IMG/VR virus record: IMGVR_UViG_3300034112_000721
Span: 48,532-112,531 of that record
DNA: 64,000 bases
Reading direction: 5' to 3' (one strand)
From: a virus
The translations under genes were made by a program, and so were the position numbers. Under the pieces are notes generated by a model. It saw nothing but the letters and a program-made list of their open reading frames with translations, searched no databases and had not been told where the DNA came from. Below, piece after piece: positions 1-64,000 of this stretch (positions are counted from its first letter, which is position 1; every line of letters starts with the position of its first letter).

Positions 1-2125
1 CAATGTTCATAACCCATTGCTTATATTTAGCATCAGCATCAGGATCTTTTAATTCCATTTTATCTCCATCTATGTAAATTATTTTGTTTTTTTCTTCATA
101 TGGATCTTTTTTTGATTTGAGATCAATTTCTTTTGCGTCTTGAACAAAATCACGTACAGCAAGATTTACCTCTCCAGGTTTAGTTTTAGGTGCACTAGCT
201 AATTTTTCAACTGCAGCAAGACTTTTTGGTTTTGCTGTTGCTCTAGCAGCACTAACATTACTAGAAGGTTTAGATTTATTTTCTGATTCAGAGATTGCCT
301 TAGTAATATAATTAGCCATATTACCAAGACCACCAGCAGCACCACTAGCAATTAATCTTGAAAGCTCAGCAGCTTTTTCTTTTTCTTGAAGTTGTTTTAT
401 TGGATTACCTCCTTTATCCATTCTAGTTAATGAAGGTATAGAAATGTCTTCTATTATATATCCACCTTTTCTGTATTCTTCTATTTGATTATCATCAAGT
501 TCAAGTTCAATATAACTAGGTGCTCCAATCATATTTCTTAAAAAACTCTGTGCATCAGAATCTGCAATTGAAGGATTTTCAGTTGCTATATTTCTACCAT
601 AAACATTTGTAATTGGCCTATAACCAATTTTTCTATCTTCATCTACAGCATGCTGAAATGTTTCATGTGCAGGTGATTTTAAATATTCTCCTGTATTTTG
701 ATTAATACTATATGCATGATAATAACCATCACTCTCTTTGGGTTGATCATAATTAAATTTTTCTGGTCTTCCCTCAGAATCCCAATAACCCCTTATATCA
801 TATGTAGCATCATCTGTTTGAAGATTTTCAGGAAGTGTAGCATAAAATTTTTGAAATTCTATTTCTTCTTCTGGTGACAGTTTAGTAATACCACCATTTT
901 GTTTCCTTATAAGATTACCTATAGAATGTCCATAGCTTGCTTCTGGTAATTCTACACCATCTTTAAATATTTGTCCTGCACTTCCTAATTTATTAATAAC
1001 AGATTGTTTATTATCTATATGTCTATTTATTCCCAGTTCTTTTATTTTAGCTATCTTAGCTTTATCTGATCCTGTTGCAAATATTCTATCTTCAGATATT
1101 CCCGCAGCTCTTGCTCTTTCTATCATATCTGGTGTTACTTCAGCTCTAGCAGATATTATATATTTTTCATTAGGCATGGATTGAGCCATTTGTAAACCTC
1201 TATCTGTGCTAAGTGTATCATCAAAGTCAAATGAAATTATTTCACCTCCTATTTTTTTATATTTTAACTTTTTAAGATTTTCTAAAATGCTTTCTATTCT
1301 TTGTTCTTCTTGTCTCGCCTCTCCTTCTATTGTAGATGGATTCATATACATTCTTTCCTGTGCTAAATTTAGTATTTTCTCTTCTGGCATATCAGGATTT
1401 TCTTGCATAATTTGATCAAAAGCTTGATCAAATTCAACACCTCTTCTATCATAATAAGCACCTATTGCTTCATCTGATGCAACATATGGATTAGGCCTAA
1501 GACCTACTGAACCGTATGTACTCATTTTACCATCCATATTTTGTTTATCATGAAAAAGTTCATGCGCCAACCACCAAGGATTATTTATATTTTCTATTGG
1601 ACTATTTGGATTATATGTTATAGTTCTAAATGCAGAATTATAACCTAATTGATGTTCAGGATTATTAGGATCATAATTTTTTATTGGAACATATGTTATA
1701 CCACCATCTTGAAAATATGGAGAATTAGGATCAAAGATTTTATTCTTTACAGATTTTGATTTTTTAAATAACGGGTTTTTTGTAAATAATATATTCCTAG
1801 CCATTAAGCTTTTGGAATATTTTTTAGGATACTTTTTACTACCACCTTTCTTAGCTTGTGGTATTTCATAAACCATGTCTCCTTCAAACTGATACTCATT
1901 ACCTGGAGTCATGTATTGTGCATTACCTAAATTATCTATACCCAATAAGTCATCTTCTACTCCTTTCATGGTTATCTTTCCAGTAGGTGTAGGTACTGCA
2001 GTAGGAAGACCTGGGTAATCCCATTGCCCTCTTTCAGAAACAATAAATCCTTGAGTAAATCTTTTTAACTCATTTGGACCACCGGGTAAACCAGCTTTTT
2101 CATATTTCTTAAAAGACTTCTTCAT
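1..2125 (-). CDS. Large virion-associated protein with HExxH and HAD-like motifs (partial at left edge)
   Basis: An open frame on the minus strand starts at 2125, where ATG overlaps the stop of the tail stabilization gene as TAATG, and runs off the left edge without a stop (about 708 residues seen). Residues 188-192 read HELFH, a zinc-metallopeptidase (HExxH) signature, inside a segment about a missing helper residue PWWLAHELFH context. Near residue 300 is FDFDDT, the DxDxT motif of HAD phosphatase-type folds, followed by a segment with ISAR and GSDKAK that also fits HAD. Short GG elements (YRKGGY, DKGGN, QNGGI, QDGGI) recall the small basic proteins further right. Its place after the tail genes suggests a virion or cargo protein. 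The start and partial status are sure; the enzymatic roles are inferred from motifs only. Confidence 0.75.
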   Translation of the reverse strand, partial: MKKSFKKYEKAGLPGGPNELKRFTQGFIVSERGQWDYPGLPTAVPTPTGKITMKGVEDDLLGIDNLGNAQYMTPGNEYQFEGDMVYEIPQAKKGGSKKYPKKYSKSLMARNILFTKNPLFKKSKSVKNKIFDPNSPYFQDGGITYVPIKNYDPNNPEHQLGYNSAFRTITYNPNSPIENINNPWWLAHELFHDKQNMDGKMSTYGSVGLRPNPYVASDEAIGAYYDRRGVEFDQAFDQIMQENPDMPEEKILNLAQERMYMNPSTIEGEARQEEQRIESILENLKKLKYKKIGGEIISFDFDDTLSTDRGLQMAQSMPNEKYIISARAEVTPDMIERARAAGISEDRIFATGSDKAKIAKIKELGINRHIDNKQSVINKLGSAGQIFKDGVELPEASYGHSIGNLIRKQNGGITKLSPEEEIEFQKFYATLPENLQTDDATYDIRGYWDSEGRPEKFNYDQPKESDGYYHAYSINQNTGEYLKSPAHETFQHAVDEDRKIGYRPITNVYGRNIATENPSIADSDAQSFLRNMIGAPSYIELELDDNQIEEYRKGGYIIEDISIPSLTRMDKGGNPIKQLQEKEKAAELSRLIASGAAGGLGNMANYITKAISESENKSKPSSNVSAARATAKPKSLAAVEKLASAPKTKPGEVNLAVRDFVQDAKEIDLKSKKDPYEEKNKIIYIDGDKMELKDPDADAKYKQWVMNI

Positions 2126-5100
2126 TATCTTATTGACATTTCATTTTTACTATTTACAACTTTTAATATAAAGTTGATATCTCTTTCTTGTTCTGTAGCA
2201 AGTTTAGATAAAAATAAATAATTTAAGTAATGTCTAAACTTCTTTCTTTGAGTATCTAACTTAGCATAATTTAAGTTTGCATTATTCAAAGTTTTAATAT
2301 AACCATTTGGTTCTGTATTCCAAATAAATTGTTCAGAATAATTACCAAGAAGTTGTGTAGTTCCAGGAACAAGAGGTCCTGTTGGAGGGTAATCTGACCC
2401 AATTGGAAATTCTCCTCTATCTTTTGTAATATCCCAATACTGATTAAACCTATACTTATTTTCTTCTTTTGAAAATAATATATCAAATGAAGATAAGTTG
2501 GATTGATTTAATTTAGGATATTGTAATGAAAGAGTAATATTATTTTTTGGGAATATGTTTAAATTAAGATATCCAGATACTTGCTCTGTGTTAGATATAA
2601 CTGCTTGACTAAAGTTTGCATCAAGAACATGAAACTGATCTACACAGTTAAATTGTGAATATCTATAACACTCTAAGGTATATTCTATTGATCTTACAAT
2701 ACTTGGAGCAGATCCTGTATTTATTGGATACTCTATTTCAAAAGGATATTGTGTACCATAAAAATTACAGAAGTCATCACATACATCATTATGTCTCCAG
2801 ATTGTATTACCTTTTACAGTAAACAATGTTTCTTTAGATGAAAATACAAGATCTGGATGCCAATCATGATAACTAATAAATACTTGTAATTTAGGGTCAT
2901 AACTTACAGTCCATGATGCATCAACAAAAACATTTGGGTGCCCTAATGGATAATTTACTCCAAGATAATTAAACTTATTTGTTTCTGGATTATAAGATAC
3001 TTTACCTATATCCTTTCTTAACTGATAATCTTTCTTAGTAAAGTATAGTATAGATGATCTTGTATCATATCCTGCTTGAACACCAATACCAGCTACTGGA
3101 TTATCTTGATGTGGATAATCTGGAAAATCTTCTGTTAGCTTATATGGTAAAAATAAAGAAAACCACCACTTCAATCCATTTTGTGAAATTTCTTTTATAC
3201 CCTCACCATATGCAAAAAGTTTACCCTGATTCATTGATGCATAATATAATCCAGCTGGTGAGTATATTACAGATCTTATATTTTGAGATGAACCATATTC
3301 AAATGGTGCATCAGCATTTACTGCAGACTGTGGAGGATTACTAAATAAACCACCATCTCCAATAGTTACTTTTTTACCAGATAAAGTCTGTAATGTATCT
3401 ATACCTTGATAGAACAAAGGTCCTGTAGTTGGGAATGTAAAGATCATACCTGTCATACCAACAGGTTTTACCGTAGTAATTTTATCATTAAACTGTACAT
3501 AGTTTAATGGTAAATAGATCAACCAATTATTATCATAGGATTGATCATCTTGGTACAATGAGTATAACGCTCTATTTGGATAATATGTAAAACATAATTC
3601 TGCAACTTGAGGATCATAATTTGCACCTTGTGTTGATCCGGCAGAAAGATACTGTGTAAAAAACTTAGTAACACTTAATGAATAATCATAGTTATAAAAG
3701 TTACCCTTAGTAATTACTTCTGGATTCATATCAAACAGCTGTCTTAAATCTGTATATTGATATGGTATATATGGTTGTTGTGATTGTAAAGTTCCTTGTG
3801 ATCTAAAGTCTACAAGTACATTACTCTCTACAAAGAAATCTCTTACACCAGAATTAGCTAAATACATGTATGAATCCTTAACAGATAAAAATCCTGGATA
3901 GTTTCCTTCCGTATCATTTTGTCTATCATAATTATCATTATCTAAATTATAATATCCTTTTGGCATTGGACCAGTACCAAATGTTGGCTGAGGAGTTAGT
4001 AAAGATATTATATCTGCAATTGTTGTTGCAATATTACCACCAGCAGCAATTGGATTTTCATCTTTACTGTATGGTGCAGTATTCATCCAATACCTTGCTG
4101 TAGGTATATTATTATATAATGCATAGTTCCATATAGTTCCATCAGGTAAATTATATAACCAGTTGTAAAAGAAAAGCATTGTGTTCTTTTCTGTAAATCT
4201 GTTTATATAAGTATCTCCTCCAAATATAATTTCTGATGTTGGAAGAACTTTATGAAATACTTGTCCATTCAACGGGCAGTTGCCAGATGTTGGTTGAGAA
4301 ATTATATTATTAGGATCAAATTTTTGTTCACACGTTGTTGCAACAACTTGTTTAATACTATCAATTCTACCATATTGATTTTGTACATTATATTTTAATC
4401 CAACATAATGACTTGCTATATTTCCTAAAAATTGTTTAAATAATGATTCATTTTTAAAACTCATATCAAAGCTTGGAACATCAGTTGCTTTACCAAGATT
4501 AATTAATGAGTTATCTTCTTGAAAACCAATTTGCTGTGTTGATCCAACATATGTACCAACTAACTGCGGTCCTATTGTTGGAGCAATGGTAGGTGATGTG
4601 TATGTTGTATTTGGAGCAGAAGTTCTAATAAAGACTGTCTTAGGTCTAGAAAGATTATTTATTGTAAATCTTTGAAAATTACCAAATCCATTTAAATAAT
4701 CTGGAACCTCTTGATTTCTATCACTAAGATAGAACCCGTTTTCAATTTTAAATCTTTTTAAGAAATTAGTATTAGGTGCAACAAATCTTGCATAGAATCC
4801 ATGTGCTAATGATTGTAAAGCATATTGTCTAAATGGTAAAAATGCTTGAATAATTCTTAGTGTTGTATTGAACCCCTCAGTAAAATAATATGGTAACTGC
4901 ACACCAATATTTATTGCGCTTGTTGCAAAAACACCAAGCCCTAAATTATTTAAAACAGTTGCTGTATTATAATCTGTTATAAGTGTTGTTGGTGGATATA
5001 GTCCAATATTTGCATATGATTGTGCCGTTGTTTCAAAAATCTCTTCAAGCGTTAAAGATGCCGGATTACCAGGTCCAGTAATTGCACCAGAAATTTGTTG

Positions 5101-7578
5101 AGAGGCACTATTAAAATAGTTATTAAGTTGTGTATAAAAGTTAAATGCATTACTTGCAGCAGCATTTACTGTAAATGAATCAAGATCTCCTGGTGGTGGA
5201 TTTGGTGGTGTTAAGTTATTACCATTACCACCTGCAATATTCCAATAATCATATTTTTGATAAGGGACTTGAAAATCTGGAAGAGCTGGTGATGATATCT
5301 GTTTCTTACCCAATAAGTTTAATAAAGCATTTCCAAGACCAGCTATAATTGCAATATAAACCGCAGCATTACTCATCAACTGATTTTCAGGATGCTTATC
5401 TGGTATTACAAAAGAATGTACTGAGTTACCTTCTAAACTTCCATAGATTTTTAATTCAGTTTGGTTTATAAAAGGATTTCTAAAGCTAGTATCTGGAGAT
5501 GTAAATGTAAGAAGGTTTTTTGGTATACCTTGATTTACAAATGTTTCATTTCCATCTTTATCTATAGTGGTTGTTTTAATAAAAGGATCATTATAATAAT
5601 AATCATGATCTCCAATATTTGCAGTATTATCTAATGGTATTGAACAGTTAAATGGATAGTTTGCATATAGTCCTGTTCTATTACCTTTTGATTGCCCCTG
5701 TATAGGATAAGTCCTAAAGTTATTAATCATCCCTTTAGCAACTATACTAAGATTACCTTCTCTTGAACCTCTTAGTATTTCATATCCAACTATATTAGGA
5801 ATATCATTACCGTCATTATCTTTTGGGTAGATTATATTATTAAACTCTACACCCATTATTCTAATAAACTTTTTACCATCAGAAGCATTAGCATTTTCTA
5901 CTCTAAAGTGATATGTATCAGGTGTTAATGCATTATCTGGAAACTTGTGATGTCTAATAGGTTTACCACAAAGATCATATCTTGGATCTTTAGTAGCTGT
6001 CCAACACTGTGAACTTGAATTCCATATGTTAGGTTGGTTATCAGGATATATTTCTGTAGATTGCCAGTATCCCATTTTACCTTTAGCTAATACAACTCCT
6101 CCATCAGGTAATACTGGATAGTTAGGAAAGTATGTATCTGTCTGCCAAGCTGTATTTACAGTTTCAAATAATAATGTGTTATCTACAAAACTATTCTTAT
6201 CTGTATATGTATCAGCATCTTTTGTATTTGCAGGAACATTATCTGGATTTGGTGTTGGATAGTTTTCTTCTGGTCTTCCAGGAATGTGATAAGATGCAGA
6301 TTTATCTCCAGTATTGTATACCCATCTTATAAAGAAAGCATATACCTCATCTCTAAGATAACCTACTTTAGATCCTCCAGTAATATAATAGTCTTCAGGA
6401 TATTCAACTGACACCCATTTAGTATTTATCAAATTAGCAAGTGGCTGATAATTAAAATCAAATTTAGATGTGGGAGCAATTCTAAGTAAGTACTGTCCAA
6501 CATTAACTATCTGATCTGATTTCTCATATACTGGATTTAATAATGGTATAGCTGATGTTGGTATAGTTATTAATGTCTGTGGTATATCATCTAATAAGAT
6601 TGATGTTTCAGAAGTAGAATAATAACCAATCTGTTTTGCTTGAACATTTTCATTAATTGATCTAACTATTACTAATTCAAACTGCTCAAAGTTTTCAGTG
6701 TCTAAATCTAATGTTAATAGTAATGATCCTTGTGAAACATCATTAGGATTATATACTGGTTGAAGATTACTTGGAGAAAAATAATTAGTTACATTCTGAC
6801 CCTTAATAGAATATGCTACAACGGCAAAGTAAGTTCCATTTTCTAATGTACCTGTACCAGGTGCAATTGAAAGTTGAACGCATGGTGTCTGTACTAATGA
6901 TGCCAATCTTATTTTGTCACAATCTAAAAAGTTTAAATCTGTACATATTTTACAATCTCCAGGAGTACATTTTTGTTCCCATGCAGTAATTGGCCATAAT
7001 ACAGTTCCACTTGATGAAATATATCTATTATAATTTATACCTGCTGTAGCTTGATTAGAGCCACCCCATTGAAAAGATGAATCTGGCCATGTCTTTGGAT
7101 CACCAATATTTAAATATCTATCAGGATTTAAACCATCTGCCCAATACACTTCCCACTTACAATCTCCCTTTTGTCTAGAAGCTCCGGTAATTAAATTATA
7201 TGGACTAAAATTTAAACATGGTGCAGAAACAATTGGTCTATACAAACAATGTTCTTCTTCATATAAACCAATTTCAGAATTAACAGGTTTACCATTTACA
7301 GTAGCAACAGTAAATATAATCCACTTATCCGCATATAAATGTATAATACCAATAATAGCTTTATCACCCTGCATGGTCTCTCCACTTGTTCCGCAGAGAT
7401 AGTTTGAGTCCTCATTAGATAAAGTACCTAGGTTACCCTCATCAGTATTATTGACCATGTTTCTTGCATGTGTCCATAGTCCAGATGTTACAAATGATGG
7501 GTCTGTATCTTTATTTAGACCTTTAGAGAAACTATTTGTAATATTCTGAGTAGTATTTTGAAGACCTTTTTTAGCCAT
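2125..7578 (-). CDS. Tail stabilization / muzzle-type giant structural protein (1817 aa)
   Basis: This is the largest complete gene in the window. It is rich in Asn, Tyr, Thr, Pro and Gly and shows no enzyme motif, as expected for a beta-rich tail protein. Its N-terminus (SFSKGLNKDTDPSF, then a segment on arranged node text ending NYLCG) has the pattern of the tail stabilization proteins of crAss-like phages, and it lies directly after two ring-type proteins, as in those genomes. I infer that it forms the distal tail or muzzle. It starts one base inside the stop of the upstream 348-residue gene (TAATG), so translation is probably coupled. The structural role is fairly safe; the exact position in the tail is inferred. 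Confidence 0.8.
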   Translation of the reverse strand: MAKKGLQNTTQNITNSFSKGLNKDTDPSFVTSGLWTHARNMVNNTDEGNLGTLSNEDSNYLCGTSGETMQGDKAIIGIIHLYADKWIIFTVATVNGKPVNSEIGLYEEEHCLYRPIVSAPCLNFSPYNLITGASRQKGDCKWEVYWADGLNPDRYLNIGDPKTWPDSSFQWGGSNQATAGINYNRYISSSGTVLWPITAWEQKCTPGDCKICTDLNFLDCDKIRLASLVQTPCVQLSIAPGTGTLENGTYFAVVAYSIKGQNVTNYFSPSNLQPVYNPNDVSQGSLLLTLDLDTENFEQFELVIVRSINENVQAKQIGYYSTSETSILLDDIPQTLITIPTSAIPLLNPVYEKSDQIVNVGQYLLRIAPTSKFDFNYQPLANLINTKWVSVEYPEDYYITGGSKVGYLRDEVYAFFIRWVYNTGDKSASYHIPGRPEENYPTPNPDNVPANTKDADTYTDKNSFVDNTLLFETVNTAWQTDTYFPNYPVLPDGGVVLAKGKMGYWQSTEIYPDNQPNIWNSSSQCWTATKDPRYDLCGKPIRHHKFPDNALTPDTYHFRVENANASDGKKFIRIMGVEFNNIIYPKDNDGNDIPNIVGYEILRGSREGNLSIVAKGMINNFRTYPIQGQSKGNRTGLYANYPFNCSIPLDNTANIGDHDYYYNDPFIKTTTIDKDGNETFVNQGIPKNLLTFTSPDTSFRNPFINQTELKIYGSLEGNSVHSFVIPDKHPENQLMSNAAVYIAIIAGLGNALLNLLGKKQISSPALPDFQVPYQKYDYWNIAGGNGNNLTPPNPPPGDLDSFTVNAAASNAFNFYTQLNNYFNSASQQISGAITGPGNPASLTLEEIFETTAQSYANIGLYPPTTLITDYNTATVLNNLGLGVFATSAINIGVQLPYYFTEGFNTTLRIIQAFLPFRQYALQSLAHGFYARFVAPNTNFLKRFKIENGFYLSDRNQEVPDYLNGFGNFQRFTINNLSRPKTVFIRTSAPNTTYTSPTIAPTIGPQLVGTYVGSTQQIGFQEDNSLINLGKATDVPSFDMSFKNESLFKQFLGNIASHYVGLKYNVQNQYGRIDSIKQVVATTCEQKFDPNNIISQPTSGNCPLNGQVFHKVLPTSEIIFGGDTYINRFTEKNTMLFFYNWLYNLPDGTIWNYALYNNIPTARYWMNTAPYSKDENPIAAGGNIATTIADIISLLTPQPTFGTGPMPKGYYNLDNDNYDRQNDTEGNYPGFLSVKDSYMYLANSGVRDFFVESNVLVDFRSQGTLQSQQPYIPYQYTDLRQLFDMNPEVITKGNFYNYDYSLSVTKFFTQYLSAGSTQGANYDPQVAELCFTYYPNRALYSLYQDDQSYDNNWLIYLPLNYVQFNDKITTVKPVGMTGMIFTFPTTGPLFYQGIDTLQTLSGKKVTIGDGGLFSNPPQSAVNADAPFEYGSSQNIRSVIYSPAGLYYASMNQGKLFAYGEGIKEISQNGLKWWFSLFLPYKLTEDFPDYPHQDNPVAGIGVQAGYDTRSSILYFTKKDYQLRKDIGKVSYNPETNKFNYLGVNYPLGHPNVFVDASWTVSYDPKLQVFISYHDWHPDLVFSSKETLFTVKGNTIWRHNDVCDDFCNFYGTQYPFEIEYPINTGSAPSIVRSIEYTLECYRYSQFNCVDQFHVLDANFSQAVISNTEQVSGYLNLNIFPKNNITLSLQYPKLNQSNLSSFDILFSKEENKYRFNQYWDITKDRGEFPIGSDYPPTGPLVPGTTQLLGNYSEQFIWNTEPNGYIKTLNNANLNYAKLDTQRKKFRHYLNYLFLSKLATEQERDINFILKVVNSKNEMSIR

Positions 7579-8624
7579 TATATTATTCTATTGCCGGTTA
7601 AGTTTCTATAATATGCTGCATTAGGAGAATAACTTTCAAACATATAGTAATACTTACCATACATTGATTTTCTATTTGTCCACCACATCTTTTCAAGTTC
7701 CTTGAAGTTTGGTGTATTAACAACACTTAATGCTTGATTTCTAGCTGCTCTTAATCTTTGTTCAATTAACTGCATTCTTTGTGCTACATCCTCACCATTA
7801 ATATATAGGTTTTCAAGTATTCTAGATTTTAAAGCATATTCATAATATTCATTTATTAGATCATGATCTGGGACCATTAAGTATCCTTGATCATTTACCA
7901 TTTCACCTTGATAATTTAAATATACCTTACCAGTTTCAAATGTTGTAAATAGAAAACCACCTTTTATCCAACCTTGGTTTGCTGTATTAAAATAAAGATT
8001 TGGACAGTCACATTCTATTTCTTGACTAGCCTTCATTCTTAATGGTAATAAATCTGTGTAAACTCTTGTAGCTCCAGAATTATTCATTACTTGAACTAGT
8101 TCCCACTTTTCCCCTTTACAATTCATAAAAACTCTAGGTGCAATACAAGTATCACCATAAGGATTGTTTGGGTCATACTCTGTAGGTATTGGATCTACTA
8201 TAGGAAAATTAAGATCACATGCTGCAGTTTTGTTACATGGATTAGAATTACATGTTCTGCAGTTAACTGTTGGTGGTGCACACACATCTGTAGTAGATGG
8301 AGTTTCTTGGTATCTTACTTCTTGTATATTAGTTCCTGCAGACATTGGACCATATCCAACTTGTTGAACATAGTTACCGCATACTAATGCAAAGTTAAAT
8401 ACATAAAAATCATCTGGTAGTTTTACCTTACCATGACATACATCTAGAATAACTTCTTTAGTTTGATTTACCCTTAGACCAAGATCATAATTTAGTTTTT
8501 TAACCAGCTTAATTAATTGCTGAGGCTCTATCATGTTTTCTAGAGCAAAGGTGTTTAAATCAACTGTTACATCTTCTAACAATTGATCAAAAGTTCTATA
8601 TCTAAGAGTATAATTAAAATCCAT
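7578..8624 (-). CDS. Tail ring / connector protein (348 aa)
   Basis: A structural protein between the 221-residue ring protein and the giant tail protein, overlapping both by TAATG-type junctions. It begins with a helical stretch (LINQ-like pattern around LIKLVKKLNYDLGLRVNQ) and has a Cys-rich loop near residues 115-135 (CAPP, CRTC, CNKT), which could bind metal or form disulfides. The C-terminal part is helical and basic, with many Tyr and Asn. Position and length match the conserved structural proteins next to the stabilization protein in crAss-like phages. I infer a head-tail ring or tail-hub role. Confidence 0.65.
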   Translation of the reverse strand: MDFNYTLRYRTFDQLLEDVTVDLNTFALENMIEPQQLIKLVKKLNYDLGLRVNQTKEVILDVCHGKVKLPDDFYVFNFALVCGNYVQQVGYGPMSAGTNIQEVRYQETPSTTDVCAPPTVNCRTCNSNPCNKTAACDLNFPIVDPIPTEYDPNNPYGDTCIAPRVFMNCKGEKWELVQVMNNSGATRVYTDLLPLRMKASQEIECDCPNLYFNTANQGWIKGGFLFTTFETGKVYLNYQGEMVNDQGYLMVPDHDLINEYYEYALKSRILENLYINGEDVAQRMQLIEQRLRAARNQALSVVNTPNFKELEKMWWTNRKSMYGKYYYMFESYSPNAAYYRNLTGNRII

Positions 8625-9289
8625 TATCTAAGTATATTTTGACCATCATCAGGACCATCTGTTGGAACCTGCATAGTCATAGTTAATTCTTTAATTACAA
8701 ACTGCTCTACTTCAGAAAATAAATACTCTGGAATAGTTAATAATTTATCTTGTGCTATCTCACACTGTTGAGCAGGATCACACGGATCAGTTACTCCTTG
8801 AAAGATAGCCTCCATTCTAATTGCTTCCCAATCTATATTGGGGCAGTATAAATATCCATTTAAATACCAAAAATATTTTCTTGTATTATATTTAAATGTA
8901 GTAGTCTTTGTCATTGAAACCCATGTACCCGGATCTGTTCTAAACATTTCTATACTACCATCTATTGAAGATACTGTACGTATAACAGGACCAAATGTTC
9001 CTTCTAATATAGTTGGTAGTTTATCTTTTGTTCTTTTAAAATAACATCCAGAATAAACACCAAGACATCCAGCTTCTACTTTATCTACATCTATAAGTTC
9101 AAGATATGGTAATACCTGAAATATAGAGCTAATCTTCATTAGCTTGAATTGATTATCCTCTCTCTTTAAAAGAGTCTGGCCATATTTAATTAGAGAGCTA
9201 TAGATTACTCTATCAGTTAAAAAAGAATCTTCTTTAACTGCTTTTAAAGTATTTCTAACCCGTGATATTGCTTCACCTATAGTTGTCAT
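8624..9289 (-). CDS. Tail tubular / ring protein (221 aa)
   Basis: A compact structural protein of the size of P22 gp4/T7 gp11-like tail tubular proteins. It has an N-terminal helical region (GEAISRVRNTLKAVKED), a beta-rich middle, and a C-terminal helix (EYLFSEVEQFVIKELTM) typical of ring proteins that pack as a dodecamer under the portal. It overlaps the upstream 193-residue gene by four bases and the downstream gene by one. Assignment rests on length, order and the helix-beta-helix pattern, not on a catalytic motif. Confidence 0.65.
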   Translation of the reverse strand: MTTIGEAISRVRNTLKAVKEDSFLTDRVIYSSLIKYGQTLLKREDNQFKLMKISSIFQVLPYLELIDVDKVEAGCLGVYSGCYFKRTKDKLPTILEGTFGPVIRTVSSIDGSIEMFRTDPGTWVSMTKTTTFKYNTRKYFWYLNGYLYCPNIDWEAIRMEAIFQGVTDPCDPAQQCEIAQDKLLTIPEYLFSEVEQFVIKELTMTMQVPTDGPDDGQNILR

Positions 9290-9867
9290 AGTTCAAATTC
9301 ATTATATTGTTTTAAGTCCTCCTGTAGCTTTTTTTGCATAGAGTTGACTAAAAAATTTTTAGTATGGTTAAGTTTTATTTTTGCTGTTGGTTCAACTACA
9401 AGATACATATTCCAATTTTCTGGATAAGCTTTAGAAACCGCTCTTTTAAATTCTCTACATGCAGTAAATCCCCAAAATTCTCTATTCTTCATTTTGTGTT
9501 TTAATGCATAACTTGTAAAAAATATTTTTGCTAGTTTACCATCTGTTTCCCAATTCTTATTTGTAACAGATACTCCATACTTCTTTGACTTTGCAAAATC
9601 AGTATTTTGTTTTTTTGGACTTTGACATGTTCCAATAAATATCCAACCTATTTGTTCAGGTAGTTGAACACCATCCCTTGTATCAATAACTGTTTGATAA
9701 AAAGTATTATTAAAAGATTTTATAATCTTTCTTAAGTCTTTATCATCCATCTGTTTATACTTAGGATATTTCTTTTTAAAACTTTCAAAGAACTTCTTGT
9801 TCATAATTGTATGTACTTCAGGTCTATACCTTGGTGCATTTAAGTCTGGACTTTTAAATTCCTTCAT
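9286..9867 (-). CDS. Conserved tail-region protein of unknown role (193 aa)
   Basis: A basic protein rich in Lys, Phe and Tyr. The motif LPEQIGWIFIGTCQ near residues 69-82 recalls proteins found beside the ring genes of crAss-like phages, but I cannot name a function. It is the first gene after the terminator at 9927-9948 and a -7-like site at 9906, so it probably starts the tail operon (193, 221, 348 and 1817 residues, then the left-edge gene). A role in tail assembly is inferred from this operon. Confidence 0.6.
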   Translation of the reverse strand: MKEFKSPDLNAPRYRPEVHTIMNKKFFESFKKKYPKYKQMDDKDLRKIIKSFNNTFYQTVIDTRDGVQLPEQIGWIFIGTCQSPKKQNTDFAKSKKYGVSVTNKNWETDGKLAKIFFTSYALKHKMKNREFWGFTACREFKRAVSKAYPENWNMYLVVEPTAKIKLNHTKNFLVNSMQKKLQEDLKQYNEFEL

Positions 9868-9905
9868 ACTATACTATTTAATATACTAAAAATAAATGAC
9901 TTTAA

Positions 9906-9913
9906 CAAATATA
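9906..9913 (-). promoter_or_regulatory. Candidate host-type -7 element of the tail operon
   Basis: The minus strand reads TATATTTG, a match to the Bacteroidota -7 consensus TAnnTTTG, 39 bases before the 193-residue gene and just after a terminator. No clear TTTG box lies 19-21 bases upstream, so the call is weak. Confidence 0.4.
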
Positions 9914-9926
9914 GCAATAAAAGCAA

Positions 9927-9948
9927 AACCCCCGCGAGTGCAGGGGTT
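9927..9948 (-). terminator. Terminator after the 333-residue appendage gene
   Basis: The arms AACCCC and GGGGTT pair and extend by GC/GC with one mismatch around a four-base loop. On the minus strand the hairpin is followed by TTTTGCTTTT. It separates the Cys-rich appendage genes from the tail operon. Confidence 0.8.
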
Positions 9949-9983
9949 CTACCAGTTGTTACAGAAACCAACAAACTGCAACT

Positions 9984-10985
9984 TTATATTTGTTCAACCA
10001 TCATTTGAGCTTGTAATAACCAAGCTGCAGATGTTGCATCTTTTGTTTTAAATTTTAAACTAACTGTTTCACCAGCATTTAAAGTAATATAATAAAAGAA
10101 AGAAACATTAAATGGTAACTGACCATTTAAGAATCTAAACTCAACTGTATTACCTGCAGTAGTTAAAACTTGATCAGGTGCAATAGAAGATCTATTTACA
10201 ATATCTCCAACATTTGCACCATCCATTAATGATCCTGATAATAACGGTCTTCCAAAATTTTGATAAACTGGTGTATCAATAAAACCAACAGTTTTTATAA
10301 TTGCTCCATCAACCCAGTTTGCAATATTAGAACTATTTGCTGATGTTGGTAATGTAACTGTATCATATGATACCCATACTTTATAATTCTTAGCTGCACC
10401 TCCAGGATTAGTATATGATAATGCAGAATAATTTACATTTGGAAAACTATATATACTTGGTGTTGCACCAGCATTAAGATTTACTGTTTGTACATTATCA
10501 TCATAGAAAAATTCTTTTGCTGTCGCATTTACAGTATATGTAGTTGTGTTACCTACTGTAGATGAAGTAATATTAATTCCTGTTCCTGATTCAAGTTGTA
10601 CAACTGGCAATTGTGTTGGATCAAAACAAATTGTATATGTAGTTACTCCTGTTACTGGGTTAGTGACTGAAGTTATATCTAAATAATCATTTGTATTACA
10701 TACCTCTACAACAGATCCTAAGTCTGGGCCAGTAATATACTCACAGAAAAAACTAATAATTGCATTAATAGCATCTGCTAAATTTGTATTAGTATCAACA
10801 ACAACTTGTTGTATACATTCAATTGGTAATCCACTATATACAACACATTCTGCATCAAATACCTCAGAACATGCAATTGGATTAGGACATCCTGCTGGAG
10901 TAGGACATGGTGCAGGTGAAATTAATCCATTATCTGAACATCCACATTTTTTACATCCACAAGAAGTACAAGTATTATGAGCCAT
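9984..10985 (-). CDS. Cys-rich appendage / tail fibre protein (333 aa)
   Basis: The first 45 residues hold about ten Cys in CxxC and CxC pairs (CTSCGCKKCGC), then a module with ECVVYSGLPIECIQ that matches one in the neighbouring 559-residue protein (NCVIWQGPDIPCIK). The rest is Thr-, Val- and Asn-rich and looks like beta-rich fibre, ending in a compact domain. I infer an appendage whose N-terminus docks to the virion and whose C-terminus binds the cell surface. It is the last gene of its transcription unit, with a terminator 36 bases beyond its stop. Confidence 0.65.
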   Translation of the reverse strand: MAHNTCTSCGCKKCGCSDNGLISPAPCPTPAGCPNPIACSEVFDAECVVYSGLPIECIQQVVVDTNTNLADAINAIISFFCEYITGPDLGSVVEVCNTNDYLDITSVTNPVTGVTTYTICFDPTQLPVVQLESGTGINITSSTVGNTTTYTVNATAKEFFYDDNVQTVNLNAGATPSIYSFPNVNYSALSYTNPGGAAKNYKVWVSYDTVTLPTSANSSNIANWVDGAIIKTVGFIDTPVYQNFGRPLLSGSLMDGANVGDIVNRSSIAPDQVLTTAGNTVEFRFLNGQLPFNVSFFYYITLNAGETVSLKFKTKDATSAAWLLQAQMMVEQI

Positions 10986-10996
10986 AGTTTAAATTA

Positions 10997-12676
10997 TTAA
11001 GGACAAACAATTGGTGTTGGTATATCTGTAGTACATGGATTAATATAAGCAATCAAACCATCAAGTTGAAAAATAAATCCTCCAAGATTTGTTTCATCAT
11101 TTGCGTTACAGCTAAACTGATATCTTAGATTTGCATTATATTCCATGTTAAGAGGAATGGTTCCCGCAGCAGCATTACTGTTTACATTAGTATTTATATT
11201 ATCAAACTTTGGAACATAATCTCCAAGACGAACATGTGAAATAATATAGTTTAAATGTGAAGTATCATAAGCAGCTGTTCCAGAAAAAATGTTTTGTTCT
11301 GCATTTTTAACTAATGCAAAGCTTAAAGTTTTATTACTTGAAATAGATAAGAATCCAACAGTTGTTAAAATTGTACTTGTATCAGGAGCATTGTCAATCT
11401 GAGTTCTTCTATATCCTGTAGAAAATTCTTTAGTATAATTATCATCTAATAATTCTGCAACTCCCATTACTGTAGATGGAATAACTACATTACCTTGATT
11501 AAATGTAATTAATCCAGAACCACTTGTAATAACAGACCCTGGTCCAACAGATGCAGGAGTAACAGTAGTTGATAAATAATAAGTATCAATTGGTGGAACA
11601 TTTTGATATTGCCATAACAATGGTGCACCTGTTCCATCATCAATAGGTATCATTACTTGACCTTTAAAATGCAATACATTACCAATTCTTCTTACTCTTG
11701 GTCTTAATGCATCTGTATCAGATCCAGTATAGAAACTAAAACCATCTAGGTCTACCCAACCTGTATCAAGAATCTTTGATGATACAGTATAAGCAGGTCC
11801 ACCAGTTACTGTTGTAGCTATTGTGTTTGTAGTAGCTCCTGTAACTGTTACTGTTGTACCATTGTATATATCACATAATACAATCCATAAATTATTAATC
11901 ACAGAAGCGATTGTACTTGCTGGTTGTATCCAAGTAGGATATTGTGCAGCATATGTAGCAGCAGGATTTACTTTTGTAAAATCTGTACCCGCAATACACT
12001 GAGCAGTTACTGCACTTAGTAAAGATGCAGTTGATCCAGTTGCAGCATAGAATCCACACCAAACATCATTTATAAACTCTTCTAGCACTACATCTATTCC
12101 ATATGAGTTTCCAGAAATAAGTGAATTAATAGGACAGTTTATTGTAAATGATGGTAATGTAAATACAGGTGCAGGAGTTGTTTCTAGTGTAGTTACTCTA
12201 ACATCTAGATCATTAATCTGTAAATTAATTGTGCTTATTTGTGTAATAAGATCACAAATTTTAGTACCCATTGCCTGGGCATATTCTGCAACAGACATTA
12301 CAGTTGTTGAACCTATAACAAAACATGGTGCTACAGTAACTAAAGTATCTGCTGTTGTTGTTCTTACAGTTGCGGATGGAGTTGCTACTGCAGTTGTTTG
12401 AGCAGTTTGCAGTGCACAAATCTTTTCAATTAAAAATTGAATTAATTCTTGAAAATTATTTGGTGCACAGCTTGAAAGATTAAAACAAGATAAATCATAT
12501 CCATTAACATCTAGTAGGTCTAATACATTACAAAGCTCAGTTGCAAGCTTATGAATTACATTAGATACAGTGTCTCCAGTACATAATTTTATACAAGGAA
12601 TATCTGGACCTTGCCATATCACACAGTTACTTGATATTGGACTACAAGGGCTATTATCTAAATTTAGAGGTTTCAT
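10997..12676 (-). CDS. Tail fibre / appendage protein (559 aa)
   Basis: The N-terminal module (NCVIWQGPDIPCIK, followed by a helical Cys-containing stretch to about residue 90) is related to the one in the 333-residue protein. A short coiled segment (near LITQISTINLQINDL, residues 150-165) could trimerise. The remainder is Thr/Val/Gly-rich beta fibre. The two genes are 11 bases apart and co-transcribed. A fibre role is likely; the receptor is unknown. Confidence 0.65.
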   Translation of the reverse strand: MKPLNLDNSPCSPISSNCVIWQGPDIPCIKLCTGDTVSNVIHKLATELCNVLDLLDVNGYDLSCFNLSSCAPNNFQELIQFLIEKICALQTAQTTAVATPSATVRTTTADTLVTVAPCFVIGSTTVMSVAEYAQAMGTKICDLITQISTINLQINDLDVRVTTLETTPAPVFTLPSFTINCPINSLISGNSYGIDVVLEEFINDVWCGFYAATGSTASLLSAVTAQCIAGTDFTKVNPAATYAAQYPTWIQPASTIASVINNLWIVLCDIYNGTTVTVTGATTNTIATTVTGGPAYTVSSKILDTGWVDLDGFSFYTGSDTDALRPRVRRIGNVLHFKGQVMIPIDDGTGAPLLWQYQNVPPIDTYYLSTTVTPASVGPGSVITSGSGLITFNQGNVVIPSTVMGVAELLDDNYTKEFSTGYRRTQIDNAPDTSTILTTVGFLSISSNKTLSFALVKNAEQNIFSGTAAYDTSHLNYIISHVRLGDYVPKFDNINTNVNSNAAAGTIPLNMEYNANLRYQFSCNANDETNLGGFIFQLDGLIAYINPCTTDIPTPIVCP

Positions 12677-12695
12677 ATCTATAATATACTAATTA

Positions 12696-14561
12696 TTATT
12701 GAGAATTACAAGTGGTTGTTGGTGTCCCACAATTACATGGAGCATAACCACAAGATGGAGTACTTGGGCAACATGGATTAATAGAAGTACATATATAATT
12801 TGGATCTCTCAAAGCATCCAAATCTATAAGTTCTTTTTTAATTAACCATTTATCTGTATCTTCTGGACAACAGTCAGATATTCCATATCTTAAGTATAAT
12901 ACTTGTTTGTAATATACTTCTGCTGATTTGCAAGATATTTTCTCATATTTTTCAATGGTACATGCCGGTGTGTTATATCCTGGTTGAACACTTCTTCTTG
13001 GATAAATAACTGGTGGACAAGACCAAATATCTTGTTGTGTATCTTCTGTACAATCACCATAAGTTTCTATGTAGTCTGTTTCAGGATAATAAACATCCCA
13101 AACTCTCATACAGAATTTTTCAGACTGCGCTCCTGCAGCAAGTGTAAATGTTTGTACTATTAAATTACAATCAAAATAACTATATGTTTTAGATGTAGTA
13201 CTATCATTTCTTACAGTAGTACAAACACAAGGATATGTTAATAAACACTCAGTGCAGTTTGTATATTCTATTTCTGGAAATACTATACCGGCATTTGTAG
13301 GATCATTAGTTTGTTGTACAGTCCAACATGTTTCTGGACAATACTTTATTTTGATAACTGATCCTATATATTGACTTAGATCTGTATATGTTATAATTGG
13401 ATCTTTAAATCCTGTACAGTCAAAAAGCTTGTAATACTCTCTTGCACATGCAATGCAATCTGTGTAAGCTGCAGTAACTGTAACTATTGTATCAGAGGGT
13501 ATATCTTGTATCTCTTCTATATACCAACATCCTGGACAATCCCCTCTAAGAATTACTTGACCTACAAAAGGACTTAAGTCTGAACTTGTGTAAACTATTG
13601 TGTTTGGATCATCACAATTTGTGAGCTTATACTTACTTGGATTTTTACAAGTAGGACAATCATCATATGCTTGAACTACAACTACATCTATTGCACAATC
13701 ACAATTTGCAGTTGAATTAACTATCCAACATGTATCTGGATAATTTTCAATTTTTACTATTTGGCCAAGTATTGCATATAATCCTAGTGATAGTTTATTA
13801 GTAACAATAGGATCTTGAATACCATCACAGTCTACTAGTTCATAACACTCATCTGGGCAATTACCATTTACACATGGTCCTATATTCACAATATTAATTG
13901 GACTAGGAAATTCATTACCAATTACTGCAGGATATGTAGAGGAACATGATATTTGCTCAAGTGTTCCAGTAAGTGGTCCAGTATTTTGAACATTACCATC
14001 ACAGTCTATATATAAACAATCCTTAGAATTTGCAATTATATTATAACAATTACATGGACATTCACAGTCTTCTACATACGATAATGTTTCTGTTGTTGAA
14101 TTACAGAATAAACTTGCATTAGGTGATAAAGCTACCTGATAACATGTTGCTGGTAAATCTGTTCCTTGAAGTACTACTGACTGTCCAACATAGGCTGATA
14201 AATCTTGTGTGGTAGTAAATGGTGGTATTGAACCATCACATGAAACTAATAAATAACAAGGATCACATTCTGCACACTCTCCAAACAATACAGAACAATC
14301 TGTATATCCAGGACCAGTTGTTGACATCCAATTACTACCTATATTTGGATATGCAGATCCGTCTCCTACAACTTGAGTAAATAAATAACACTGGCCAGAT
14401 ATTAAACCATAGTAATCTCCATGAATTCCTGATGCATCATAGACTAGTTGCTGTGGAAAAGTAAAACCATAAATTGGTGAATTATTTGCAATTGGAGGTT
14501 GAAAATATAATATTTCACCTGTGCAACATGATTCAAGTCTATAATAGTAAGGAGCAGACAT
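12696..14561 (-). CDS. Cys-rich repeat appendage protein (621 aa)
   Basis: The protein is built of about five or six copies of a 60-80-residue module: an aromatic strand with a CD[GD/T] turn (CYLLVSCDGS, CYELVDCDGI, KYKLTNCDDP, YYKLFDCTGF), then DLSxYxGQ or a variant, then CW/CY plus a hydrophobic strand, ending in CxxC. Dozens of Cys suggest disulfides or metal sites in an extracellular fibre. The C-terminal 130 residues diverge and may be the distal tip. It starts at the stop of the 52-residue zinc-finger gene (TAATG). No enzyme motif is seen. Confidence 0.65.
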   Translation of the reverse strand: MSAPYYYRLESCCTGEILYFQPPIANNSPIYGFTFPQQLVYDASGIHGDYYGLISGQCYLFTQVVGDGSAYPNIGSNWMSTTGPGYTDCSVLFGECAECDPCYLLVSCDGSIPPFTTTQDLSAYVGQSVVLQGTDLPATCYQVALSPNASLFCNSTTETLSYVEDCECPCNCYNIIANSKDCLYIDCDGNVQNTGPLTGTLEQISCSSTYPAVIGNEFPSPINIVNIGPCVNGNCPDECYELVDCDGIQDPIVTNKLSLGLYAILGQIVKIENYPDTCWIVNSTANCDCAIDVVVVQAYDDCPTCKNPSKYKLTNCDDPNTIVYTSSDLSPFVGQVILRGDCPGCWYIEEIQDIPSDTIVTVTAAYTDCIACAREYYKLFDCTGFKDPIITYTDLSQYIGSVIKIKYCPETCWTVQQTNDPTNAGIVFPEIEYTNCTECLLTYPCVCTTVRNDSTTSKTYSYFDCNLIVQTFTLAAGAQSEKFCMRVWDVYYPETDYIETYGDCTEDTQQDIWSCPPVIYPRRSVQPGYNTPACTIEKYEKISCKSAEVYYKQVLYLRYGISDCCPEDTDKWLIKKELIDLDALRDPNYICTSINPCCPSTPSCGYAPCNCGTPTTTCNSQ

Positions 14562-14719
14562 TACTTAGTGTATTTTTGTAGATCTTGTTTATTTTTACCT
14601 AATTTAAGTTGTGCTTCATATTTTCCAATACAATTAGAACACACCTGTTGTCCGTTTGATGCTTTTCTTCTCTGACATCCACAAGACAATTTTGTTTTAC
14701 AATTTGCACATACTGACAT
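14561..14719 (-). CDS. Small zinc-ribbon-like protein (52 aa)
   Basis: The frame begins MSVCANCKTKLSCGCQRRK and has CxxC (residues 4-7), CxC (13-15) and CxxC (27-30), enough for one or two zinc sites, then a Lys-rich helix. It is locked between the 186-residue gene and the 621-residue gene, overlapping the latter as TAATG. This tight packing supports a real gene. Function is unknown; a chaperone or assembly role for the Cys-rich appendages is only a guess. Confidence 0.7.
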   Translation of the reverse strand: MSVCANCKTKLSCGCQRRKASNGQQVCSNCIGKYEAQLKLGKNKQDLQKYTK

Positions 14720-14739
14720 ATTATTGGTTTTTAGTTAGT

Positions 14740-15300
14740 TTAACAATTTGTACAAGACAATTTATTTAAAAGCTTTAAAGCATAGTTGTATAAAGCCATT
14801 CCTTTCTGTGGCTCATGACAAAACTCTACTTTAGATTTTGCAGCTTGAAGATACATAAATATTAATCTAAGCTCCTCTAGCTTCTGTTGTATTTTAAATG
14901 GTGGTTCACATGCTGCTACATCAACATCACAAAGTATTTTGTAATATTTATTTAGGGCATGTGTTACCCTTAAATGATTATATTCTACATAAACTGTTTC
15001 ATTAGGTGAAACACTATATTTTATAATATAAATACCATCTGGTAAATTATAATATGAAGTTCCACAGTCTACAGTTTGTAGTTGTAAATCACAAGCAGTT
15101 ATGGTAGCAGATCCTGTAGTATAAAAATTTGTAGCATCTATTTGATTAGAATATCCAAATCCTGGAACAGTAATGTTCAAGGTAGGACATACTACAGGTA
15201 TTGCAGGATTTGCTGTTTGATACACACTTGTGTCAAGTAATTTAAGAACACATTCATTCATTACTTGAGGCACCTCTAAACTTAATACATGATTTGCCAT
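14740..15300 (-). CDS. Structural-region protein with beta and helical parts (186 aa)
   Basis: Residues 1-115 look beta-rich (ITVPGFGYSNQ, DGIYIIKYSVSP), and residues 130-186 look helical (LEELRLIFMYLQAAKSKVEF) and end in CTNC. It is the first gene after the terminator at 15320-15346 and leads the Cys-rich appendage set. I do not recognise the family; a minor virion or assembly protein fits the context. Confidence 0.6.
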   Translation of the reverse strand: MANHVLSLEVPQVMNECVLKLLDTSVYQTANPAIPVVCPTLNITVPGFGYSNQIDATNFYTTGSATITACDLQLQTVDCGTSYYNLPDGIYIIKYSVSPNETVYVEYNHLRVTHALNKYYKILCDVDVAACEPPFKIQQKLEELRLIFMYLQAAKSKVEFCHEPQKGMALYNYALKLLNKLSCTNC

Positions 15301-15319
15301 AACTATGTTTTATAAAAAA

Positions 15320-15346
15320 GGGAGAGGAGTATAAACTCTCTCTCCC
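15320..15346 (-). terminator. Strong terminator after the 547-residue structural gene
   Basis: On the minus strand an 11-bp stem with one bulge (outer arm GGGAGAG/CTCTCCC, inner arm GAGT/ACTC) is followed by TTTTTTATA. It isolates the 547-residue gene, a sign of high expression. Confidence 0.85.
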
Positions 15347-15372
15347 CTTATATATTTATTAACGTTTAACTA

Positions 15373-17016
15373 TTAGATTCCACACTGAGCTGGAAGAGCT
15401 GGAAACTCAATAGCTGAGCATGTAGACTCACAACTAAATGTTTCAATCTCACAAACTCCACAGTTATTTAACCAATCAGTAGTAGCAGTAACAAATGCAG
15501 CACCACTTGCAGGAGAAGTAAAGATAACTTCTAACAAGTATTGGTCATTGTCAAATGTACCGGTAGGATTGTTAAATCTTGGAACACTGTGTTGCAAGTA
15601 AGTTTTGTAATAAAGTGCTTGTCTGTTGATAGCATTTACTATTTGGTTACCTTGTGTAATCTCTCTGATACGGAAATCTGAAGAGAAGAAGTTTTGTCTG
15701 TAAGACTCAGAAAGAATCACATCTCTAAGAACTGTTTCTCCAAGACCCATAGCTTGGCTACCAAGACACTCATTAACTACACAAAGACCTTCAAACTGAC
15801 AAGGATCTCCATTAAGATCTACTTCACTTGGATACAAGTTAATTGGTTGTTTCTCATAGAAGTCAGAAATTTGGAAAGTACAATCTCCAAATCTTGTATC
15901 TACATAAGCACCATTAAGAATTAAACCTGCACATGCACCAGCAGTATGTCCTGGAGATACATAGTTATTCCAAGTATCAGCACCAACTGAAGCTAAGAAA
16001 GCTGCATCTGTTCCTGGAGCATACCAGATAACACCTGCCTCATCCTGAATAGCAATTTGGAAGAATGGAGATACAATTGGAGAGTTTAATAGATCATTAG
16101 CCCAAAGGATCATAACTTCAGTAGAATCTACTGCAGTTGGAGCAATAGCTCCTGCTGGACAGCATCCTGTATAAGCAGATGCAGTATAGTATGCATTGTG
16201 ATCTAAGAATCTTAGAGCAGGAGAACCTTTAACATCTAAACGAAGATAGTAAGTCTCACCACATAAGAATTCTTTACAACAGTTAGTTCCAGAAATAACT
16301 GGAGCAATTGCAGTTGTAACAGTTAATACATCAATAGTAGCATCATTGTTACCTGCATCAATAGTTAATGTATCACCAATTGTATATCCTTTACCAGGAG
16401 AAAGAAGTGCAACAGCAGTTACTACACCAAGACCATTTGCATTAAATTCTACAATTGCACCTGTACCTGTACCACCAGTTACACCAGCAGTAGAAGTACC
16501 AGCTGGATATCCAGTACCACCAACTAATGATCCTGCATCAAGAGTAAGAACACCACCACCTGCACTAGCATAAGTAGAACCAACGTGTACTACATTGTTA
16601 GTAGGAGTACAAGGCTCTACATCATAAAATCTAGATACATACTTAGGGTTAACAACTTTAGACTTATTAGTCTCTTGATAACCACCAATGAATGGACTAA
16701 CTTTATCTTTACAATAGATAGTAGATCCTGCAAGATAAAGAGGACAACATTCAGTTGCTGTACTAGGAACAACAGAAAGATTAGTTTTAGTATCAAACCA
16801 ACCAACATAGTTATTCTCAAGACTACCAAATGAAGAAGTTGCTGCAACTGCCAACTGATTTAATGCATAAGTTGGGCGACTTGCAGTTGATAAAAATCCA
16901 CCAGTAGCAGATGCATTACCTAATGCACCTCCACTTGGATTAGTGATAGCTACAGGACCAATTGTGGCTCCTGTTGCCAAAAACGTTTTTCTAAACGCGT
17001 GATTAAAATAAGCCAT
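15373..17016 (-). CDS. Abundant virion structural protein candidate (547 aa)
   Basis: A Gly-, Ala- and Thr-rich protein with a well-defined C-terminus containing paired Cys. Residues about 160-235 hold a Gly-rich insertion (GTGYPAG, TGGTGTGA, GKGYTIGDTLTI) of the type found as decoration domains in phage structural proteins. It has its own terminator directly after its stop and codon use that looks more regular than its neighbours, both signs of strong late expression. Candidates are a head decoration, collar or tail protein; I cannot choose. It lies 78 bases from the ferritin gene. Confidence 0.6.
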   Translation of the reverse strand: MAYFNHAFRKTFLATGATIGPVAITNPSGGALGNASATGGFLSTASRPTYALNQLAVAATSSFGSLENNYVGWFDTKTNLSVVPSTATECCPLYLAGSTIYCKDKVSPFIGGYQETNKSKVVNPKYVSRFYDVEPCTPTNNVVHVGSTYASAGGGVLTLDAGSLVGGTGYPAGTSTAGVTGGTGTGAIVEFNANGLGVVTAVALLSPGKGYTIGDTLTIDAGNNDATIDVLTVTTAIAPVISGTNCCKEFLCGETYYLRLDVKGSPALRFLDHNAYYTASAYTGCCPAGAIAPTAVDSTEVMILWANDLLNSPIVSPFFQIAIQDEAGVIWYAPGTDAAFLASVGADTWNNYVSPGHTAGACAGLILNGAYVDTRFGDCTFQISDFYEKQPINLYPSEVDLNGDPCQFEGLCVVNECLGSQAMGLGETVLRDVILSESYRQNFFSSDFRIREITQGNQIVNAINRQALYYKTYLQHSVPRFNNPTGTFDNDQYLLEVIFTSPASGAAFVTATTDWLNNCGVCEIETFSCESTCSAIEFPALPAQCGI

Positions 17017-17094
17017 TTTTTTTATAATTTAATTAAACAAAGAATATACTATAATATAGTAAAAAATTTTATAATAACAAAAAAAGCTAGAAAA

Positions 17095-17724
17095 TTATCC
17101 AGCTACTTCTGCCATATCATTATCTAATAGTCTTAAAGCTAATGGATCTGTACCAAATGTTCTTAGTTTATCCATCCAAGTTTGCATCTTATCATGCTCT
17201 TCAACTTGTTCTTTTAAGTATCCTAAACATAATTCATAAAGAATATGATCCTTATTTGACATTGCAAAATCTGCCATTTTTTTAATTTGAGTAGATACTT
17301 CTATCTCATGCTCATAAGATAACCTTACAATTTCTGGAAGACTTCCTGAAAAATCTTGTTGTGGTTGATCTAATCTTGGAGTTAATGGTTGTACTCCAAA
17401 TGATAATAAATACTTACGTGCAATATCAGCATGAGTTAATTCTTCATCTGAATACTTTCTCCATAGAGCAGCAGCACCTTTGAATCCTTTTTCATCTAAC
17501 CACATTGTCATTGACATATAAATTCTAGAAGAATACTCTTCTTGTTGAATTCTATAATTTAAATAGTCAACAGCATTATCTGTAATTAATGGGTTCATAG
17601 TAGCTACATCTGGAACTTCTTTTGATGCACCAGAACTTGGTTTATCAATACTAGGAATTCCTGTAGATGGCGGAAGTTTTACTACACTTGTATCTAATCT
17701 TTTTAATAATCTTTTCTGTTCCAT
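17095..17724 (-). CDS. Ferritin-family protein with complete ferroxidase ligands (209 aa)
   Basis: Residues 50-205 align with bacterial ferritin FtnA. The pattern QEEYSSRIY (E62), then DEELTHAD (E94, E95, H98), YEHE (E140) and KEQVEEH (E172, Q173, E175, E176) supplies the known ferroxidase-centre ligands. A 48-residue Pro/Ser/Lys-rich N-terminal tail is not part of ferritins. The four-helix fold would oxidise and store iron. The gene sits in the late virion block between a ring protein and an abundant structural protein, 6 bases after the former. It may protect or load iron in the infected cell, or be virion-associated through its tail; both are inferences. Confidence 0.88.
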   Translation of the reverse strand: MEQKRLLKRLDTSVVKLPPSTGIPSIDKPSSGASKEVPDVATMNPLITDNAVDYLNYRIQQEEYSSRIYMSMTMWLDEKGFKGAAALWRKYSDEELTHADIARKYLLSFGVQPLTPRLDQPQQDFSGSLPEIVRLSYEHEIEVSTQIKKMADFAMSNKDHILYELCLGYLKEQVEEHDKMQTWMDKLRTFGTDPLALRLLDNDMAEVAG

Positions 17725-17730
17725 TTTATA

Positions 17731-18432
17731 TTAGTTGTTTCTTTCAGCAGTTTCTGTACCTCTAGAGAATTGGTTTCCAGATTCAATATCTCCAGCTATA
17801 ATACTAACTGCCTCATCTATTATTACTTCTATTATATCATCTTTAAATTCACACTCTACATTTGCAGTAGACTGAACCCCTGTATATGGATCTACACAAC
17901 CATCAATTTGTATCTTTCTAGGTTGTCTATAGTATGTAAGATCTACTTCAGAGATATTAAAGTCATTATTTGTGTAGACATTAATTCTGTCATCTATAAG
18001 TGTAGCAAATGTTTCCGCCCATTCAAAACTTGGTTGTTTTAATTTATCTCTTAAAAGTACAGATACATTACCTTCTTCTGCAAGATATACTACCATCCTT
18101 CTTTTATCACAGCAATCCTTTTGTGCATATACATCTACTCTTTTCCATTGTAAATAATCTTGAGGAATGCTTAAGAATGAATAGTCTCCTTTATCAGTTA
18201 ATCCACCAATAGTAGTTTTATAAAGAAGAACTTGTAAGTCATCCTTTCTCCGGGTAGATTGCTCATCACCTTCTTTAACAATATTAATACCGTGCAACTG
18301 CCTTCTAGACCATTCTACTTGGGCTTTATTAAATGCCTCTACTACCTGCCAACATTCTATGTTGTCGTAGTCTTGGCTATCTAATTTATTTAGCCTTTGC
18401 TTAATCTTTACAGTTATAGTACTATTTAACAT
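17731..18432 (-). CDS. Ring / head-tail connector protein (233 aa)
   Basis: It starts with a helical part (ITVKIKQRLNKLDSQDY), has a beta-rich middle (SFLSIPQDYLQWKRVDVYAQ), then YYRQPRKIQIDGCVD and a C-terminal helix (FKDDIIEVIIDEAVSIIAGDIE). This is the usual architecture of gp4/gp6-type connector proteins, and this C-terminal pattern recurs in ring proteins of crAss-like phages. I infer that it sits below the portal. It is followed within 7 bases by the ferritin gene. Confidence 0.65.
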   Translation of the reverse strand: MLNSTITVKIKQRLNKLDSQDYDNIECWQVVEAFNKAQVEWSRRQLHGINIVKEGDEQSTRRKDDLQVLLYKTTIGGLTDKGDYSFLSIPQDYLQWKRVDVYAQKDCCDKRRMVVYLAEEGNVSVLLRDKLKQPSFEWAETFATLIDDRINVYTNNDFNISEVDLTYYRQPRKIQIDGCVDPYTGVQSTANVECEFKDDIIEVIIDEAVSIIAGDIESGNQFSRGTETAERNN

Positions 18433-18434
18433 TA

Positions 18435-18929
18435 CTATCTATTTTTAGCAATTTTCTTTAAAGTCTTTGCAAGAGCTTTTCTCTTAGGAGTACAAGTAGG
18501 TTTAGTCATTGGAGTACAATATCCTTTGTGCGCAGGATTAATTGCCTTTTGAATCCACTTCTTATCAGTTGACCCACCTTTTTTAGCTTTAAACATTGGT
18601 TTATCTTCAACAGGTGCTGGGGGCGTAGAAGTTTTTGGAACTCCTCTTAAAACTCCTTTTAAAGTTCTTGTTTCCTTAGCTCTTTCAGGCTCACCATAAT
18701 TTTTTTTAACTACTGTTTTATAGTTACCATCTGGAGAATAAAACTTCATCTTTGCTTCTTTTGGTGCTTTATCACTTAAAGCTCCTCCATTATCAAATTT
18801 AGTTCTTGCAGGTTCTCTTTTACCTATAGGAGTATAGCCTTGATCTTTAGCAGATCTAATCTTACCAGGATATCCTCTCTGTACTTTTACAGATGCTCCA
18901 AACTTTGCAGTAGTCTTTTTAGTTGCCAT
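18435..18929 (-). CDS. Small basic GG-motif protein (164 aa)
   Basis: A Lys/Pro-rich, probably disordered protein with NGG and KKGG elements near residues 48 and 118. The last 45 residues form a compact part (KKWIQKAINPAHKGYC, then a CTP motif and a basic helix) that I recognise as a recurring C-terminal unit in many phage basic proteins. It is the downstream end of the cluster of nine such genes. DNA binding or packaging with the genome is inferred from the charge. Confidence 0.65.
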   Translation of the reverse strand: MATKKTTAKFGASVKVQRGYPGKIRSAKDQGYTPIGKREPARTKFDNGGALSDKAPKEAKMKFYSPDGNYKTVVKKNYGEPERAKETRTLKGVLRGVPKTSTPPAPVEDKPMFKAKKGGSTDKKWIQKAINPAHKGYCTPMTKPTCTPKRKALAKTLKKIAKNR

Positions 18930-18974
18930 GACTTTACTTTTTTACTTTACCTTTATTTCTACAGCTACACATGA

Positions 18975-19313
18975 TTATTTCTTTTTAGAGCCACCTTTTT
19001 TCATGTAACCCATTTTATTTCTAACAGCTGTTGGTAATTTAGACAATCCAACTTTTCCTGCAGGAACTGGTTTAAGTGATCCACCAGTAGCCATTTTTTT
19101 AACAGCACCACCTTTCTTCATAGTAGGGTTAGTTCCCATTTGATTCTTAGAAATATCTGTGTTACCATTAGTAGGGCGCATTGGTAGGCCATTTAATGGA
19201 ATACCGTAGTTATAATCTGTAGCTCCACCTTTAGCCATCTTTTTTACTTTCTTAACAGGACCACCAGCTTTCATTTTGCCGCAACCCATTTTACAAGTTT
19301 TCATAGTTTTCAT
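18975..19313 (-). CDS. Small basic GG-motif protein (112 aa)
   Basis: A low-complexity protein with at least six GG elements (KAGGP, AKGGA, KKGGA, ATGGS, KKGGS) and two Cys near the start. Almost all its charge is Lys. No folded domain is recognised. Repeated Lys-x-Gly-Gly units suggest a binding or processing signal shared with the neighbours. Confidence 0.65.
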   Translation of the reverse strand: MKTMKTCKMGCGKMKAGGPVKKVKKMAKGGATDYNYGIPLNGLPMRPTNGNTDISKNQMGTNPTMKKGGAVKKMATGGSLKPVPAGKVGLSKLPTAVRNKMGYMKKGGSKKK

Positions 19314-19331
19314 AGTAATATATATAATAAG

Positions 19332-19721
19332 TTAACAATTCCACTTTCTTAAAGACTTGTTGATTCTAGAGTTAGGATCATTAGCAGTCTTTGAGCTTGT
19401 TAGTTTTTTCTTCATACCAGACATTCTAGCACAAAAGCTTTTTCTTCTATTGGCATCTTTACTTCCAGCTTTTAGTTTAGAAGGTTTAGTAGTTACTGCT
19501 GTCTGAAGTTTACTTCCTGGATTTTCTCTTCTATAAGAAGCAACTCCTTTAGCATTAAGACCTCCTTCTGGATTCTTACCTTCTTTTCTTTGCCATGCTG
19601 GAGTAGAGCCACCTTTCTTCATTTTATGATCTGAGTCTCTCATTATAGAGCCATCAGGCATTACATGATAACCTTTTGGTATATTAAGAGCAGCTTTCAT
19701 TAATTTTGAATTCCTTGCCAT
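19332..19721 (-). CDS. Small basic protein with a DUF6321-like C-terminus (129 aa)
   Basis: The central and C-terminal part carries WQRKEGKNPEGGLNAKG, RRKSFCARMSGM and a terminal LRKWNC. I associate this combination with the small DUF6321-type proteins seen in many phages. A MKKGGS element lies near residue 34. Its function is not known; the high charge suggests nucleic-acid contact. Confidence 0.7.
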   Translation of the reverse strand: MARNSKLMKAALNIPKGYHVMPDGSIMRDSDHKMKKGGSTPAWQRKEGKNPEGGLNAKGVASYRRENPGSKLQTAVTTKPSKLKAGSKDANRRKSFCARMSGMKKKLTSSKTANDPNSRINKSLRKWNC

Positions 19722-19723
19722 GA

Positions 19724-19894
19724 CTATTTTTTTACACAGTTATTATATGTTTTACCATACATCTTTTTAGTACCTTTCTTTTCATAACCTGGCCAACAAC
19801 TCTTTGCACTTCCACCAGCTTTCATCTTAGGCTTCTTACCAGCTATCTTCATTGAGATAGCTATTGCTGCTTGTTGTGCCCTACTTTTTGCCAT
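19724..19894 (-). CDS. Small basic protein (56 aa)
   Basis: The frame runs MAKSRAQQAAIAISMKIAGK, then MKAGGS and a C-terminal motif CWPGYEKKGTKKMYGKTYNN ending in CVKK. It starts inside the last 14 bases of the 90-residue gene in another frame, and its stop lies just before the 129-residue gene. The CWPGYEKKGTK-type tail recurs in phage proteins, which supports it as real. Confidence 0.72.
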   Translation of the reverse strand: MAKSRAQQAAIAISMKIAGKKPKMKAGGSAKSCWPGYEKKGTKKMYGKTYNNCVKK

Positions 19895-20153
19895 TACTTT
19901 TTCCTTTACCTTTATACTTATAATCAGGGTTATCTCTATGCCATTTCTTTGTAGCAGCTACACCCTGCGCAACTGTTTTGGCTCTACCTATTTTAGTAAG
20001 ATCAATTGTGTCCCATTGACCTTTATCTTTAGTAGGATGGTTGACCATAATATGACCAACCTTTCCTTCTCCTTTTTTTGTAGTCTTCTTATATACTACA
20101 TGTTTTTCACCACCGGCAGTAACTTTTACTTTCTTAGTTTTTGCCTTTGCCAT
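19881..20153 (-). CDS. Small basic protein (90 aa)
   Basis: A Lys-rich protein with a central folded-looking segment (GHIMVNHPTKDKGQWDTIDLT, quoted in part; then a helix AKTVAQGVAATKKWHRDNP) flanked by basic tails. It starts four bases within the stop region of the 81-residue gene. Unknown function; part of the same basic-protein operon. Confidence 0.65.
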   Translation of the reverse strand: MAKAKTKKVKVTAGGEKHVVYKKTTKKGEGKVGHIMVNHPTKDKGQWDTIDLTKIGRAKTVAQGVAATKKWHRDNPDYKYKGKGKSNGKK

Positions 20154-20155
20154 TA

Positions 20156-20401
20156 TTAAATCTTTTTACCAGAAGCAATACTGTTAAATTCTTTTGCTTT
20201 CTCAGCTGCCATCTTTTTTACATCTGCCATTAACTTTGCATTCTTTTGTATTTCAGAAGCTCTTTGTAATGTAGACATAGCAGATTCAACTTCCCATTTT
20301 CTCATTTCTGCTTTGTTACCACCAAAAATAGAAATACCAACTGAAGAATTTGCTTTCTTAGCTGGTGTGGATTTTTTAGTTGTTGTTCTTTTAATTGCCA
20401 T
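20156..20401 (-). CDS. Small basic helical protein (81 aa)
   Basis: After a basic Ser/Thr/Lys tail, residues 33-75 form one long helix (KWEVESAMSTLQRASEIQKN and a following Lys/Ala/Met stretch). Similar sequences occur in other phage basic-protein clusters. Unknown role. Confidence 0.65.
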   Translation of the reverse strand: MAIKRTTTKKSTPAKKANSSVGISIFGGNKAEMRKWEVESAMSTLQRASEIQKNAKLMADVKKMAAEKAKEFNSIASGKKI

Positions 20402-20403
20402 AA

Positions 20404-20670
20404 CTATCTAAATCTTGCTGCCTTTTGGGCTATGCCCTTGGGCTGTTTAACAAATTGTTTTCCTTTACTATTACCTTTAGCCTTTGCTTTATTTGTTGCA
20501 GCTTTCTCTCCTGCTGATAAAGAACCCCAAGCAGCTTCAGGTAAATATCTTTTTTTACCTTTTGACTTTACCTCTTTAGAAGAACCTTTCTTCTTATTTG
20601 CATAAGTTCCAGATGTCATCCATTTTTGTGCTGACCAATCTCTTAAACTTTGCTGAGGATCTTTAGCCAT
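20404..20670 (-). CDS. DUF5872-like small basic protein (88 aa)
   Basis: The pattern WSAQKWMTSGTY, then KRYLPEAAWGSLSAGEKAAT, then GKQFVKQPKGIAQKAARFR fits a family of small basic proteins seen in phages and large DNA viruses and usually labelled DUF5872. The family name is from memory. It abuts the 66-residue gene at its 5' end and the 81-residue gene at its 3' end. Confidence 0.7.
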   Translation of the reverse strand: MAKDPQQSLRDWSAQKWMTSGTYANKKKGSSKEVKSKGKKRYLPEAAWGSLSAGEKAATNKAKAKGNSKGKQFVKQPKGIAQKAARFR

Positions 20671-20870
20671 TACTTCTTGGTTTTATAACCACCACCTTTA
20701 GACTTATATTCTTTAGCTAAAAGTTGTGCTTTTCTTGCAGACCATTCTCCAGGATCTCCACCCTTAGAACCAGCTTTAATTCTTTCAAACAAAGACTTAC
20801 GCATACCAGGCTTAGTGTAAACACCAGCCTGGTTAACGCGACTTTTAGTAGTAGATTTCTTTAGTGGCAT
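20670..20870 (-). CDS. Small basic protein (66 aa)
   Basis: It contains GGDPGEWSARKAQLLAKEYK and a terminal KGGGYKTKK. This W-and-helix unit is common in short phage and bacterial proteins of unknown role. Start and stop overlap its neighbours by one base. Confidence 0.68.
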   Translation of the reverse strand: MPLKKSTTKSRVNQAGVYTKPGMRKSLFERIKAGSKGGDPGEWSARKAQLLAKEYKSKGGGYKTKK

Positions 20871-21244
20871 TATTTCATTTTTTTAGCACCACCTTTTTTC
20901 ATCATAGAAGCACCATACATAGCTTTAGGAACTGCAGTTTTAGGAGCTTTAGAAGTTCCACCTGAACGTCCTTTAGCTATTTTAGATGCAGAAACTTTAG
21001 CATTCTCTCCAGAGATTACACCTTTAGAGCCAGCTACTTTAGAAGCAGTTACACTTTTATTAGCATTAGTCATTCCACCAGTTTTCATTTTTTTACCAGC
21101 TGTAGCACCTACCGGACTTTTTGCAGCTTTGCCAGCCATAGCACCAAATGTAGCACCTGCTGCACCTCCAGCAAGTTTACCAGCTTCATAACCATAATTC
21201 ATGGCTGAAGTTCCTTTTTTAGATTTTTTCTTTGGAGTTAACAT
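20870..21244 (-). CDS. Basic protein with a glycine-zipper segment (124 aa)
   Basis: Residues 18-42 (YEAGKLAGGAAGATFGAMAG) show GxxxG spacing of a glycine zipper, which can pack helices or insert in membranes. On both sides are Lys/Ala/Ser-rich tails with KTGGM and KKGGA motifs. It is the first gene of the basic-protein set after the 341-residue gene. A membrane or pilot-like role during ejection is possible but unproven. Confidence 0.6.
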   Translation of the reverse strand: MLTPKKKSKKGTSAMNYGYEAGKLAGGAAGATFGAMAGKAAKSPVGATAGKKMKTGGMTNANKSVTASKVAGSKGVISGENAKVSASKIAKGRSGGTSKAPKTAVPKAMYGASMMKKGGAKKMK

Positions 21245-21256
21245 TTTATATAATTT

Positions 21257-22282
21257 TTAAGAGTTCCATAATTTTTCAACAGAAGCTGTAACATCTTTAA
21301 GAATATCTTCATTTAAAGGATTCTTAAAGTATTCTACAACATCTGATACATTTCTACCAAGTAAGCTGTTAGACTTAGCATGATAAATATGACCATCTGC
21401 CTTACTTATAATATACTTAAAAAATACGGAATCTCTAACAATTGATTTAATTTTTAGTGTTTCCATATCCATATTTACTGCATCAATGAAAGATTTAGCT
21501 GCTCTTTCTTTATTAGTCTCACCACCCTCTCCATTAATGTACATATCCATATTCTCATAGATAATGTCATTTGGTGTTGATTTTCTGTACTGTGTACTAT
21601 TAAGATCAACAACTTTTGCAATGTAGAATAGTTTAGTACTATTCTTATCAAATAATTTCTGAAGTTCAGAAAGTGCTTTGTTACGCATTTTCTTGTACTC
21701 AGTTCTAACCATCACAGTTTCTTCTTCTTTATCTAGATAAAACTTAGGTGGTTTTGCTTTTGATCTTGCATCTTCATAACTCTTTGCTATAATTGAAAAT
21801 GCCCCAGCTTCAATAGCATAAATCTTAATTCTATCAAAAGGATCTTTTGGATCTAAAAATACTGGCTCATTACCACATTTAATATCAATCTTATTCCAGA
21901 AATCTTTATTGTCTGGTTTAAGTAATTTAACTTTGTTCCAAAAATCCTTATCCTCAATATCTAAAACATTAGCTGCAAGTTCTCTTTCAAGTTCTGCAAC
22001 TGCTGTTCTTATTTCTCTAATTTTTGCTTCTCTTTGATCTGATGGTAATGTTTTAATTTCTGGAGCAAATTCATTAAGCCCAGTAATATATCTTGTTACA
22101 CCATTTACTTCAAGACAAGCTAATTGTTCTTGGTGCTTTACACCATCAAACAAAACTTGTTGGTAATTTTCTAATCCCATGTTTGACATTCTGCTGTCAA
22201 AGTATGGTCTAATAGCAATAGCTGTTTTTCTTGCGGTGGCAGCTTTGTTAATTTCCACCATTGTAAATTCTGCGTTTTCCAT
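21257..22282 (-). CDS. Head-region protein of unknown role (341 aa)
   Basis: A mostly helical, charged protein with the repeated phrase KDFWNK (near residues 107 and 125) and long Lys/Glu helices. It directly follows the major capsid gene and its terminator. I do not recognise the family. Position suggests a head or cargo protein. Confidence 0.55.
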   Translation of the reverse strand: MENAEFTMVEINKAATARKTAIAIRPYFDSRMSNMGLENYQQVLFDGVKHQEQLACLEVNGVTRYITGLNEFAPEIKTLPSDQREAKIREIRTAVAELERELAANVLDIEDKDFWNKVKLLKPDNKDFWNKIDIKCGNEPVFLDPKDPFDRIKIYAIEAGAFSIIAKSYEDARSKAKPPKFYLDKEEETVMVRTEYKKMRNKALSELQKLFDKNSTKLFYIAKVVDLNSTQYRKSTPNDIIYENMDMYINGEGGETNKERAAKSFIDAVNMDMETLKIKSIVRDSVFFKYIISKADGHIYHAKSNSLLGRNVSDVVEYFKNPLNEDILKDVTASVEKLWNS

Positions 22283-22320
22283 TTTTGTTGGTTTTAAATG
22301 TTAATTAAAAATAAGTAAAA

Positions 22321-22344
22321 AGAGGGAGATTTTACTCTCCCTCT
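22321..22344 (-). terminator. Terminator after the major capsid gene
   Basis: A perfect 9-bp stem (AGAGGGAGA/TCTCCCTCT) with loop TTTTAC is followed on the minus strand by a T-rich tail. It begins 14 bases after the capsid stop, which fits very high capsid expression. Confidence 0.9.
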
Positions 22345-22358
22345 CATACTCTGATCTA

Positions 22359-23978
22359 TTATAGAGAGCCACCAGTGATTGGGTTTCTCATAACAATTTT
22401 CAAGACTTTTGTAGGGTCTTTTACCCAGATAGCTGGCATTGTTTGAGACATCATCACACGGTACCCGTTGAATTGTCCAGAAGACTGGAATCCTTGAGTT
22501 CTTCCCATGTAGTCCATAGTACCATTTTGGTACCACCACTTCAATTGGTTATCCCAAGAAAGTTTCAACATAAAGATGTTATCATTAGTGTTATCAGTGA
22601 TATCAAAGATGATAAAGCTGTAAGAAGATAATGGGAAACCATCAATGATTGGGTTCTCAATATCATTTGTATGAACATTGTCAAATGCTGGGTTAAGAAC
22701 AAACTTAACATTTGCCAAGAATGGAATTACATATGAAGTATAAGCAAATCCAAAGTTCAAGTCCATACCTTTACCAGTGATAGCACCAATATCAGCAGCC
22801 TGAATTAACAAACCTGAAGAGATAGCTTCTTGCTTGATGGCCTCATTAACCATACGCATACCACCCATACCAGTTTGTACAATAAGAGATCTTTTTGGAT
22901 CTGGTCCTTGGAACTCAACCTTACCATTGAAGAAGTTATAGATTTCTCCACGGAATAAGTCAAGAGTAAAGTTATTTTTGTTGTATACTCTTTTGAACGC
23001 ATTGTTCAATTGTTGCCAAAGTCCAACAGATAATCTGATATCATCTGGACCATCTTGCTTAACTTTACCTCCTTGTCCCCACATTAAGTAAGTCTCAATG
23101 TCAGTTGCAATTTTAGAAAGGTGAGCTGCTTCCATGTTTGTCAAGAAAGTTCTAGACAAATCTCCGTTATCAAATGCTTTTTTAACAGCATCTTTACCCA
23201 TAACTTTTACCATATCCTCTAAAGATGTGATAGATGGATCAGTAACATTTTTGTCAAATGTTCTCCAGATCTCTGTTACAGGAATAGTACCATCTGCATT
23301 CATACCACCTTTGATCATTAAGTCTGCTCTAGAAGAGATAGAATAATGTACGTGAGCTTCAGCACCACCAACAAAGTTGTAGTATTCACGGAAACCAGCT
23401 TGTGTAATGATGTCAGAAAATCTTTCACCATACTCACCTCTTGCAGAACCTTTTCTGAAGAATCTAGTTCCATTAGCTAAATATGCATTGTCTAAGAATC
23501 TAGTGTTGTCATTATTTACAAGTTGAACAGTGTAAATAAATCCATCACCAATTGGAAGAATGTCTTCATCTGTGATGTACAATTCCACACCATTATACTT
23601 GTCATAAGTAATAATGTCACCGTGACCAAATTCTCTACGGCTTAATTTAATTCTGAAGGTTGTTCCATCAATACCTTTGAAAGTATTTGTTGGTTCAATA
23701 TCTTCAATTACATATGGAAGATCTGTAGAGACAGGAGTCTGCCACTTATACTCTCCACGAGCATTATCAACCATAATTACATTTTTGCCACCAAAGCTAG
23801 AAAGCTGATAAAGGGGCATTTCTACTTTTTGAGCCATAGCCCAAAGGTCTACTGGACCTAAATCCATAGGTTCAGCATCTTTTAACATATTCACTAAGTG
23901 ATAAGAGTCTACATGCGATGAAGCTTGGTAGGCTGTATCTCTCAGGAATATCCCATTGTTTAAAATTGGAGTTGCCAT
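22359..23978 (-). CDS. Major capsid protein (539 aa)
   Basis: Order (portal, acidic scaffold candidate, this gene, terminator), length and composition identify it as the HK97-fold capsid subunit, with a size usual for crAss-like phages (about 500 residues). It has balanced codon use, an N-terminus rich in hydrophobic helix (VDLWAMAQKVEMPLYQL) and a beta-rich C-terminus ending RNPITGGSL. No catalytic motif is visible. The shell role is inferred from context, with good support. Confidence 0.82.
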   Translation of the reverse strand: MATPILNNGIFLRDTAYQASSHVDSYHLVNMLKDAEPMDLGPVDLWAMAQKVEMPLYQLSSFGGKNVIMVDNARGEYKWQTPVSTDLPYVIEDIEPTNTFKGIDGTTFRIKLSRREFGHGDIITYDKYNGVELYITDEDILPIGDGFIYTVQLVNNDNTRFLDNAYLANGTRFFRKGSARGEYGERFSDIITQAGFREYYNFVGGAEAHVHYSISSRADLMIKGGMNADGTIPVTEIWRTFDKNVTDPSITSLEDMVKVMGKDAVKKAFDNGDLSRTFLTNMEAAHLSKIATDIETYLMWGQGGKVKQDGPDDIRLSVGLWQQLNNAFKRVYNKNNFTLDLFRGEIYNFFNGKVEFQGPDPKRSLIVQTGMGGMRMVNEAIKQEAISSGLLIQAADIGAITGKGMDLNFGFAYTSYVIPFLANVKFVLNPAFDNVHTNDIENPIIDGFPLSSYSFIIFDITDNTNDNIFMLKLSWDNQLKWWYQNGTMDYMGRTQGFQSSGQFNGYRVMMSQTMPAIWVKDPTKVLKIVMRNPITGGSL

Positions 23979-24006
23979 TTTTATATTTGTTTTATTTGTT
24001 ACTTAA

Positions 24007-25248
24007 TTAAAATCTCTTGAAGAATCCACCTCTTGAGATAGTTTTTTGCGGTTTGCTAGTTCTTGTTTTTGAATCATATTCTCTATCATCATTTACAGAA
24101 GAAGTAATTTTTCTAGCTTGTTCTGTCTTTAATTGTCTTACAACTTTTTCTGTAGCTTGCTTACCACCTTGCTCTTTTATCTTTGACTTATATCCATTTG
24201 GATCTGCAAGTAACCAAAGTGCCTCAGCAATTAAATCATGTCTTGGTTCTACAAACTGATATTTCTCTAATAAGTGGCCTAGTAAGTTTGTAGGTTTACC
24301 AGATATAGATGGATAATTAGGTTGTACTAATCCGGAGTATAACATACTTTGTACTTTCTTATCTAATCTTATTCCACCTATCTCACCATTAACAAGAGTA
24401 CTATATACATTATCTGTATAAGCTCTAGCTGCTTCTTCTTGCTGTTGCCTTTTTAATTCTTGTTCAGCAAGTTGTCTAGCAACTATTTCTTCTTGCATTC
24501 TATCTAACTTTGGTTTAAACTGATTAGCCTTTTGTTCAAGTCTATTCATATCTTTCCAGTCATTGATTTCTTCTTCAATTTCTTCTGGAGTACCAAAGCT
24601 TGTAGCATATAAATACTGACGTGCAATTTCTGCTTGATCATATTCATCAGATGGATCTAGTTGTCTCATCTCTTCTACTTGAGCAAGAGTTCTAAAGAGA
24701 CCTTTAAGATCTGTACCACCATCTGCTACATACTTAGCTGCATACTGAAGTTCTTCTGGAAGTGCATTAAAAAACTCTTTTGGAGTATTTTCTCTTACTG
24801 CATTTTCTCTTTCCTGGAAGTTTGCTTCAAATAGTTCACGGAAATCTTTTGTAGTATATTCTTCTAATGGTTTGTCATCATCAAAAGGTACTAAAGATCC
24901 TTCCTCAATCATTTTTTGTGCTAATTCAGCAAGACCAGATTTATCAATTTTTGGTCTACCTTTATTACCAGCATCTTCTTCTTGAGTAATTAAACTATCT
25001 AGCTCAGCTATAGTTTCTTCTACTTCTTCTTTCTTTGCTACTTCTTCTTTAGAAGCAGGCTTGTCAAGGAACGAGGTATCTGTAGTTTCCTTTGAAAATA
25101 CAGATTTTGGTTTTTCTTCTTCTACTGGTAGCATTACATTTTCTGCTCCCGGCATTCCAAACATCTCATCAATATTTACATCTACATTCCCTACCAGTGT
25201 AGAGTCCTGTACCTGACCTTTGTCAGATTTGTTTTCTAATTCTTCCAT
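24007..25248 (-). CDS. Scaffolding protein candidate (413 aa)
   Basis: A very acidic N-terminal half (runs such as EEEKPKS and KKEEVEETIAELD) and a long coiled, Gln/Glu-rich C-terminal half (IVARQLAEQELKRQQQEE), ending in a basic tail (KTISRGGFFKRF). Such a coiled protein with a basic end, between portal and capsid genes, is the usual place and form of a scaffold. Direct evidence of scaffold function is lacking. Confidence 0.68.
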   Translation of the reverse strand: MEELENKSDKGQVQDSTLVGNVDVNIDEMFGMPGAENVMLPVEEEKPKSVFSKETTDTSFLDKPASKEEVAKKEEVEETIAELDSLITQEEDAGNKGRPKIDKSGLAELAQKMIEEGSLVPFDDDKPLEEYTTKDFRELFEANFQERENAVRENTPKEFFNALPEELQYAAKYVADGGTDLKGLFRTLAQVEEMRQLDPSDEYDQAEIARQYLYATSFGTPEEIEEEINDWKDMNRLEQKANQFKPKLDRMQEEIVARQLAEQELKRQQQEEAARAYTDNVYSTLVNGEIGGIRLDKKVQSMLYSGLVQPNYPSISGKPTNLLGHLLEKYQFVEPRHDLIAEALWLLADPNGYKSKIKEQGGKQATEKVVRQLKTEQARKITSSVNDDREYDSKTRTSKPQKTISRGGFFKRF

Positions 25249-25339
25249 ATGTGTTGGTTTTGTTTATAATTTAATATAAGAAATAAACTTCAAAAATTTA
25301 TGATAATAAAATTTATTTTTCGCACTATATAGCTAAGTA

Positions 25340-28090
25340 CTATTCTTTTTCTTTATTTTTATTTTTATTATCGTATTTATTTTTGTTTTCTCTGGCTATT
25401 TGTAGCTGTTTATCTGCTATTTCTTTCTGTGCCATGATCTTTTCTCTCTCTATATCCATCTTCTGAGACTGTCTTAAGTTTTCATTAGATTGCTTTTCAA
25501 TCTGTAAACTTGTTTGTTGCTCATAAGCTTCTGACTGTCTTATCTCTTTCATAGCATCTGCATAATCAGATATTTGATTTTTATTTACATCTGCCATAGA
25601 GCCATAACCTGCTGCTTTAATTTCAGCAACCAAGATATCTCTTTGTCTATCTTTTTCTTTTTCAGCAGCTTGTGCATCAAGTTTCATCTTCTCAGTTTGC
25701 TGCATTGACTGTAATTGCTGTTGTTGCATTTGCTGTTGTTGCTGTAGTTCTTGTTGTTTTTGTGATGATATTTTTTCTTCAGAAGCTTTAAGAACATTAT
25801 TAAGCTCTGCAATTGAATCAGATTGTACTATTCTTCCAAGATCATAAATACTTGCTCCAGTAGTATTATTTTGAATAGCCATTTGTTTTAACTGTTCTAA
25901 TACAGATCTATGATTAGCAGTTGTAGAACAATAAATATTTAAATCTCTCATTAAGAGATCTGTACCATTTACTTCAAAGTTTACTTTCTCATCTGCAGAA
26001 GTTGTATATGTAAGTCTTGCAGATGGTTTTGTAGAGTTATAGTATTGTGCCAAGTCAGTTCTCATTTGATGAACTCTTGGCATTAGATAATCACAGTGCT
26101 GAATAAAGAATACTTCTGTCTGTGCATATGACGCTTGTAAAGCTTGTTCTACTCCGGTAGCTGTAGTTTGAGATAACTGTTGACCCATTCTTTGTGGGTT
26201 AACACCTATTACTTCATATGCTTGTTGCTTAAAGTGATTAGCTAAACTAATTCTTGACATTAATCTTTCTGTCTGAGAAAGATCTAGTTTTTGAAAATGC
26301 TGGAAGTTTAATGCATTCTCTGTATTTGTAATAGATGTATCCAAAGGTAACATCTGGAAGTTCTTCATTGCAACATATGCTTTAGCATAGTTTCCTTTAC
26401 CCCAGTCTTCTCCAAGAGAATGTTTAGGTAGAGTATTCTGATCAAGCATGATAATAGTACCTAGTTCATCTACTAAGATATCTGCAATCTGATTGTTTAC
26501 AATGTTATATCCAATCTGATATGGCTTCATTAGATCTATAAGTGCAGTAGACTTAGTATTTCTATCTGAGAACACAGAACCTTCTACTGGTAACTTACAA
26601 CCATATAAACTTTGATCTCCTTTAAATTGGAACTTTAATGCTCCAATTTTATTTTTTTGTACACCAATATATATTGGAGAGAATCCTCCTGGATTATTCA
26701 TACCCCAGAAAGAAGGAATGTTTGGACCAATTTTAATACCACCCCAAACTTCATTAATCCAAATCCAATCTATATGCTCACCTTGTACAAGAGTATCTTT
26801 AGTTTTGTTTTTGAATAATCTATTATCATATATTGGTTTGTCTGTTACTTCATAATCTTCTGTAACAATTTCATTTGCAACTTCTCCAGTTTCTGAAATC
26901 TTTGTAAGGTGACCAACTTTTCTTTGTGACTTCCAATATGCTGTAGTTACTCTTAATAGATATGCAGTACCTTGATCAAAGTAATCTTCACCTTGTGAAA
27001 GTATTTGATTTATAATATCGCCACCATCTGTAATTGAGTTTGCAACTGCAGTTGTATACTGTCTATATGCAAGAGAAGGCATATTAACATTCCATTCATG
27101 AGATTTTGTGCCGTCATAATATGTACCATCATTTTGATATCCACCAACTATATAACCACCAGATCTAATAGGATAGATTGCTTCTAATGCCTTTAATTGT
27201 TCTTCAGACATAATATATCCAAACTTGTCTATTACATCTGATACAGTAAACATATCTATCTTACCTACCCAGTTACCTTGTGATATATATCTTGCATCTG
27301 GAGATTTGTGATAGAATGTAACTACTGGATTCCAGAGTTCTACCTCATAGTCATCTTCCATCATGTGGAAGTGCCAGAACTCTCTATCTGTAATAAGCAT
27401 GTCTCTAAAGGCTCTTTCCTCTAGCTCATCCATTCTAAATCTTTCAACATCTACTTTATGCTGATGATATGCCCACTGCTCTATCATAGATCTATAATCT
27501 TTCTTAAAGAAAGATTCTATCTCTGGTAATGTTTTAAGATTTTCTGGTGATACTTGCTCTTGTACTTCAGGTGCTTGAGGATCTATTCCCTGCTCTATTA
27601 ATGCAGTAACAATTTTTAACTGTGCATCTGCTAAAAGAGTTTCTTCTACCATCTGTCTTTTTTCTTCTAGCATCTCATTATATGAGAACTCATCTACCGC
27701 TCTATATGTCAGTTTAGTTGATCTTTTAGCAAACTCTGCTACTAACACATTAATTACGTTTGGAATAATTGGATAGAACTTTAACTCAAGAGCTGTTGCT
27801 TCTTCTCTGGTTAATATTTCTACTATATCTCTATATTCATTATTCTCCTCAATTATATAATCTGTTCTATCTATAATTCCCTTTGCAAGTTTATAGTTCT
27901 TCATTAGTCTTCTTGCATTTCTTCTGATTTGCTTAAGACCATTCCATTCTAACCAGTCTAAGTTCCAAGCTGCCCATTCTTCATCTTTATCTTTCTTAGA
28001 TAAAAACTGTAGAGGCTGGGTAATACTACCCATCCTATTTTGTTCTGTTTTAGCTCCTTTTTTTAACTGTAATGCGTTATATACCTGCAT
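25340..28090 (-). CDS. Portal protein (916 aa)
   Basis: It follows the large terminase gene by two bases and precedes the scaffold and capsid genes. A helical clip/stem-type core (residues 40-650) includes DREFWHFHMMEDDYEVELWN and KSPDARYISQGNWVGK, and the C-terminal 180 residues form a Gln-rich coiled barrel (QQQQQMQQQQLQSMQQ) and Lys-rich tail. This length and long coiled end fit crAss-like portals. The dodecameric ring would hold the terminase and then the tail. Confidence 0.85.
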   Translation of the reverse strand: MQVYNALQLKKGAKTEQNRMGSITQPLQFLSKKDKDEEWAAWNLDWLEWNGLKQIRRNARRLMKNYKLAKGIIDRTDYIIEENNEYRDIVEILTREEATALELKFYPIIPNVINVLVAEFAKRSTKLTYRAVDEFSYNEMLEEKRQMVEETLLADAQLKIVTALIEQGIDPQAPEVQEQVSPENLKTLPEIESFFKKDYRSMIEQWAYHQHKVDVERFRMDELEERAFRDMLITDREFWHFHMMEDDYEVELWNPVVTFYHKSPDARYISQGNWVGKIDMFTVSDVIDKFGYIMSEEQLKALEAIYPIRSGGYIVGGYQNDGTYYDGTKSHEWNVNMPSLAYRQYTTAVANSITDGGDIINQILSQGEDYFDQGTAYLLRVTTAYWKSQRKVGHLTKISETGEVANEIVTEDYEVTDKPIYDNRLFKNKTKDTLVQGEHIDWIWINEVWGGIKIGPNIPSFWGMNNPGGFSPIYIGVQKNKIGALKFQFKGDQSLYGCKLPVEGSVFSDRNTKSTALIDLMKPYQIGYNIVNNQIADILVDELGTIIMLDQNTLPKHSLGEDWGKGNYAKAYVAMKNFQMLPLDTSITNTENALNFQHFQKLDLSQTERLMSRISLANHFKQQAYEVIGVNPQRMGQQLSQTTATGVEQALQASYAQTEVFFIQHCDYLMPRVHQMRTDLAQYYNSTKPSARLTYTTSADEKVNFEVNGTDLLMRDLNIYCSTTANHRSVLEQLKQMAIQNNTTGASIYDLGRIVQSDSIAELNNVLKASEEKISSQKQQELQQQQQMQQQQLQSMQQTEKMKLDAQAAEKEKDRQRDILVAEIKAAGYGSMADVNKNQISDYADAMKEIRQSEAYEQQTSLQIEKQSNENLRQSQKMDIEREKIMAQKEIADKQLQIARENKNKYDNKNKNKEKE

Positions 28091-28092
28091 AG

Positions 28093-30294
28093 TTATTTTA
28101 TATTTTTAAATGGTGATTTTTTAAATACCGAACCATTTGTTAATCTACCGTTATTACCCATGTGCCTAAATGGACTACTATTTAATTTAAACAAATTTTC
28201 TGACTTTTGCAAGTTTTTAGCGGCATCATCCATTATAGTTCTTCTTGCATATCCCCTATTAGATTGTTGCACTCTCATAAATGCAACTAATGCTGTAAAT
28301 GCTACAAGTCTATCCACGTTCAGACCATCTGTATATTCTTGCATCTCTTTGAGTAACATTGGATCTGGAATTCTTTCTATACCATATTTAGTCTTAACAA
28401 TTGTACCATCCGGTTTTGTAACTGTATCTAACTCCTCCTTACAATATTCAATAGCATAACTTAATAAGTGACCTTTAAATAAATTACCAGTATTTCTCCA
28501 ACCATACTCTTGGTATACGTTAGTATTAGCACCTAGATCCTTTAAAAACATGATCTGACTCTTTGGTACAAGATACCTTTGTTTTTTCTTAGATATCATG
28601 TATTGTATAAATAAAGAGATGTTACTTTCTATTAGTGCCCAGGCATTATACCATTCTATTATTAGCTCTAACTTCTGATGTGTTTTATTTATATCATCAT
28701 ATCTACCACACCATGATGCAACAATTTTATCTTGTTCTATATATGTTTCTGTTTCTACACCCGTATGTCTAGTTACTTGTATAGGGGCTTTCATTACAAA
28801 TATAGAACACAATGAATCTGATGTAGTTGTCTTACCTTCTGATACAGGGTCAATAGAAGCATAATACTGTCCGAACTCTGGATCCTTAACCGGTCTTTCC
28901 CATACAACAAGAGTACCTGTTTTATCTTCTAATTTTTTAGATACGGGAAACTGCATGATGGGCAGCTTATTAGTTTCCTTAACTTTTGGCTTTCCATTCT
29001 CATCATAGAATATATCTAAGAATTCATATGCATATTCTTTCTCATCTATTCTTCTCTGCTGTGCTGCTACCAGATGTGTTGGGAATACAGAGACTGATCT
29101 ATGTGCAAATGCTTCTTCAATATTTCTAGGGTGCTGAGATATTCTTAACTGGTAGTCTTCTGGAGATAAATCTTTCTTCCACTGTTCAAATTGATTCTCA
29201 AGTGCAACTAATGCTTCTTCTACAAGTGAATTACCATATTGATCTATATGTGGTGGCATAGACCATTGCTCAGGAATAAACAATCCTGAGAGACCTTCTG
29301 TTCCTTTGCTATCTATCAAGTTTGTTTCTACCGCATAGATATCTTTAGATGTAGGGTTTAGAATCATATCCTTAAGGGGATTACACTGAGATAAATCTCC
29401 TACTGATCCTGCAGCTATAAACATACCAGTAGTAATTAAACCAGATCTCATTGCTGGCCTCATATACTCATATGTTTGATCCATCTTTGGTGCAATACCA
29501 GCCTCCTCATGGAAGAAGAATTTTACTGGACCCCCTACACCATTTGTAGGATCTTTCTCAAATGACATGCCCTGCATTGTACCTTTGAGACCTACTTCAT
29601 TTTTTCTATCTCCCTTTCTTACTTCAATCTTTTGCTGCCACATCATTACCTTATGTGGTGTCATTGGTCTATACCATGCGGTATGCTCATTTAAGAAAGC
29701 AGCATATTCATCTAAGAACTTCCATGAACCTTTCTCATTTATATAGTCTTTAAGACTTGCTCCTATCTTTAAAGTAACCCCAGATTCAAACCAAATCTGA
29801 TTTAATAGTTTGGCCATGTGAAAATAAGAAGATGCTATCTGTCTTTTTTTTAGAATAGCTACATGCTTATAGTTGAGCTCTGCCAATAGTTCATAGAGGG
29901 CCATGTGATACTGGGCGTCACGTATTTTAGCAAAGTCAAAAATTTGTTGTTCTTTATCAAATATTGGTAAGAAGTTAAGCCACATGTAGTAATCTCTTGT
30001 AAGGTACCAGGTGTTTTCTCCTGACTTATAGATAACTCCTCTTCTACATCTAAGTTTTTGATCATCCCAGTAATTGATAAAATCTTTGGATTTAAAGGGT
30101 GCGTCACAATAGTATCCATTGTCTCTAAACTTTCTTGATTCTGTATTAAATAGTAAGCTAGTTTCATCAAATTTATATTTACCGGGTTCATCAAAAATAT
30201 CTCTTACAAACTTAGAAAATTCCTCTCTTGAGGAAAAGTCTGTAATAGTCCAATTTCCATTATCATAGGTTGGTATATTTTCAAATATTTCCAT
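28093..30294 (-). CDS. terL: Terminase large subunit (733 aa)
   Basis: ATPase and nuclease domains are both seen. Residues 258-264 (KFFFHEE) are Walker B with catalytic Glu, and MFIAAGSVGD (291-300) is the coupling motif. The nuclease has D482 (ASIDPVSEG), E556 (ALIESN) and D661 (LNVDRLVAF), the RNase H-like triad. The Walker A position reads LKKRQIASSY (148-157), which lacks the usual GK[ST]. The protein cuts and pumps DNA into the prohead at the portal. It overlaps the 171-residue gene by one base. Confidence 0.92.
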   Translation of the reverse strand: MEIFENIPTYDNGNWTITDFSSREEFSKFVRDIFDEPGKYKFDETSLLFNTESRKFRDNGYYCDAPFKSKDFINYWDDQKLRCRRGVIYKSGENTWYLTRDYYMWLNFLPIFDKEQQIFDFAKIRDAQYHMALYELLAELNYKHVAILKKRQIASSYFHMAKLLNQIWFESGVTLKIGASLKDYINEKGSWKFLDEYAAFLNEHTAWYRPMTPHKVMMWQQKIEVRKGDRKNEVGLKGTMQGMSFEKDPTNGVGGPVKFFFHEEAGIAPKMDQTYEYMRPAMRSGLITTGMFIAAGSVGDLSQCNPLKDMILNPTSKDIYAVETNLIDSKGTEGLSGLFIPEQWSMPPHIDQYGNSLVEEALVALENQFEQWKKDLSPEDYQLRISQHPRNIEEAFAHRSVSVFPTHLVAAQQRRIDEKEYAYEFLDIFYDENGKPKVKETNKLPIMQFPVSKKLEDKTGTLVVWERPVKDPEFGQYYASIDPVSEGKTTTSDSLCSIFVMKAPIQVTRHTGVETETYIEQDKIVASWCGRYDDINKTHQKLELIIEWYNAWALIESNISLFIQYMISKKKQRYLVPKSQIMFLKDLGANTNVYQEYGWRNTGNLFKGHLLSYAIEYCKEELDTVTKPDGTIVKTKYGIERIPDPMLLKEMQEYTDGLNVDRLVAFTALVAFMRVQQSNRGYARRTIMDDAAKNLQKSENLFKLNSSPFRHMGNNGRLTNGSVFKKSPFKNIK

Positions 30295-30809
30295 TACTGA
30301 TCATATGCCATTCCAATACCACCTCTTACTCTACTAGATTGTTCTTCCTGTAGATCTTTATATGCACCTTTAAATGATGCTCTAATCTGTTCAAAGTTTT
30401 TAGCTGCAGCTACCAGAGAGTTAATATTACCATCTCTACCATGTGAGATAGGTGTAGTCTCCATATACTTAGCTAATCTGTCTAACATGGATGCAATACC
30501 TTTATATGCTCTAGATGTAGGTGTTTCATACATTCTTTGGCAAAACTGTAAGGCTATAAATATATCCTGATCTTCTGTAGAGAACTCAGCATCTATCTGT
30601 TCAAGTATAAGTGACTCTTTATCTACTTCTGGTGTATAAAAGAATGGGTTCAAGTCTGGGTTAGGGCAAGTCATATAAAACAAGTATTGATATATCTTGA
30701 TATAATTATCAGGATAATTATCCATAACATCTTTTAATGCCTTTAATGTATAGCAATGTTCTGTTGGAATTACTTTACCATTCTGTATGTCAAATAGTTT
30801 TACAATCAT
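30294..30809 (-). CDS. Conserved packaging-region protein; small terminase candidate (171 aa)
   Basis: A helical, slightly acidic protein placed directly before the large terminase gene, where small terminases usually lie. The middle is all helix (QDIFIALQFCQRMYETPTSR, then a basic helix). No helix-turn-helix is certain. Its position gives the guess; without a structure search I cannot tell a small terminase from another packaging factor. Confidence 0.5.
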   Translation of the reverse strand: MIVKLFDIQNGKVIPTEHCYTLKALKDVMDNYPDNYIKIYQYLFYMTCPNPDLNPFFYTPEVDKESLILEQIDAEFSTEDQDIFIALQFCQRMYETPTSRAYKGIASMLDRLAKYMETTPISHGRDGNINSLVAAAKNFEQIRASFKGAYKDLQEEQSSRVRGGIGMAYDQ

Positions 30810-31639
30810 TTCTTTTTAATATTGTTTCTATTATCATGTAAATAATGCATAATAGCTGTTACTTCATCTTTTAAATATGGTATTTCCATTTGAACTACAT
30901 CTTTAACAATTGGATCACCATTATCATCATAGCTTGTTAAAGGATACCCATATCTATCTTCCCCCTCTGTTTCAAATAGTATATGATGAATAAACATTCT
31001 TCCGGGTTGCAATTTAGGATTATGTTTTAGTATCATATACATGTAGATACTTAACTGTAAGCTGTAGTGATTAAAATTACAATCATCTAAGTTAGATATA
31101 GGAGGGAGTAATTTTTCAGAAACTCCCTCCCAATCTTTGTAAGATTCAGTCTTAATCTCTTTATTAGTTTTGTAATCAATAATATTTACTCTACCATTAA
31201 CTACTTCTACGAGATCTGACTGACCACAGATGCCTGCTGATTTAAGATAAACCATATGCTCTGGATACACGCCTGGTTCTAATTTTTGTGAAGGTGCTGT
31301 CTTAATTCCATTTGCTAAATCATTAGGTTTAAACACTGGAACTGTAACACCTTCTCTTTCTATTGAAGCTAAAGAACATAAGTCAGCCTCTCTTTGATTA
31401 TGATAAAATGTACCAAGAGTAACTGCTCTTTCTGATTCTGCATTCCAAATAGATATAATATCTTTTGGTGAAAAACCAAACCACTTAGATCTCTTATTCT
31501 TACAAACCTTTTTTGCTACTTTTTCAGCATCAAAAGGTTTTTTAAAATGAGATACAAGTGTAGTAACACTTATCCAATTAATCTCTGAGCCGTCATTGCT
31601 TTTATAGCTATGATCCTTGGCATTAAATACTATACTCAT
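30806..31639 (-). CDS. PD-(D/E)XK nuclease, RecB/Cas4-like (277 aa)
   Basis: The catalytic core is GICGQSDLVEVV (D142) followed by VNIIDYKTNK (D155, K157), the D-(D/E)XK signature. H80 in LGTFYHN gives the RecB-type histidine. The fold is complete at about 280 residues. Crass-like phages often carry such a nuclease for recombination, replication or packaging-end processing. It overlaps the zinc-ribbon gene and the 171-residue gene by four bases each. Confidence 0.85.
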   Translation of the reverse strand: MSIVFNAKDHSYKSNDGSEINWISVTTLVSHFKKPFDAEKVAKKVCKNKRSKWFGFSPKDIISIWNAESERAVTLGTFYHNQREADLCSLASIEREGVTVPVFKPNDLANGIKTAPSQKLEPGVYPEHMVYLKSAGICGQSDLVEVVNGRVNIIDYKTNKEIKTESYKDWEGVSEKLLPPISNLDDCNFNHYSLQLSIYMYMILKHNPKLQPGRMFIHHILFETEGEDRYGYPLTSYDDNGDPIVKDVVQMEIPYLKDEVTAIMHYLHDNRNNIKKK

Positions 31640-31929
31640 AGTTTTTCTAATTCTTCTTCTTGTTCTTCAGTAATAATAGCTTGCCATTTACCTAATGGAC
31701 ATTCTGATGATAAAGATCTAGTTTTAAAGGCTAGTGAACATCCACACTCATTACAGCATGGAGCCGTTCCTTTTACAGCACACTTTTTACCTTTATGTTG
31801 ACATTCATCACAAATATCATATCTGAGTCTAGATATTTCTTCTACTGTCTCATCTCTAATAACAGAGTTTTTAATACCCTCAAATATTTGTGATCTATTT
31901 TGCCAGATTAGATTAAGTACATTTTTCAT
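31636..31929 (-). CDS. Zinc-ribbon protein (97 aa)
   Basis: Eight Cys appear in the middle (CDECQHKGKKC, CCNECGC, and a later C), arranged for two zinc sites, between an N-terminal helix and an acidic C-terminus. Similar small zinc proteins accompany the packaging genes of related phages. It may bind DNA or a partner nuclease; role unknown. Confidence 0.65.
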   Translation of the reverse strand: MKNVLNLIWQNRSQIFEGIKNSVIRDETVEEISRLRYDICDECQHKGKKCAVKGTAPCCNECGCSLAFKTRSLSSECPLGKWQAIITEEQEEELEKL

Positions 31930-32288
31930 TTATTCTTGTTTTTAAAAAAAGCTTCTCTTTTTTCTGTTTGATCTTGAATCTTAAGATTTAATTTCAATAG
32001 TAGTTCTAATTTATTTTCTAGTGCTTTCTTATTATGATAAGCTTTAAATGTAGATGTGTCATGTTCTTTTAATATTCTTGATATCTTTTCTATTGATCCA
32101 TATACCATCTTTGGTTTTGAAACAAAATGACCAAGACCCTCTATGTTTATTCTAGGATATTCTAAATTAGATAATAAACTTCTGACATCTTTGTAATAAA
32201 ACTCTACTAAGTCTTCTACTAAATCCTTATCAATATTTAATTCTTCTGCAACTTCTTGATATATTCTTTTAGGCTTTCTGGGATTCAT
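31926..32288 (-). CDS. IHF/HU-like DNA-bending protein (120 aa)
   Basis: The N-terminal helix pair (YQEVAEELNIDKDLVEDLVE) and the following beta part (RINIEGLGHFVSKPKMV) match the IHF/HU layout, with G-x-G-x-F in place. The C-terminal 50 residues form an added basic helix. Two IHF-like genes near the head block are typical of crAss-like phages. Likely role: bending of genome or packaging site. Confidence 0.75.
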   Translation of the reverse strand: MNPRKPKRIYQEVAEELNIDKDLVEDLVEFYYKDVRSLLSNLEYPRINIEGLGHFVSKPKMVYGSIEKISRILKEHDTSTFKAYHNKKALENKLELLLKLNLKIQDQTEKREAFFKNKNK

Positions 32289-32646
32289 CTCCTAAAAATT
32301 TATAGTCTAATAAAATAGTACCTGTTGTCTGAATTTTTAAACTTGGATTTATCCGAATTAATTTTTTGTTTTCCTCATCTTTAACAACTAAGTTTGTTTT
32401 CTCAGCTTTATTTATACAGTTTCTCACAGTTTGTGGAGACTTGAAAATAGGCTCTTCTTCTGAAGATGCATCATAACAAAAATGTGTTAATTCTATTGGC
32501 TCATTAAAACTTAGTAAGGTCAAGCAGTTAAGGTCAGAGTCACTTAAGTTGATTCTATTAATATAGCAGTGGGTAAGTATTTGAAACTTAACCACATCCC
32601 ACTTAGGCATTCTTACACGCTTCTGTACTTGATTTACTATAGCCAT
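32269..32646 (-). CDS. Winged-helix-like protein (125 aa)
   Basis: Residues 10-105 have a helix-helix-wing pattern: helices in VVKFQILTHCYINRINLSDS, a recognition-like helix in SPQTVRNCINKAEKTN, then a beta wing (LVVKDEENKKLIRINP). It overlaps the IHF-like gene by 20 bases. It could be the second IHF-type partner or a late regulator; I judge by pattern only. Confidence 0.55.
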   Translation of the reverse strand: MAIVNQVQKRVRMPKWDVVKFQILTHCYINRINLSDSDLNCLTLLSFNEPIELTHFCYDASSEEEPIFKSPQTVRNCINKAEKTNLVVKDEENKKLIRINPSLKIQTTGTILLDYKFLGDESQKA

Positions 32647-32648
32647 GA

Positions 32649-32948
32649 CTAGCCTCTTTTAAGCTTTCTCTTTCCTTGATCTGCTGTATTAGACTCTTTA
32701 TCAATATCAAAATCTGAACCTCTTTCTTCATCTGCTTCTTCTTGTTGAGGAGCCATCATCATAGCATACTGATATTGAATACTAGATCTTTTAAATCTTG
32801 CTTCATCAATTTTTAAAAGCATTTCTTCATAATCTAATTGTGCTCTTAAATAAGGCATAGAAGTTTGATAAAACTCTAGCATTTTTTCTTTTTGCTCTTC
32901 TAACTGTTCAGGAGTTAGTTGCATTTCTGGTTGTTGGTTTGTTTCCAT
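32649..32948 (-). CDS. Small coiled protein at head of the packaging operon (99 aa)
   Basis: A Gln/Glu-rich helix (LTPEQLEEQKEKMLEFYQTS) and a second helix, followed by an acidic stretch and a basic end (KRKLKRG). It is the first gene after a promoter-like site at 32975-33007. Unknown role; conserved genes of this type sit here in crAss-like phages. Confidence 0.6.
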   Translation of the reverse strand: METNQQPEMQLTPEQLEEQKEKMLEFYQTSMPYLRAQLDYEEMLLKIDEARFKRSSIQYQYAMMMAPQQEEADEERGSDFDIDKESNTADQGKRKLKRG

Positions 32949-32974
32949 AAGACTTTAATTTATATTAGTTTACA

Positions 32975-33007
32975 CAAATATATATATAAAAAGTTTAAAT
33001 AAAACAA
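32975..33007 (-). promoter_or_regulatory. Candidate host-type promoter of the packaging operon
   Basis: On the minus strand a TTG (33007-33005) lies 22 bases before TATATTTG (32982-32975), near the Bacteroidota consensus TTTG-N19-21-TAnnTTTG. It is after the lysis terminator and 27 bases before the 99-residue gene. Confidence 0.5.
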
Positions 33008-33021
33008 GTTTAAATAAAAAA

Positions 33022-33046
33022 ATCCAGGCATACTATATACCTGGAT
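33022..33046 (-). terminator. Terminator of the lysis cassette
   Basis: A 7-bp stem (ATCCAGG/CCTGGAT) is followed on the minus strand by TTTTTTTATTT. It ends the transcript that carries spanin, holin and endolysin. Confidence 0.88.
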
Positions 33047-33074
33047 CACCTTACTTAGAGAAGTTTAAGTAATA

Positions 33075-33233
33075 TTATCTATTCTTAATGGTAAGATTTA
33101 ATATAGTAAGTAAGTAAAAGTTTCTAGATATATCCATTTCAAAAGAAAAAATATCTAATGATGATAATCTTATTCTTATCATTATTTTATCCCACTGTTT
33201 TGTGGATGATTTCCAAGAGTTTCTAAATTTCAT
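33075..33233 (-). CDS. Small basic protein at end of lysis cassette (52 aa)
   Basis: The frame MKFRNSWKSSTKQWDKIMIR continues with a hydrophobic middle and ends at TAA. It begins one base after the endolysin stop and ends 29 bases before the terminator, so it is in the lysis transcript. No family is recognised. Real coding is probable from the tight junction only. Confidence 0.5.
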   Translation of the reverse strand: MKFRNSWKSSTKQWDKIMIRIRLSSLDIFSFEMDISRNFYLLTILNLTIKNR

Positions 33234-33234
33234 T

Positions 33235-33882
33235 TTATAGGTTTTTTAACATTTCTATTACTTTAGGATCTGGATACATATCACTCTTATCCTTTCTTAC
33301 TGAATTATGTGTATATATTCCAGGAACCCCCTTAAAGGCTTCTCTATCTATTGCCCAGATTTCTGATCTGTAAGTCTTAGGAATATCATATGTTTCACAT
33401 AAGTATTCTACTAATTGTCTTAAAGATTCAATCTGTGCATCTGAATATTTGTACCAATATTTGGTACCTTTAAATGGTGTCTCAAGAGTTGTTACATTCT
33501 CTGGTTTAACCACACCATTTACATAGTTATAGTATTTACCATTGCGGAATTTTAATGGTCCCCAATTACAAACTTCTATACCTACAGAAAGTTTATTTAA
33601 GTTTTGATATTTTGCACCGTTCTTAGTAAAGTCTTCTGAATCTATTCCTAAATGCCATGCCCAATGTTTAGATGAGAAGCATTGTACAATATCTCCATTT
33701 TCACCAATAACAAATGCAGTTGCTATTCTTGTATCATTACTATTCCAGTACCGTGATACAGCTACTGCATTGCCTCCACCCGCTGTATGATGCAGATAGA
33801 TTTGTGTCTTTTTAGACTCTTCAGCATAGAACTGATCTTTATCTAATCTTGCTTGAACAATTTTACTAATATCTAGTTTCAT
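33235..33882 (-). CDS. N-acetylmuramoyl-L-alanine amidase, endolysin (215 aa)
   Basis: An Amidase_2 (PGRP/T7 lysozyme-like) domain fills the protein. The zinc ligands are seen in IYLHHTAGGG (H31 or H32) and in YTHNSVRKDKSDMYPDP near residues 192-208, with VGIEVCNWG as the central strand. It cuts the bond between sugar and peptide in murein. There is no signal peptide, so a holin would be needed. It overlaps the holin candidate at its start. Confidence 0.9.
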   Translation of the reverse strand: MKLDISKIVQARLDKDQFYAEESKKTQIYLHHTAGGGNAVAVSRYWNSNDTRIATAFVIGENGDIVQCFSSKHWAWHLGIDSEDFTKNGAKYQNLNKLSVGIEVCNWGPLKFRNGKYYNYVNGVVKPENVTTLETPFKGTKYWYKYSDAQIESLRQLVEYLCETYDIPKTYRSEIWAIDREAFKGVPGIYTHNSVRKDKSDMYPDPKVIEMLKNL

Positions 33883-34379
33883 TAGTTCTTGATGTCTTTA
33901 TAAGTGTCTGATGCGTCTTTTAGACCTTTTCTTAATTTCTTTACAGTATCACATGTTTTTTTAAGAACATTGTTACCTGTAATATCAAACCAGTTTTCAT
34001 TAATAGATGCAAGTTCTATAATTGAGAATATACCAAGTAAAATATTAGTAAGAATAGCAGGCACTCCTATAACAAAATCAAAATTTAAAAACTTTAGCAG
34101 TCCATTGATAAATGGAGTTAATGCATAATAGTCCAAAGGAAAAACTACTCCTGCAGTAATATAATATCCTAAAGCTTTATATACATATCCTTGTCTAAGT
34201 ATTCTTGACTTAAATACCTCTCTATATTTTCTATTAGTTTCTTTAGCAATTTTCTTAAGAGAAATTAATTTAACTACAGTATCTACAAAGATAATTAGCA
34301 TTAGAACAAGAGCCATTAGCTCTATTGGTGCAAAGAATGATGTGATTGACAAGGTTACAAGAGTTAATTTTGTTTTCAT
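33882..34379 (-). CDS. Holin candidate, multi-membrane protein (165 aa)
   Basis: Hydrophobic segments at about residues 5-36 (FFAPIELMALVLMLIIF) and 75-125, with a positive C-terminal tail (TVKKLRKGLKDAS). It lies between the spanin-like gene and the endolysin gene, overlapping both, which is the usual holin place. Holin function is inferred from topology and order. Confidence 0.75.
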   Translation of the reverse strand: MKTKLTLVTLSITSFFAPIELMALVLMLIIFVDTVVKLISLKKIAKETNRKYREVFKSRILRQGYVYKALGYYITAGVVFPLDYYALTPFINGLLKFLNFDFVIGVPAILTNILLGIFSIIELASINENWFDITGNNVLKKTCDTVKKLRKGLKDASDTYKDIKN

Positions 34380-34864
34380 ATTGCAGGTATTTGAGCTTTA
34401 ATCAGACGATATATAATATATAATATAATAATTATTAACCATATACCGCCAATCCATGCCAGGAAGTTTACCCAACCCGGGATATATTTTATCTTTTCAG
34501 GCTTTAATGTTTTAGTTACTACTTGTGTTTTATAAACTGTATTACCAGGTACAAGTTTATAAATAGTATCTGTCTTAGCAATTACTTTGTATTTATTGTT
34601 CTTTATTCTAGCTTGGAGCTTAAGTATTGTTCCATCTTTTTCAGATAGTCTAGAAGCATAAACATTACCAAGAGAATCACAAAATAAAGTATCTTCTATA
34701 AATACAGTTTCTCCTGGGATTTCTATTGTGGTATCTTTATATTGTATTACTGTAACTGTACTATCTTTTTGAGTACATAGTGGACAGTATTTAGCTAGTC
34801 TTTTTTCTAATGAACAAGAAGTAATAAATACTAATAGTAAAGAAACTACAAATAAATTTTTCAT
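34376..34864 (-). CDS. Unimolecular-spanin-like lipoprotein (162 aa)
   Basis: An N-terminal lipoprotein signal ends in FITSC (lipobox Cys17), the middle is a beta/coil region of about 110 residues, and a C-terminal membrane helix (residues about 133-156, WIGGIWLIIIILYIIYRLI) follows. A protein with an outer-membrane lipid anchor at one end and an inner-membrane helix at the other is the form of a u-spanin, which fuses the two membranes in the last step of lysis. It is next to holin and endolysin. Confidence 0.75.
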   Translation of the reverse strand: MKNLFVVSLLLVFITSCSLEKRLAKYCPLCTQKDSTVTVIQYKDTTIEIPGETVFIEDTLFCDSLGNVYASRLSEKDGTILKLQARIKNNKYKVIAKTDTIYKLVPGNTVYKTQVVTKTLKPEKIKYIPGWVNFLAWIGGIWLIIIILYIIYRLIKAQIPAI

Positions 34865-35124
34865 TATAATGTTGCTACCGTTAAATGTGCCACATATGCT
34901 TGATCAACAGTGTTCCAAACCATTGTTTTAGATACAAGGTATTTATCAGGATTAGCAGTAAAATATGCATCAATTTGATCTTTCATATTTGTTGCATTTA
35001 AATCTGAAAATACAATCTCATCACAATTGCTTAATTGTGATAGTGCTAGTCCTTGTAAAACTTTTAGTTGATATGGAAAGTTATTTCCTTTATTTCCATA
35101 ATCTTTTAAATTTCCTACTGACAT
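34864..35124 (-). CDS. Short fibre-attachment-module protein (86 aa)
   Basis: Residues 1-25 (MSVGNLKDYGNKGNNFPYQL) are almost identical to the start of the 439-residue fibre just upstream; the rest (FSDLNATNMKDQIDAYF and on) differs. It is probably a copy of the virion-docking module that carries a different, short partner domain. Confidence 0.65.
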   Translation of the reverse strand: MSVGNLKDYGNKGNNFPYQLKVLQGLALSQLSNCDEIVFSDLNATNMKDQIDAYFTANPDKYLVSKTMVWNTVDQAYVAHLTVATL

Positions 35125-35142
35125 AATTTCTATTTATTTTAA

Positions 35143-36462
35143 TTATCTACTTACTTCTTCCCAGTCTATTGATGCAAACACACTTTCACCACCTGATGTA
35201 GTTCCTACAGCAACTTCAATTACTAATTCATAAGCAGTGCTTGTAAATGAGTTTCTTTCTAACTGCGTTGCAAAAAGAGCTTCTTTTAAAATGTTTATGG
35301 TTGGAGATCCTTGATTAGAAGAATTTAAATATCCTTGTGCTAATACTCTACCACCCGCAGTAGATGTTCCTGTAAGATTATACTCTACAGCTGAATCAGC
35401 ACCTGCAGAAACCCAAGCACCACCAGTTATAGTAGCTGATTGCACAATTCTCCATGCATAGTTTTTACCATTACCAGTACCAAGTATTGATATTGCTGTT
35501 GCAATTACAACAGCATCTAGTTTACTTGCTGTTAATTTAATTCCTACTATAGGATAAAATGTTCCTGCAACAGCAAATGTTCTAGGTGTTGTAATTGGTG
35601 TACCAACAGCTTGTTGTCCACCTCTAAGTTCATATCCCCCTTCTGAAATTGCTGTAGAGCAAACTTGTTTTAATGTGCTACTATTTGCTGTAACTCCAGT
35701 ATTTGTTATTTCATATCTAATTGGAAGAGATGCTGTAGTAATATAAGTTGATGTAACAAGATTGGCATGGTTAAACTTATGACATAATAAAAATACACCA
35801 TCTATAATAAACCCAACTCTTACTGTTCCTTCACCTAACCACTCAATATCCATAAATAATATTTGAGCTTTAGTAATATCTAGAACTACACCAGAGGGAC
35901 CATTACCATCTAAAGTATCTACATTCCATGCAGATTGATTTACTACAGTTTCAGTAACTACTCCAGTAACTAAACTTCTTTCTACAAAACTTAGTGTTTG
36001 GTTATTTAATTGAAGATATATTCCGTTACTAGTTCCAAAATAACCAACTCTTTGTCTTAAGTTAGTTTGAGCAGGAGCCATCACAAATGTATTAAAAACT
36101 AAAAGTGATTTTCCAGGTTGATAGGAAAATACTTTAAGGGTTTCTCTTAATACTTGTGAGCCACTTGTAGTATTTACATTTAAGTTTACTAGTCCTTCAT
36201 TTGCACTAAATACAGCAGCACCTCCACTAGCAGTAGATGTTGCCCATAAACCATTATCTTTATATCTATGAGATGAATCAAATAATGTCAAAGGACTAGA
36301 AACTCTTTGCCTTCCAAAGGCATCAATAGCCATTGAATTGGCATTTGTAATGTTACCGGTTACTATACTACTATTAATAGTATCTAACCCTTGCAACATT
36401 TTCAATTGCCAAGGAAAATTATTCCCTTTATTCCCGTAATCTTTTAGGTTGCCTACTGACAT
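35143..36462 (-). CDS. Tail fibre / receptor-binding protein candidate (439 aa)
   Basis: The N-terminal module (MSVGNLKDYGNKGNNFPWQL) is followed by a beta-rich body with AIDAFGRQRVSSPLTLFDSS, a common opening of phage fibre or baseplate-like beta domains. No enzymatic motif. Placed in the fibre block. A function in host recognition is inferred. Confidence 0.65.
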   Translation of the reverse strand: MSVGNLKDYGNKGNNFPWQLKMLQGLDTINSSIVTGNITNANSMAIDAFGRQRVSSPLTLFDSSHRYKDNGLWATSTASGGAAVFSANEGLVNLNVNTTSGSQVLRETLKVFSYQPGKSLLVFNTFVMAPAQTNLRQRVGYFGTSNGIYLQLNNQTLSFVERSLVTGVVTETVVNQSAWNVDTLDGNGPSGVVLDITKAQILFMDIEWLGEGTVRVGFIIDGVFLLCHKFNHANLVTSTYITTASLPIRYEITNTGVTANSSTLKQVCSTAISEGGYELRGGQQAVGTPITTPRTFAVAGTFYPIVGIKLTASKLDAVVIATAISILGTGNGKNYAWRIVQSATITGGAWVSAGADSAVEYNLTGTSTAGGRVLAQGYLNSSNQGSPTINILKEALFATQLERNSFTSTAYELVIEVAVGTTSGGESVFASIDWEEVSR

Positions 36463-36537
36463 GATTATGTGTTTTTATAGATTATTAAATATATTGCCGG
36501 GACAATAAATGCCCCGACAAAAGTATTTTAACATCTA

Positions 36538-37008
36538 TTAGTTAATAATCATAAAGTGTACTTTAACTATATTGTTTAATGCAGCATTTCCACCATTTGC
36601 TATAACAACCTTGAATGATCCAGCAGCAATATCAGATACACCAACTACAGGAATTCCTGTTGCAGCTTCATCATATTGCACACTTACTAAAATGCGTGAT
36701 GTAGCAGTTATGTTTGAGTTGTTTACTGTAAAAAATGTTTTAGCATTTGCAGCTAATGTAGAAGATACAGTAGTTATTACACCGTTTAATGTATCCAATG
36801 TTACAGCCGTTGTAATAGAAGTTAACTGAGTTACAGTACCTGTATTATACAAAGATTGTAAAGGTCCTGCATTTACTGCTAATGGTAACCAAGCATCATC
36901 TCTAGTTACATCTTTTGATCCAATTGCCAATAGATTAGGAACATCTGTTGGAAGAGTTTCTCTATAGTTTCCTGCTTTAATCCAGGAGATAAAATTTAAA
37001 ACATCCAT
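36538..37008 (-). CDS. Short fibre protein with shared attachment module (156 aa)
   Basis: It begins MDVLNFISWIKAGNYRETLP, close to the first residues of the 327-residue collagen-like fibre, and includes a similar RDDAWLPLAV phrase. The remaining 110 residues are a small beta domain. An imperfect hairpin lies after it (about 36498-36520). Confidence 0.65.
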   Translation of the reverse strand: MDVLNFISWIKAGNYRETLPTDVPNLLAIGSKDVTRDDAWLPLAVNAGPLQSLYNTGTVTQLTSITTAVTLDTLNGVITTVSSTLAANAKTFFTVNNSNITATSRILVSVQYDEAATGIPVVGVSDIAAGSFKVVIANGGNAALNNIVKVHFMIIN

Positions 37009-37033
37009 GACTTTTTGTTTTTATATATTATTA

Positions 37034-38017
37034 TTAAATTCTTACAACTGATAAATATCTAGCTCCAATTTGGTCTGTTGCACTTGATTGAACTGTAACT
37101 ACAACATATATGTTTTGAGTCCAATCAATTGTTCCAACTGACATACCATTATCAAATATACTTGAATTATATGTAGCTGCATTTGCTCCAATTCCAGAAT
37201 CTGAAAAGCCATCACTTGGAAGACCCAATGGTAAAAATTGTAAAGTTGATCCTGAAAAGAAAATATCTTTTTCAATTTTTACAATTTTTTGACCTGAGCC
37301 ATTAGTTGCTGTATCAACTTCAGCAATTAATGTTGCTCCTGCAGTAAAATAATCAATTCCTTGAAAAGGAACATTATTTGAAACATACACTCTTACAACC
37401 ATAGTGTTTGCAGATGCTATTTTTTGTAAAGCAGTTTTAATTGCAAAAATTGGTCTAATAGAATTATTAAAAGTATTAGCCGGTATTGTTGAAAAAGAAA
37501 CAACTGTATTAAATGGTGAAGATGCTGAAACTAATCCTGATGGTACTGCGCTAAAATTAGGATTTGAACTTCCTGCAGGTCCAACAGGACCTTGGATTCC
37601 TTGAGGACCTTGGGGACCAGTGGCTCCTTGAGAAGCTAATAAAGCCCAATTTAAAGGATCTGTAGCAGGGTTTGTAGGAGATGGTCCAACAGGATTAATA
37701 CAAAAATATGATGCTCCACCAAAACCTACTGCATCATTTAATACATAAACTCCAGCTGCTGACCATGATCCTTGCCAGTTAAGCCCTGCTGGTCCTACTG
37801 GTCCTGGTACACCTTGAGGTCCAATTGGTCCTTGTGCACCAGCTGGTATATTTGCTGCAACTTGTGTTGTAAAATTTTGTACAGAAATTGCACCTGTTAA
37901 ATATTCATCATCTCTTCTATCATCTTGAAGAGCTACAGGTAGTAATGTTTTATTAGGATCAACAGAGTTAACCACTCTACGTCCTCTAATCCAAGAGATA
38001 AAATTTAAAATGTCCAT
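37034..38017 (-). CDS. Collagen-like tail fibre protein (327 aa)
   Basis: The start MDILNFISWIRGRRVVNSVD is the shared attachment module. Two Gly-x-y runs (GPIGPQGVPGPVGPAG near residue 62 and GATGPQGPQGIQGPVGPAG near 132) flank a small carbohydrate-binding-type unit (WQGSWSAAGVYVLNDAVGFG). The C-terminal 180 residues are beta-rich. Collagen runs would give a stiff triple helix; the tip presumably binds the host. Confidence 0.8.
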   Translation of the reverse strand: MDILNFISWIRGRRVVNSVDPNKTLLPVALQDDRRDDEYLTGAISVQNFTTQVAANIPAGAQGPIGPQGVPGPVGPAGLNWQGSWSAAGVYVLNDAVGFGGASYFCINPVGPSPTNPATDPLNWALLASQGATGPQGPQGIQGPVGPAGSSNPNFSAVPSGLVSASSPFNTVVSFSTIPANTFNNSIRPIFAIKTALQKIASANTMVVRVYVSNNVPFQGIDYFTAGATLIAEVDTATNGSGQKIVKIEKDIFFSGSTLQFLPLGLPSDGFSDSGIGANAATYNSSIFDNGMSVGTIDWTQNIYVVVTVQSSATDQIGARYLSVVRI

Positions 38018-38079
38018 TTCTAAATAATTATATACATTATATCTATAATATAATGAAAATTATTTAGATAACAAATTAA

Positions 38080-38214
38080 TTAAGATATTATATCCCCAAT
38101 TTCTAATATGTCAGAAATGATATAAGTTGTTTCTGAAAGCATGTATAGATTTTCTTCTTCTATACTTATAATATTTTCTACCTTATTATCTACTATTATT
38201 GCTACTCTTAACAT
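38080..38214 (-). CDS. Small fibre-associated protein (44 aa)
   Basis: The frame MLRVAIIVDNKVENIISIEE ends in EIGDIIS. The opening strand with N-x-V-x-N and a late IGD turn recall the short domains that follow many tail fibres. ATG overlaps the stop of the 601-residue fibre (TAATG). The overlap and pattern support it; function is likely fibre capping or assembly. Confidence 0.6.
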   Translation of the reverse strand: MLRVAIIVDNKVENIISIEEENLYMLSETTYIISDILEIGDIIS

Positions 38215-40019
38215 TAGAAGTAAGTTATAATTATACAAAACCCATTTCCTCCAGTTCCTCCACCACCTGAGTTTGCACCATTTGTAGATGCACCACCACC
38301 AGCACCACCAGCACCAGGTCCACCGTTACCACCTTTTCCACCAGCTATTGTGCCCGCAGCATCTCCTGAATTTCCACCACTACCACCAGTTGAGAAAAAC
38401 AATCCGGAAGGGCTATTAGTTATTAAACTGCCATTATTACCACTTGCACCTACAGTTCCAGATACAGTAACACTTGCTATTATTTGAGCTGTAGCAAGAC
38501 CTGTTAAGTTCATACCTCCACCAGTATTAGTAGCATTTACTGTGCTAAGACCTCCTCCTTGTCCACCAGCCATTAATGGTCTAGATATATAAGTTGTTGT
38601 ACCTCCAGAAAAGTTAGCTGGTCCAACAGAACCAGTACCAAAAATTGATGTAGTATAAATTACACCAAACATTATTGAGTTACCAATACCAGAGCTACCT
38701 TGTGATGCTGCAGTTCCACCTAATCCACCAAATCCATTTCCAGTACTAAGTTTTGCTGTAGTAGAAACACCTGTTCCTCCAAAGAAAGATGGTGCTCCTG
38801 TTCCTCCTGCTGCACCATTAGTATCATTGACTCCTATAGCTGAAGCACCTGTTCCACCAACACCAATCCAAACATTTTCTGTAGACCCTAAGTTGTTTGC
38901 ATTTATTTTAGCAATGTTAAAAGAACCAGAAGACCCACCCCCACCGCCATATCTAGCTGTACTTGCTGCACCTCTTCTACCTGAAGCACCTCCACCACCT
39001 CCTCCAACTAAATAAATTTCAACATATTTTGCATTAGCAGGTTTTGTCCATACACCACTAGATAAGAAAATTTGAGTATCTATTAGTGATTCTGTTGATG
39101 TATAATTAGGAATATTTAAAGTAGAACCTGTAAGTGTAGCTGCACCTGACGTACCTGTAGTAGTTAAACTAAGTATTGGCTGATATGTGCTTGCTGCTGT
39201 TGCTGATGTAAGATAAGGTAATAAAGCAGATGATGTTATATAACCAGCAGGGTTAGCATTATCATAGGGTGTATAACCAAGAGCAGTAGTAATATCAAAA
39301 GCTGTAATTCCTGAAATATAACCTGAAGGGTTGCTGCTATCATAGGGAACATACCCTAAAGCACTAGTAACCATTGATCCTGATATGGCATTTAAGTAAC
39401 CAGCTGGGTTACTAGAATCATATGGTGTGTATCCTAGTGCAGTTGTTACATCTAAACTTGTTATACCTGTGATATATCCATTAGGATTTGTAAGTGGATA
39501 ATAAGTACTAGCTGCTACAGCAGAAGTTAAATAACCTGAGAGAGCTGCACTTGTAATGTATCCAGCTGGATTAGTACTGTTATATGGTGTAAACCCTAAT
39601 GCGGTTGTTACCATTAAACTAGTTATTCCAGAAATATATCCAGAAGGATTAGTTAAAGGATAGTATGTACTTGCTGCAGTAGCAGAAGTTAAATATGGTG
39701 TTAGTGCAGTAGAATTAATATATCCCGCTGGATTGGCTGAGTCATATGGTGTATATCCAAGAGCACTGGTAACCATAGACCCAGATATAGCGTTTAAATA
39801 ACCTGCAGGATTTGAACTTAATGGATAATAGTACATATTATATGTAGATACTCCTAAATTCCAATCTACTCCTGGGTTAGGATAAGTACCATAAAGGTCC
39901 CCACCTGCTGGTCCAGTAGGAGATCCACCACCTCCACCAGTAGTTTTTGGTTTACCATCAGGACCAGTTATCTCAATCCCACCACCAAATACATTACCAT
40001 TACTATCTATTACTTGCAT
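38214..40019 (-). CDS. Glycine-rich repetitive tail fibre (601 aa)
   Basis: Residues 50-290 are tandem units built on ALGYTPYDSxNPAGYI and TAASTYYPLTNPxGYI, with at least five ALGY/FTPY copies. Residues 330-600 hold a domain with very high Gly (GGGGGASGRRGAAS, GGSGGNSGDAAG, GGGGTGGNGFCIIITYF end). Similar Gly-rich tips occur in phage fibres with polyglycine helices. It is the distal adhesin candidate. Confidence 0.8.
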   Translation of the reverse strand: MQVIDSNGNVFGGGIEITGPDGKPKTTGGGGGSPTGPAGGDLYGTYPNPGVDWNLGVSTYNMYYYPLSSNPAGYLNAISGSMVTSALGYTPYDSANPAGYINSTALTPYLTSATAASTYYPLTNPSGYISGITSLMVTTALGFTPYNSTNPAGYITSAALSGYLTSAVAASTYYPLTNPNGYITGITSLDVTTALGYTPYDSSNPAGYLNAISGSMVTSALGYVPYDSSNPSGYISGITAFDITTALGYTPYDNANPAGYITSSALLPYLTSATAASTYQPILSLTTTGTSGAATLTGSTLNIPNYTSTESLIDTQIFLSSGVWTKPANAKYVEIYLVGGGGGGASGRRGAASTARYGGGGGSSGSFNIAKINANNLGSTENVWIGVGGTGASAIGVNDTNGAAGGTGAPSFFGGTGVSTTAKLSTGNGFGGLGGTAASQGSSGIGNSIMFGVIYTTSIFGTGSVGPANFSGGTTTYISRPLMAGGQGGGLSTVNATNTGGGMNLTGLATAQIIASVTVSGTVGASGNNGSLITNSPSGLFFSTGGSGGNSGDAAGTIAGGKGGNGGPGAGGAGGGASTNGANSGGGGTGGNGFCIIITYF

Positions 40020-40021
40020 AT

Positions 40022-40330
40022 CTATTGAGCATAATCTGTACCGTAAACATAGTATGATGTTCCTACTATATCACTATATACAATTAATTGATCTCCTGGG
40101 TTTAGGGCATATATGGTATTATCAGTAACTGAATCCCCAGCAGATAGATTAAATTCATATATTGTTTCAGTAGATGCTGTTAAAGCATCATATCTAGTTA
40201 AGGTAAGTATGTAAGCTGCTGGATTATAAAACTTTAATAATGTTATTTTAGTAGATAAGGGTCCGGCTATACCAGTATATATTACTGTACCTAAAACACT
40301 TACTTGACCCTGATTTATAATTTCTGCCAT
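40022..40330 (-). CDS. Small beta-rich fibre-region protein (102 aa)
   Basis: A compact beta protein (VLGTVIYTGIAG, TKITLLKFYNPAAY, NPGDQLIVYSD) directly before the 601-residue fibre, two bases apart. It is the first gene of the fibre operon after the terminator at 40349-40372. Possibly a fibre adaptor or head decoration; inferred. Confidence 0.55.
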   Translation of the reverse strand: MAEIINQGQVSVLGTVIYTGIAGPLSTKITLLKFYNPAAYILTLTRYDALTASTETIYEFNLSAGDSVTDNTIYALNPGDQLIVYSDIVGTSYYVYGTDYAQ

Positions 40331-40348
40331 AAACTAATATACAAAAAA

Positions 40349-40372
40349 ATCCCCAGCTTTGCAACTGGGGAT
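40349..40372 (-). terminator. Terminator ahead of the fibre operon
   Basis: An 8-bp stem (ATCCCCAG/CTGGGGAT) is followed on the minus strand by TTTTTTTG. It ends the accessory-gene transcript (40.4-43.6 kb). Confidence 0.9.
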
Positions 40373-40410
40373 TATAGCCTGAAGTAAACCATTGGAAAGA
40401 AGAGAACAGG

Positions 40411-40602
40411 CTAAAGTAGTAGGCCAATGGTAAATGCAAAAAACAACATAAAGAATACACAGACTATTGCCAGTTTAATACTATCTTCATCTGATACATA
40501 TTCTTTTTTGAGTTTGTCATATGCAGGTTTATACATCACATGTGCAACCATCCATAATATTGCTATTGCAGATAATAACATTATGATAGATAAAACCTTC
40601 AT
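40411..40602 (-). CDS. Small two-helix membrane protein (63 aa)
   Basis: Hydrophobic helices at about residues 3-22 and 42-62 with a charged loop between. It overlaps the 84-residue gene by one base. No family is recognised; host-membrane or lysis timing roles are possible. Confidence 0.55.
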   Translation of the reverse strand: MKVLSIIMLLSAIAILWMVAHVMYKPAYDKLKKEYVSDEDSIKLAIVCVFFMLFFAFTIGLLL

Positions 40603-40856
40603 TACTTCATATTTAATAGCTTCTCAACAATTAATTGAGCAGCTGTAATTTGGCCAATTGCTTGATCAAATAATAAACTCTTTACTGGAGATTTAGATTG
40701 GTTATAATTTTCTTTTAACATCTCAGCTATCTTAGAAATTGATCTTCTTATTTCTAAAATTTCTTCTGTCTCTGTAAATTCTTCTTTATCTAAACCAACT
40801 AAGATATCTCCAAAAGAATAGATCTTAGTTTCTTTAAAAGCTACTTGCTCACTCAT
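40602..40856 (-). CDS. Small helical protein (84 aa)
   Basis: Acidic N-terminus, then helices (EEILEIRRSISKIAEMLKEN and SPVKSLLFDQAIGQITAAQL). I do not recognise it with confidence. It is in the accessory operon with overlaps on both sides. Confidence 0.55.
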   Translation of the reverse strand: MSEQVAFKETKIYSFGDILVGLDKEEFTETEEILEIRRSISKIAEMLKENYNQSKSPVKSLLFDQAIGQITAAQLIVEKLLNMK

Positions 40857-41161
40857 AATCTATCAATTCTTCTTTGTAAATATACTAAAGCTTTTTGTAA
40901 ATCCTCTTTCTTACTAGAAGTTTTTTTACCCGCTCTTGCTAAATATTTTATAACATTCCCCAGATAGAAATCTTCATCTAAACCCCAAGCTTCTAATACA
41001 TTAAATACTTCATAAGTATTCCCTGCACCACCATAATACTTAGGCCTATCAAGATTTATAATTCTATCTTTTAATGGTATCTCTTTAGATATTATTCTAT
41101 CAAAAGGTGTACTCATTTTACTTTGATAGAGATCTTCTGATTCTTGTGTAAAGTTTACCAT
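40853..41161 (-). CDS. DUF3310-like protein (102 aa)
   Basis: The C-terminal 60 residues (NTYEVFNVLEAWGLDEDFYL, then a GNVIKYLARAGKK helix and a Lys-rich pair of helices) have the pattern of the phage DUF3310 family, sometimes labelled nucleotide kinase without proof. The function is unknown. Confidence 0.75.
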   Translation of the reverse strand: MVNFTQESEDLYQSKMSTPFDRIISKEIPLKDRIINLDRPKYYGGAGNTYEVFNVLEAWGLDEDFYLGNVIKYLARAGKKTSSKKEDLQKALVYLQRRIDRL

Positions 41162-41535
41162 ACAATTGCAATATCTCTTTCAGCAACCATTAACTTCATT
41201 CCATCCTCAAGCTCTACTGCTTCAGATGCTTGTAACCCGGTAATTCCCATGTACACTTTATCCCCCACCTTTACACTTGATACTTCATCCCCTACTGCAT
41301 AAACTTCTAGTTTAGTCCATGTCTTTCTCATATCCATTTCAAGTGCAAGCTTGTCAGCTTCACTTAATTCAAATGGAGATTCTTTTACTTCTGGTTTATT
41401 TAATAAAACCCTTTTTCCTTTTAGTTGCATTGTATTGGTTTTTAATTTTTCAAATAATTCTCTAGCTTGCAAGTTGTCTTCTGCAAGAGTAGTAGCCTTT
41501 TCCCAAAGTACTTTTTCTTCTAGAGTCACAGACAA
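41155..41535 (-). CDS. GroES-like co-chaperonin (126 aa)
   Basis: After a helical N-terminal extension of about 35 residues the sequence follows the GroES plan: KGKRVLLNKPE, a variable loop rich in Glu/Lys (the mobile-loop place), VYAVGDEVSSVKVGDKVYM, and LEDGMKLMVAERDIAIV. It resembles phage co-chaperonins of the gp31 type, which cap host GroEL to fold the phage capsid protein. It overlaps the next gene by 7 bases. Confidence 0.72.
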   Translation of the reverse strand: MSVTLEEKVLWEKATTLAEDNLQARELFEKLKTNTMQLKGKRVLLNKPEVKESPFELSEADKLALEMDMRKTWTKLEVYAVGDEVSSVKVGDKVYMGITGLQASEAVELEDGMKLMVAERDIAIVW

Positions 41536-41550
41536 ATATAAATAAAAAAT

Positions 41551-41688
41551 TTATTTACCTTGTCCTCTATATAACTTTTTATAATTCTTGCTTGCTTTAA
41601 GTTTGCTAATTTTAGTTTTAGCATGTACTCCTGGACGGGATACTTTTACTGCAACTATTTTTTTTGGAGCTTCTTTTATTTTTGCCAT
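41551..41688 (-). CDS. Small basic protein (45 aa)
   Basis: The frame MAKIKEAPKKIVAVKVSRPG continues with HAKTKISKLKASKNYKK and ends RGQGK. The SRPGVHAKTK/SKNYKK pattern recurs in many phages as a short basic protein of unknown role. It lies between the 210-residue gene and the GroES-like gene with A/T-rich spacers. Confidence 0.7.
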   Translation of the reverse strand: MAKIKEAPKKIVAVKVSRPGVHAKTKISKLKASKNYKKLYRGQGK

Positions 41689-41723
41689 GATATAAATAAT
41701 TAAGTACTATATAATATACTCAA

Positions 41724-42356
41724 TTATTCGTTATCATAAAACATTCTTTCTGAATCTTCTGTATGCCACTTATCAAATCCCTCACAGTTATAGTAATCTT
41801 TATTAACTAAGTAATCTGGTTTTTCAGGGAATGGTTTAGTTACAAAACTTGGTTCAGACCACTTGATTCTATTATTTGGTTGAAGAGCTATTTGTCCGTT
41901 GTCAAGTAAAATCACATGATGACTCTTGTGTTCTAGTGGGTCTTCTGCTAAAGATATGTCAGTATTAATATCTCCGCTACCCCAGTTTATTGTTGCATAG
42001 TAACTACCTGGGTAGAACTTGTGATCTTTCATATATACTTCTACAGGAGTATCATACAAATATGATAGATGTAACAAAGTAAAGTTATAAGAGAAACAAT
42101 TCCATATCTGTAGAAAGTGAAATGGTAGATCTGGATCTGGTAACTCAGGCTTAGTCAGTAGGGCATGGCTTGGTAACTTGTCTCTAAGTACGCCATTCTC
42201 TAACAATACCTGGAACAATGCTGCTTGTCCTGGTAGACATCTTACAGATATAATTACCCCCGGGGTAAATTCTCCATGACCTTTTGTACCTTGGTACATG
42301 TACTCATTCCTAACAAATACCTTGAGAGGAAAGAAGTTGTGTTCTATGTATGCCAT
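41724..42356 (-). CDS. Conserved protein of unknown role (210 aa)
   Basis: A globular, aromatic-rich protein: an N-terminal beta domain (GVIISVRCLPGQAALFQVLL) and a C-terminal part with a HTEDSERMFYDNE end. No motif for catalysis is visible. It starts where the HExxH protein stops (one-base overlap). Confidence 0.55.
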   Translation of the reverse strand: MAYIEHNFFPLKVFVRNEYMYQGTKGHGEFTPGVIISVRCLPGQAALFQVLLENGVLRDKLPSHALLTKPELPDPDLPFHFLQIWNCFSYNFTLLHLSYLYDTPVEVYMKDHKFYPGSYYATINWGSGDINTDISLAEDPLEHKSHHVILLDNGQIALQPNNRIKWSEPSFVTKPFPEKPDYLVNKDYYNCEGFDKWHTEDSERMFYDNE

Positions 42357-42799
42357 TATTTCTTAAAGAAGTTTTTCTTTGGTTGTTCCTTTGTACTAAA
42401 TCCTAGCTTTTCAATTATCTTGTTTGCTTCATCTTCAGCAAAGGTAATAGCTTCTTCTTCTTTATCCTTGATATTCCAGTTATTTAATAAAAGACTCATA
42501 TGCATAGTTTCATGCATAACAGCTGTGGCTTTCTCTGTAAGAGAGTATTTCTTAAATGTCCCTAGATTAATAAATAGAAATGGTTTGTATGGGGCTTTTG
42601 CTGTTAGCTTTTTATCAGCGGGATCATAGTTAGTAAAACCATAAATATAAACCCCATTGCCAACAGTCTTATCTACTTCTTCTGCCTTGGCATCTTTACG
42701 GTTTAACCCGTGCATTTCTGTAACGTCATAGTAATCAAATATCTCAGTAGCATTATTACCAGCTATTAAGATATATTTACCCATATCATACTCTTTCAT
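42356..42799 (-). CDS. HExxH zincin-like protein (147 aa)
   Basis: Residues 96-100 are HETMH inside ATAVMHETMHMSLLL, and a later Glu-rich helix (EEEAITFAEDEANKII) could give the third zinc ligand, as in gluzincins. The protein is short for a full peptidase. The next gene upstream encodes a wall-peptidase-like protein. A proteolytic role is inferred from motif only. Confidence 0.7.
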   Translation of the reverse strand: MKEYDMGKYILIAGNNATEIFDYYDVTEMHGLNRKDAKAEEVDKTVGNGVYIYGFTNYDPADKKLTAKAPYKPFLFINLGTFKKYSLTEKATAVMHETMHMSLLLNNWNIKDKEEEAITFAEDEANKIIEKLGFSTKEQPKKNFFKK

Positions 42800-42809
42800 A
42801 ACACTAGTT

Positions 42810-43415
42810 TTAGATATCTGTAGATTCTAGCAAAGTATAAGAAAACTTATTGCCATGTATCTTAGCTGCCCTTTTACATATGGACATAAACTCATTAAAG
42901 TCTTTTACTCTTTTAAACACTTGACATCCCTCACTCCAATTCTCTACCCATGTGCTGTCAGTACCTGCTTTGTGAATATTAATTCCAAATATGCCGGTAT
43001 CTTTTACCTTTTCATCAAACACTAAATCTTTATTAGCATCTCTCCATACAGTAACATTACCTAGTCTCTGGCATAATGCATCATATTTGCCCTGGTGTTT
43101 ATCAACCATCCATGTTGATCTATACTGCCCAGGTACTAGTCTTGCTACACCCTTGGCATTGTGGAATTGTTGTACTCCCTTTTTGCCCGGGTCAGTAGTT
43201 GCATTCCAGCAGAAAAAGTTCCAGTTACCTAAGCTATCCTTAAATGTAATGGTAATACAATCATCAAATACATTGGTTACTTTTCTATAAACTGCTGGAG
43301 AATTATTGCGGACACCCACAACATTAACATCATACCCTTTATTAGCAGCATCTTCAAACCACTTATAACCTTTAGCTTTTACAGCACGTTCTATTTGCTC
43401 TCTAGTATAACACAT
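42810..43415 (-). CDS. YkuD-like (L,D-transpeptidase-fold) cell-wall peptidase (201 aa)
   Basis: The C-terminal half has INIHKAGTDSTWVENWSEGC, the H-(x14-17)-S-x-G-C arrangement of YkuD-type enzymes with catalytic Cys. The earlier part (VYRKVTNVFDDCITIT, QYRSTWMVDKHQGKYDAL) fits this phage family. It would act on murein peptide bonds at entry or lysis, complementing the amidase endolysin. No signal peptide is seen. Confidence 0.72.
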   Translation of the reverse strand: MCYTREQIERAVKAKGYKWFEDAANKGYDVNVVGVRNNSPAVYRKVTNVFDDCITITFKDSLGNWNFFCWNATTDPGKKGVQQFHNAKGVARLVPGQYRSTWMVDKHQGKYDALCQRLGNVTVWRDANKDLVFDEKVKDTGIFGINIHKAGTDSTWVENWSEGCQVFKRVKDFNEFMSICKRAAKIHGNKFSYTLLESTDI

Positions 43416-43438
43416 ATCCTTTTACTTTAATATACAAA

Positions 43439-43570
43439 TTATTTCCGGATACTAGTCTTACTATAAGCATCACACTTTTGAGTAGACTTACATCCCGTCA
43501 TAAGATACCCTATAGCCAAACCTATGCATATACCAAATACACATAAGCAAAATACTTTCCATTTTTCCAT
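43439..43570 (-). CDS. Small lipoprotein, CDAYxK type (43 aa)
   Basis: The frame MEKWKVFCLCVFGICIGLAI is a hydrophobic signal that ends in LMTGC, a lipobox Cys, then KSTQKCDAYSKTSIRK. It is the first leftward gene after the host-type promoter. The tail is related to the small lipoprotein at 46060-46200 on the other strand. Confidence 0.65.
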   Translation of the reverse strand: MEKWKVFCLCVFGICIGLAIGYLMTGCKSTQKCDAYSKTSIRK

Positions 43571-43574
43571 ACAA

Positions 43575-43582
43575 CAAATATA
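43575..43582 (-). promoter_or_regulatory. Second -7-like site ahead of the small lipoprotein gene
   Basis: TATATTTG on the minus strand, between the 43591-43624 hairpin and the gene. No TTTG box is at the right distance, so this may be chance. Confidence 0.3.
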
Positions 43583-43590
43583 ATAAAATA

Positions 43591-43624
43591 ACAAAGGCCC
43601 GGGCTTTCAACTCCAGACCTTTGT
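43591..43624 (-). terminator. Leader hairpin, attenuator or terminator
   Basis: On the minus strand ACAAAGGTCTGG pairs with a CCGGGCCTTTGT arm (12 bp with G-T pairs) and is followed by TATTTTATT. It lies between the host-type promoter (43654-43684) and the first leftward gene, so it can cut off or delay this transcript. Confidence 0.6.
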
Positions 43625-43653
43625 ACCAGTATTAACCAAATAATATAGCATGA

Positions 43654-43684
43654 CAAATATACAACTGTATTTTAATATTCCAAA
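43654..43684 (-). promoter_or_regulatory. Host-type promoter facing left (TTTG-N19-TATATTTG)
   Basis: On the minus strand TTTG (43684-43681), 19 bases, then TATATTTG (43661-43654): the Bacteroidota primary-sigma consensus with ideal spacing. It would transcribe the accessory late genes leftward. Confidence 0.65.
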
Positions 43685-43724
43685 CCGGTGGTAAAAATAT
43701 TTTGTTTTAGAGATTGTTAGGGAC

Positions 43725-43770
43725 CCCTAGTAGCCAGACCCCCCCACCTGCCGCGCTTGGTGCTACCCCC
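43725..43770. promoter_or_regulatory. GC-rich patch in the divergent control region
   Basis: A segment with runs of C (CCCC, CCCCCCC, CCCCC) and GCCGCGC stands out in an AT-rich window. GTAGC and GCTAC in it can pair, and the minus strand carries three G-runs, enough for a possible G-quadruplex. It may be an origin element, operator or structured DNA; nothing decides. Confidence 0.35.
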
Positions 43771-43790
43771 TACTTCTTTCTACTAGACAT
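43771..43790 (+). promoter_or_regulatory. Repeated early motif, copy 1
   Basis: TACTTCTTTCTACTAGACAT, followed by GTTGAAT. Copy 2 lies 69 bases on with the same continuation, so the two form a tandem pair ahead of the first rightward gene. Confidence 0.6.
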
Positions 43791-43839
43791 GTTGAATTGT
43801 AGAATAATTTGTAAATGTTTTACAGCTGGAAGTTTCTGG

Positions 43840-43858
43840 TACTTCTTTCTACAGATGT
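43840..43858 (+). promoter_or_regulatory. Repeated early motif, copy 2
   Basis: TACTTCTTTCTACAGATGT then TGAATCATTAAA. The ATG of the first rightward gene is 40 bases after the start of the motif. A 6-bp hairpin (TGTAAA/TTTACA, 43810-43824) lies between copies 1 and 2. Confidence 0.62.
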
Positions 43859-43879
43859 TGAATCATTAAAATTTTTATC

Positions 43880-44110
43880 ATGAAAAAGTTACTTGTTACT
43901 GTTATGTTCTTTGCTGTTTTGTTTGGTGTACCAATGATGTTTTATTGGGTAGTGTTCTATATATTATATATGGGCTTTGCGGTAGATATTGTTATTAGCT
44001 TCTTGATATCTCTTATGGGTAGTGTGACCATGTTTCTTGGACTTGTTAAGGTTGCTGAGAAGTTAGTTAATAAGGGTTTGGATATATACATTATTGATAT
44101 GAGAAGATAA
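43880..44110 (+). CDS. Small membrane protein, first rightward gene (76 aa)
   Basis: Two or three hydrophobic helices fill most of the protein (KLLVTVMFFAVLFGVPMMFY; a second at residues 33-58), ending in a basic DMRR. It is alone between the tandem motif copies and a terminator. An early host-membrane function, such as superinfection control, is a guess. Confidence 0.6.
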   Translation: MKKLLVTVMFFAVLFGVPMMFYWVVFYILYMGFAVDIVISFLISLMGSVTMFLGLVKVAEKLVNKGLDIYIIDMRR

Positions 44111-44123
44111 GGGCTTTGCCCTT
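44109..44123 (+). terminator. Terminator T1
   Basis: AAGGGC-TTT-GCCCTT then TCTTCTT. It begins in the stop codon of the 76-residue gene and is directly followed by motif copy 3. Confidence 0.75.
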
Positions 44124-44131
44124 TCTTCTTG

Positions 44132-44153
44132 TACTTCTTCTTACTTGTTTAGA
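44132..44153 (+). promoter_or_regulatory. Repeated early motif, copy 3
   Basis: TACTTCTTCTTACTTGTTTA, then GA. It is upstream of candidate structured RNA 1. Confidence 0.62.
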
Positions 44154-44254
44154 ATATAACAAGGAATGTTTCCTGGGGGAGCAAGGCCAGCCGTGGCTAC
44201 TGCTTAATATACCTACGAGAGGAAGTCCTACGGAAACACTTGTTATATTTTTTT
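44154..44254 (+). ncRNA. Candidate structured RNA 1
   Basis: A 10-bp closing helix (ATATAACAAG at 44154-44163 with CTTGTTATAT at 44239-44248), a GAA bulge, then a 7-bp helix (TGTTTCC/GGAAACA) enclose about 155 bases less these arms; inside is a hairpin AGCA..GCCA/TGGC..TGCT (44180-44204). The 3' closing arm runs into eight T, so the helix also serves as terminator. No start codon opens a usable frame. It shares CAAGGAATGT and a GGnGGAG core with candidate RNA 2. Role unknown. Confidence 0.6.
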
Positions 44255-44256
44255 TA

Positions 44257-44278
44257 TACTTCTTCTTACTTGTGTTAA
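44257..44278 (+). promoter_or_regulatory. Repeated early motif, copy 4
   Basis: TACTTCTTCTTACTTGTGTT, then AAACTATTAAAATT. It starts inside the T-tract end of RNA 1; the 49-residue gene begins 41 bases later. Confidence 0.62.
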
Positions 44279-44297
44279 ACTATTAAAATTATTTATT

Positions 44298-44447
44298 ATG
44301 AAAGATTTTGTTAACTATTTGATTGCTGTTGTATCTATGGGTTGTATAACAGGTTTACTTGTTTCTATGGGATCTCAGATCTTATTAGCTATGGGAATTA
44401 TGTCTTTATTTTGGGCAGGTATGTTTGCGCCAATGTTAAGGGGATAA
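44298..44447 (+). CDS. Small membrane protein (49 aa)
   Basis: The frame MKDFVNYLIAVVSMGCITGL continues as one long Met/Leu/Gly-rich hydrophobic stretch and ends FAPMLRG. The A/T-rich leader TTATTATG matches the other small genes here. Its stop codon lies in the loop of the next terminator. Confidence 0.55.
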   Translation: MKDFVNYLIAVVSMGCITGLLVSMGSQILLAMGIMSLFWAGMFAPMLRG

Positions 44448-44454
44448 TTCCCCT
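44439..44454 (+). terminator. Terminator T2
   Basis: AGGGGA-TAAT-TCCCCT then TTTAT. The loop contains the TAA stop of the 49-residue gene. Confidence 0.75.
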
Positions 44455-44458
44455 TTTA

Positions 44459-44480
44459 TACTTCTTTGTACTTATTAAGA
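44459..44480 (+). promoter_or_regulatory. Repeated early motif, copy 5
   Basis: TACTTCTTTGTACTTATTAA, then GAACCAATAAAATTTT. It begins five bases after terminator T2. Confidence 0.65.
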
Positions 44481-44499
44481 ACCAATAAAATTTTATGCT

Positions 44500-44574
44500 A
44501 TGGGAACTGTAACTTATGTTATTATCAATGGAGTTTTAACTGTTAAGTCTTGGGTAAAGAACCCCAATGCTTAA
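44500..44574 (+). CDS. Possible microprotein (24 aa)
   Basis: The frame MGTVTYVIINGVLTVKSWVK ends NPNA. It is the only frame between motif copy 5 and terminator T3, with the same type of leader as its neighbours. Because of length it is not certain that it is translated. Confidence 0.4.
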   Translation: MGTVTYVIINGVLTVKSWVKNPNA

Positions 44575-44585
44575 TGGTTTAAGTT

Positions 44586-44605
44586 AAGGGAGAGCAATCT
44601 CCCTT
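44586..44605 (+). terminator. Terminator T3
   Basis: AAGGGAGA-GCAA-TCTCCCTT then TTCTTTTG: 8-bp stem with a four-base loop, ahead of motif copy 6. Confidence 0.8.
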
Positions 44606-44613
44606 TTCTTTTG

Positions 44614-44635
44614 TACTTATTTATACATATTAGAA
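44614..44635 (+). promoter_or_regulatory. Repeated early motif, copy 6 (divergent)
   Basis: TACTTATTTATACATATTAG, then AAACCAATAAATT. It has lost the TCTT core but keeps TACTT, TA and the AACCAATAAA continuation of copy 5. Confidence 0.5.
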
Positions 44636-44654
44636 ACCAATAAATTATTTACTT

Positions 44655-44822
44655 ATGGAAGAGACCAGATTAGTTATGACTTGGGAAGAATACAAGTTAC
44701 TATTAGATGTATTAAACCATGTATATCACCAGACAGATTACAAACCAATAAATGATTTGTATGTCAAGTTATACATGCAGATGAATGCGCGTAAAGTAGA
44801 AGATATAGAGTTACCCTTTTAA
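44655..44822 (+). CDS. Small acidic helical protein (55 aa)
   Basis: The frame MEETRLVMTWEEYKLLLDVL continues with a helix and ends EDIELPF. A compact helical fold is likely. It is alone between motif copy 6 and terminator T4. Unknown early role. Confidence 0.6.
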   Translation: MEETRLVMTWEEYKLLLDVLNHVYHQTDYKPINDLYVKLYMQMNARKVEDIELPF

Positions 44823-44830
44823 TAGGGTAA
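44811..44830 (+). terminator. Terminator T4
   Basis: TTACCC/GGGTAA stem overlapping the last codons of the 55-residue gene; its T-tract (TTCTTTCT) is part of motif copy 7. Confidence 0.6.
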
Positions 44831-44850
44831 TTCTTTCTACTTATTTAATA
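44831..44850 (+). promoter_or_regulatory. Repeated early motif, copy 7
   Basis: TTCTTTCTACTTATTTAATA. The first TAC is replaced, the rest keeps the pattern. Candidate RNA 2 follows. Confidence 0.52.
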
Positions 44851-44856
44851 AAAGTT

Positions 44857-44973
44857 AGCCAAGGAATGTAAAGTGTTTTACCGGTGGAGAAAGTAGACTT
44901 TGGTGCTGATAATCAAGCACTTACAAAAAGCAAGTTTTTACACAAATTAATACCGCACAAAGCCTTGCTTATT
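44857..44973 (+). ncRNA. Candidate structured RNA 2
   Basis: The 5' arm AGC(C)AAGG (44857-44864) pairs with CCTTGCT (44963-44969), enclosing hairpins GTAAA/TTTAC, AAAGT/ACTTT and GTGCT/AGCAC. Like RNA 1, it begins CAAGGAATGT, has CCGGTGGAGAAAG near its start and TTAATACC before the 3' arm, and comes directly after a motif copy and before a terminator. No good frame is present. Role unknown. Confidence 0.52.
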
Positions 44974-44992
44974 TTGTCCTTCGGACAGCTTT
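44974..44992 (+). terminator. Terminator T5
   Basis: TGTCC-TTC-GGACA, then GCTTTTATT. The sequence is close to T7 (45430-45450), which shows that terminator and motif were copied together. Confidence 0.75.
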
Positions 44993-44997
44993 TATTA

Positions 44998-45020
44998 TAC
45001 TTCTTTTTACTGTTTTAGAT
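44998..45020 (+). promoter_or_regulatory. Repeated early motif, copy 8
   Basis: TACTTCTTTTTACTGTTTTA, then GATTATTAACC. The 111-residue gene starts 47 bases after the start of the motif. Confidence 0.65.
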
Positions 45021-45044
45021 TATTAACCTTTTAATTTATTTATT

Positions 45045-45380
45045 ATGTCTAAAATTAATTTTAGTGAAACAAAGTCCTTGGTTGAATTCTTTGGTCAAAT
45101 ATCTGCTACTGATTTGCAGATTTGTCAAAGTAAAAGAACAGGTGGGTTATATGTAGTATTCAAATGTGCTGATGGTACAGAACAGAATGCTATGTTGGCA
45201 AAGTCTATATCTAATATAGATGCTAACAATGCTGCTGATTTGCAAGTATCTTGGATAGAAGGTACTACAGAAACAGGTAACCCATTGGAAGGTTTTATGA
45301 TTCATCCAACAGGTGAGCGTAAAGTTGTATCCAACTTTAGCCTTGCAGACCTTACTGCAAAGGTTGGTGCTATTGGTTAA
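45045..45380 (+). CDS. Early protein of unknown role (111 aa)
   Basis: A small folded protein with beta and helical parts (GGLYVVFKCADGTEQNAMLA; a C-terminal helix FSLADLTAKVGA). It has its own motif copy and the strongest terminator in the array, so it is an independent, probably highly expressed early gene. No family is recognised; nucleic-acid binding or host takeover are guesses. Confidence 0.65.
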   Translation: MSKINFSETKSLVEFFGQISATDLQICQSKRTGGLYVVFKCADGTEQNAMLAKSISNIDANNAADLQVSWIEGTTETGNPLEGFMIHPTGERKVVSNFSLADLTAKVGAIG

Positions 45381-45391
45381 TAGTACAACAA

Positions 45392-45425
45392 GAGATAGTG
45401 TCAGAAATGACACTATCTTTTTTTT
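45392..45425 (+). terminator. Terminator T6
   Basis: A perfect 10-bp stem (GATAGTGTCA/TGACACTATC) with a GAAA tetraloop, followed by nine T. It ends the 111-residue gene transcript. Confidence 0.95.
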
Positions 45426-45429
45426 ATAT

Positions 45430-45450
45430 TGCCTTCGGCAGCTTTTGTTT
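45430..45450 (+). terminator. Terminator T7
   Basis: TGCC-TTC-GGCA, then GCTTTTGTTT. A second hairpin directly after T6, matching T5 in sequence, and adjoining motif copy 9. Confidence 0.6.
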
Positions 45451-45470
45451 TACTTCTTTCTACTTAGTGT
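45451..45470 (+). promoter_or_regulatory. Repeated early motif, copy 9
   Basis: TACTTCTTTCTACTTAGTGT. After about 45 more bases comes a run of eight T (45512-45519 region) with no frame between, so the product may be a short RNA. Confidence 0.58.
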
Positions 45471-45716
45471 GGTAGGATATGTGTAGAGACAAGAACCTGT
45501 TATATGTATAATTTTTTTTATTTGGCTGTTACTAACCCAAGTTACTGTCAAAATATCTCTTACGCGCGTGTATGTTTGTTTAAATAAGTGATAGTATCTT
45601 GTTTATAGTAAACCTATTACACTATTCTCTACCACTAATAACTCTCTATATTCTATATATAATACTTTAGTATTATAACAAGATTTTATATAGCTAACCC
45701 TTTAATCTTATTACCT
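45471..45716 (+). other. Non-coding stretch ahead of the 75-residue gene
   Basis: No convincing frame lies here on either strand. A TATGTTTG at 45571-45578 fits the host -7 consensus but lacks a TTTG box. A leader CTAACCCTTTAATC before the next ATG resembles leaders at 45021-45040 and 46034-46050. Possible site of a short RNA or regulatory DNA. Confidence 0.4.
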
Positions 45717-45944
45717 ATGCTTAGAACTACTTACTTCCTAATAGGAATGTTATTCTCTTCCTTAGTATATGCTCTATTACTCTCTATAGAAGAAACACAG
45801 AGAGAGCTTCCGGTTAAAGGTATAGACCGGGAATATTATTTAGAAGTTACCGGTGATAGTATCTTCTTAGAATCTAGACAAGGACAAATCTACCGTGGTA
45901 AGTACTCAGACTTAGACAGTCTTATTAATGTAGATAACTTGTAA
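45717..45944 (+). CDS. Small exported or membrane-anchored protein (75 aa)
   Basis: The first 24 residues (LRTTYFLIGMLFSSLVYALL) are a membrane anchor or uncleaved signal; the rest is a small acidic beta domain (YYLEVTGDSIFLESRQGQIY). Periplasmic placement is inferred. Unknown role. Confidence 0.55.
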   Translation: MLRTTYFLIGMLFSSLVYALLLSIEETQRELPVKGIDREYYLEVTGDSIFLESRQGQIYRGKYSDLDSLINVDNL

Positions 45945-46059
45945 CAACTATGAACCACAGTATGAGTATTCTCTACTAACACATCTAGCGGACTGTGGTT
46001 TCCCGTTAAACTAATTACCTCTATATATATTTTATTAACCCGTTTAAATTTTATTTACT

Positions 46060-46200
46060 ATGAAAACAATTAGCATTGTTCTATTATGGTTTGCCTTTAT
46101 TGGTGCCGTTGCTTTTCTTACCGCTTGTAAGAGTGCTCATGTACACTGTGATGCCTATGGTAAGACAGAACAAGTTTCCCGAGATGATTCTGCCAAATGA
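46060..46200 (+). CDS. Small lipoprotein, CDAYxK type (46 aa)
   Basis: The frame MKTISIVLLWFAFIGAVAFL is a signal that ends in LTAC (lipobox Cys23), then KSAHVHCDAYGKTEQ and an acidic end. The C-terminal CKS..CDAYxK pattern matches the leftward gene at 43439-43570. The stop overlaps the next gene as ATGA. Confidence 0.68.
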   Translation: MKTISIVLLWFAFIGAVAFLTACKSAHVHCDAYGKTEQVSRDDSAK

Positions 46201-46439
46201 TATTTGACAGATATAAAACACTTGTAGAAGAAAGAGCAGATAATATCCTAATTCTAGATGCTCTTAAAAACTCAAATCAAGATCCAGAGATTGTATCTAT
46301 TGAGATCAGTGATCTTATCTATGAAATAAATTCATTAGATAAAAAGATTAACCAAGAGATAGCCGCAATATCTCTAAAGCTTATAGGGTCAGCCCTAATA
46401 TTATTTACAATTACATTAACATTAATTAAATTACTATGA
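46197..46439 (+). CDS. Small helical protein with C-terminal membrane helix (80 aa)
   Basis: Residues 1-55 form charged helices (KTLVEERADNILILDALKNS); residues 58-80 are one hydrophobic helix (SLKLIGSALILFTITLTLIK). It overlaps both neighbours by four bases. Unknown role. Confidence 0.6.
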   Translation: MIFDRYKTLVEERADNILILDALKNSNQDPEIVSIEISDLIYEINSLDKKINQEIAAISLKLIGSALILFTITLTLIKLL

Positions 46440-46714
46440 TTAAAACTATTATCTTAGCAAGTACATTACTGTTCTCAGTTATTACTGATGACAAGTATGA
46501 AGGTTTAACAAAAGAAGAGAAGAAATTTGTAAAGAACATTGAACTAATTGAATTAGAGGTTCTACAAAAGGTTTACAGAGCTTCCGAAAACACTCTTATG
46601 GTAGAGTTTGGTAGTATTAAATATCTCCTTAATTCTGAGACAGGTCATGTTGACAATGTCTGGGTTCTTGGAGATGATGATATAACCTGGGAAGAATTAG
46701 GTCCAGAATACTAG
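46436..46714 (+). CDS. Small exported protein (92 aa)
   Basis: A signal-like start (IKTIILASTLLFSVITDDKY) is followed by a folded part with a beta hairpin (TLMVEFGSIKYLLNSETGHV) and an acidic end. It overlaps its upstream neighbour as ATGA and lies eight bases before the tRNA. Unknown role. Confidence 0.58.
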   Translation: MIKTIILASTLLFSVITDDKYEGLTKEEKKFVKNIELIELEVLQKVYRASENTLMVEFGSIKYLLNSETGHVDNVWVLGDDDITWEELGPEY

Positions 46715-46722
46715 AAAGGTAT

Positions 46723-46796
46723 AGTCCCATAGCTCAACTGGATAGAGCAACACACTTCTAATGTGTAGGTTACAGGTTCGACTCCTGTTGGGACTA
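46723..46796 (+). tRNA. tRNA-Arg (anticodon TCT)
   Basis: A complete cloverleaf: acceptor AGTCCCA/TGGGACT (7 bp), D stem GCTC/GAGC, anticodon stem ACACA/TGTGT with loop CTTCTAA, and T stem ACAGG/CCTGT with TTCGACT loop. The anticodon TCT reads AGA, the Arg codon most seen in this window. CCA is not encoded. Confidence 0.95.
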
Positions 46797-46820
46797 CTTC
46801 TATTCACTAAAATTAATTAC

Positions 46821-47039
46821 ATGAAAGACAATAAGCTTATAACATCAGTAATGGGATTTGATCTTGAATGCAAAGTTCTAGATGAAAACAATCAACCAGT
46901 AAAACAAGGATTTACCACTGTTTACAAATTTAAAGGCGGACCAAACTTTAAAAACAGAATGATTAACAGAAAGTTTTGGACTAATTACAATGAGGGTCTA
47001 TTGAACAAGATTCTAGATTACAGAAGAAATAATGATTAA
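46821..47039 (+). CDS. Small basic protein (72 aa)
   Basis: I use the ATG at 46821 (MKDNKLITSVMGFDLECKVL); a longer frame would start inside the tRNA. It has a beta part (FTTVYKFKGGPNFKNRMINR) and a helical end. The stop overlaps the next gene by 8 bases. Unknown role. Confidence 0.6.
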   Translation: MKDNKLITSVMGFDLECKVLDENNQPVKQGFTTVYKFKGGPNFKNRMINRKFWTNYNEGLLNKILDYRRNND

Positions 47040-47454
47040 GACACACATACAATTTGATGAAACAGATGTTGCCAAGATACTTGAGAAAGTAATTACTGGT
47101 GATAACAAAGAAGAGATGATTAAGTTATTGACTCCAATAATATGTGAGGATAATAACAGTGTTGAGCTACTTACAAAAGTATACATTGGTCATCCACTTC
47201 CTAAAGTAATACCAGAGGGTTCCTTCTGTCATGTAAACTATGATAATCTTGGATACATATCTAACAATAAACAACAACTCTATCTAGATAACAGAGATGA
47301 GAATAACATGCTGGTTGGAATGGTTGGAGATTTCCGCGGTTATCATAAGGACATGTATAAGGTTACATTTAGACTTAAAGATGATAATGGTAATGTAGTT
47401 GAGGATTACAGCTACATAAGATCATATGAAATTGAAGTAATCAAGGAGTTTTAA
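47032..47454 (+). CDS. Protein of unknown role (140 aa)
   Basis: N-terminal helices (TDVAKILEKVITGDNKEEMI) and a C-terminal beta domain (DFRGYHKDMYKVTFRLKDDN). Ended by a terminator 43 bases on. No family is recognised. Confidence 0.58.
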   Translation: MIKTHIQFDETDVAKILEKVITGDNKEEMIKLLTPIICEDNNSVELLTKVYIGHPLPKVIPEGSFCHVNYDNLGYISNNKQQLYLDNRDENNMLVGMVGDFRGYHKDMYKVTFRLKDDNGNVVEDYSYIRSYEIEVIKEF

Positions 47455-47496
47455 GATAGTGTATTCTGTGAATATACTTTTCCAATCCAAATAACA

Positions 47497-47514
47497 GGGG
47501 GTATTATTGCCCCC
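47497..47514 (+). terminator. Terminator after the 140-residue gene
   Basis: GGGGG/CCCCC stem with an eight-base loop, then TTTTATTGTT. Closes the transcript of the tRNA region. Confidence 0.8.
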
Positions 47515-47603
47515 TTTTATTGTTAGCTATATATTGCATTATTTTATTTTCTGTAAGCAGTTTTACTTGATATTATCACGTATTTTTACTACAGCTATAA
47601 TAA

Positions 47604-47876
47604 ATGCAATATCAGTTACCAAATGGAAAGGTTATATACCTAACAATTGAAGAGTATTTAGAACTTACAGATCTAGATATACAATTCTTAATGTCCATTG
47701 ATTATGGTGAACACATTATAGATCCTTTTATTGGTTCTGCTGTTGAGAAAAACACCAGAGAAAAATTTATTGATATAGACTTTCTTCCACTAGAAGATTA
47801 TGACCTTAATGATATACCATCAGATGATTGTCCATTTGATGATATCATTGACTTAGAGGATCCACTGGATAACTAA
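47604..47876 (+). CDS. Very acidic small protein (90 aa)
   Basis: Many Asp and Glu, notably in the last 40 residues (DDCPFDDIIDLEDPLDN end), with a folded start (YQLPNGKVIYLTIEEYLELT). Such strong negative charge suggests DNA mimicry or binding to a basic host protein, but this is a guess. Its stop is in an inverted repeat. Confidence 0.62.
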   Translation: MQYQLPNGKVIYLTIEEYLELTDLDIQFLMSIDYGEHIIDPFIGSAVEKNTREKFIDIDFLPLEDYDLNDIPSDDCPFDDIIDLEDPLDN

Positions 47877-47902
47877 TATTGCTAATCGCGATATGCAATA
47901 TT
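47875..47902 (+). promoter_or_regulatory. Nested inverted repeat
   Basis: AATATTGC pairs with GCAATATT around a loop that itself holds the palindrome TCGCGA (47886-47891). No T-tract follows, so an operator or processing site is as likely as a terminator. Confidence 0.5.
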
Positions 47903-47919
47903 AACACTTATCACTTAGC

Positions 47920-47954
47920 TTGAGTAACTAATGATATAGTACAATTCTACTCAA
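47920..47954 (+). repeat. Inverted repeat ahead of the 158-residue gene
   Basis: TTGAGTA and TACTCAA, 21 bases apart, followed by TTTATTTATTTATTTATT and the ATG. Possible operator or leader fold of a strongly expressed gene. Confidence 0.45.
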
Positions 47955-47993
47955 ACAATCTATTTATTTATTTATTTATTAAAAACAAGAATT

Positions 47994-48470
47994 ATGAATT
48001 CAACAGTTAAAGTTGTAGCTGATGCTACTACAGGTGCAGTAGTTAGAGTTTCTGAATCTAACCCAGAGTTTGCAAGTGTAAGATTAGAGCAAACACGTAT
48101 GGTAATTGGAAACAATAACTTTATTGAAAGAAAAACAGTATCTACTTTGTTGCAAGGTGCTACTGCAGATTTAACAGCTATGGGCTTTTATGCCGGACAA
48201 GAGCTACCAGGTTCTATTGTTATTGAGGAGTCATTGACTGCATTTAACAAGAAAAATCCTGAGCGTGATCTTAAGATTGCTGGAGAAACAGGTATTGTTT
48301 GTACTGTAGGTGGGCAACCAATCTACCGTAGAGCAACTTATTCTACTGCATCTAATGCACAAGACACACTTGTTAAGCATGATAATGTAGAACAATTGCG
48401 TTCTGCTTATGCACAAACTAGTAATAGTGCAGCACTTAAATCTGCTGCTGGACAAGAGTTCAATATCTAA
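47994..48470 (+). CDS. Conserved early protein, own transcription unit (158 aa)
   Basis: It has a beta-rich body (VRVSESNPEFASVRLEQTRM; GETGIVCTVGGQPIYRR) and an Ala/Ser-rich end. A long T/A-rich leader, flanking inverted repeats and its own strong terminator point to high early expression. I recall similar proteins in other Bacteroidota phages, but none with known function. A small OB-like binding protein is one possibility. Confidence 0.68.
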   Translation: MNSTVKVVADATTGAVVRVSESNPEFASVRLEQTRMVIGNNNFIERKTVSTLLQGATADLTAMGFYAGQELPGSIVIEESLTAFNKKNPERDLKIAGETGIVCTVGGQPIYRRATYSTASNAQDTLVKHDNVEQLRSAYAQTSNSAALKSAAGQEFNI

Positions 48471-48488
48471 GAACTAGATGAAATATAA

Positions 48489-48509
48489 ATGGGGGTCACT
48501 GGCCCCCAT
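48489..48509 (+). terminator. Terminator after the 158-residue gene
   Basis: ATGGGGG/CCCCCAT stem with a seven-base loop, then TTTTTTATTATT. Confidence 0.92.
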
Positions 48510-48533
48510 TTTTTATTATTATGATTTATTAAT

Positions 48534-49034
48534 ATGAAAATGTATAAAATGGAAAAGTTAAAACAGGAAATTAGAAGTTATCAGTTAAATGCAGGTAAAA
48601 CCTACATGCAATATGAATCAGATGGATACTCTCAATATCAGAATTATCTGTACAAAAGAGCACTATATGGTTTAAATGCACTGACACAAGAAGAACTTGC
48701 TTCAATGTGTAGCAAAAAGAAACAAAGGGTGCTTAATGTGTATAAGCGTGCACAGAAGGTACTTAATGTATTCAAACAAAAGGTTACTATTCAGTATACT
48801 AATGAGATATTCAAGACTCTATTCCCAAAGAGCCCTTGGACAGATGACATGCTTACATACGTGGAAACAGATGAGAAATTTGTAAACACTTTAACTTTTA
48901 AAGATTTAAATATATCCAAAAAGGATATTATCACTATCTTTATGTCTGAGGGTATTCTTCCCAAAAACTTTTTAAGTTTAAAAGAAGCACCAGTAACATT
49001 ACCAAGATTAAAGAATGAAGTTAAAAGTATGTGA
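48534..49034 (+). CDS. Basic helical protein (166 aa)
   Basis: Lys-rich and mostly helical (YKRALYGLNALTQEELASMC; KKKQRVLNVYKRAQKVLNVF). A later ATG (48540, 48549) could also start it. Stop overlaps the HNH-like gene by 20 bases. Nucleic-acid contact is likely from charge; no family recognised. Confidence 0.6.
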   Translation: MKMYKMEKLKQEIRSYQLNAGKTYMQYESDGYSQYQNYLYKRALYGLNALTQEELASMCSKKKQRVLNVYKRAQKVLNVFKQKVTIQYTNEIFKTLFPKSPWTDDMLTYVETDEKFVNTLTFKDLNISKKDIITIFMSEGILPKNFLSLKEAPVTLPRLKNEVKSM

Positions 49035-49419
49035 TGGCTGTCAAAAAGAGACAGTAATATGGAAGAACCATGGGGGATTTAAATACTGTAAATATTGTTG
49101 GAGTTGCCAAAAAGCCATTGATAGTAACAGTGTACAGAAACCAACTGACTATAAAATTCCCCAGGTTTCTTCTAAACGGAAGAAAAAAGACCAAGAGTAT
49201 TTAAAGCTAAGAAACAGGTTTCTTACTGATTTCAGTCTATGTCAGATTGCAGTAAAAGGTTGTAGTGTTAATGCTACAGATGTACACCACACATATGCTG
49301 GTGCTAACAGAGATGCCTTTTATTTGGTACAGTCTACATGGCTTGCAGTTTGTAGAAACTGTCATGATTGGATTCATGCTCATCCAAAAGAATCAAGAGC
49401 ATTTGGTTACTTAAAATAA
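49015..49419 (+). CDS. HNH-like zinc protein (134 aa)
   Basis: The N-terminus carries CDGC (6-9) and CKYCWSC (25-31), a zinc ribbon. The C-terminus has GCSVNATDVHHTYAGANRD, then WLAVCRNCHDWIHAHP: the HNH/ββα-metal pattern with catalytic His in DVHH. Such short phage proteins are taken as HNH nucleases or recombination endonucleases. It does not sit inside another gene, so it is not a homing insertion by sight. Confidence 0.72.
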   Translation: MKLKVCDGCQKETVIWKNHGGFKYCKYCWSCQKAIDSNSVQKPTDYKIPQVSSKRKKKDQEYLKLRNRFLTDFSLCQIAVKGCSVNATDVHHTYAGANRDAFYLVQSTWLAVCRNCHDWIHAHPKESRAFGYLK

Positions 49420-49429
49420 TTTAAAATTT

Positions 49430-50173
49430 ATGATTATGAATATGATTGGAAAAGAACTAAAAGTAAACACAACTACAGATTATTCAAAGTTTGCTGTACT
49501 ACCTATGAACAGAGGTATTGATAGCAAGCATGTACAAAAGATGATTGCTAGTATCCGTAAAATGGGAGTACTAAGATGTGTTATCACAACAACCACTAAT
49601 ATAATAGAGGGTGAAAATAAAAGATACATTATTGATGGTCAGCATCTTGCTACTGCATTAGAAAGAGAAGAAATGCCCATTCCTTATATTGAGATTAATG
49701 TAGAATCAGAACAAGATTTAGTTGAAAAAATGGCTTATCTTAATAACTCATCTAAGTCTTGGGATTTAATGAATTACATTAATGCATGGAAAATGATTCA
49801 GCCAGACTACATGAAGTTATTCAAGTGGAAGAACATGTATGACATAGAAATAACTATGTTAGCTGCAATTGGTATTAATAATGCTGGTTTTAAGAGCAGT
49901 TCACAAAGCATAAAGACAGGTGATTTTAGAATTACTAATCCAAATGCAGAAGATATGTGTAAAGCATTTAATGATATCTTCTTAAAGATTGGTATGTCTG
50001 AGCGGTCAGTAAAGTTTCAGTTTCTCACAGCATTCTTACAAGCTTATGGTAATTATAACCATGAGAAGGTAATTGCTAATCTTGATAAACATCTTAAAAC
50101 TGTAAAGCTTATGATGAATGGAGATGAAACTGCTACTTATATCAGACGTAAAATATTTAATTTACCAAAATAA
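49430..50173 (+). CDS. ParB/sulfiredoxin-fold protein (247 aa)
   Basis: Residues 20-110 follow the ParB N-terminal domain: LPMNRGIDSKHVQKMIASIR, then RYIIDGQHLATALERE with the DGQH core (69-72). The C-terminal part is helical and basic. ParB-like phage proteins may bind or nick DNA, or modify DNA partners. It overlaps the helicase gene by one base, so the two may work together in early DNA metabolism. Confidence 0.75.
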   Translation: MIMNMIGKELKVNTTTDYSKFAVLPMNRGIDSKHVQKMIASIRKMGVLRCVITTTTNIIEGENKRYIIDGQHLATALEREEMPIPYIEINVESEQDLVEKMAYLNNSSKSWDLMNYINAWKMIQPDYMKLFKWKNMYDIEITMLAAIGINNAGFKSSSQSIKTGDFRITNPNAEDMCKAFNDIFLKIGMSERSVKFQFLTAFLQAYGNYNHEKVIANLDKHLKTVKLMMNGDETATYIRRKIFNLPK

Positions 50174-51267
50174 TGGAAAGACAGGAAATACAAGATGAAG
50201 CTCTAAAAGCAACTGAGGGAAAGCAAAGGTGCACCATAGTACTTGGTACGGGTGTAGGCAAAACTCTTGTTGGTCTAAAGCACATGGCAAAATATTACTC
50301 TCCATTGCAAAGTATTCTGATTGTTGCTCCTAAACTTTCTATCATAAGCTCATGGAGATATGAAGCTGAGAAATTTGGATTAAGTAAAGTGCTTGAGGGT
50401 GCTACTTTTTCTACTTATCTGAGCTTAAATAAACATAATCCTAATGATTATGATGCAGTTTATTTTGATGAAGTCCACAGTTTATTAGATAGTCACAGAT
50501 CTTTTCTTAATAGTTATGCGGGTAGAGTACTGGGTTTAACCGGTACTCCACCCAAGCATAAGAACTCTGAGAAAGGTAGATTAGTATCAGAATATTGTCC
50601 AGTTGTCTACACTTTTAAGGCAGATGATGCAATAGAAAATGGTATTATTAATGACTATCAAATAATTGTGCATGAAATTAATCTTGACACTGCCAAGAAC
50701 TATAAAGTATCAACACAGAAAGGAAGTTTTATGACATCTGAGTTGCAAAATTATGGTTACTGGGGTACAAGGATTGATACAGGATCAGGGCAACCTCATA
50801 TACTTAGAGTAATGAGAATGAAAGCTATGATGGAGTATCCAAGCAAAGAAAGATATGCAAAAGCTCTGTTATCTAGTATAACAAGCAAGTGCATTGTATT
50901 TGCTAATACTCAAGAACAAGCTGATAGAATGTGTACACATAGCTATCATAGTAACAATCAAGATTCTGAAGAGAATCTACTTGATTTTAAAAATGGTAAG
51001 ATAAATAAACTTTCATGTGTATTGCAATTAAATGAAGGTGTAAACATACCAGGTTTAAAACAAGGTATTATTATGCATGCATATGGTAATGAACGTAAAG
51101 CTAGTCAGAGAATAGGAAGACTTTTGCGTTTAAATCCAGATGATAAAGCTATTGTACATATACTATGCTATGTAGGTACAGTTGATGAGAAATGGGTCAA
51201 GGATGCATTAGAAGACTTTGATCAGACTAAAATAGTATGGAGAAGTTATAGTTTGCAACCAACATAA
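50173..51267 (+). CDS. SF2 DEAD/SNF2-type helicase (364 aa)
   Basis: Motif I is VLGTGVGKT (23-31), motif II is YFDEVHS (DEVH 99-102), motif III is GLTGTPP (121-127), and motif VI is KASQRIGRLLRLNP (near 311-325). Both RecA-like lobes are present. This matches the SNF2-type helicase of crAss-like early modules. It would unwind or remodel DNA during replication or recombination. Confidence 0.9.
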   Translation: MERQEIQDEALKATEGKQRCTIVLGTGVGKTLVGLKHMAKYYSPLQSILIVAPKLSIISSWRYEAEKFGLSKVLEGATFSTYLSLNKHNPNDYDAVYFDEVHSLLDSHRSFLNSYAGRVLGLTGTPPKHKNSEKGRLVSEYCPVVYTFKADDAIENGIINDYQIIVHEINLDTAKNYKVSTQKGSFMTSELQNYGYWGTRIDTGSGQPHILRVMRMKAMMEYPSKERYAKALLSSITSKCIVFANTQEQADRMCTHSYHSNNQDSEENLLDFKNGKINKLSCVLQLNEGVNIPGLKQGIIMHAYGNERKASQRIGRLLRLNPDDKAIVHILCYVGTVDEKWVKDALEDFDQTKIVWRSYSLQPT

Positions 51268-51283
51268 TTCTTATATTTATTAT

Positions 51284-51538
51284 ATGGAAGACTTAGCAAC
51301 ACACAAACTTGTTTTGCATAATGATGACAAGAATTCATTTTTATATGTAATTGCTTGTCTTATAAGATTTTGTGAGCACCAACCAACACAAGCAGAGCAA
51401 TGTGCATTGCTTGTGCATGAGATGGGAAGATGCACTGTAAAATCTGGAGACTACTTAAAGATGCTTGAGATTTCAGAATCTTTGCGTAATTTAGATCTTA
51501 AAACATCAGTAGAACAATATGAGGGCAATTTGCATTGA
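51284..51538 (+). CDS. clpS: ClpS-like protease adaptor (84 aa)
   Basis: The opening HKLVLHNDDKNSFLYVIACL matches the ClpS start (hydrophobic strand, NDD, helix), followed by QAEQCALLVHEMGRCTVKSG, which matches the H-x-x-G-x-x helix-strand of ClpS, and a final helix. ClpS delivers N-degron proteins to ClpAP and blocks other ClpA substrates. In a phage it may redirect host proteolysis. Start at ATG 51284 with the A/T leader. Confidence 0.82.
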   Translation: MEDLATHKLVLHNDDKNSFLYVIACLIRFCEHQPTQAEQCALLVHEMGRCTVKSGDYLKMLEISESLRNLDLKTSVEQYEGNLH

Positions 51539-51794
51539 TGCTTCAAATAAACCAAGTAAGATACCAGATAGTGAGTGGATTGTAGAGGGTGAAGTTTATA
51601 CTATTACAAGAATAGTAAGGATGGGATTACAACAAAACAAGTTTGGCGTTCTATTAAAAGAAATAAAACTATCTACTAGCTCATTCCCTTATGAAGTTTA
51701 TGATGCTGACAGATTTTTACCAATTGATTTATTAGCTGAAGCATTTAAAAAAGAAGAAGAAACAGTTAAAGAAGCTGATTTAGAATTAATTTAA
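51519..51794 (+). CDS. Small SH3-like beta protein (91 aa)
   Basis: A beta-barrel-like part (WIVEGEVYTITRIVRMGLQQ; FGVLLKEIKLS) and an acidic helical end. Similar short proteins are frequent in phages, without known role. It starts within the last 20 bases of the ClpS-like gene. Confidence 0.6.
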   Translation: MRAICIDASNKPSKIPDSEWIVEGEVYTITRIVRMGLQQNKFGVLLKEIKLSTSSFPYEVYDADRFLPIDLLAEAFKKEEETVKEADLELI

Positions 51795-51799
51795 ATTTT

Positions 51800-51985
51800 A
51801 TGGAAGAGAGACACTGGGTGATGTTATACAACATAGCATTGTTGTACATCATAATTGGACAGATGTTTGCTTTATATTTCTGGTATGTATTTGCACAGAA
51901 CCACGGATTTTTAGCATCAGTATTTATTGGACCAATTGTAGGTGAGATCAAAGGTCTCTTGTTCCCATTTTTTATATGGACATGA
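51800..51985 (+). CDS. Small membrane protein (61 aa)
   Basis: Two hydrophobic helices (VMLYNIALLYIIIGQMFALY and VFIGPIVGEIKGLLFPFFIW) with few charges. Stop overlaps the DnaA-like gene by 10 bases. Unknown role. Confidence 0.55.
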   Translation: MEERHWVMLYNIALLYIIIGQMFALYFWYVFAQNHGFLASVFIGPIVGEIKGLLFPFFIWT

Positions 51986-52476
51986 GAGATGATGTATTAG
52001 AGCTCTACAAAGTTGCAAATAAAGATATTGTAGATGTCATTGAGAAGTTTAATCTCACAGCAAAGACCAGAAAAAGAGGTATAGTATATAAAAGATACTA
52101 TTTATACTATGTACTGACATCAAAAAGATTTCTTAGTTATAGTATGACCGGTAAGTTTTTTGGTAAGGATCATTCAACCATCTGTCATGGACTTAAGTTA
52201 CATGATTACTGGTGGAAGAAAAAAGATATGAATTATCTAACTGAAATCAATCCTGTATATGAGTTACTAAAGAATGAGAGAATAGATGATGGTCTGTTTG
52301 GTTTTGAGGTTCAACATCTTGGTGAGGAAGAAACAAAGGTCATTATAACAGGTAACTTTGATTGGAGAATATTAGAAAAATTGCCCAGTAGGATGGCAAG
52401 AGAAGAATTAATTAAAATATTTAAAGAGTATGGGAAGAATGAAAGAGATCTATATTCAGATAATGAATGCAAATGA
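51976..52476 (+). CDS. DnaA domain-IV-like DNA-binding protein (166 aa)
   Basis: Residues 35-82 follow the C-terminal domain of DnaA, with YSMTGKFFGKDHSTICHGLK (55-74) matching the DnaA signature GxxDHSTVLHA. There is no AAA+ domain. The C-terminal 75 residues are unlike DnaA. It could recognise a DnaA-box-like site to start phage replication, or compete with host DnaA. Confidence 0.75.
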   Translation: MDMRDDVLELYKVANKDIVDVIEKFNLTAKTRKRGIVYKRYYLYYVLTSKRFLSYSMTGKFFGKDHSTICHGLKLHDYWWKKKDMNYLTEINPVYELLKNERIDDGLFGFEVQHLGEEETKVIITGNFDWRILEKLPSRMAREELIKIFKEYGKNERDLYSDNECK

Positions 52477-52660
52477 TGGTATACCAGAAGAGATGACCAT
52501 TCAGGACTTTTTAAAAATGAGAGATTTAAACATTTATCATTGGAAAGAATATGAAAGAGCGCAAGAAAGAGCCAGATTACAACTTAATAAACAAGAAGAT
52601 CTGGGAGAGACTACAAAAGATTCTGAAGGAGAATCCATCAGAAGAGAAGCAAACAATTAA
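52463..52660 (+). CDS. Small charged helical protein (65 aa)
   Basis: I prefer ATG 52463 (MNANDGIPEEMTIQDFLKMR), which overlaps the upstream gene less than ATG 52430. Glu/Arg/Gln-rich helices fill the rest. Unknown role. Confidence 0.5.
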   Translation: MNANDGIPEEMTIQDFLKMRDLNIYHWKEYERAQERARLQLNKQEDLGETTKDSEGESIRREANN

Positions 52661-52672
52661 AAAACCAAAAAA

Positions 52673-53125
52673 ATGAAAAGATTATTAGTATTAGCAAGTA
52701 TTAGTTTATTTAGTTTTAGTGCATTATCACAGTGGGTAGTTGAGAAGATTGATAATGGATTTGATACTCCTTATAAAATTGCATACACTGAAGATGGTCA
52801 GAGTGAGTTTTTGAAACTTGAAAACTACAAGGGTATTGCATTCTATATTGGTGGGGTGTATGTATGTGATGAGTCTGTTACTGTAGATATTTCATTTTTA
52901 GTAAATGGAGAGTACAAAAAATACAGTGTTACAGGCAGAACATCTGAGAACCGTAAAACCTTATTTATGGTAGATGATCTTAATTCAGATTTAAGTTTTT
53001 TAGCTGATTTTAAAGCTGCATCATCTGTAAGAATAAGAGTTAATGATACTACATGTGATACAGAAATCTATGAATTTAAAATGACAGGTAGTACTGCAGC
53101 ATACAATTCTATAAGTAATCCGTGA
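52673..53125 (+). CDS. Exported beta-rich protein (150 aa)
   Basis: A Sec signal peptide (KRLLVLASISLFSFSALSQW; cleavage near Ala-Leu-Ser) precedes a beta-sandwich-like domain with Cys near residues 64 and 130 that may form a disulfide. Periplasmic placement is fairly sure; function is unknown. It overlaps the next gene by four bases. Confidence 0.65.
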   Translation: MKRLLVLASISLFSFSALSQWVVEKIDNGFDTPYKIAYTEDGQSEFLKLENYKGIAFYIGGVYVCDESVTVDISFLVNGEYKKYSVTGRTSENRKTLFMVDDLNSDLSFLADFKAASSVRIRVNDTTCDTEIYEFKMTGSTAAYNSISNP

Positions 53126-53337
53126 AACACTTTATAAAATATCTATTGGTATGGATAAGCCAAAACTTGTCCATACCATTTTGGATGGTGGGGCATATAC
53201 ATCTCTCAGTAAATGTGTATGAGGACATTCATGAGATACTTATGTCACTGGGAATGAACATTATAGTTGCAATTGGATTTATTATTGATTATAGAGATTC
53301 AAGAAAAAGTAGTAATTTAGAAGAAAAAAATGAGTGA
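53122..53337 (+). CDS. Small membrane protein (71 aa)
   Basis: One or two hydrophobic helices (FIKYLLVWISQNLSIPFWMV; MNIIVAIGFIIDYR) and a Lys/Glu-rich tail. Overlaps both neighbours. Unknown role. Confidence 0.55.
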   Translation: MKHFIKYLLVWISQNLSIPFWMVGHIHLSVNVYEDIHEILMSLGMNIIVAIGFIIDYRDSRKSSNLEEKNE

Positions 53338-53548
53338 TATAACAATGTGCCATGGATTTGAATGTCCAGTAAAAGAAAAGTGTAAAAGATTTACTGCTAA
53401 ACCTAATGATCATTGGCAAGCATATTTCCTAGAGCCACCATATGATAAAACTGATACAAGTTTTACATGTGATTTTTACTGGGGAGATAATGCTGAGGCT
53501 GTATGGAAACAGCTAAATGATATTATGGGTATATCTCTACCAGAATAG
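53330..53548 (+). CDS. Small Cys-containing protein (72 aa)
   Basis: CHGFECPVKEKCKRF gives three Cys in a zinc-like spacing, with one more Cys in TSFTCDFYWGDNAEA. Similar C..CPxxxxCxRF proteins are frequent in phages; role unknown. Confidence 0.62.
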   Translation: MSDITMCHGFECPVKEKCKRFTAKPNDHWQAYFLEPPYDKTDTSFTCDFYWGDNAEAVWKQLNDIMGISLPE

Positions 53549-53597
53549 TGTTAACCTATAAGACCAAAAGAATAGATAAATTTTAAACCTATAAGCT

Positions 53598-53633
53598 ATG
53601 AAACAAACGGCAGAACAAATAATAGTGCCTTAA
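53598..53633 (+). pseudogene. Short remnant of the duplicated MKQTA gene (11 codons)
   Basis: The frame MKQTAEQIIVP ends at TAA. Its first codons match the start of the 69-residue gene at 53718, and the rest has diverged. It looks like a decayed partial copy. Confidence 0.5.
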
Positions 53634-53717
53634 GATGCACTATATGATTCAAGTACATAAGAGAAACCAAGAAATTTATAATATAGTGCTATTTAGTGCA
53701 CAAATAAATAAAATAAG

Positions 53718-53927
53718 ATGAAACAAACAGCAGTAGAGTGGTTGGTTGATGAATTAATACTAGAGGGTTTTAATGTTCCTAAAGTTTTTTATGACAAAGC
53801 CAAAGCAATGGAGAAGGAGCAGAGCGGTTATAGTGAAGAAGATGTAATTAAAATTGTAGAAAAAAGTAGAGAAACGGGATTAACTGCGGAGTTTTTACTA
53901 TTAACCTATAAAAAACAAGAACAATGA
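53718..53927 (+). CDS. Duplicated small protein, copy A (69 aa)
   Basis: Residues 1-35 (KQTAVEWLVDELILEGFNVP and a following helix to KAMEKEQ) match copy B exactly; the C-terminal half differs (YSEEDVIKIVEKSRETGLTA). A small helical protein; the MKQTAVEWL type start recurs in Bacteroidota phages. Role unknown. Confidence 0.6.
   Translation: MKQTAVEWLVDELILEGFNVPKVFYDKAKAMEKEQSGYSEEDVIKIVEKSRETGLTAEFLLLTYKKQEQ
53722..53823 (+). repeat. Direct repeat of 102 bp, copy A
   Basis: Identical to 54167-54268 over 102 bases. It covers most of the N-terminal half of the 69-residue gene. Exact identity points to recent duplication. Confidence 0.95.
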
Positions 53928-54154
53928 CAACAAAAAGAATTGATAGTCAAATGGAATTAATGGAGTTCATTCATTTATTGCAAGGCAATTTTATAGAAAT
54001 CCCAGAAAATGTTACTTTGCAAATTGATAGCAATTATTTAGAAGCTGATATTTTAGATTCAGCAAAAAGAATTTGGAATATATCAATTGATGATAAATTA
54101 AAAGATTTTAGATTTATGGGTCAAAAGGTATCACTTAAACAACAAGAACAATGA
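53924..54154 (+). CDS. Small acidic helical protein (76 aa)
   Basis: A helical protein (RIDSQMELMEFIHLLQGNFI) between the two repeat copies, overlapping both neighbours as ATGA. Unknown role. Confidence 0.55.
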   Translation: MTTKRIDSQMELMEFIHLLQGNFIEIPENVTLQIDSNYLEADILDSAKRIWNISIDDKLKDFRFMGQKVSLKQQEQ

Positions 54155-54357
54155 AAACAGAAAAACAACAAACAGCAGTAGAGTGGTTGGTTGATGAATT
54201 AATACTAGAGGGTTTTAATGTTCCTAAAGTTTTTTATGACAAAGCCAAAGCAATGGAGAAGGAGCAGATAGTTGAGGCATATTATTATGACCCTAATTGT
54301 GATGAAATAAAAGATGACGGAGAACAATACTACAACGAAACCTTTAAATCAGAATAA
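54151..54357 (+). CDS. Duplicated small protein, copy B (68 aa)
   Basis: It has the same N-terminal segment as copy A after an added TEKQ, then a short acidic end (DEIKDDGEQYYNETFKSE). A duplication followed by loss or change of the C-terminal half would explain it. Confidence 0.58.
   Translation: MKTEKQQTAVEWLVDELILEGFNVPKVFYDKAKAMEKEQIVEAYYYDPNCDEIKDDGEQYYNETFKSE
54167..54268 (+). repeat. Direct repeat of 102 bp, copy B
   Basis: Exact copy of 53722-53823, 445 bases away in the same direction. Confidence 0.95.
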
Positions 54358-54358
54358 G

Positions 54359-54583
54359 ATGAAAGCAAAAGAAAAAGCTAAAGAACTATTTAGAAAGTTT
54401 GTTGCCCCAACACAGCAATGGGATGATGTGGATGGTTACATTACTGATGAATATAATTCTAAACAATGTGCACTAATAACAGTTAATGAAATATTAGAAA
54501 TGGACTTACCTATTCTAGAAGAAGATGCGGATACATTTTATGACTATTGGGAAGAAGTTAAACAAGAAATTGAAAAACTATGA
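54359..54583 (+). CDS. Small acidic helical protein (74 aa)
   Basis: I prefer the ATG at 54359 (MKAKEKAKELFRKFVAPTQQ), one base after the upstream stop; a longer frame overlaps it. The rest is Glu/Asp-rich and helical. Stop overlaps the next gene as ATGA. Confidence 0.58.
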   Translation: MKAKEKAKELFRKFVAPTQQWDDVDGYITDEYNSKQCALITVNEILEMDLPILEEDADTFYDYWEEVKQEIEKL

Positions 54584-54801
54584 AAGCACAACTAACCTTT
54601 GACCTACTGGAAGACAAATATGAATGGGAGAATGCTATCCGGGCTGATGCTATGTATGCAGCTCTATGGGATATCTCTCAAGATCTTAGAAAACTATGGA
54701 AGTATGAAGAACTTAGTGAGGAAGAGTGGAAGATGGTTGAGAGAATTAGAGATAAGTTTCATGAGATACTGAGTGATCACAACATAAATCTAGAGAAGTA
54801 A
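54580..54801 (+). CDS. Small helical protein (73 aa)
   Basis: Sequence such as LTFDLLEDKYEWENAIRADA and a Trp/Glu-rich helix (LWKYEELSEEEWKMVERIRD). Short proteins of this pattern recur in phages. Role unknown. Confidence 0.6.
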   Translation: MKAQLTFDLLEDKYEWENAIRADAMYAALWDISQDLRKLWKYEELSEEEWKMVERIRDKFHEILSDHNINLEK

Positions 54802-54819
54802 CTAAATAAACCAATACAT

Positions 54820-55035
54820 ATGATTATTTTAAGAAAAGGAGAGGAAAGGAAGGGACACAGAGTATTAATTGTAAAAGAGAATGAGCATACCGGAACTAAG
54901 TTTGCAGTGCAAGAAAAGGGCAAGTTCTTATTCTTCTTTACTAAATGGACATTTGTTAGAGACCAAGCTGGGAATGTAAAACTATTTGATTCTAACAAGA
55001 ACGCAAGTGCTTATATCAACTTTAAAAGAAGGTGA
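54820..55035 (+). CDS. Small basic beta protein (71 aa)
   Basis: A basic beta-rich protein (HRVLIVKENEHTGTKFAVQE; FLFFFTKWTFVRDQAG) ending KRR. It overlaps the radical SAM gene by four bases and so may be its partner. Role unknown. Confidence 0.58.
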   Translation: MIILRKGEERKGHRVLIVKENEHTGTKFAVQEKGKFLFFFTKWTFVRDQAGNVKLFDSNKNASAYINFKRR

Positions 55036-55913
55036 TAGAAAAAGTCACGCGGAAAACATTTAAAATAAGACCAAGTGGAAGGAGCACTGATTTCATTGCT
55101 CCTTCTTTTGGTTTTGGCTGTTTGTATAACTGTAGTTATTGCTACATGAAAAGACATAAGCCAGAAGGACTGTCTGTAGCAACAAATACTATGGATATCC
55201 TGACAGAGATTAATTCACATGTTTGGTTTGCTGATGTAGAAAAACCTAATCAAACACATCCAGATTATATTACTTATGATATCTCTTGTAATGAAGACTT
55301 TGCTTTGCATGCTAAGTATCATGACTGGAAAGCAATCTTTAAGTTCTTTAGAGACCATCCACTTGCTATGGGTTCATTTGCTACTAAGTATGTAAATACT
55401 GATTTGCTTCAGTTTAATCCAGAGTATAAGATTAGAATTAGATTTAGTCTTATGCCTGAAAAGATTAGGCAAATATTAGAACCTAACACAAGTACAATAG
55501 AAGAGAGATTAAGTGCAGTAACTTTATTTAGTATGGTAAATTATGAAGTACATTTAAACTTTAGTCCTGTAGTTGTATATGACGGGTGGTTGGATGATTA
55601 TAAAGAACTCTTTGAGAGAATAAACTGGCATGCACACACAAGGAATGGTGTACCAGAAAATCTTGCATTTGACGGTTGTAAAGCTGAAGTAATATTTCTT
55701 ACACATAACAAAGATAAACATGAGTACAATGAGAAAAATAAGATCATGGGTGAAGAATTACTTTGGACACCCAGCATACAGGAATCCAAAGAATCCCAGT
55801 ATGGAGGAAAGAACATTAGGTATGCACAGGGATGTAAATCACATTACATTAAACAATTTACAGAGTTACATGATGCCATTATTCCCTGGAACACTATTAG
55901 ATATATATTTTAG
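55032..55913 (+). CDS. Spore-photoproduct-lyase-like radical SAM protein (293 aa)
   Basis: Cys30, Cys34 and Cys37 in FGFGCLYNCSYCYMKRHKP form the CxxxCxxC cluster for the [4Fe-4S]-SAM centre. The following strand order (TYDISCNEDFALHAKYHDWK; LLQFNPEYKIRIRFSLMPEK) and length fit the spore photoproduct lyase family, which repairs a thymine dimer in spores. The family is proposed from pattern; the substrate in a phage is not known. GTG/ATG choice: ATG at 55032 overlaps the upstream stop. Confidence 0.78.
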   Translation: MIEKVTRKTFKIRPSGRSTDFIAPSFGFGCLYNCSYCYMKRHKPEGLSVATNTMDILTEINSHVWFADVEKPNQTHPDYITYDISCNEDFALHAKYHDWKAIFKFFRDHPLAMGSFATKYVNTDLLQFNPEYKIRIRFSLMPEKIRQILEPNTSTIEERLSAVTLFSMVNYEVHLNFSPVVVYDGWLDDYKELFERINWHAHTRNGVPENLAFDGCKAEVIFLTHNKDKHEYNEKNKIMGEELLWTPSIQESKESQYGGKNIRYAQGCKSHYIKQFTELHDAIIPWNTIRYIF

Positions 55914-55914
55914 A

Positions 55915-56319
55915 ATGGAAGCACAAGAAATTAAAAAACTAGTTGCAGCAATTGCTGAAGAACATTATAATATAACAGATGGTGTAGATGGTAATCTAAA
56001 CTATCTGTGGTATATGTATCATAAAGGAACTAAGAAAGATGAGTTCCGGCCTTTTGTATATATGGCTGAGTTAATGTTGTTAAAGAAGTATGATTATATT
56101 ACAACAACAGAGGTACAAAATGTAGTGGAAATGATGAAGTCAGAGGATAAAGATAATCTTACTATGGTTACATTAACTATAGAGAATCTTAGGAATTTAA
56201 GAATTAAAGAACATGGAATATATTCAAAAGAAAACAAAGCATATGCTGAACTAGAGTACACATATGCATTTGATGTATTGAATCATACTGTGTTTTTACA
56301 AACAATGGCAGAAAAATGA
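55915..56319 (+). CDS. Helical protein of unknown role (134 aa)
   Basis: I use the ATG at 55915 (MEAQEIKKLVAAIAEEHYNI), one base after the radical SAM stop; a longer frame would run through that gene. All-helical and acidic. Stop overlaps the next gene. Confidence 0.58.
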   Translation: MEAQEIKKLVAAIAEEHYNITDGVDGNLNYLWYMYHKGTKKDEFRPFVYMAELMLLKKYDYITTTEVQNVVEMMKSEDKDNLTMVTLTIENLRNLRIKEHGIYSKENKAYAELEYTYAFDVLNHTVFLQTMAEK

Positions 56320-56582
56320 CAGAACAAGAATTAATTAACTTAGGCTTTGATAGAGTAGAAGTCTCAGATAGTGAGAGTCAAAATGGTTATGACTATTATT
56401 ACTATGTATTAGACTTATTACCAGGACTTAGTTTAATATCATCTGGTAATGATGAGAGTCAGGATGGCTGGTGTGTATACAACTTTGATTGGATAAATGG
56501 AGATAAGATAACAAAAGATTCTATTCTTCATCTGAAAGAGGTTGCCGTTGCCCAGGGTTATCTAGGTCAACATCTCCACTAA
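56316..56582 (+). CDS. Small acidic protein (88 aa)
   Basis: A compact alpha-beta protein (YDYYYYVLDLLPGLSLISSG) with a helical end. Its last 62 bases overlap the end of the leftward gene at 56521, in convergent direction. Unknown role. Confidence 0.55.
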   Translation: MTEQELINLGFDRVEVSDSESQNGYDYYYYVLDLLPGLSLISSGNDESQDGWCVYNFDWINGDKITKDSILHLKEVAVAQGYLGQHLH

Positions 56583-56838
56583 GTTTAGTAAGTTGTGCTT
56601 TCTCTGCAAGTATGTTAAACATGATCATAGCAGCAGCAGATTTATAACAATCATCTATCTCAGTTTGGACTATATCCATAGGGACGGGAGTTGTTAGAAC
56701 CTCTCCTGTTCTTAAATGGATTCTAGTACCTGCATCAGGATTCATTACATTAACAAATGAAGTTCTAGTAATGTGTGTTATATTGAGATGTTCAATATAC
56801 TCTCCGTCTTTGTCTTTTAGTACTATTGGTAGAAACAT
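56521..56838 (-). CDS. Small beta protein, leftward (105 aa)
   Basis: It has a beta start (LPIVLKDKDGEYIEHLNITH; RIHLRTGEVLTTPVPM) and an acidic C-terminus (SDEE). It starts one base into the stop of the metallophosphoesterase gene, so they form a leftward pair inside the rightward block. Role unknown. Confidence 0.6.
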   Translation of the reverse strand: MFLPIVLKDKDGEYIEHLNITHITRTSFVNVMNPDAGTRIHLRTGEVLTTPVPMDIVQTEIDDCYKSAAAMIMFNILAEKAQLTKLSGDVDLDNPGQRQPLSDEE

Positions 56839-57863
56839 TAGATAATTGTGTTGCCTTCTATTTTGTAATTATTTACAGACACTAAATTATCAATTTTTGT
56901 TAGAATGGCAAACCCATGGTTCCATTCATTTATCTCCATATAGTCTGGAGCTAGTTCACATAGACACCCAAGGCTATAGGCATTAATTGTTGTAGGTTCA
57001 CCAGTTCCATAAACTCTTTGTGAGCTTTGAGAACTTTTGTGAAAGTGATTAATAATACAATTTGTTTTAAGCCTTAGTAATGCAGTTCTAGCAGGTACAA
57101 CACCACCAGCTCCAGGAATTTTATCACCATGCTCTATAAGAAAATCTCCAAAGATTACTTTAGTTCTAAATGGGATATATTCTATTTTATATTCTGCTAC
57201 ATGTAGGATTACATCTAGTCTGAATTCATCCATGTCAAGTAACTCAGATGCTTTTATTCTAAGATACCTTTCAAACCTGTTTTCATGATTACCAGGTATA
57301 AAATAAATAGGAATGCCTGGGAATCTTGAGCGCATATACTCAAAGAACTGCTTACCTGCTTCTATTTCATTTTTAAAATGAACCTTTCTAGGATCTTTCT
57401 CATGAAAAGAAAGCTGATAGAAGTCAAGTAGATCTCCATTGATTAGAATGCTATCTACACCTTCTGCTTCCATTTTGTCACATGCAGTTTCTATTGCATC
57501 TTCATCATGATAGGGAATATGTAGATCACCAATTACACCTAGCTTCTTACAGCCTGTAGGAAATGTAAATGTTCCCCTTTTTTGTGTAAGAGAAGATGGT
57601 AGTGATACAAAATTATTCATAACTTTAACTTTAAGTTCTTGTTTAAATTCTTTGGTTCTTAATGCTTTTCTATTATTACTCCCCATTTGACCTCTGTAGT
57701 ATCTTACTCTGAGATAAACTTGTTCAAGATCAGTAAAGAATCCTGCATTTTCATCATAGATTTTACGTGATATAGTTTTACTAGGAGAATTGGGAAATTT
57801 TTCAAGATATTCTAAAACAATTTTAGTATTCTCTTTAAAGCTGTTTTTTAGATTTTTACTCAT
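56838..57863 (-). CDS. Calcineurin-like metallophosphoesterase (341 aa)
   Basis: Metal ligands are seen in GDLHIPYH (112-119), LINGDLLDF (GD 143-144), PGNHENR (190-196), IEHGDK (244-249) and the NHFHKSS segment (272-278). The first 95 residues form a separate helical part with a helix-turn-helix look (SPSKTISRKIYDENAGFF). It may process nucleic acid ends or phospho-compounds. The gene runs against its rightward neighbours. Confidence 0.88.
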   Translation of the reverse strand: MSKNLKNSFKENTKIVLEYLEKFPNSPSKTISRKIYDENAGFFTDLEQVYLRVRYYRGQMGSNNRKALRTKEFKQELKVKVMNNFVSLPSSLTQKRGTFTFPTGCKKLGVIGDLHIPYHDEDAIETACDKMEAEGVDSILINGDLLDFYQLSFHEKDPRKVHFKNEIEAGKQFFEYMRSRFPGIPIYFIPGNHENRFERYLRIKASELLDMDEFRLDVILHVAEYKIEYIPFRTKVIFGDFLIEHGDKIPGAGGVVPARTALLRLKTNCIINHFHKSSQSSQRVYGTGEPTTINAYSLGCLCELAPDYMEINEWNHGFAILTKIDNLVSVNNYKIEGNTII

Positions 57864-57895
57864 GAGTACATAATAATATAATAAAAATATACGAT

Positions 57896-58270
57896 ATGTT
57901 TAGCTTCAAACTTATTAAAAAGAATGGTAAGTTAGTGTATATTAATGAAAGCACAAAGATTTCTTATCAATTGTTTCTTGATAAACTTCAAGAAGGTCAG
58001 GAGGTTGAAGTCTTTATGGGACTGACTTCAGATACAGGTAGTTTAGCACAATTAGCTAAGGTACATGCCTGTATTAGAGAATTAGCCAAGGAATCTGGCT
58101 ATACATTTGAAGAAATGAAATTTATAGTTAAAAAACATTCTGGACTCTGCTATGATGCAGGAGATGCAGAATATTGTAAGTCTTTTAAAGACTGTAGTAA
58201 AGATGAATTAGCAATGGCAATAGAATCTGCTATTGAACTTGGTAGAGATTTAAATATTAACCTTGCTTAG
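57896..58270 (+). CDS. Conserved early protein, NinB-like layout (124 aa)
   Basis: The beta start (FSFKLIKKNGKLVYINESTK, LQEGQEVEVFMGL) and helical continuation (LAKVHACIRELAKESGYTFE; a last helix DELAMAIESAIELGRDL) recall NinB-type recombination proteins. Cys at CYDAGDAEYCKSFKDC may bind metal. Only a pattern match, so the role is unsure. Confidence 0.55.
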   Translation: MFSFKLIKKNGKLVYINESTKISYQLFLDKLQEGQEVEVFMGLTSDTGSLAQLAKVHACIRELAKESGYTFEEMKFIVKKHSGLCYDAGDAEYCKSFKDCSKDELAMAIESAIELGRDLNINLA

Positions 58271-58574
58271 GTTCTACATAACCTGGATCATCAGGTTCTA
58301 GAACTTCCTTCTCGTCATATAGATTAGGATTCTCTTGAACTTGTTTTTCTATTTCAGATAGTAAAAGTGTAATTGTATAAAATGCTCTTTCAAAGTCACC
58401 GAGCTCTTGATATTGTTTAGTTAAAATGTGTTGTACACTTTCTTCTTGACTCTTACCATCAATAAGATGCTTGAAGATTGTATATAATGCATCTTTGGAC
58501 ATTAGATAGAAGTTCTTATTGACCTTAATATCAATTAGTGCATTATCTTTTATTTCTTTTACTTTTACTGGCAT
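58257..58574 (-). CDS. Small acidic leftward protein (105 aa)
   Basis: I prefer the ATG at 58574 (MPVKVKEIKDNALIDIKVNK); an earlier start would add a hydrophobic 18-residue piece. Mostly helical (DFERAFYTITLLLSEIEKQV), with an acidic Pro-rich end. Converges with the previous gene by 14 bases. Role unknown; similar proteins are near replication genes of related phages. Confidence 0.58.
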   Translation of the reverse strand: MPVKVKEIKDNALIDIKVNKNFYLMSKDALYTIFKHLIDGKSQEESVQHILTKQYQELGDFERAFYTITLLLSEIEKQVQENPNLYDEKEVLEPDDPGYVEPKQG

Positions 58575-58604
58575 GCTAAATTGTTTTAACAAATATAATA
58601 AATA

Positions 58605-59306
58605 ATGATAATAGAAGAGTATAAACAAAAAATATTTGAGATGTTGGAACCAAGTGGTTGGGGTAAGGTTCTTAAACCTTATATATTTAGTATTGAATTT
58701 GAAAACATACTTACAAGTTTATATGACTTAAGTAATGCAAACAAAAGATTTACACCGCCACTAAAAGATGCATTTAATGCATTTTTAGAGTGTCCCTATA
58801 ATGAATTAAAACTAGTAATAGTTGGTCAAGATCCTTATCCACAGTTGGGAGTTGCCGATGGTATTGCTTTTAGTTGTAGTAATACAGGAGTTCTACAGCC
58901 CAGTTTAAGATATATGTTTAATGAAATCAATAAAACTATTTATGGTGGCACTACTCTTTGTACTGATGTTGACTTGAGAAGATGGTCTAACCAAGGAGTT
59001 CTGATGCTTAATACATCTTTGACAACTCAAGTTGAGAAGATTGGTCAGCACTATGATATCTGGAAAGGATTTGTTTCATATTTATTTGACTATCTGGATC
59101 ACAATAAAAAAGATCTTGTGTATCTTTACATGGGAAAGAAAGCTCAAGAATGGGCAGACTTTGTTGGTGATAATAATCACAAGATATTTACAAGTCATCC
59201 GGCAAGTGCAGCATATAACAAACAAAAAGAATGGAATTCAGATAATGCATTCTTAAAGGCACAATATGCTGTTGCAGAGAGAACTGGATTTATAATTAGT
59301 TGGTAG
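58605..59306 (+). CDS. ung: Uracil-DNA glycosylase (233 aa)
   Basis: The family-1 motifs are complete: VIVGQDPYPQLG (74-82; catalytic Asp76), GIAFSC (86-91), LMLNTSLT (133-140) and TSHPASAAY (197-204; His198). It removes uracil from DNA, and its presence fits crAss-like early modules and a thymine- rather than uracil-containing genome. It has a leader with no Shine-Dalgarno and sits upstream of the replication genes. Confidence 0.96.
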   Translation: MIIEEYKQKIFEMLEPSGWGKVLKPYIFSIEFENILTSLYDLSNANKRFTPPLKDAFNAFLECPYNELKLVIVGQDPYPQLGVADGIAFSCSNTGVLQPSLRYMFNEINKTIYGGTTLCTDVDLRRWSNQGVLMLNTSLTTQVEKIGQHYDIWKGFVSYLFDYLDHNKKDLVYLYMGKKAQEWADFVGDNNHKIFTSHPASAAYNKQKEWNSDNAFLKAQYAVAERTGFIISW

Positions 59307-59307
59307 T

Positions 59308-59895
59308 ATGGAAGATATATTTTTAAGATTTATTGGCGAGGGTATAACGCCAAATAGTTACTATATATTACATTGTATAAAGAGCAGCATGATACCATGC
59401 TCTTATGTAAGTAAAGAGCTTGAGGTTAATAGATTAATTTCTGATGGTTGGTTGAATGAAGACTTGACATTAACAGATAAAAGTATTATCTTTACTACTG
59501 AGATTGACGGATACTTTAAGAAGTCAAAGAAGAAAACATCTAAAACTTTATTGGGAGATAACTTTGAGGACAATGTGAAGAAATATTCAGAAACATTTCC
59601 AAGTATAAAACTTGCCAGTGGTAAGTATGCAAGATCTAATCCAAAGAATTTAGAAAATGCATTTAGATGGTTCTTTGAAACTTATGATTACAGTTGGGAT
59701 ACAGTTTTATTGGCAGCAAAGAAATATGTTTTGGAGTACAGAGAGATTAGTTATCAATACATGAGAACATCTCAATATTTTATTAGAAAACAAAGCAGTG
59801 ATAAAACATGGGACTCAGACTTGGCTGATTATTGTGAGATGATTTTAAATAAACCAGATGATGAGATAATATTTATTAAAGAGAGATTATTTTGA
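59308..59895 (+). CDS. Winged-helix protein, helicase-loader candidate (195 aa)
   Basis: Residues 1-75 have a winged-helix look (YYILHCIKSSMIPCSYVSKE; LISDGWLNEDLTL). The C-terminal 100 residues are helical (NLENAFRWFFETYDYSWDTV). It lies one base after ung and two genes before the DnaB-type helicase. Loader or primosome roles are inferred from position and fold pattern. Confidence 0.55.
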   Translation: MEDIFLRFIGEGITPNSYYILHCIKSSMIPCSYVSKELEVNRLISDGWLNEDLTLTDKSIIFTTEIDGYFKKSKKKTSKTLLGDNFEDNVKKYSETFPSIKLASGKYARSNPKNLENAFRWFFETYDYSWDTVLLAAKKYVLEYREISYQYMRTSQYFIRKQSSDKTWDSDLADYCEMILNKPDDEIIFIKERLF

Positions 59896-60089
59896 TTGTA
59901 GTAAACATACATAAGCTATTTATTGGTTTAATTGGTAGTATTTTACTATACCTGATTATCAATAGATTTATAGTAGAAGTAAGTGTCACACAGTATATTG
60001 TGATTGAGGTACTTATCACAGTTTCCCATTGGTTATATGTTCAATTAGAGCGTTATATGGATGATGGGGATAGTGAATTTAGAGCATAA
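59892..60089 (+). CDS. Small membrane protein with TTG start (65 aa)
   Basis: Two hydrophobic helices (LFIGLIGSILLYLIINRF; YIVIEVLITVSHWLYVQL). The start is TTG overlapping the upstream stop as TTGA, with no better ATG nearby. Role unknown. Confidence 0.5.
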   Translation: MIVVNIHKLFIGLIGSILLYLIINRFIVEVSVTQYIVIEVLITVSHWLYVQLERYMDDGDSEFRA

Positions 60090-60100
60090 TCCGTAAACAT

Positions 60101-61072
60101 ATGTATAATAATGCTAGGGCATTAAAGCCCGTGAGTGAAAGAGATGCTCTTAAAAAGGCTCTCTATAAAATAAAAGCTAGACACAATGGTGAATTAAAAT
60201 CATTGAAGACAGCTTGGGTAAATTTTAATGATGCTTTTTGTGATGGGTTGGAGTGGAGGACTATCACAGTTGTTGGTGCTAGGCCTGGTACTGGTAAGAC
60301 TTTATTTATGGAACAATTGGTTAATGATGTCATAAAGATGAATCCTGACCAAAAGTTTAGAGTATTAAAGTTTCAGTTTGAGATGTTGGATGAAACAAAT
60401 GGTATCAGAAAATTGTCTATGAATGTTGGTTCTGATTACAATACTCTGATGAGTAAGGGTAAGCCTATTGACAAAGGTATTTTCCAGAAGTGTGTGCAGT
60501 TTTATGAAGATACTGCAAGTTATGATATGGTAGATGTAGTGTATGATCCATGTACAGTGGAAGAGATGTGTGCTACCATTCATGCTTATATGTTAGAAAA
60601 TAAAACAGATGAGGGATTTACAAATACTTTGGTCACTATAGATCACTCAGCTTTATTTAAAACTGGTGGAAAGTATAAAGATAAGTTTGAGATGTTATAT
60701 GGTCTAGGTGAGGCTCTTACAGAAATGAAGAAGAAGTTTCCTGTGGCATTCTTAGTGTTAAGTCAGCTCAACAGAAATGTTGAAACACCTGAGAGAGCAA
60801 AGGATGGTACTTATGGAAACTATATTCTGGATTCTGATTTATATGGTTCTGATGCTTTATTACAACATGCTGATGTTGTTCTGGGAATAAACCGCCCTTA
60901 TAATAGAAAGATTAAGTTTTATGGTCCGGAGAGATATATTATAAACAATCCAGATCTATTAGTATTTCACATACTTAAATCCAGAAATGGTTTTATGGGT
61001 ATGACATTCTTTAAACTTGATAGAGTTATTATGAGGATAGTAGAAGTAGACCCGCCACCAACAGCATCATAA
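60101..61072 (+). CDS. dnaB: DnaB-type replicative helicase, RecA-like domain (323 aa)
   Basis: Walker A GARPGTGKT (59-67), Walker B in LVTIDHSALF and the DnaB motif LVLSQLNRNVETPERAKDG, then ALLQHADVVLGI and a C-terminal strand with FHILKSRNGFMGM. The N-terminal DnaB domain is missing (only about 50 residues precede). This short type is common in phages. It unwinds the fork with the primase at 63147. Confidence 0.92.
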   Translation: MYNNARALKPVSERDALKKALYKIKARHNGELKSLKTAWVNFNDAFCDGLEWRTITVVGARPGTGKTLFMEQLVNDVIKMNPDQKFRVLKFQFEMLDETNGIRKLSMNVGSDYNTLMSKGKPIDKGIFQKCVQFYEDTASYDMVDVVYDPCTVEEMCATIHAYMLENKTDEGFTNTLVTIDHSALFKTGGKYKDKFEMLYGLGEALTEMKKKFPVAFLVLSQLNRNVETPERAKDGTYGNYILDSDLYGSDALLQHADVVLGINRPYNRKIKFYGPERYIINNPDLLVFHILKSRNGFMGMTFFKLDRVIMRIVEVDPPPTAS

Positions 61073-61086
61073 TTTAAACTAAAAAT

Positions 61087-61662
61087 ATGTATACAAGAAG
61101 AGAAAAAGAAAAAGAGATGATGGAACATCACCTTGATTACTTACAAAATCTAAAAACAGCTTATCAGTTTACTGTTAAAACTGCATTCTTTAGCAAGGGT
61201 AAAGTTGGTAGAAACATACAGCTGTTTGAGAATGAACTTAGTAGGGGTTCTGATATTTATATTGAACTAGTAGACTTTCTCAGAGATCCAAGTGGAGTGG
61301 AGATAGATATGGTACCAATGTATGAAGAAAGACCACTATTTAAGTACAGATATAATCCTTATTTTAGTGAAGAATATGAAACTAAAACGGGTACAAGCTC
61401 AAGAGGTGAGGAATATATCACATATGTTATACCTGCTTCTGAGTTAGTTTATGTTACTAGAGATGGGAGTGAAATGCCATACAATCAGTATGATAAGTAT
61501 AGGCTTGAAGAACCAAAGAAACAAACTAAACTCAGTGTTTTTCCAGACTTTGAGCAGGAATTCCTTCCCAAAATAAAGCAGGAAAGTAATGAGGTAAGTT
61601 CTATTTTATTAGAAATTGCAAGTGGATTTCAAAAACTTGCAGAAGCATTAAAAGAAAAATAA
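61087..61662 (+). CDS. Replication-module protein of unknown role (191 aa)
   Basis: A helical start (RREKEKEMMEHHLDYLQNLK), a middle beta part (EYITYVIPASELVYVTRDGS) and a coiled end (FLPKIKQESNEVSSILLEIA). Between the helicase and the Sak4-like gene, so likely a replication or recombination partner. Confidence 0.58.
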   Translation: MYTRREKEKEMMEHHLDYLQNLKTAYQFTVKTAFFSKGKVGRNIQLFENELSRGSDIYIELVDFLRDPSGVEIDMVPMYEERPLFKYRYNPYFSEEYETKTGTSSRGEEYITYVIPASELVYVTRDGSEMPYNQYDKYRLEEPKKQTKLSVFPDFEQEFLPKIKQESNEVSSILLEIASGFQKLAEALKEK

Positions 61663-61663
61663 T

Positions 61664-62383
61664 ATGAGTATAGTACTTCCAACAAAGAAAGTAAAAGCTG
61701 ATAGAGTTAATCCCAAAAGATTGATTGTCTATTCTAAGCCTAAAACTGGTAAGACAACTGCATTTGCAGGTCTTGATGATAATTTGATTATTGACTTAGA
61801 GAATGGTGCAGACTATGTAGAAGCCCTAAAAGTCAAGGCAAATAATCTGCAGGAATTGAAAGAAGTTGGTAAAGCAATTAAAGAAGCTAACTATCCGTAC
61901 AAGTATGTTACAATTGATACTGTAACTGCTTTGGAGGACATGGTTATGCCACTTGCAATTAACCTTTACCAAAAGACACCAATGGGTAAGAATTATTCTG
62001 GAGATAGTATTCTAACCTTACCAAATGGTGCTGGCTATCTATATATTAGACAAGCATTCTTTCAGGTTTTAGATTTTATTGATACATTAGCACCCCATAT
62101 TATTCTATCTGGTCACATTAAAGACAAGCAGGTAGATGATAAAGGTGAGATGGTATTATCTGCAAATATAGATTTGACGGGTAAGATAAAATCTCTAATC
62201 TGCGCTAATGCAGATGCAATAGGTTATATGTACAGAAAGGGTAATGAAACTATTATTAGCTTTAAAACTAATGAAGAAGTTACTTGTGGTGCAAGACCTG
62301 AGCACTTAAGAAATGAAGAGATAGTAGTTTCTGAAATGAAAAATGGTGAGATAATAACTCACTGGGATAAAGTATATAAATAA
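61664..62383 (+). CDS. Sak4-like RecA-fold ATPase (239 aa)
   Basis: Walker A YSKPKTGKTTAF (23-34), Walker B-like YVTIDTVTALED, and later IILSGHIKDKQVDDKGEMVL. The single RecA core without an N-terminal domain fits phage Sak4 recombinases or AAA_24 proteins. Followed by the SSB-like gene, as usual for Sak4. It probably pairs homologous DNA. Confidence 0.83.
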   Translation: MSIVLPTKKVKADRVNPKRLIVYSKPKTGKTTAFAGLDDNLIIDLENGADYVEALKVKANNLQELKEVGKAIKEANYPYKYVTIDTVTALEDMVMPLAINLYQKTPMGKNYSGDSILTLPNGAGYLYIRQAFFQVLDFIDTLAPHIILSGHIKDKQVDDKGEMVLSANIDLTGKIKSLICANADAIGYMYRKGNETIISFKTNEEVTCGARPEHLRNEEIVVSEMKNGEIITHWDKVYK

Positions 62384-62397
62384 TAAATAATAACAAA

Positions 62398-63087
62398 ATG
62401 GGATTAAGCACAAAAGATCTAGTAAGTGAAAACACGGGTGGTGGGATGGCAAAAACAATTGCACCAGGAAACCACACACTAAAAATTAATAGTATTGTAT
62501 TGGAGAACTTTCAATTTATTGATGGTGCCAAGCATTTAATACTTAATGTTGAAACAGAACCAATTGAGGGGTTTGAAGGCTTTTATATTGACAAAGATGA
62601 TGAAAGCAAGGGTAGATATGCTGGACAGATTGGTAGGGTAAAAGCTAGTCAATATGCATTTGCTGATGGTGTAACTAAGTCTGGAATTAAAATTCAGAGA
62701 GATAGATCTCTAATGATGTTCTTGGCTAACTTATCTAAGGCAACGGGTATTATGAAATGGTTTGAGGAGCAGGATAATAAGTTTAATACTATTGAAGAAT
62801 TTGTAAGAAACTTTAGTGATAATGCTCCACTTAAAGATAAGTATTTAGATTTCTGTATTGCTGGTAAGGAATATGAAAACAAGTCTGGTTATACTGCCTA
62901 TGACATGTGGTTACCAAAAGCAGAAAATAATAAATATGCTTATGCTGAAATGAGTGCAGATAAAGTACTTCAGTATGATGAAACTAAACATCTTAAAAAA
63001 CTTGAAGTAAAGCCAGTAGAAAACTTTGGTGATGATGATGAATTCTCAGCACCATCTAGGGGTTCTTCTGATTTCAGTTTAGATTAA
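62398..63087 (+). CDS. Single-strand DNA-binding-like protein (229 aa)
   Basis: An OB-fold-type start (GNHTLKINSIVLENFQFIDG; HLILNVETEPI) and a terminal acidic tail (DDDEFSAPSRGSSDFSLD) typical of SSB proteins that recruit partners. Position after a Sak4-like gene supports it. Several helices are inserted, so it is not a canonical SSB. Confidence 0.72.
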   Translation: MGLSTKDLVSENTGGGMAKTIAPGNHTLKINSIVLENFQFIDGAKHLILNVETEPIEGFEGFYIDKDDESKGRYAGQIGRVKASQYAFADGVTKSGIKIQRDRSLMMFLANLSKATGIMKWFEEQDNKFNTIEEFVRNFSDNAPLKDKYLDFCIAGKEYENKSGYTAYDMWLPKAENNKYAYAEMSADKVLQYDETKHLKKLEVKPVENFGDDDEFSAPSRGSSDFSLD

Positions 63088-63094
63088 CAGCTCT

Positions 63095-63130
63095 TGTATA
63101 CAGGGGAGTTAATCTAGCTCCCCTTATACA
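63095..63130 (+). terminator. Hairpin between SSB-like gene and primase
   Basis: TGTATA-c-AGGGGAG pairs with CTCCCCT-TATACA (13 bp, one bulge), followed by TTTAAATT. A short T-run makes it a weak terminator or a processing/attenuation signal. Confidence 0.55.
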
Positions 63131-63146
63131 TTTAAATTGGGTTGCT

Positions 63147-64000
63147 ATGATTTCTACAAAGAATTTAATATATGATTTAGCTGATGTCCCAAGAGAGTGG
63201 GTATTTGAACACTATCTAAACCTTACTGAAAAACTTACAGGTCAGGATATTAAAATAAAGTCTGTATTTAATACACGGGAGAAAACACCTTCTATGTGTA
63301 TTTATATTGACAGAAATAATATTTATAAGTTTAAAGATTTTTCTTCAGGTAATGGTGGTGATGCAATTAGTCTTGTCCAAAATTTATTTAATTTACCTAC
63401 TAGAGGTTCTGCAAGTTATAAGATTATTGAAGACTATAACCAATATGTTCTAAACAATGGTTATAATCCTATTAAATCTTACAAACAGCACAGTAAGTTT
63501 AAAGTTACTGATTATGAAATGCGGCACTGGAATACTCTTGATCAAAAATATTGGATGGGATTTCACATTGGTTCTAGATTGTTGTCTAGATATAATGTTG
63601 TTCCACTAGAATATTATGTGATGACAAAGACAGATGAAAATGATGTTGTGTCAAGCATAACTATCAGGGGTAACTATATCTATGGGTATTTTAGAGAAGA
63701 CGGGACACTCTATAAGATCTATCAGCCAAAGGTTAAAGAAAGTAAATTTATCAAGGTAAGAGATTATATACAGGGTACGGAACAATTAGTATTTGATAAA
63801 CCTTATTTGATAATTACATCTTCCCTTAAAGATCTGATGGCATATCAAAAACTAAAGATTAGTAATTCAGAAGTAATTGCACCAGACAGTGAGAATACTA
63901 TGATACCTGAGAACATAATGAATAGCATTAGTTCTAAGTATCAAAAAGTATGTGTGTTGTTTGATAATGATGAGGCTGGTATAAAAGCTGCTGAGAAGTA
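63147..64000 (+). CDS. DNA primase, Toprim type (partial at right edge)
   Basis: An N-terminal part (NRNNIYKFKDFSSGNGGDAI near residue 60-80) recalls the zinc/CHC2-like primase region, though Cys ligands are not evident. The Toprim part has LIITSSLKDLMAYQKL (a Ser in place of the usual Glu), IAPDSENTM and CVLFDNDEAGIKAAEK with the D-x-D of Toprim. It runs off the right edge after about 284 residues. The ATG follows the hairpin by 17 bases. Confidence 0.85.
   Translation, partial: MISTKNLIYDLADVPREWVFEHYLNLTEKLTGQDIKIKSVFNTREKTPSMCIYIDRNNIYKFKDFSSGNGGDAISLVQNLFNLPTRGSASYKIIEDYNQYVLNNGYNPIKSYKQHSKFKVTDYEMRHWNTLDQKYWMGFHIGSRLLSRYNVVPLEYYVMTKTDENDVVSSITIRGNYIYGYFREDGTLYKIYQPKVKESKFIKVRDYIQGTEQLVFDKPYLIITSSLKDLMAYQKLKISNSEVIAPDSENTMIPENIMNSISSKYQKVCVLFDNDEAGIKAAEK

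Follow-up and report, generated by a model that had tools for sequence, protein, structure and literature searches.

An orphan DnaA domain IV without the ATPase in a crAss-like phage, a predicted reader of DnaA-box-like sites

A crAss-like phage encodes a 166-aa protein, P0001, in which a stand-alone DnaA domain IV is joined to a small second module and the AAA+ ATPase is missing. The protein keeps most of the residues with which DnaA contacts its box, its gene is under purifying selection, and its family is spread across phages and, in small phages, linked to replication genes. Our best explanation, to which we assign a probability of about 0.42, is that P0001 is an ATP-independent accessory or regulatory factor that reads box-like sites in an early or replication operon, and not an initiator. 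It would bind double-stranded DnaA-box-like sites without ATP. Origin melting and helicase loading as carried out by DnaA should be impossible for a protein lacking the AAA+ motor, and we therefore cast it in an accessory or regulatory role, in which occupation of a few box-like sites would affect expression of the early or replication operon, or the setting of phage replication. DNA binding is predicted and very likely; like it, the target sites and the effect are deduced from sequence.

The window analyzed here is a 64,000-nt stretch that runs from position 48,532 to the end (112,531) of a virus record of 112,531 bp; coordinates are those of the window unless a locus is named (Table 1).

Table 1. 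Features of the orphan gene and its surroundings in the window
Feature	Coordinates	Strand	Evidence and remarks
Conserved 28-bp block TTGATATTATCACGTATTTTTACTACAG	47567..47594	+	Shortly before the 90-aa ORF at 47604; four crAss-like records
ParB-like protein, conserved neighbor	49430..50173	+	phrog_12305, E 1.1e-16; same cluster in 6/8 crAss-like loci
Superfamily-2 helicase, conserved neighbor	50173..51267	+	phrog_16, E 3.7e-42; ResIII and Helicase_C; 8/8 crAss-like loci
84-aa conserved neighbor protein	51284..51538	+	8/8 crAss-like loci
91-aa conserved neighbor protein	51519..51794	+	8/8 crAss-like loci
CDS, orphan DnaA domain IV protein P0001, 166 aa	51976..52476	+	One intact ORF, ATG at 51976 to stop at 52476; single copy in the record
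Bac_DnaA_C match, residues 23-74	52042..52197	+	Pfam E 3.2e-7; hhalign to cellular DnaA domain IV 98.7%
R32, counterpart of R399, the minor-groove arginine in E. coli DnaA (presumed numbering)	52069..52071	+	Unchanged throughout an alignment with cellular DnaA
Recognition-helix signature FGKDHSTICHG, residues 62-72	52159..52191	+	H66 kept in 128/129 (133 rows, 4 gaps)
C-terminal module, residues ~108-151	52297..52428	+	Predicted two strands and two helices; alignment A5
76-aa conserved neighbor, overlapping the 3′ end of the orphan gene	52430..52660	+	8/8 crAss-like loci

Domain identification

From the signature segment, the initial annotation had called this gene a DnaA domain IV that lacks the ATPase and continues into a new C-terminus, and our analysis agrees on each point. 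The domain occupies residues ~14-102, where Pfam, profile-profile and predicted-fold matches concur, and we regard its identification as secure. The Pfam match to PF08299 (Bac_DnaA_C) scores 30.7 bits where the curated cut-off is 31.5 bits, a shortfall of 0.8 bit, and five relatives likewise score under that cut-off. A profile of 28 family sequences (A2) was aligned by hhalign with one of 16 cellular DnaA C-termini at 98.7% (E 3.2e-16 over 83 columns). AlphaFold2 modeled the DNA-binding part with confidence (block means of 88-97 for residues 11-100). When this model was compared with solved folds by VIA-align, the top six were all DnaA (Z 10.2, 9.6, 8.7, 8.2, 8.0 and 7.8), led by 3pvp_A (2.7 Å across 88 residues) and 1j1v_A, while the best helix-turn-helix protein other than DnaA reached Z 7.7; Foldseek also ranked DnaA first, yet with an E value of only 0.15.

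An AAA+ ATPase (domain III) was not found by Pfam search, and with only ~30 residues ahead of the domain there is too little sequence for one to fit. From residue ~103 onward a different C-terminus follows, a second module whose ITGN motif is common to unrelated small-phage relatives (alignment A5); in more distant relatives the C-terminus differs. Modeled by itself this module has a mean pLDDT of 64.7, too poor for a structure search, so its fold stays a prediction only. Codon substitution ratios between the gene and those of six relatives are 0.10-0.17, from which we conclude that it is under purifying selection and is not a decaying remnant.

DnaA-box contact residues

The box contacts of E. 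coli DnaA are given as R399, P423, D433, H434, T435 and H439 (PMC7561715), and R399 is described as reading the minor groove, with R399A failing at box binding (PMC5742627). The signature of P0001, FFGKDHSTICHG, covers residues 61-72. Five residues of P0001, R32, D65, H66, S67 and H71, are identical or similar to R399, D433, H434, T435 and H439, taking R32 to be the counterpart of R399; P423 is not kept. Residues R32, R40, G59, F62 and H66 are invariant when P0001 is aligned with cellular DnaA.

Among the 133 distinct proteins of the family, arginine accounts for 126 of the 127 residues present at the R399 position (six gaps) and likewise at the R407 position, and histidine for 128 of 129 at the H434 position. 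The D433 position is aspartate in 97 of 129, and the T435 position is divided among S (65), A (44), C (10) and T (8); since these two positions vary, DNA specificity may differ within the family. Three relatives encoded upstream of a primase (L163, L179 and L180) have the DH[ST]T signature turned into THGS, and the repeats at L163 are the same as at loci where that signature is intact.

Carrier phage and family distribution

Terminase, portal and head proteins identify the carrier of P0001 as a crAss-like phage. Its terminase matched 130 phage records, with gut cr-phages and Flavobacterium phages among the matches listed, reference phages that we take to be crAss-like; portal and head families of crAss-like type were matched as well. 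Within the structural gene block lies a ferritin-domain protein (17098-17724, minus strand; PF00210, E 3.5e-26). Elsewhere in the window a spore photoproduct lyase family protein (55032-55913, plus strand; PF20903, E 8.7e-23) and a UDG-superfamily gene (at 58605; E 1.4e-11) are possible phage DNA-repair genes.

One scan yielded 24 loci of the orphan family, and a profile scan of viral contigs yielded 151 relatives, the best 80 of which were kept; at that stage 102 ORF matches from all loci gathered reduced to 64 distinct proteins. The family occurs both in crAss-like phages and in small phages (contigs of ~28-33 kb) with unrelated terminase or portal, and therefore crosses phage lineages. In annotated phages, homologues were found neither for P0001 (at E up to 0.01) nor for the orphan of L071, and those of the L019 orphan were weak (best E 3e-3). 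A scan of bacterial genomes returned mostly long proteins (66 of 76 among the matches listed are ORFs of at least 350 aa), consistent with ordinary DnaA. In viral structure libraries many phage proteins are already called 'Chromosomal replication initiator, DnaA C-terminal', so proteins of this kind are known by name; a literature search, largely of papers outside subscription, turned up no work on stand-alone DnaA domain IV proteins of phages.

Gene neighborhood

In crAss-like records the orphan gene sits within a conserved run of genes for the ParB-like protein, the superfamily-2 helicase and the 84-aa, 91-aa and 76-aa proteins (Table 1), ~8 kb before a DnaB-like gene and not adjoining it. 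In small phages its neighbor is a BT4734_N/PriCT_1 primase or a Prim-Pol/DUF3987 primase-helicase. A third small-phage type has the orphan before an O-like initiator, followed by helicase, NinG, Erf and exonuclease. Ten-base repeats lie within the O-like replication gene itself in L080 (5409-5528) and L084 (about 5734-5835), an arrangement that resembles the origin of phage lambda.

To evaluate linkage, two scans (80 of 342 matches kept in the second) supplied 145 loci with one or the other of the two small-phage primases, and 130 of these loci have more than 450 bp upstream of the primase. A family gene stands upstream at 114 of these 130 loci by a lenient profile and at 92 by a strict one; at 75 of the 92 strict loci its end is no more than 350 bp from the primase.

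DnaA boxes in the carrier phage

The proposal that the protein marks a phage origin, for which clustered boxes would be the sign, was not borne out in the 112.5-kb phage or three relatives, where TTWTNCACA boxes are unclustered (at most two per 500 bp in the four records). The counts were 12, 11, 8 and 10, against shuffle means of 20.2, 21.2, 22.1 and 16.9; the window alone has nine, against a first-order mean of 13.4 or 11.9 in two calculations. An apparent depletion (41 boxes in the four records, 64.9 expected at second order) was set aside, 24 of 300 permuted motifs being equally low. Nor was a convincing repeat array found in these four crAss-like records. A TACTCACA cluster conserved in three of them was rejected as lying inside a coding gene, and an enrichment of intergenic 7- and 8-mers was discarded because the large 'gaps' were giant genes cut at piece borders. 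The ATCACGT block has one site per record ahead of the operon and one to four sites in all. The TTGATATTATCACGTATTTTTACTACAG block is near-identical in all four records, with one site each; it is a weak lead, possibly the leader of the gene run containing the orphan. At 43771-45463 there are eight TACTTCTTTCTAC-like words, all on the plus strand and several lying between a hairpin-like sequence, which they directly follow, and a small ORF, with one more copy in the rest of the record and none in the three related records; they look like terminator-promoter cassettes at a switch of strand and GC skew.

A near-canonical contact set together with unclustered targets in the phage would make the universal host boxes a natural target. 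P0001 might then be a competitor of DnaA, occupying boxes at oriC and in the dnaA regulon and blocking or diverting host initiation. Interference of a cryptic prophage with host DnaA has a precedent in YfdR, which is reported to bind DnaA (PMC4776307). We nonetheless think such competition unlikely: the tight linkage to phage primase genes needs no host target, and the T435 position is S in P0001 and A, C or another residue in many relatives.

A box pair at a promoter-like site

One group of small phages has two DnaA-box matches ~20 bp apart just before the promoter-like TATCTTTG, and the run of genes downstream of it includes the one for the orphan. The promoter pattern was held by 23 of the 30 named loci, and among these 23 aligned loci the first box is present in 22 and the second in 18, with changes mainly at degenerate positions. 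The pair is confined to this group; the 18-kb L019 has one box, and L023 and L088 have none. Its reader could be host DnaA or the orphan.

Such a conserved pair at a promoter-like site is what one would expect of a protein that only regulates transcription, of phage or host genes, and has no part in replication, and typical regulators are small, swappable DNA-binding proteins. Several phage types, though, persistently place the gene directly before primase or O-like genes, and we hold a purely transcriptional role to be distinctly unlikely.

The accessory or regulatory factor that we prefer has its own difficulties: its phage has neither a box cluster nor a repeat array, the crAss-like orphan does not stand beside the DnaB-like gene, P423 is lost, and the box pair is found in one group.

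Repeats beside the gene in small phages

The gap between orphan and primase is rich in short repeats in some small phages: ATCGTC occurs seven times in the gap and nowhere else in L071 (10.4 kb), with 7 versus 0 in L045 and 4 versus 0 in L049; GCGTCA has 5 versus 1 in L098 and TTTCACA 8 versus 6 in L019. In 92 of the 114 orphan-bearing loci, the strongest repeat cluster is the one that precedes the primase. The protein could on these grounds be an iteron-binding initiator that marks the phage origin by recognizing the repeats beside its gene.

Of the 17 loci that lack the orphan, however, 9 also have their strongest cluster at this position, and a 63.7-kb record without a detectable orphan has 15 repeats. 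Of the 16 loci with no orphan upstream of the primase, four are in records with one elsewhere and 12 are in records with no Pfam match at all, a count to be read with caution as orphan-free records may be fragments and Pfam can miss diverged members (at least one, L163, was missed). Repeat similarity follows primase distance (rho 0.81 for 33 non-redundant loci, 0.83 for a strict set of 27) far more closely than orphan distance (0.35-0.37 and 0.47), and the partial correlation of repeats with the orphan is 0.09 and 0.11, with 89 and 83 of 500 permutations giving values at least as high; the non-independence of the pairs and the shortness of the orphan keep this comparison from being decisive. 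A comparison of the repeats with WTNCACA collapsed to three linked clusters and says nothing. With no repeat array found in crAss-like phages either, we judge an iteron-binding initiator decidedly improbable.

Because the repeats track the primase and occur without the orphan, the primase is the likelier reader of these repeats, and both the orphan-free loci and the distance comparison speak against their being binding sites of the orphan. Origin-like arrays at L071 (5499-5672), L019 (10423-10594) and L098 (5353-5519), and upstream of the primase in L230, L231 and L239, adjoin BT4734_N/PriCT and Prim-Pol/DUF3987 primase-helicase genes; array sequence tracks the primase, and the neighboring primase possibly reads its own origin.

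A chance signature or a functionless, decayed piece of DnaA, for which the Pfam score marginally under the cut-off might be cited, is refuted by the hhalign result, the DnaA fold match, the substitution ratio and the 151 relatives on viral contigs, and has next to no probability.

Significance

The start of replication in crAss-like phages and their handling of host replication are poorly known, and a conserved, motor-less predicted reader of DnaA boxes is a concrete protein for testing. The finding that the origin-like repeats of the small phages go along with the primase rather than with its DnaA-like neighbor makes possible a two-way test of which protein reads the origin. More broadly, and as a rather doubtful extension, ATPase-free DnaA-box readers may be exchanged among crAss-like and unrelated phages to take over DnaA-box sites, the targeting domain of an initiator having become a control protein that acts both on host boxes and at the early promoter of the phage itself.

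Comparison with known systems

The phage proteins already named 'DnaA C-terminal' (from uncultured Caudovirales and from relatives of Tenacibaculum phage Gundel_1 and Flavobacterium phage tooticki6-1) are, like P0001, stand-alone, at 97-190 aa, and similar in predicted fold; identity with P0001 is 13-32% among the matches listed, and their function is a database name only. The alpha protein of phage satellite P4 combines primase-helicase activity with binding to origin repeats and is a possible model for the neighboring primases of the small phages; on that model the origin reader would be the primase and not the orphan. With DnaA domain IV (PF08299; 1j1v, 3pvp) P0001 shares the fold, the helix-turn-helix signature and the arginine and histidine contacts. 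It differs from cellular DnaA in having no domains I-III and in carrying the extra C-terminal module, and from the E. coli protein in having Y at the Q408 position and G at the A440 position, in addition to the loss of P423.
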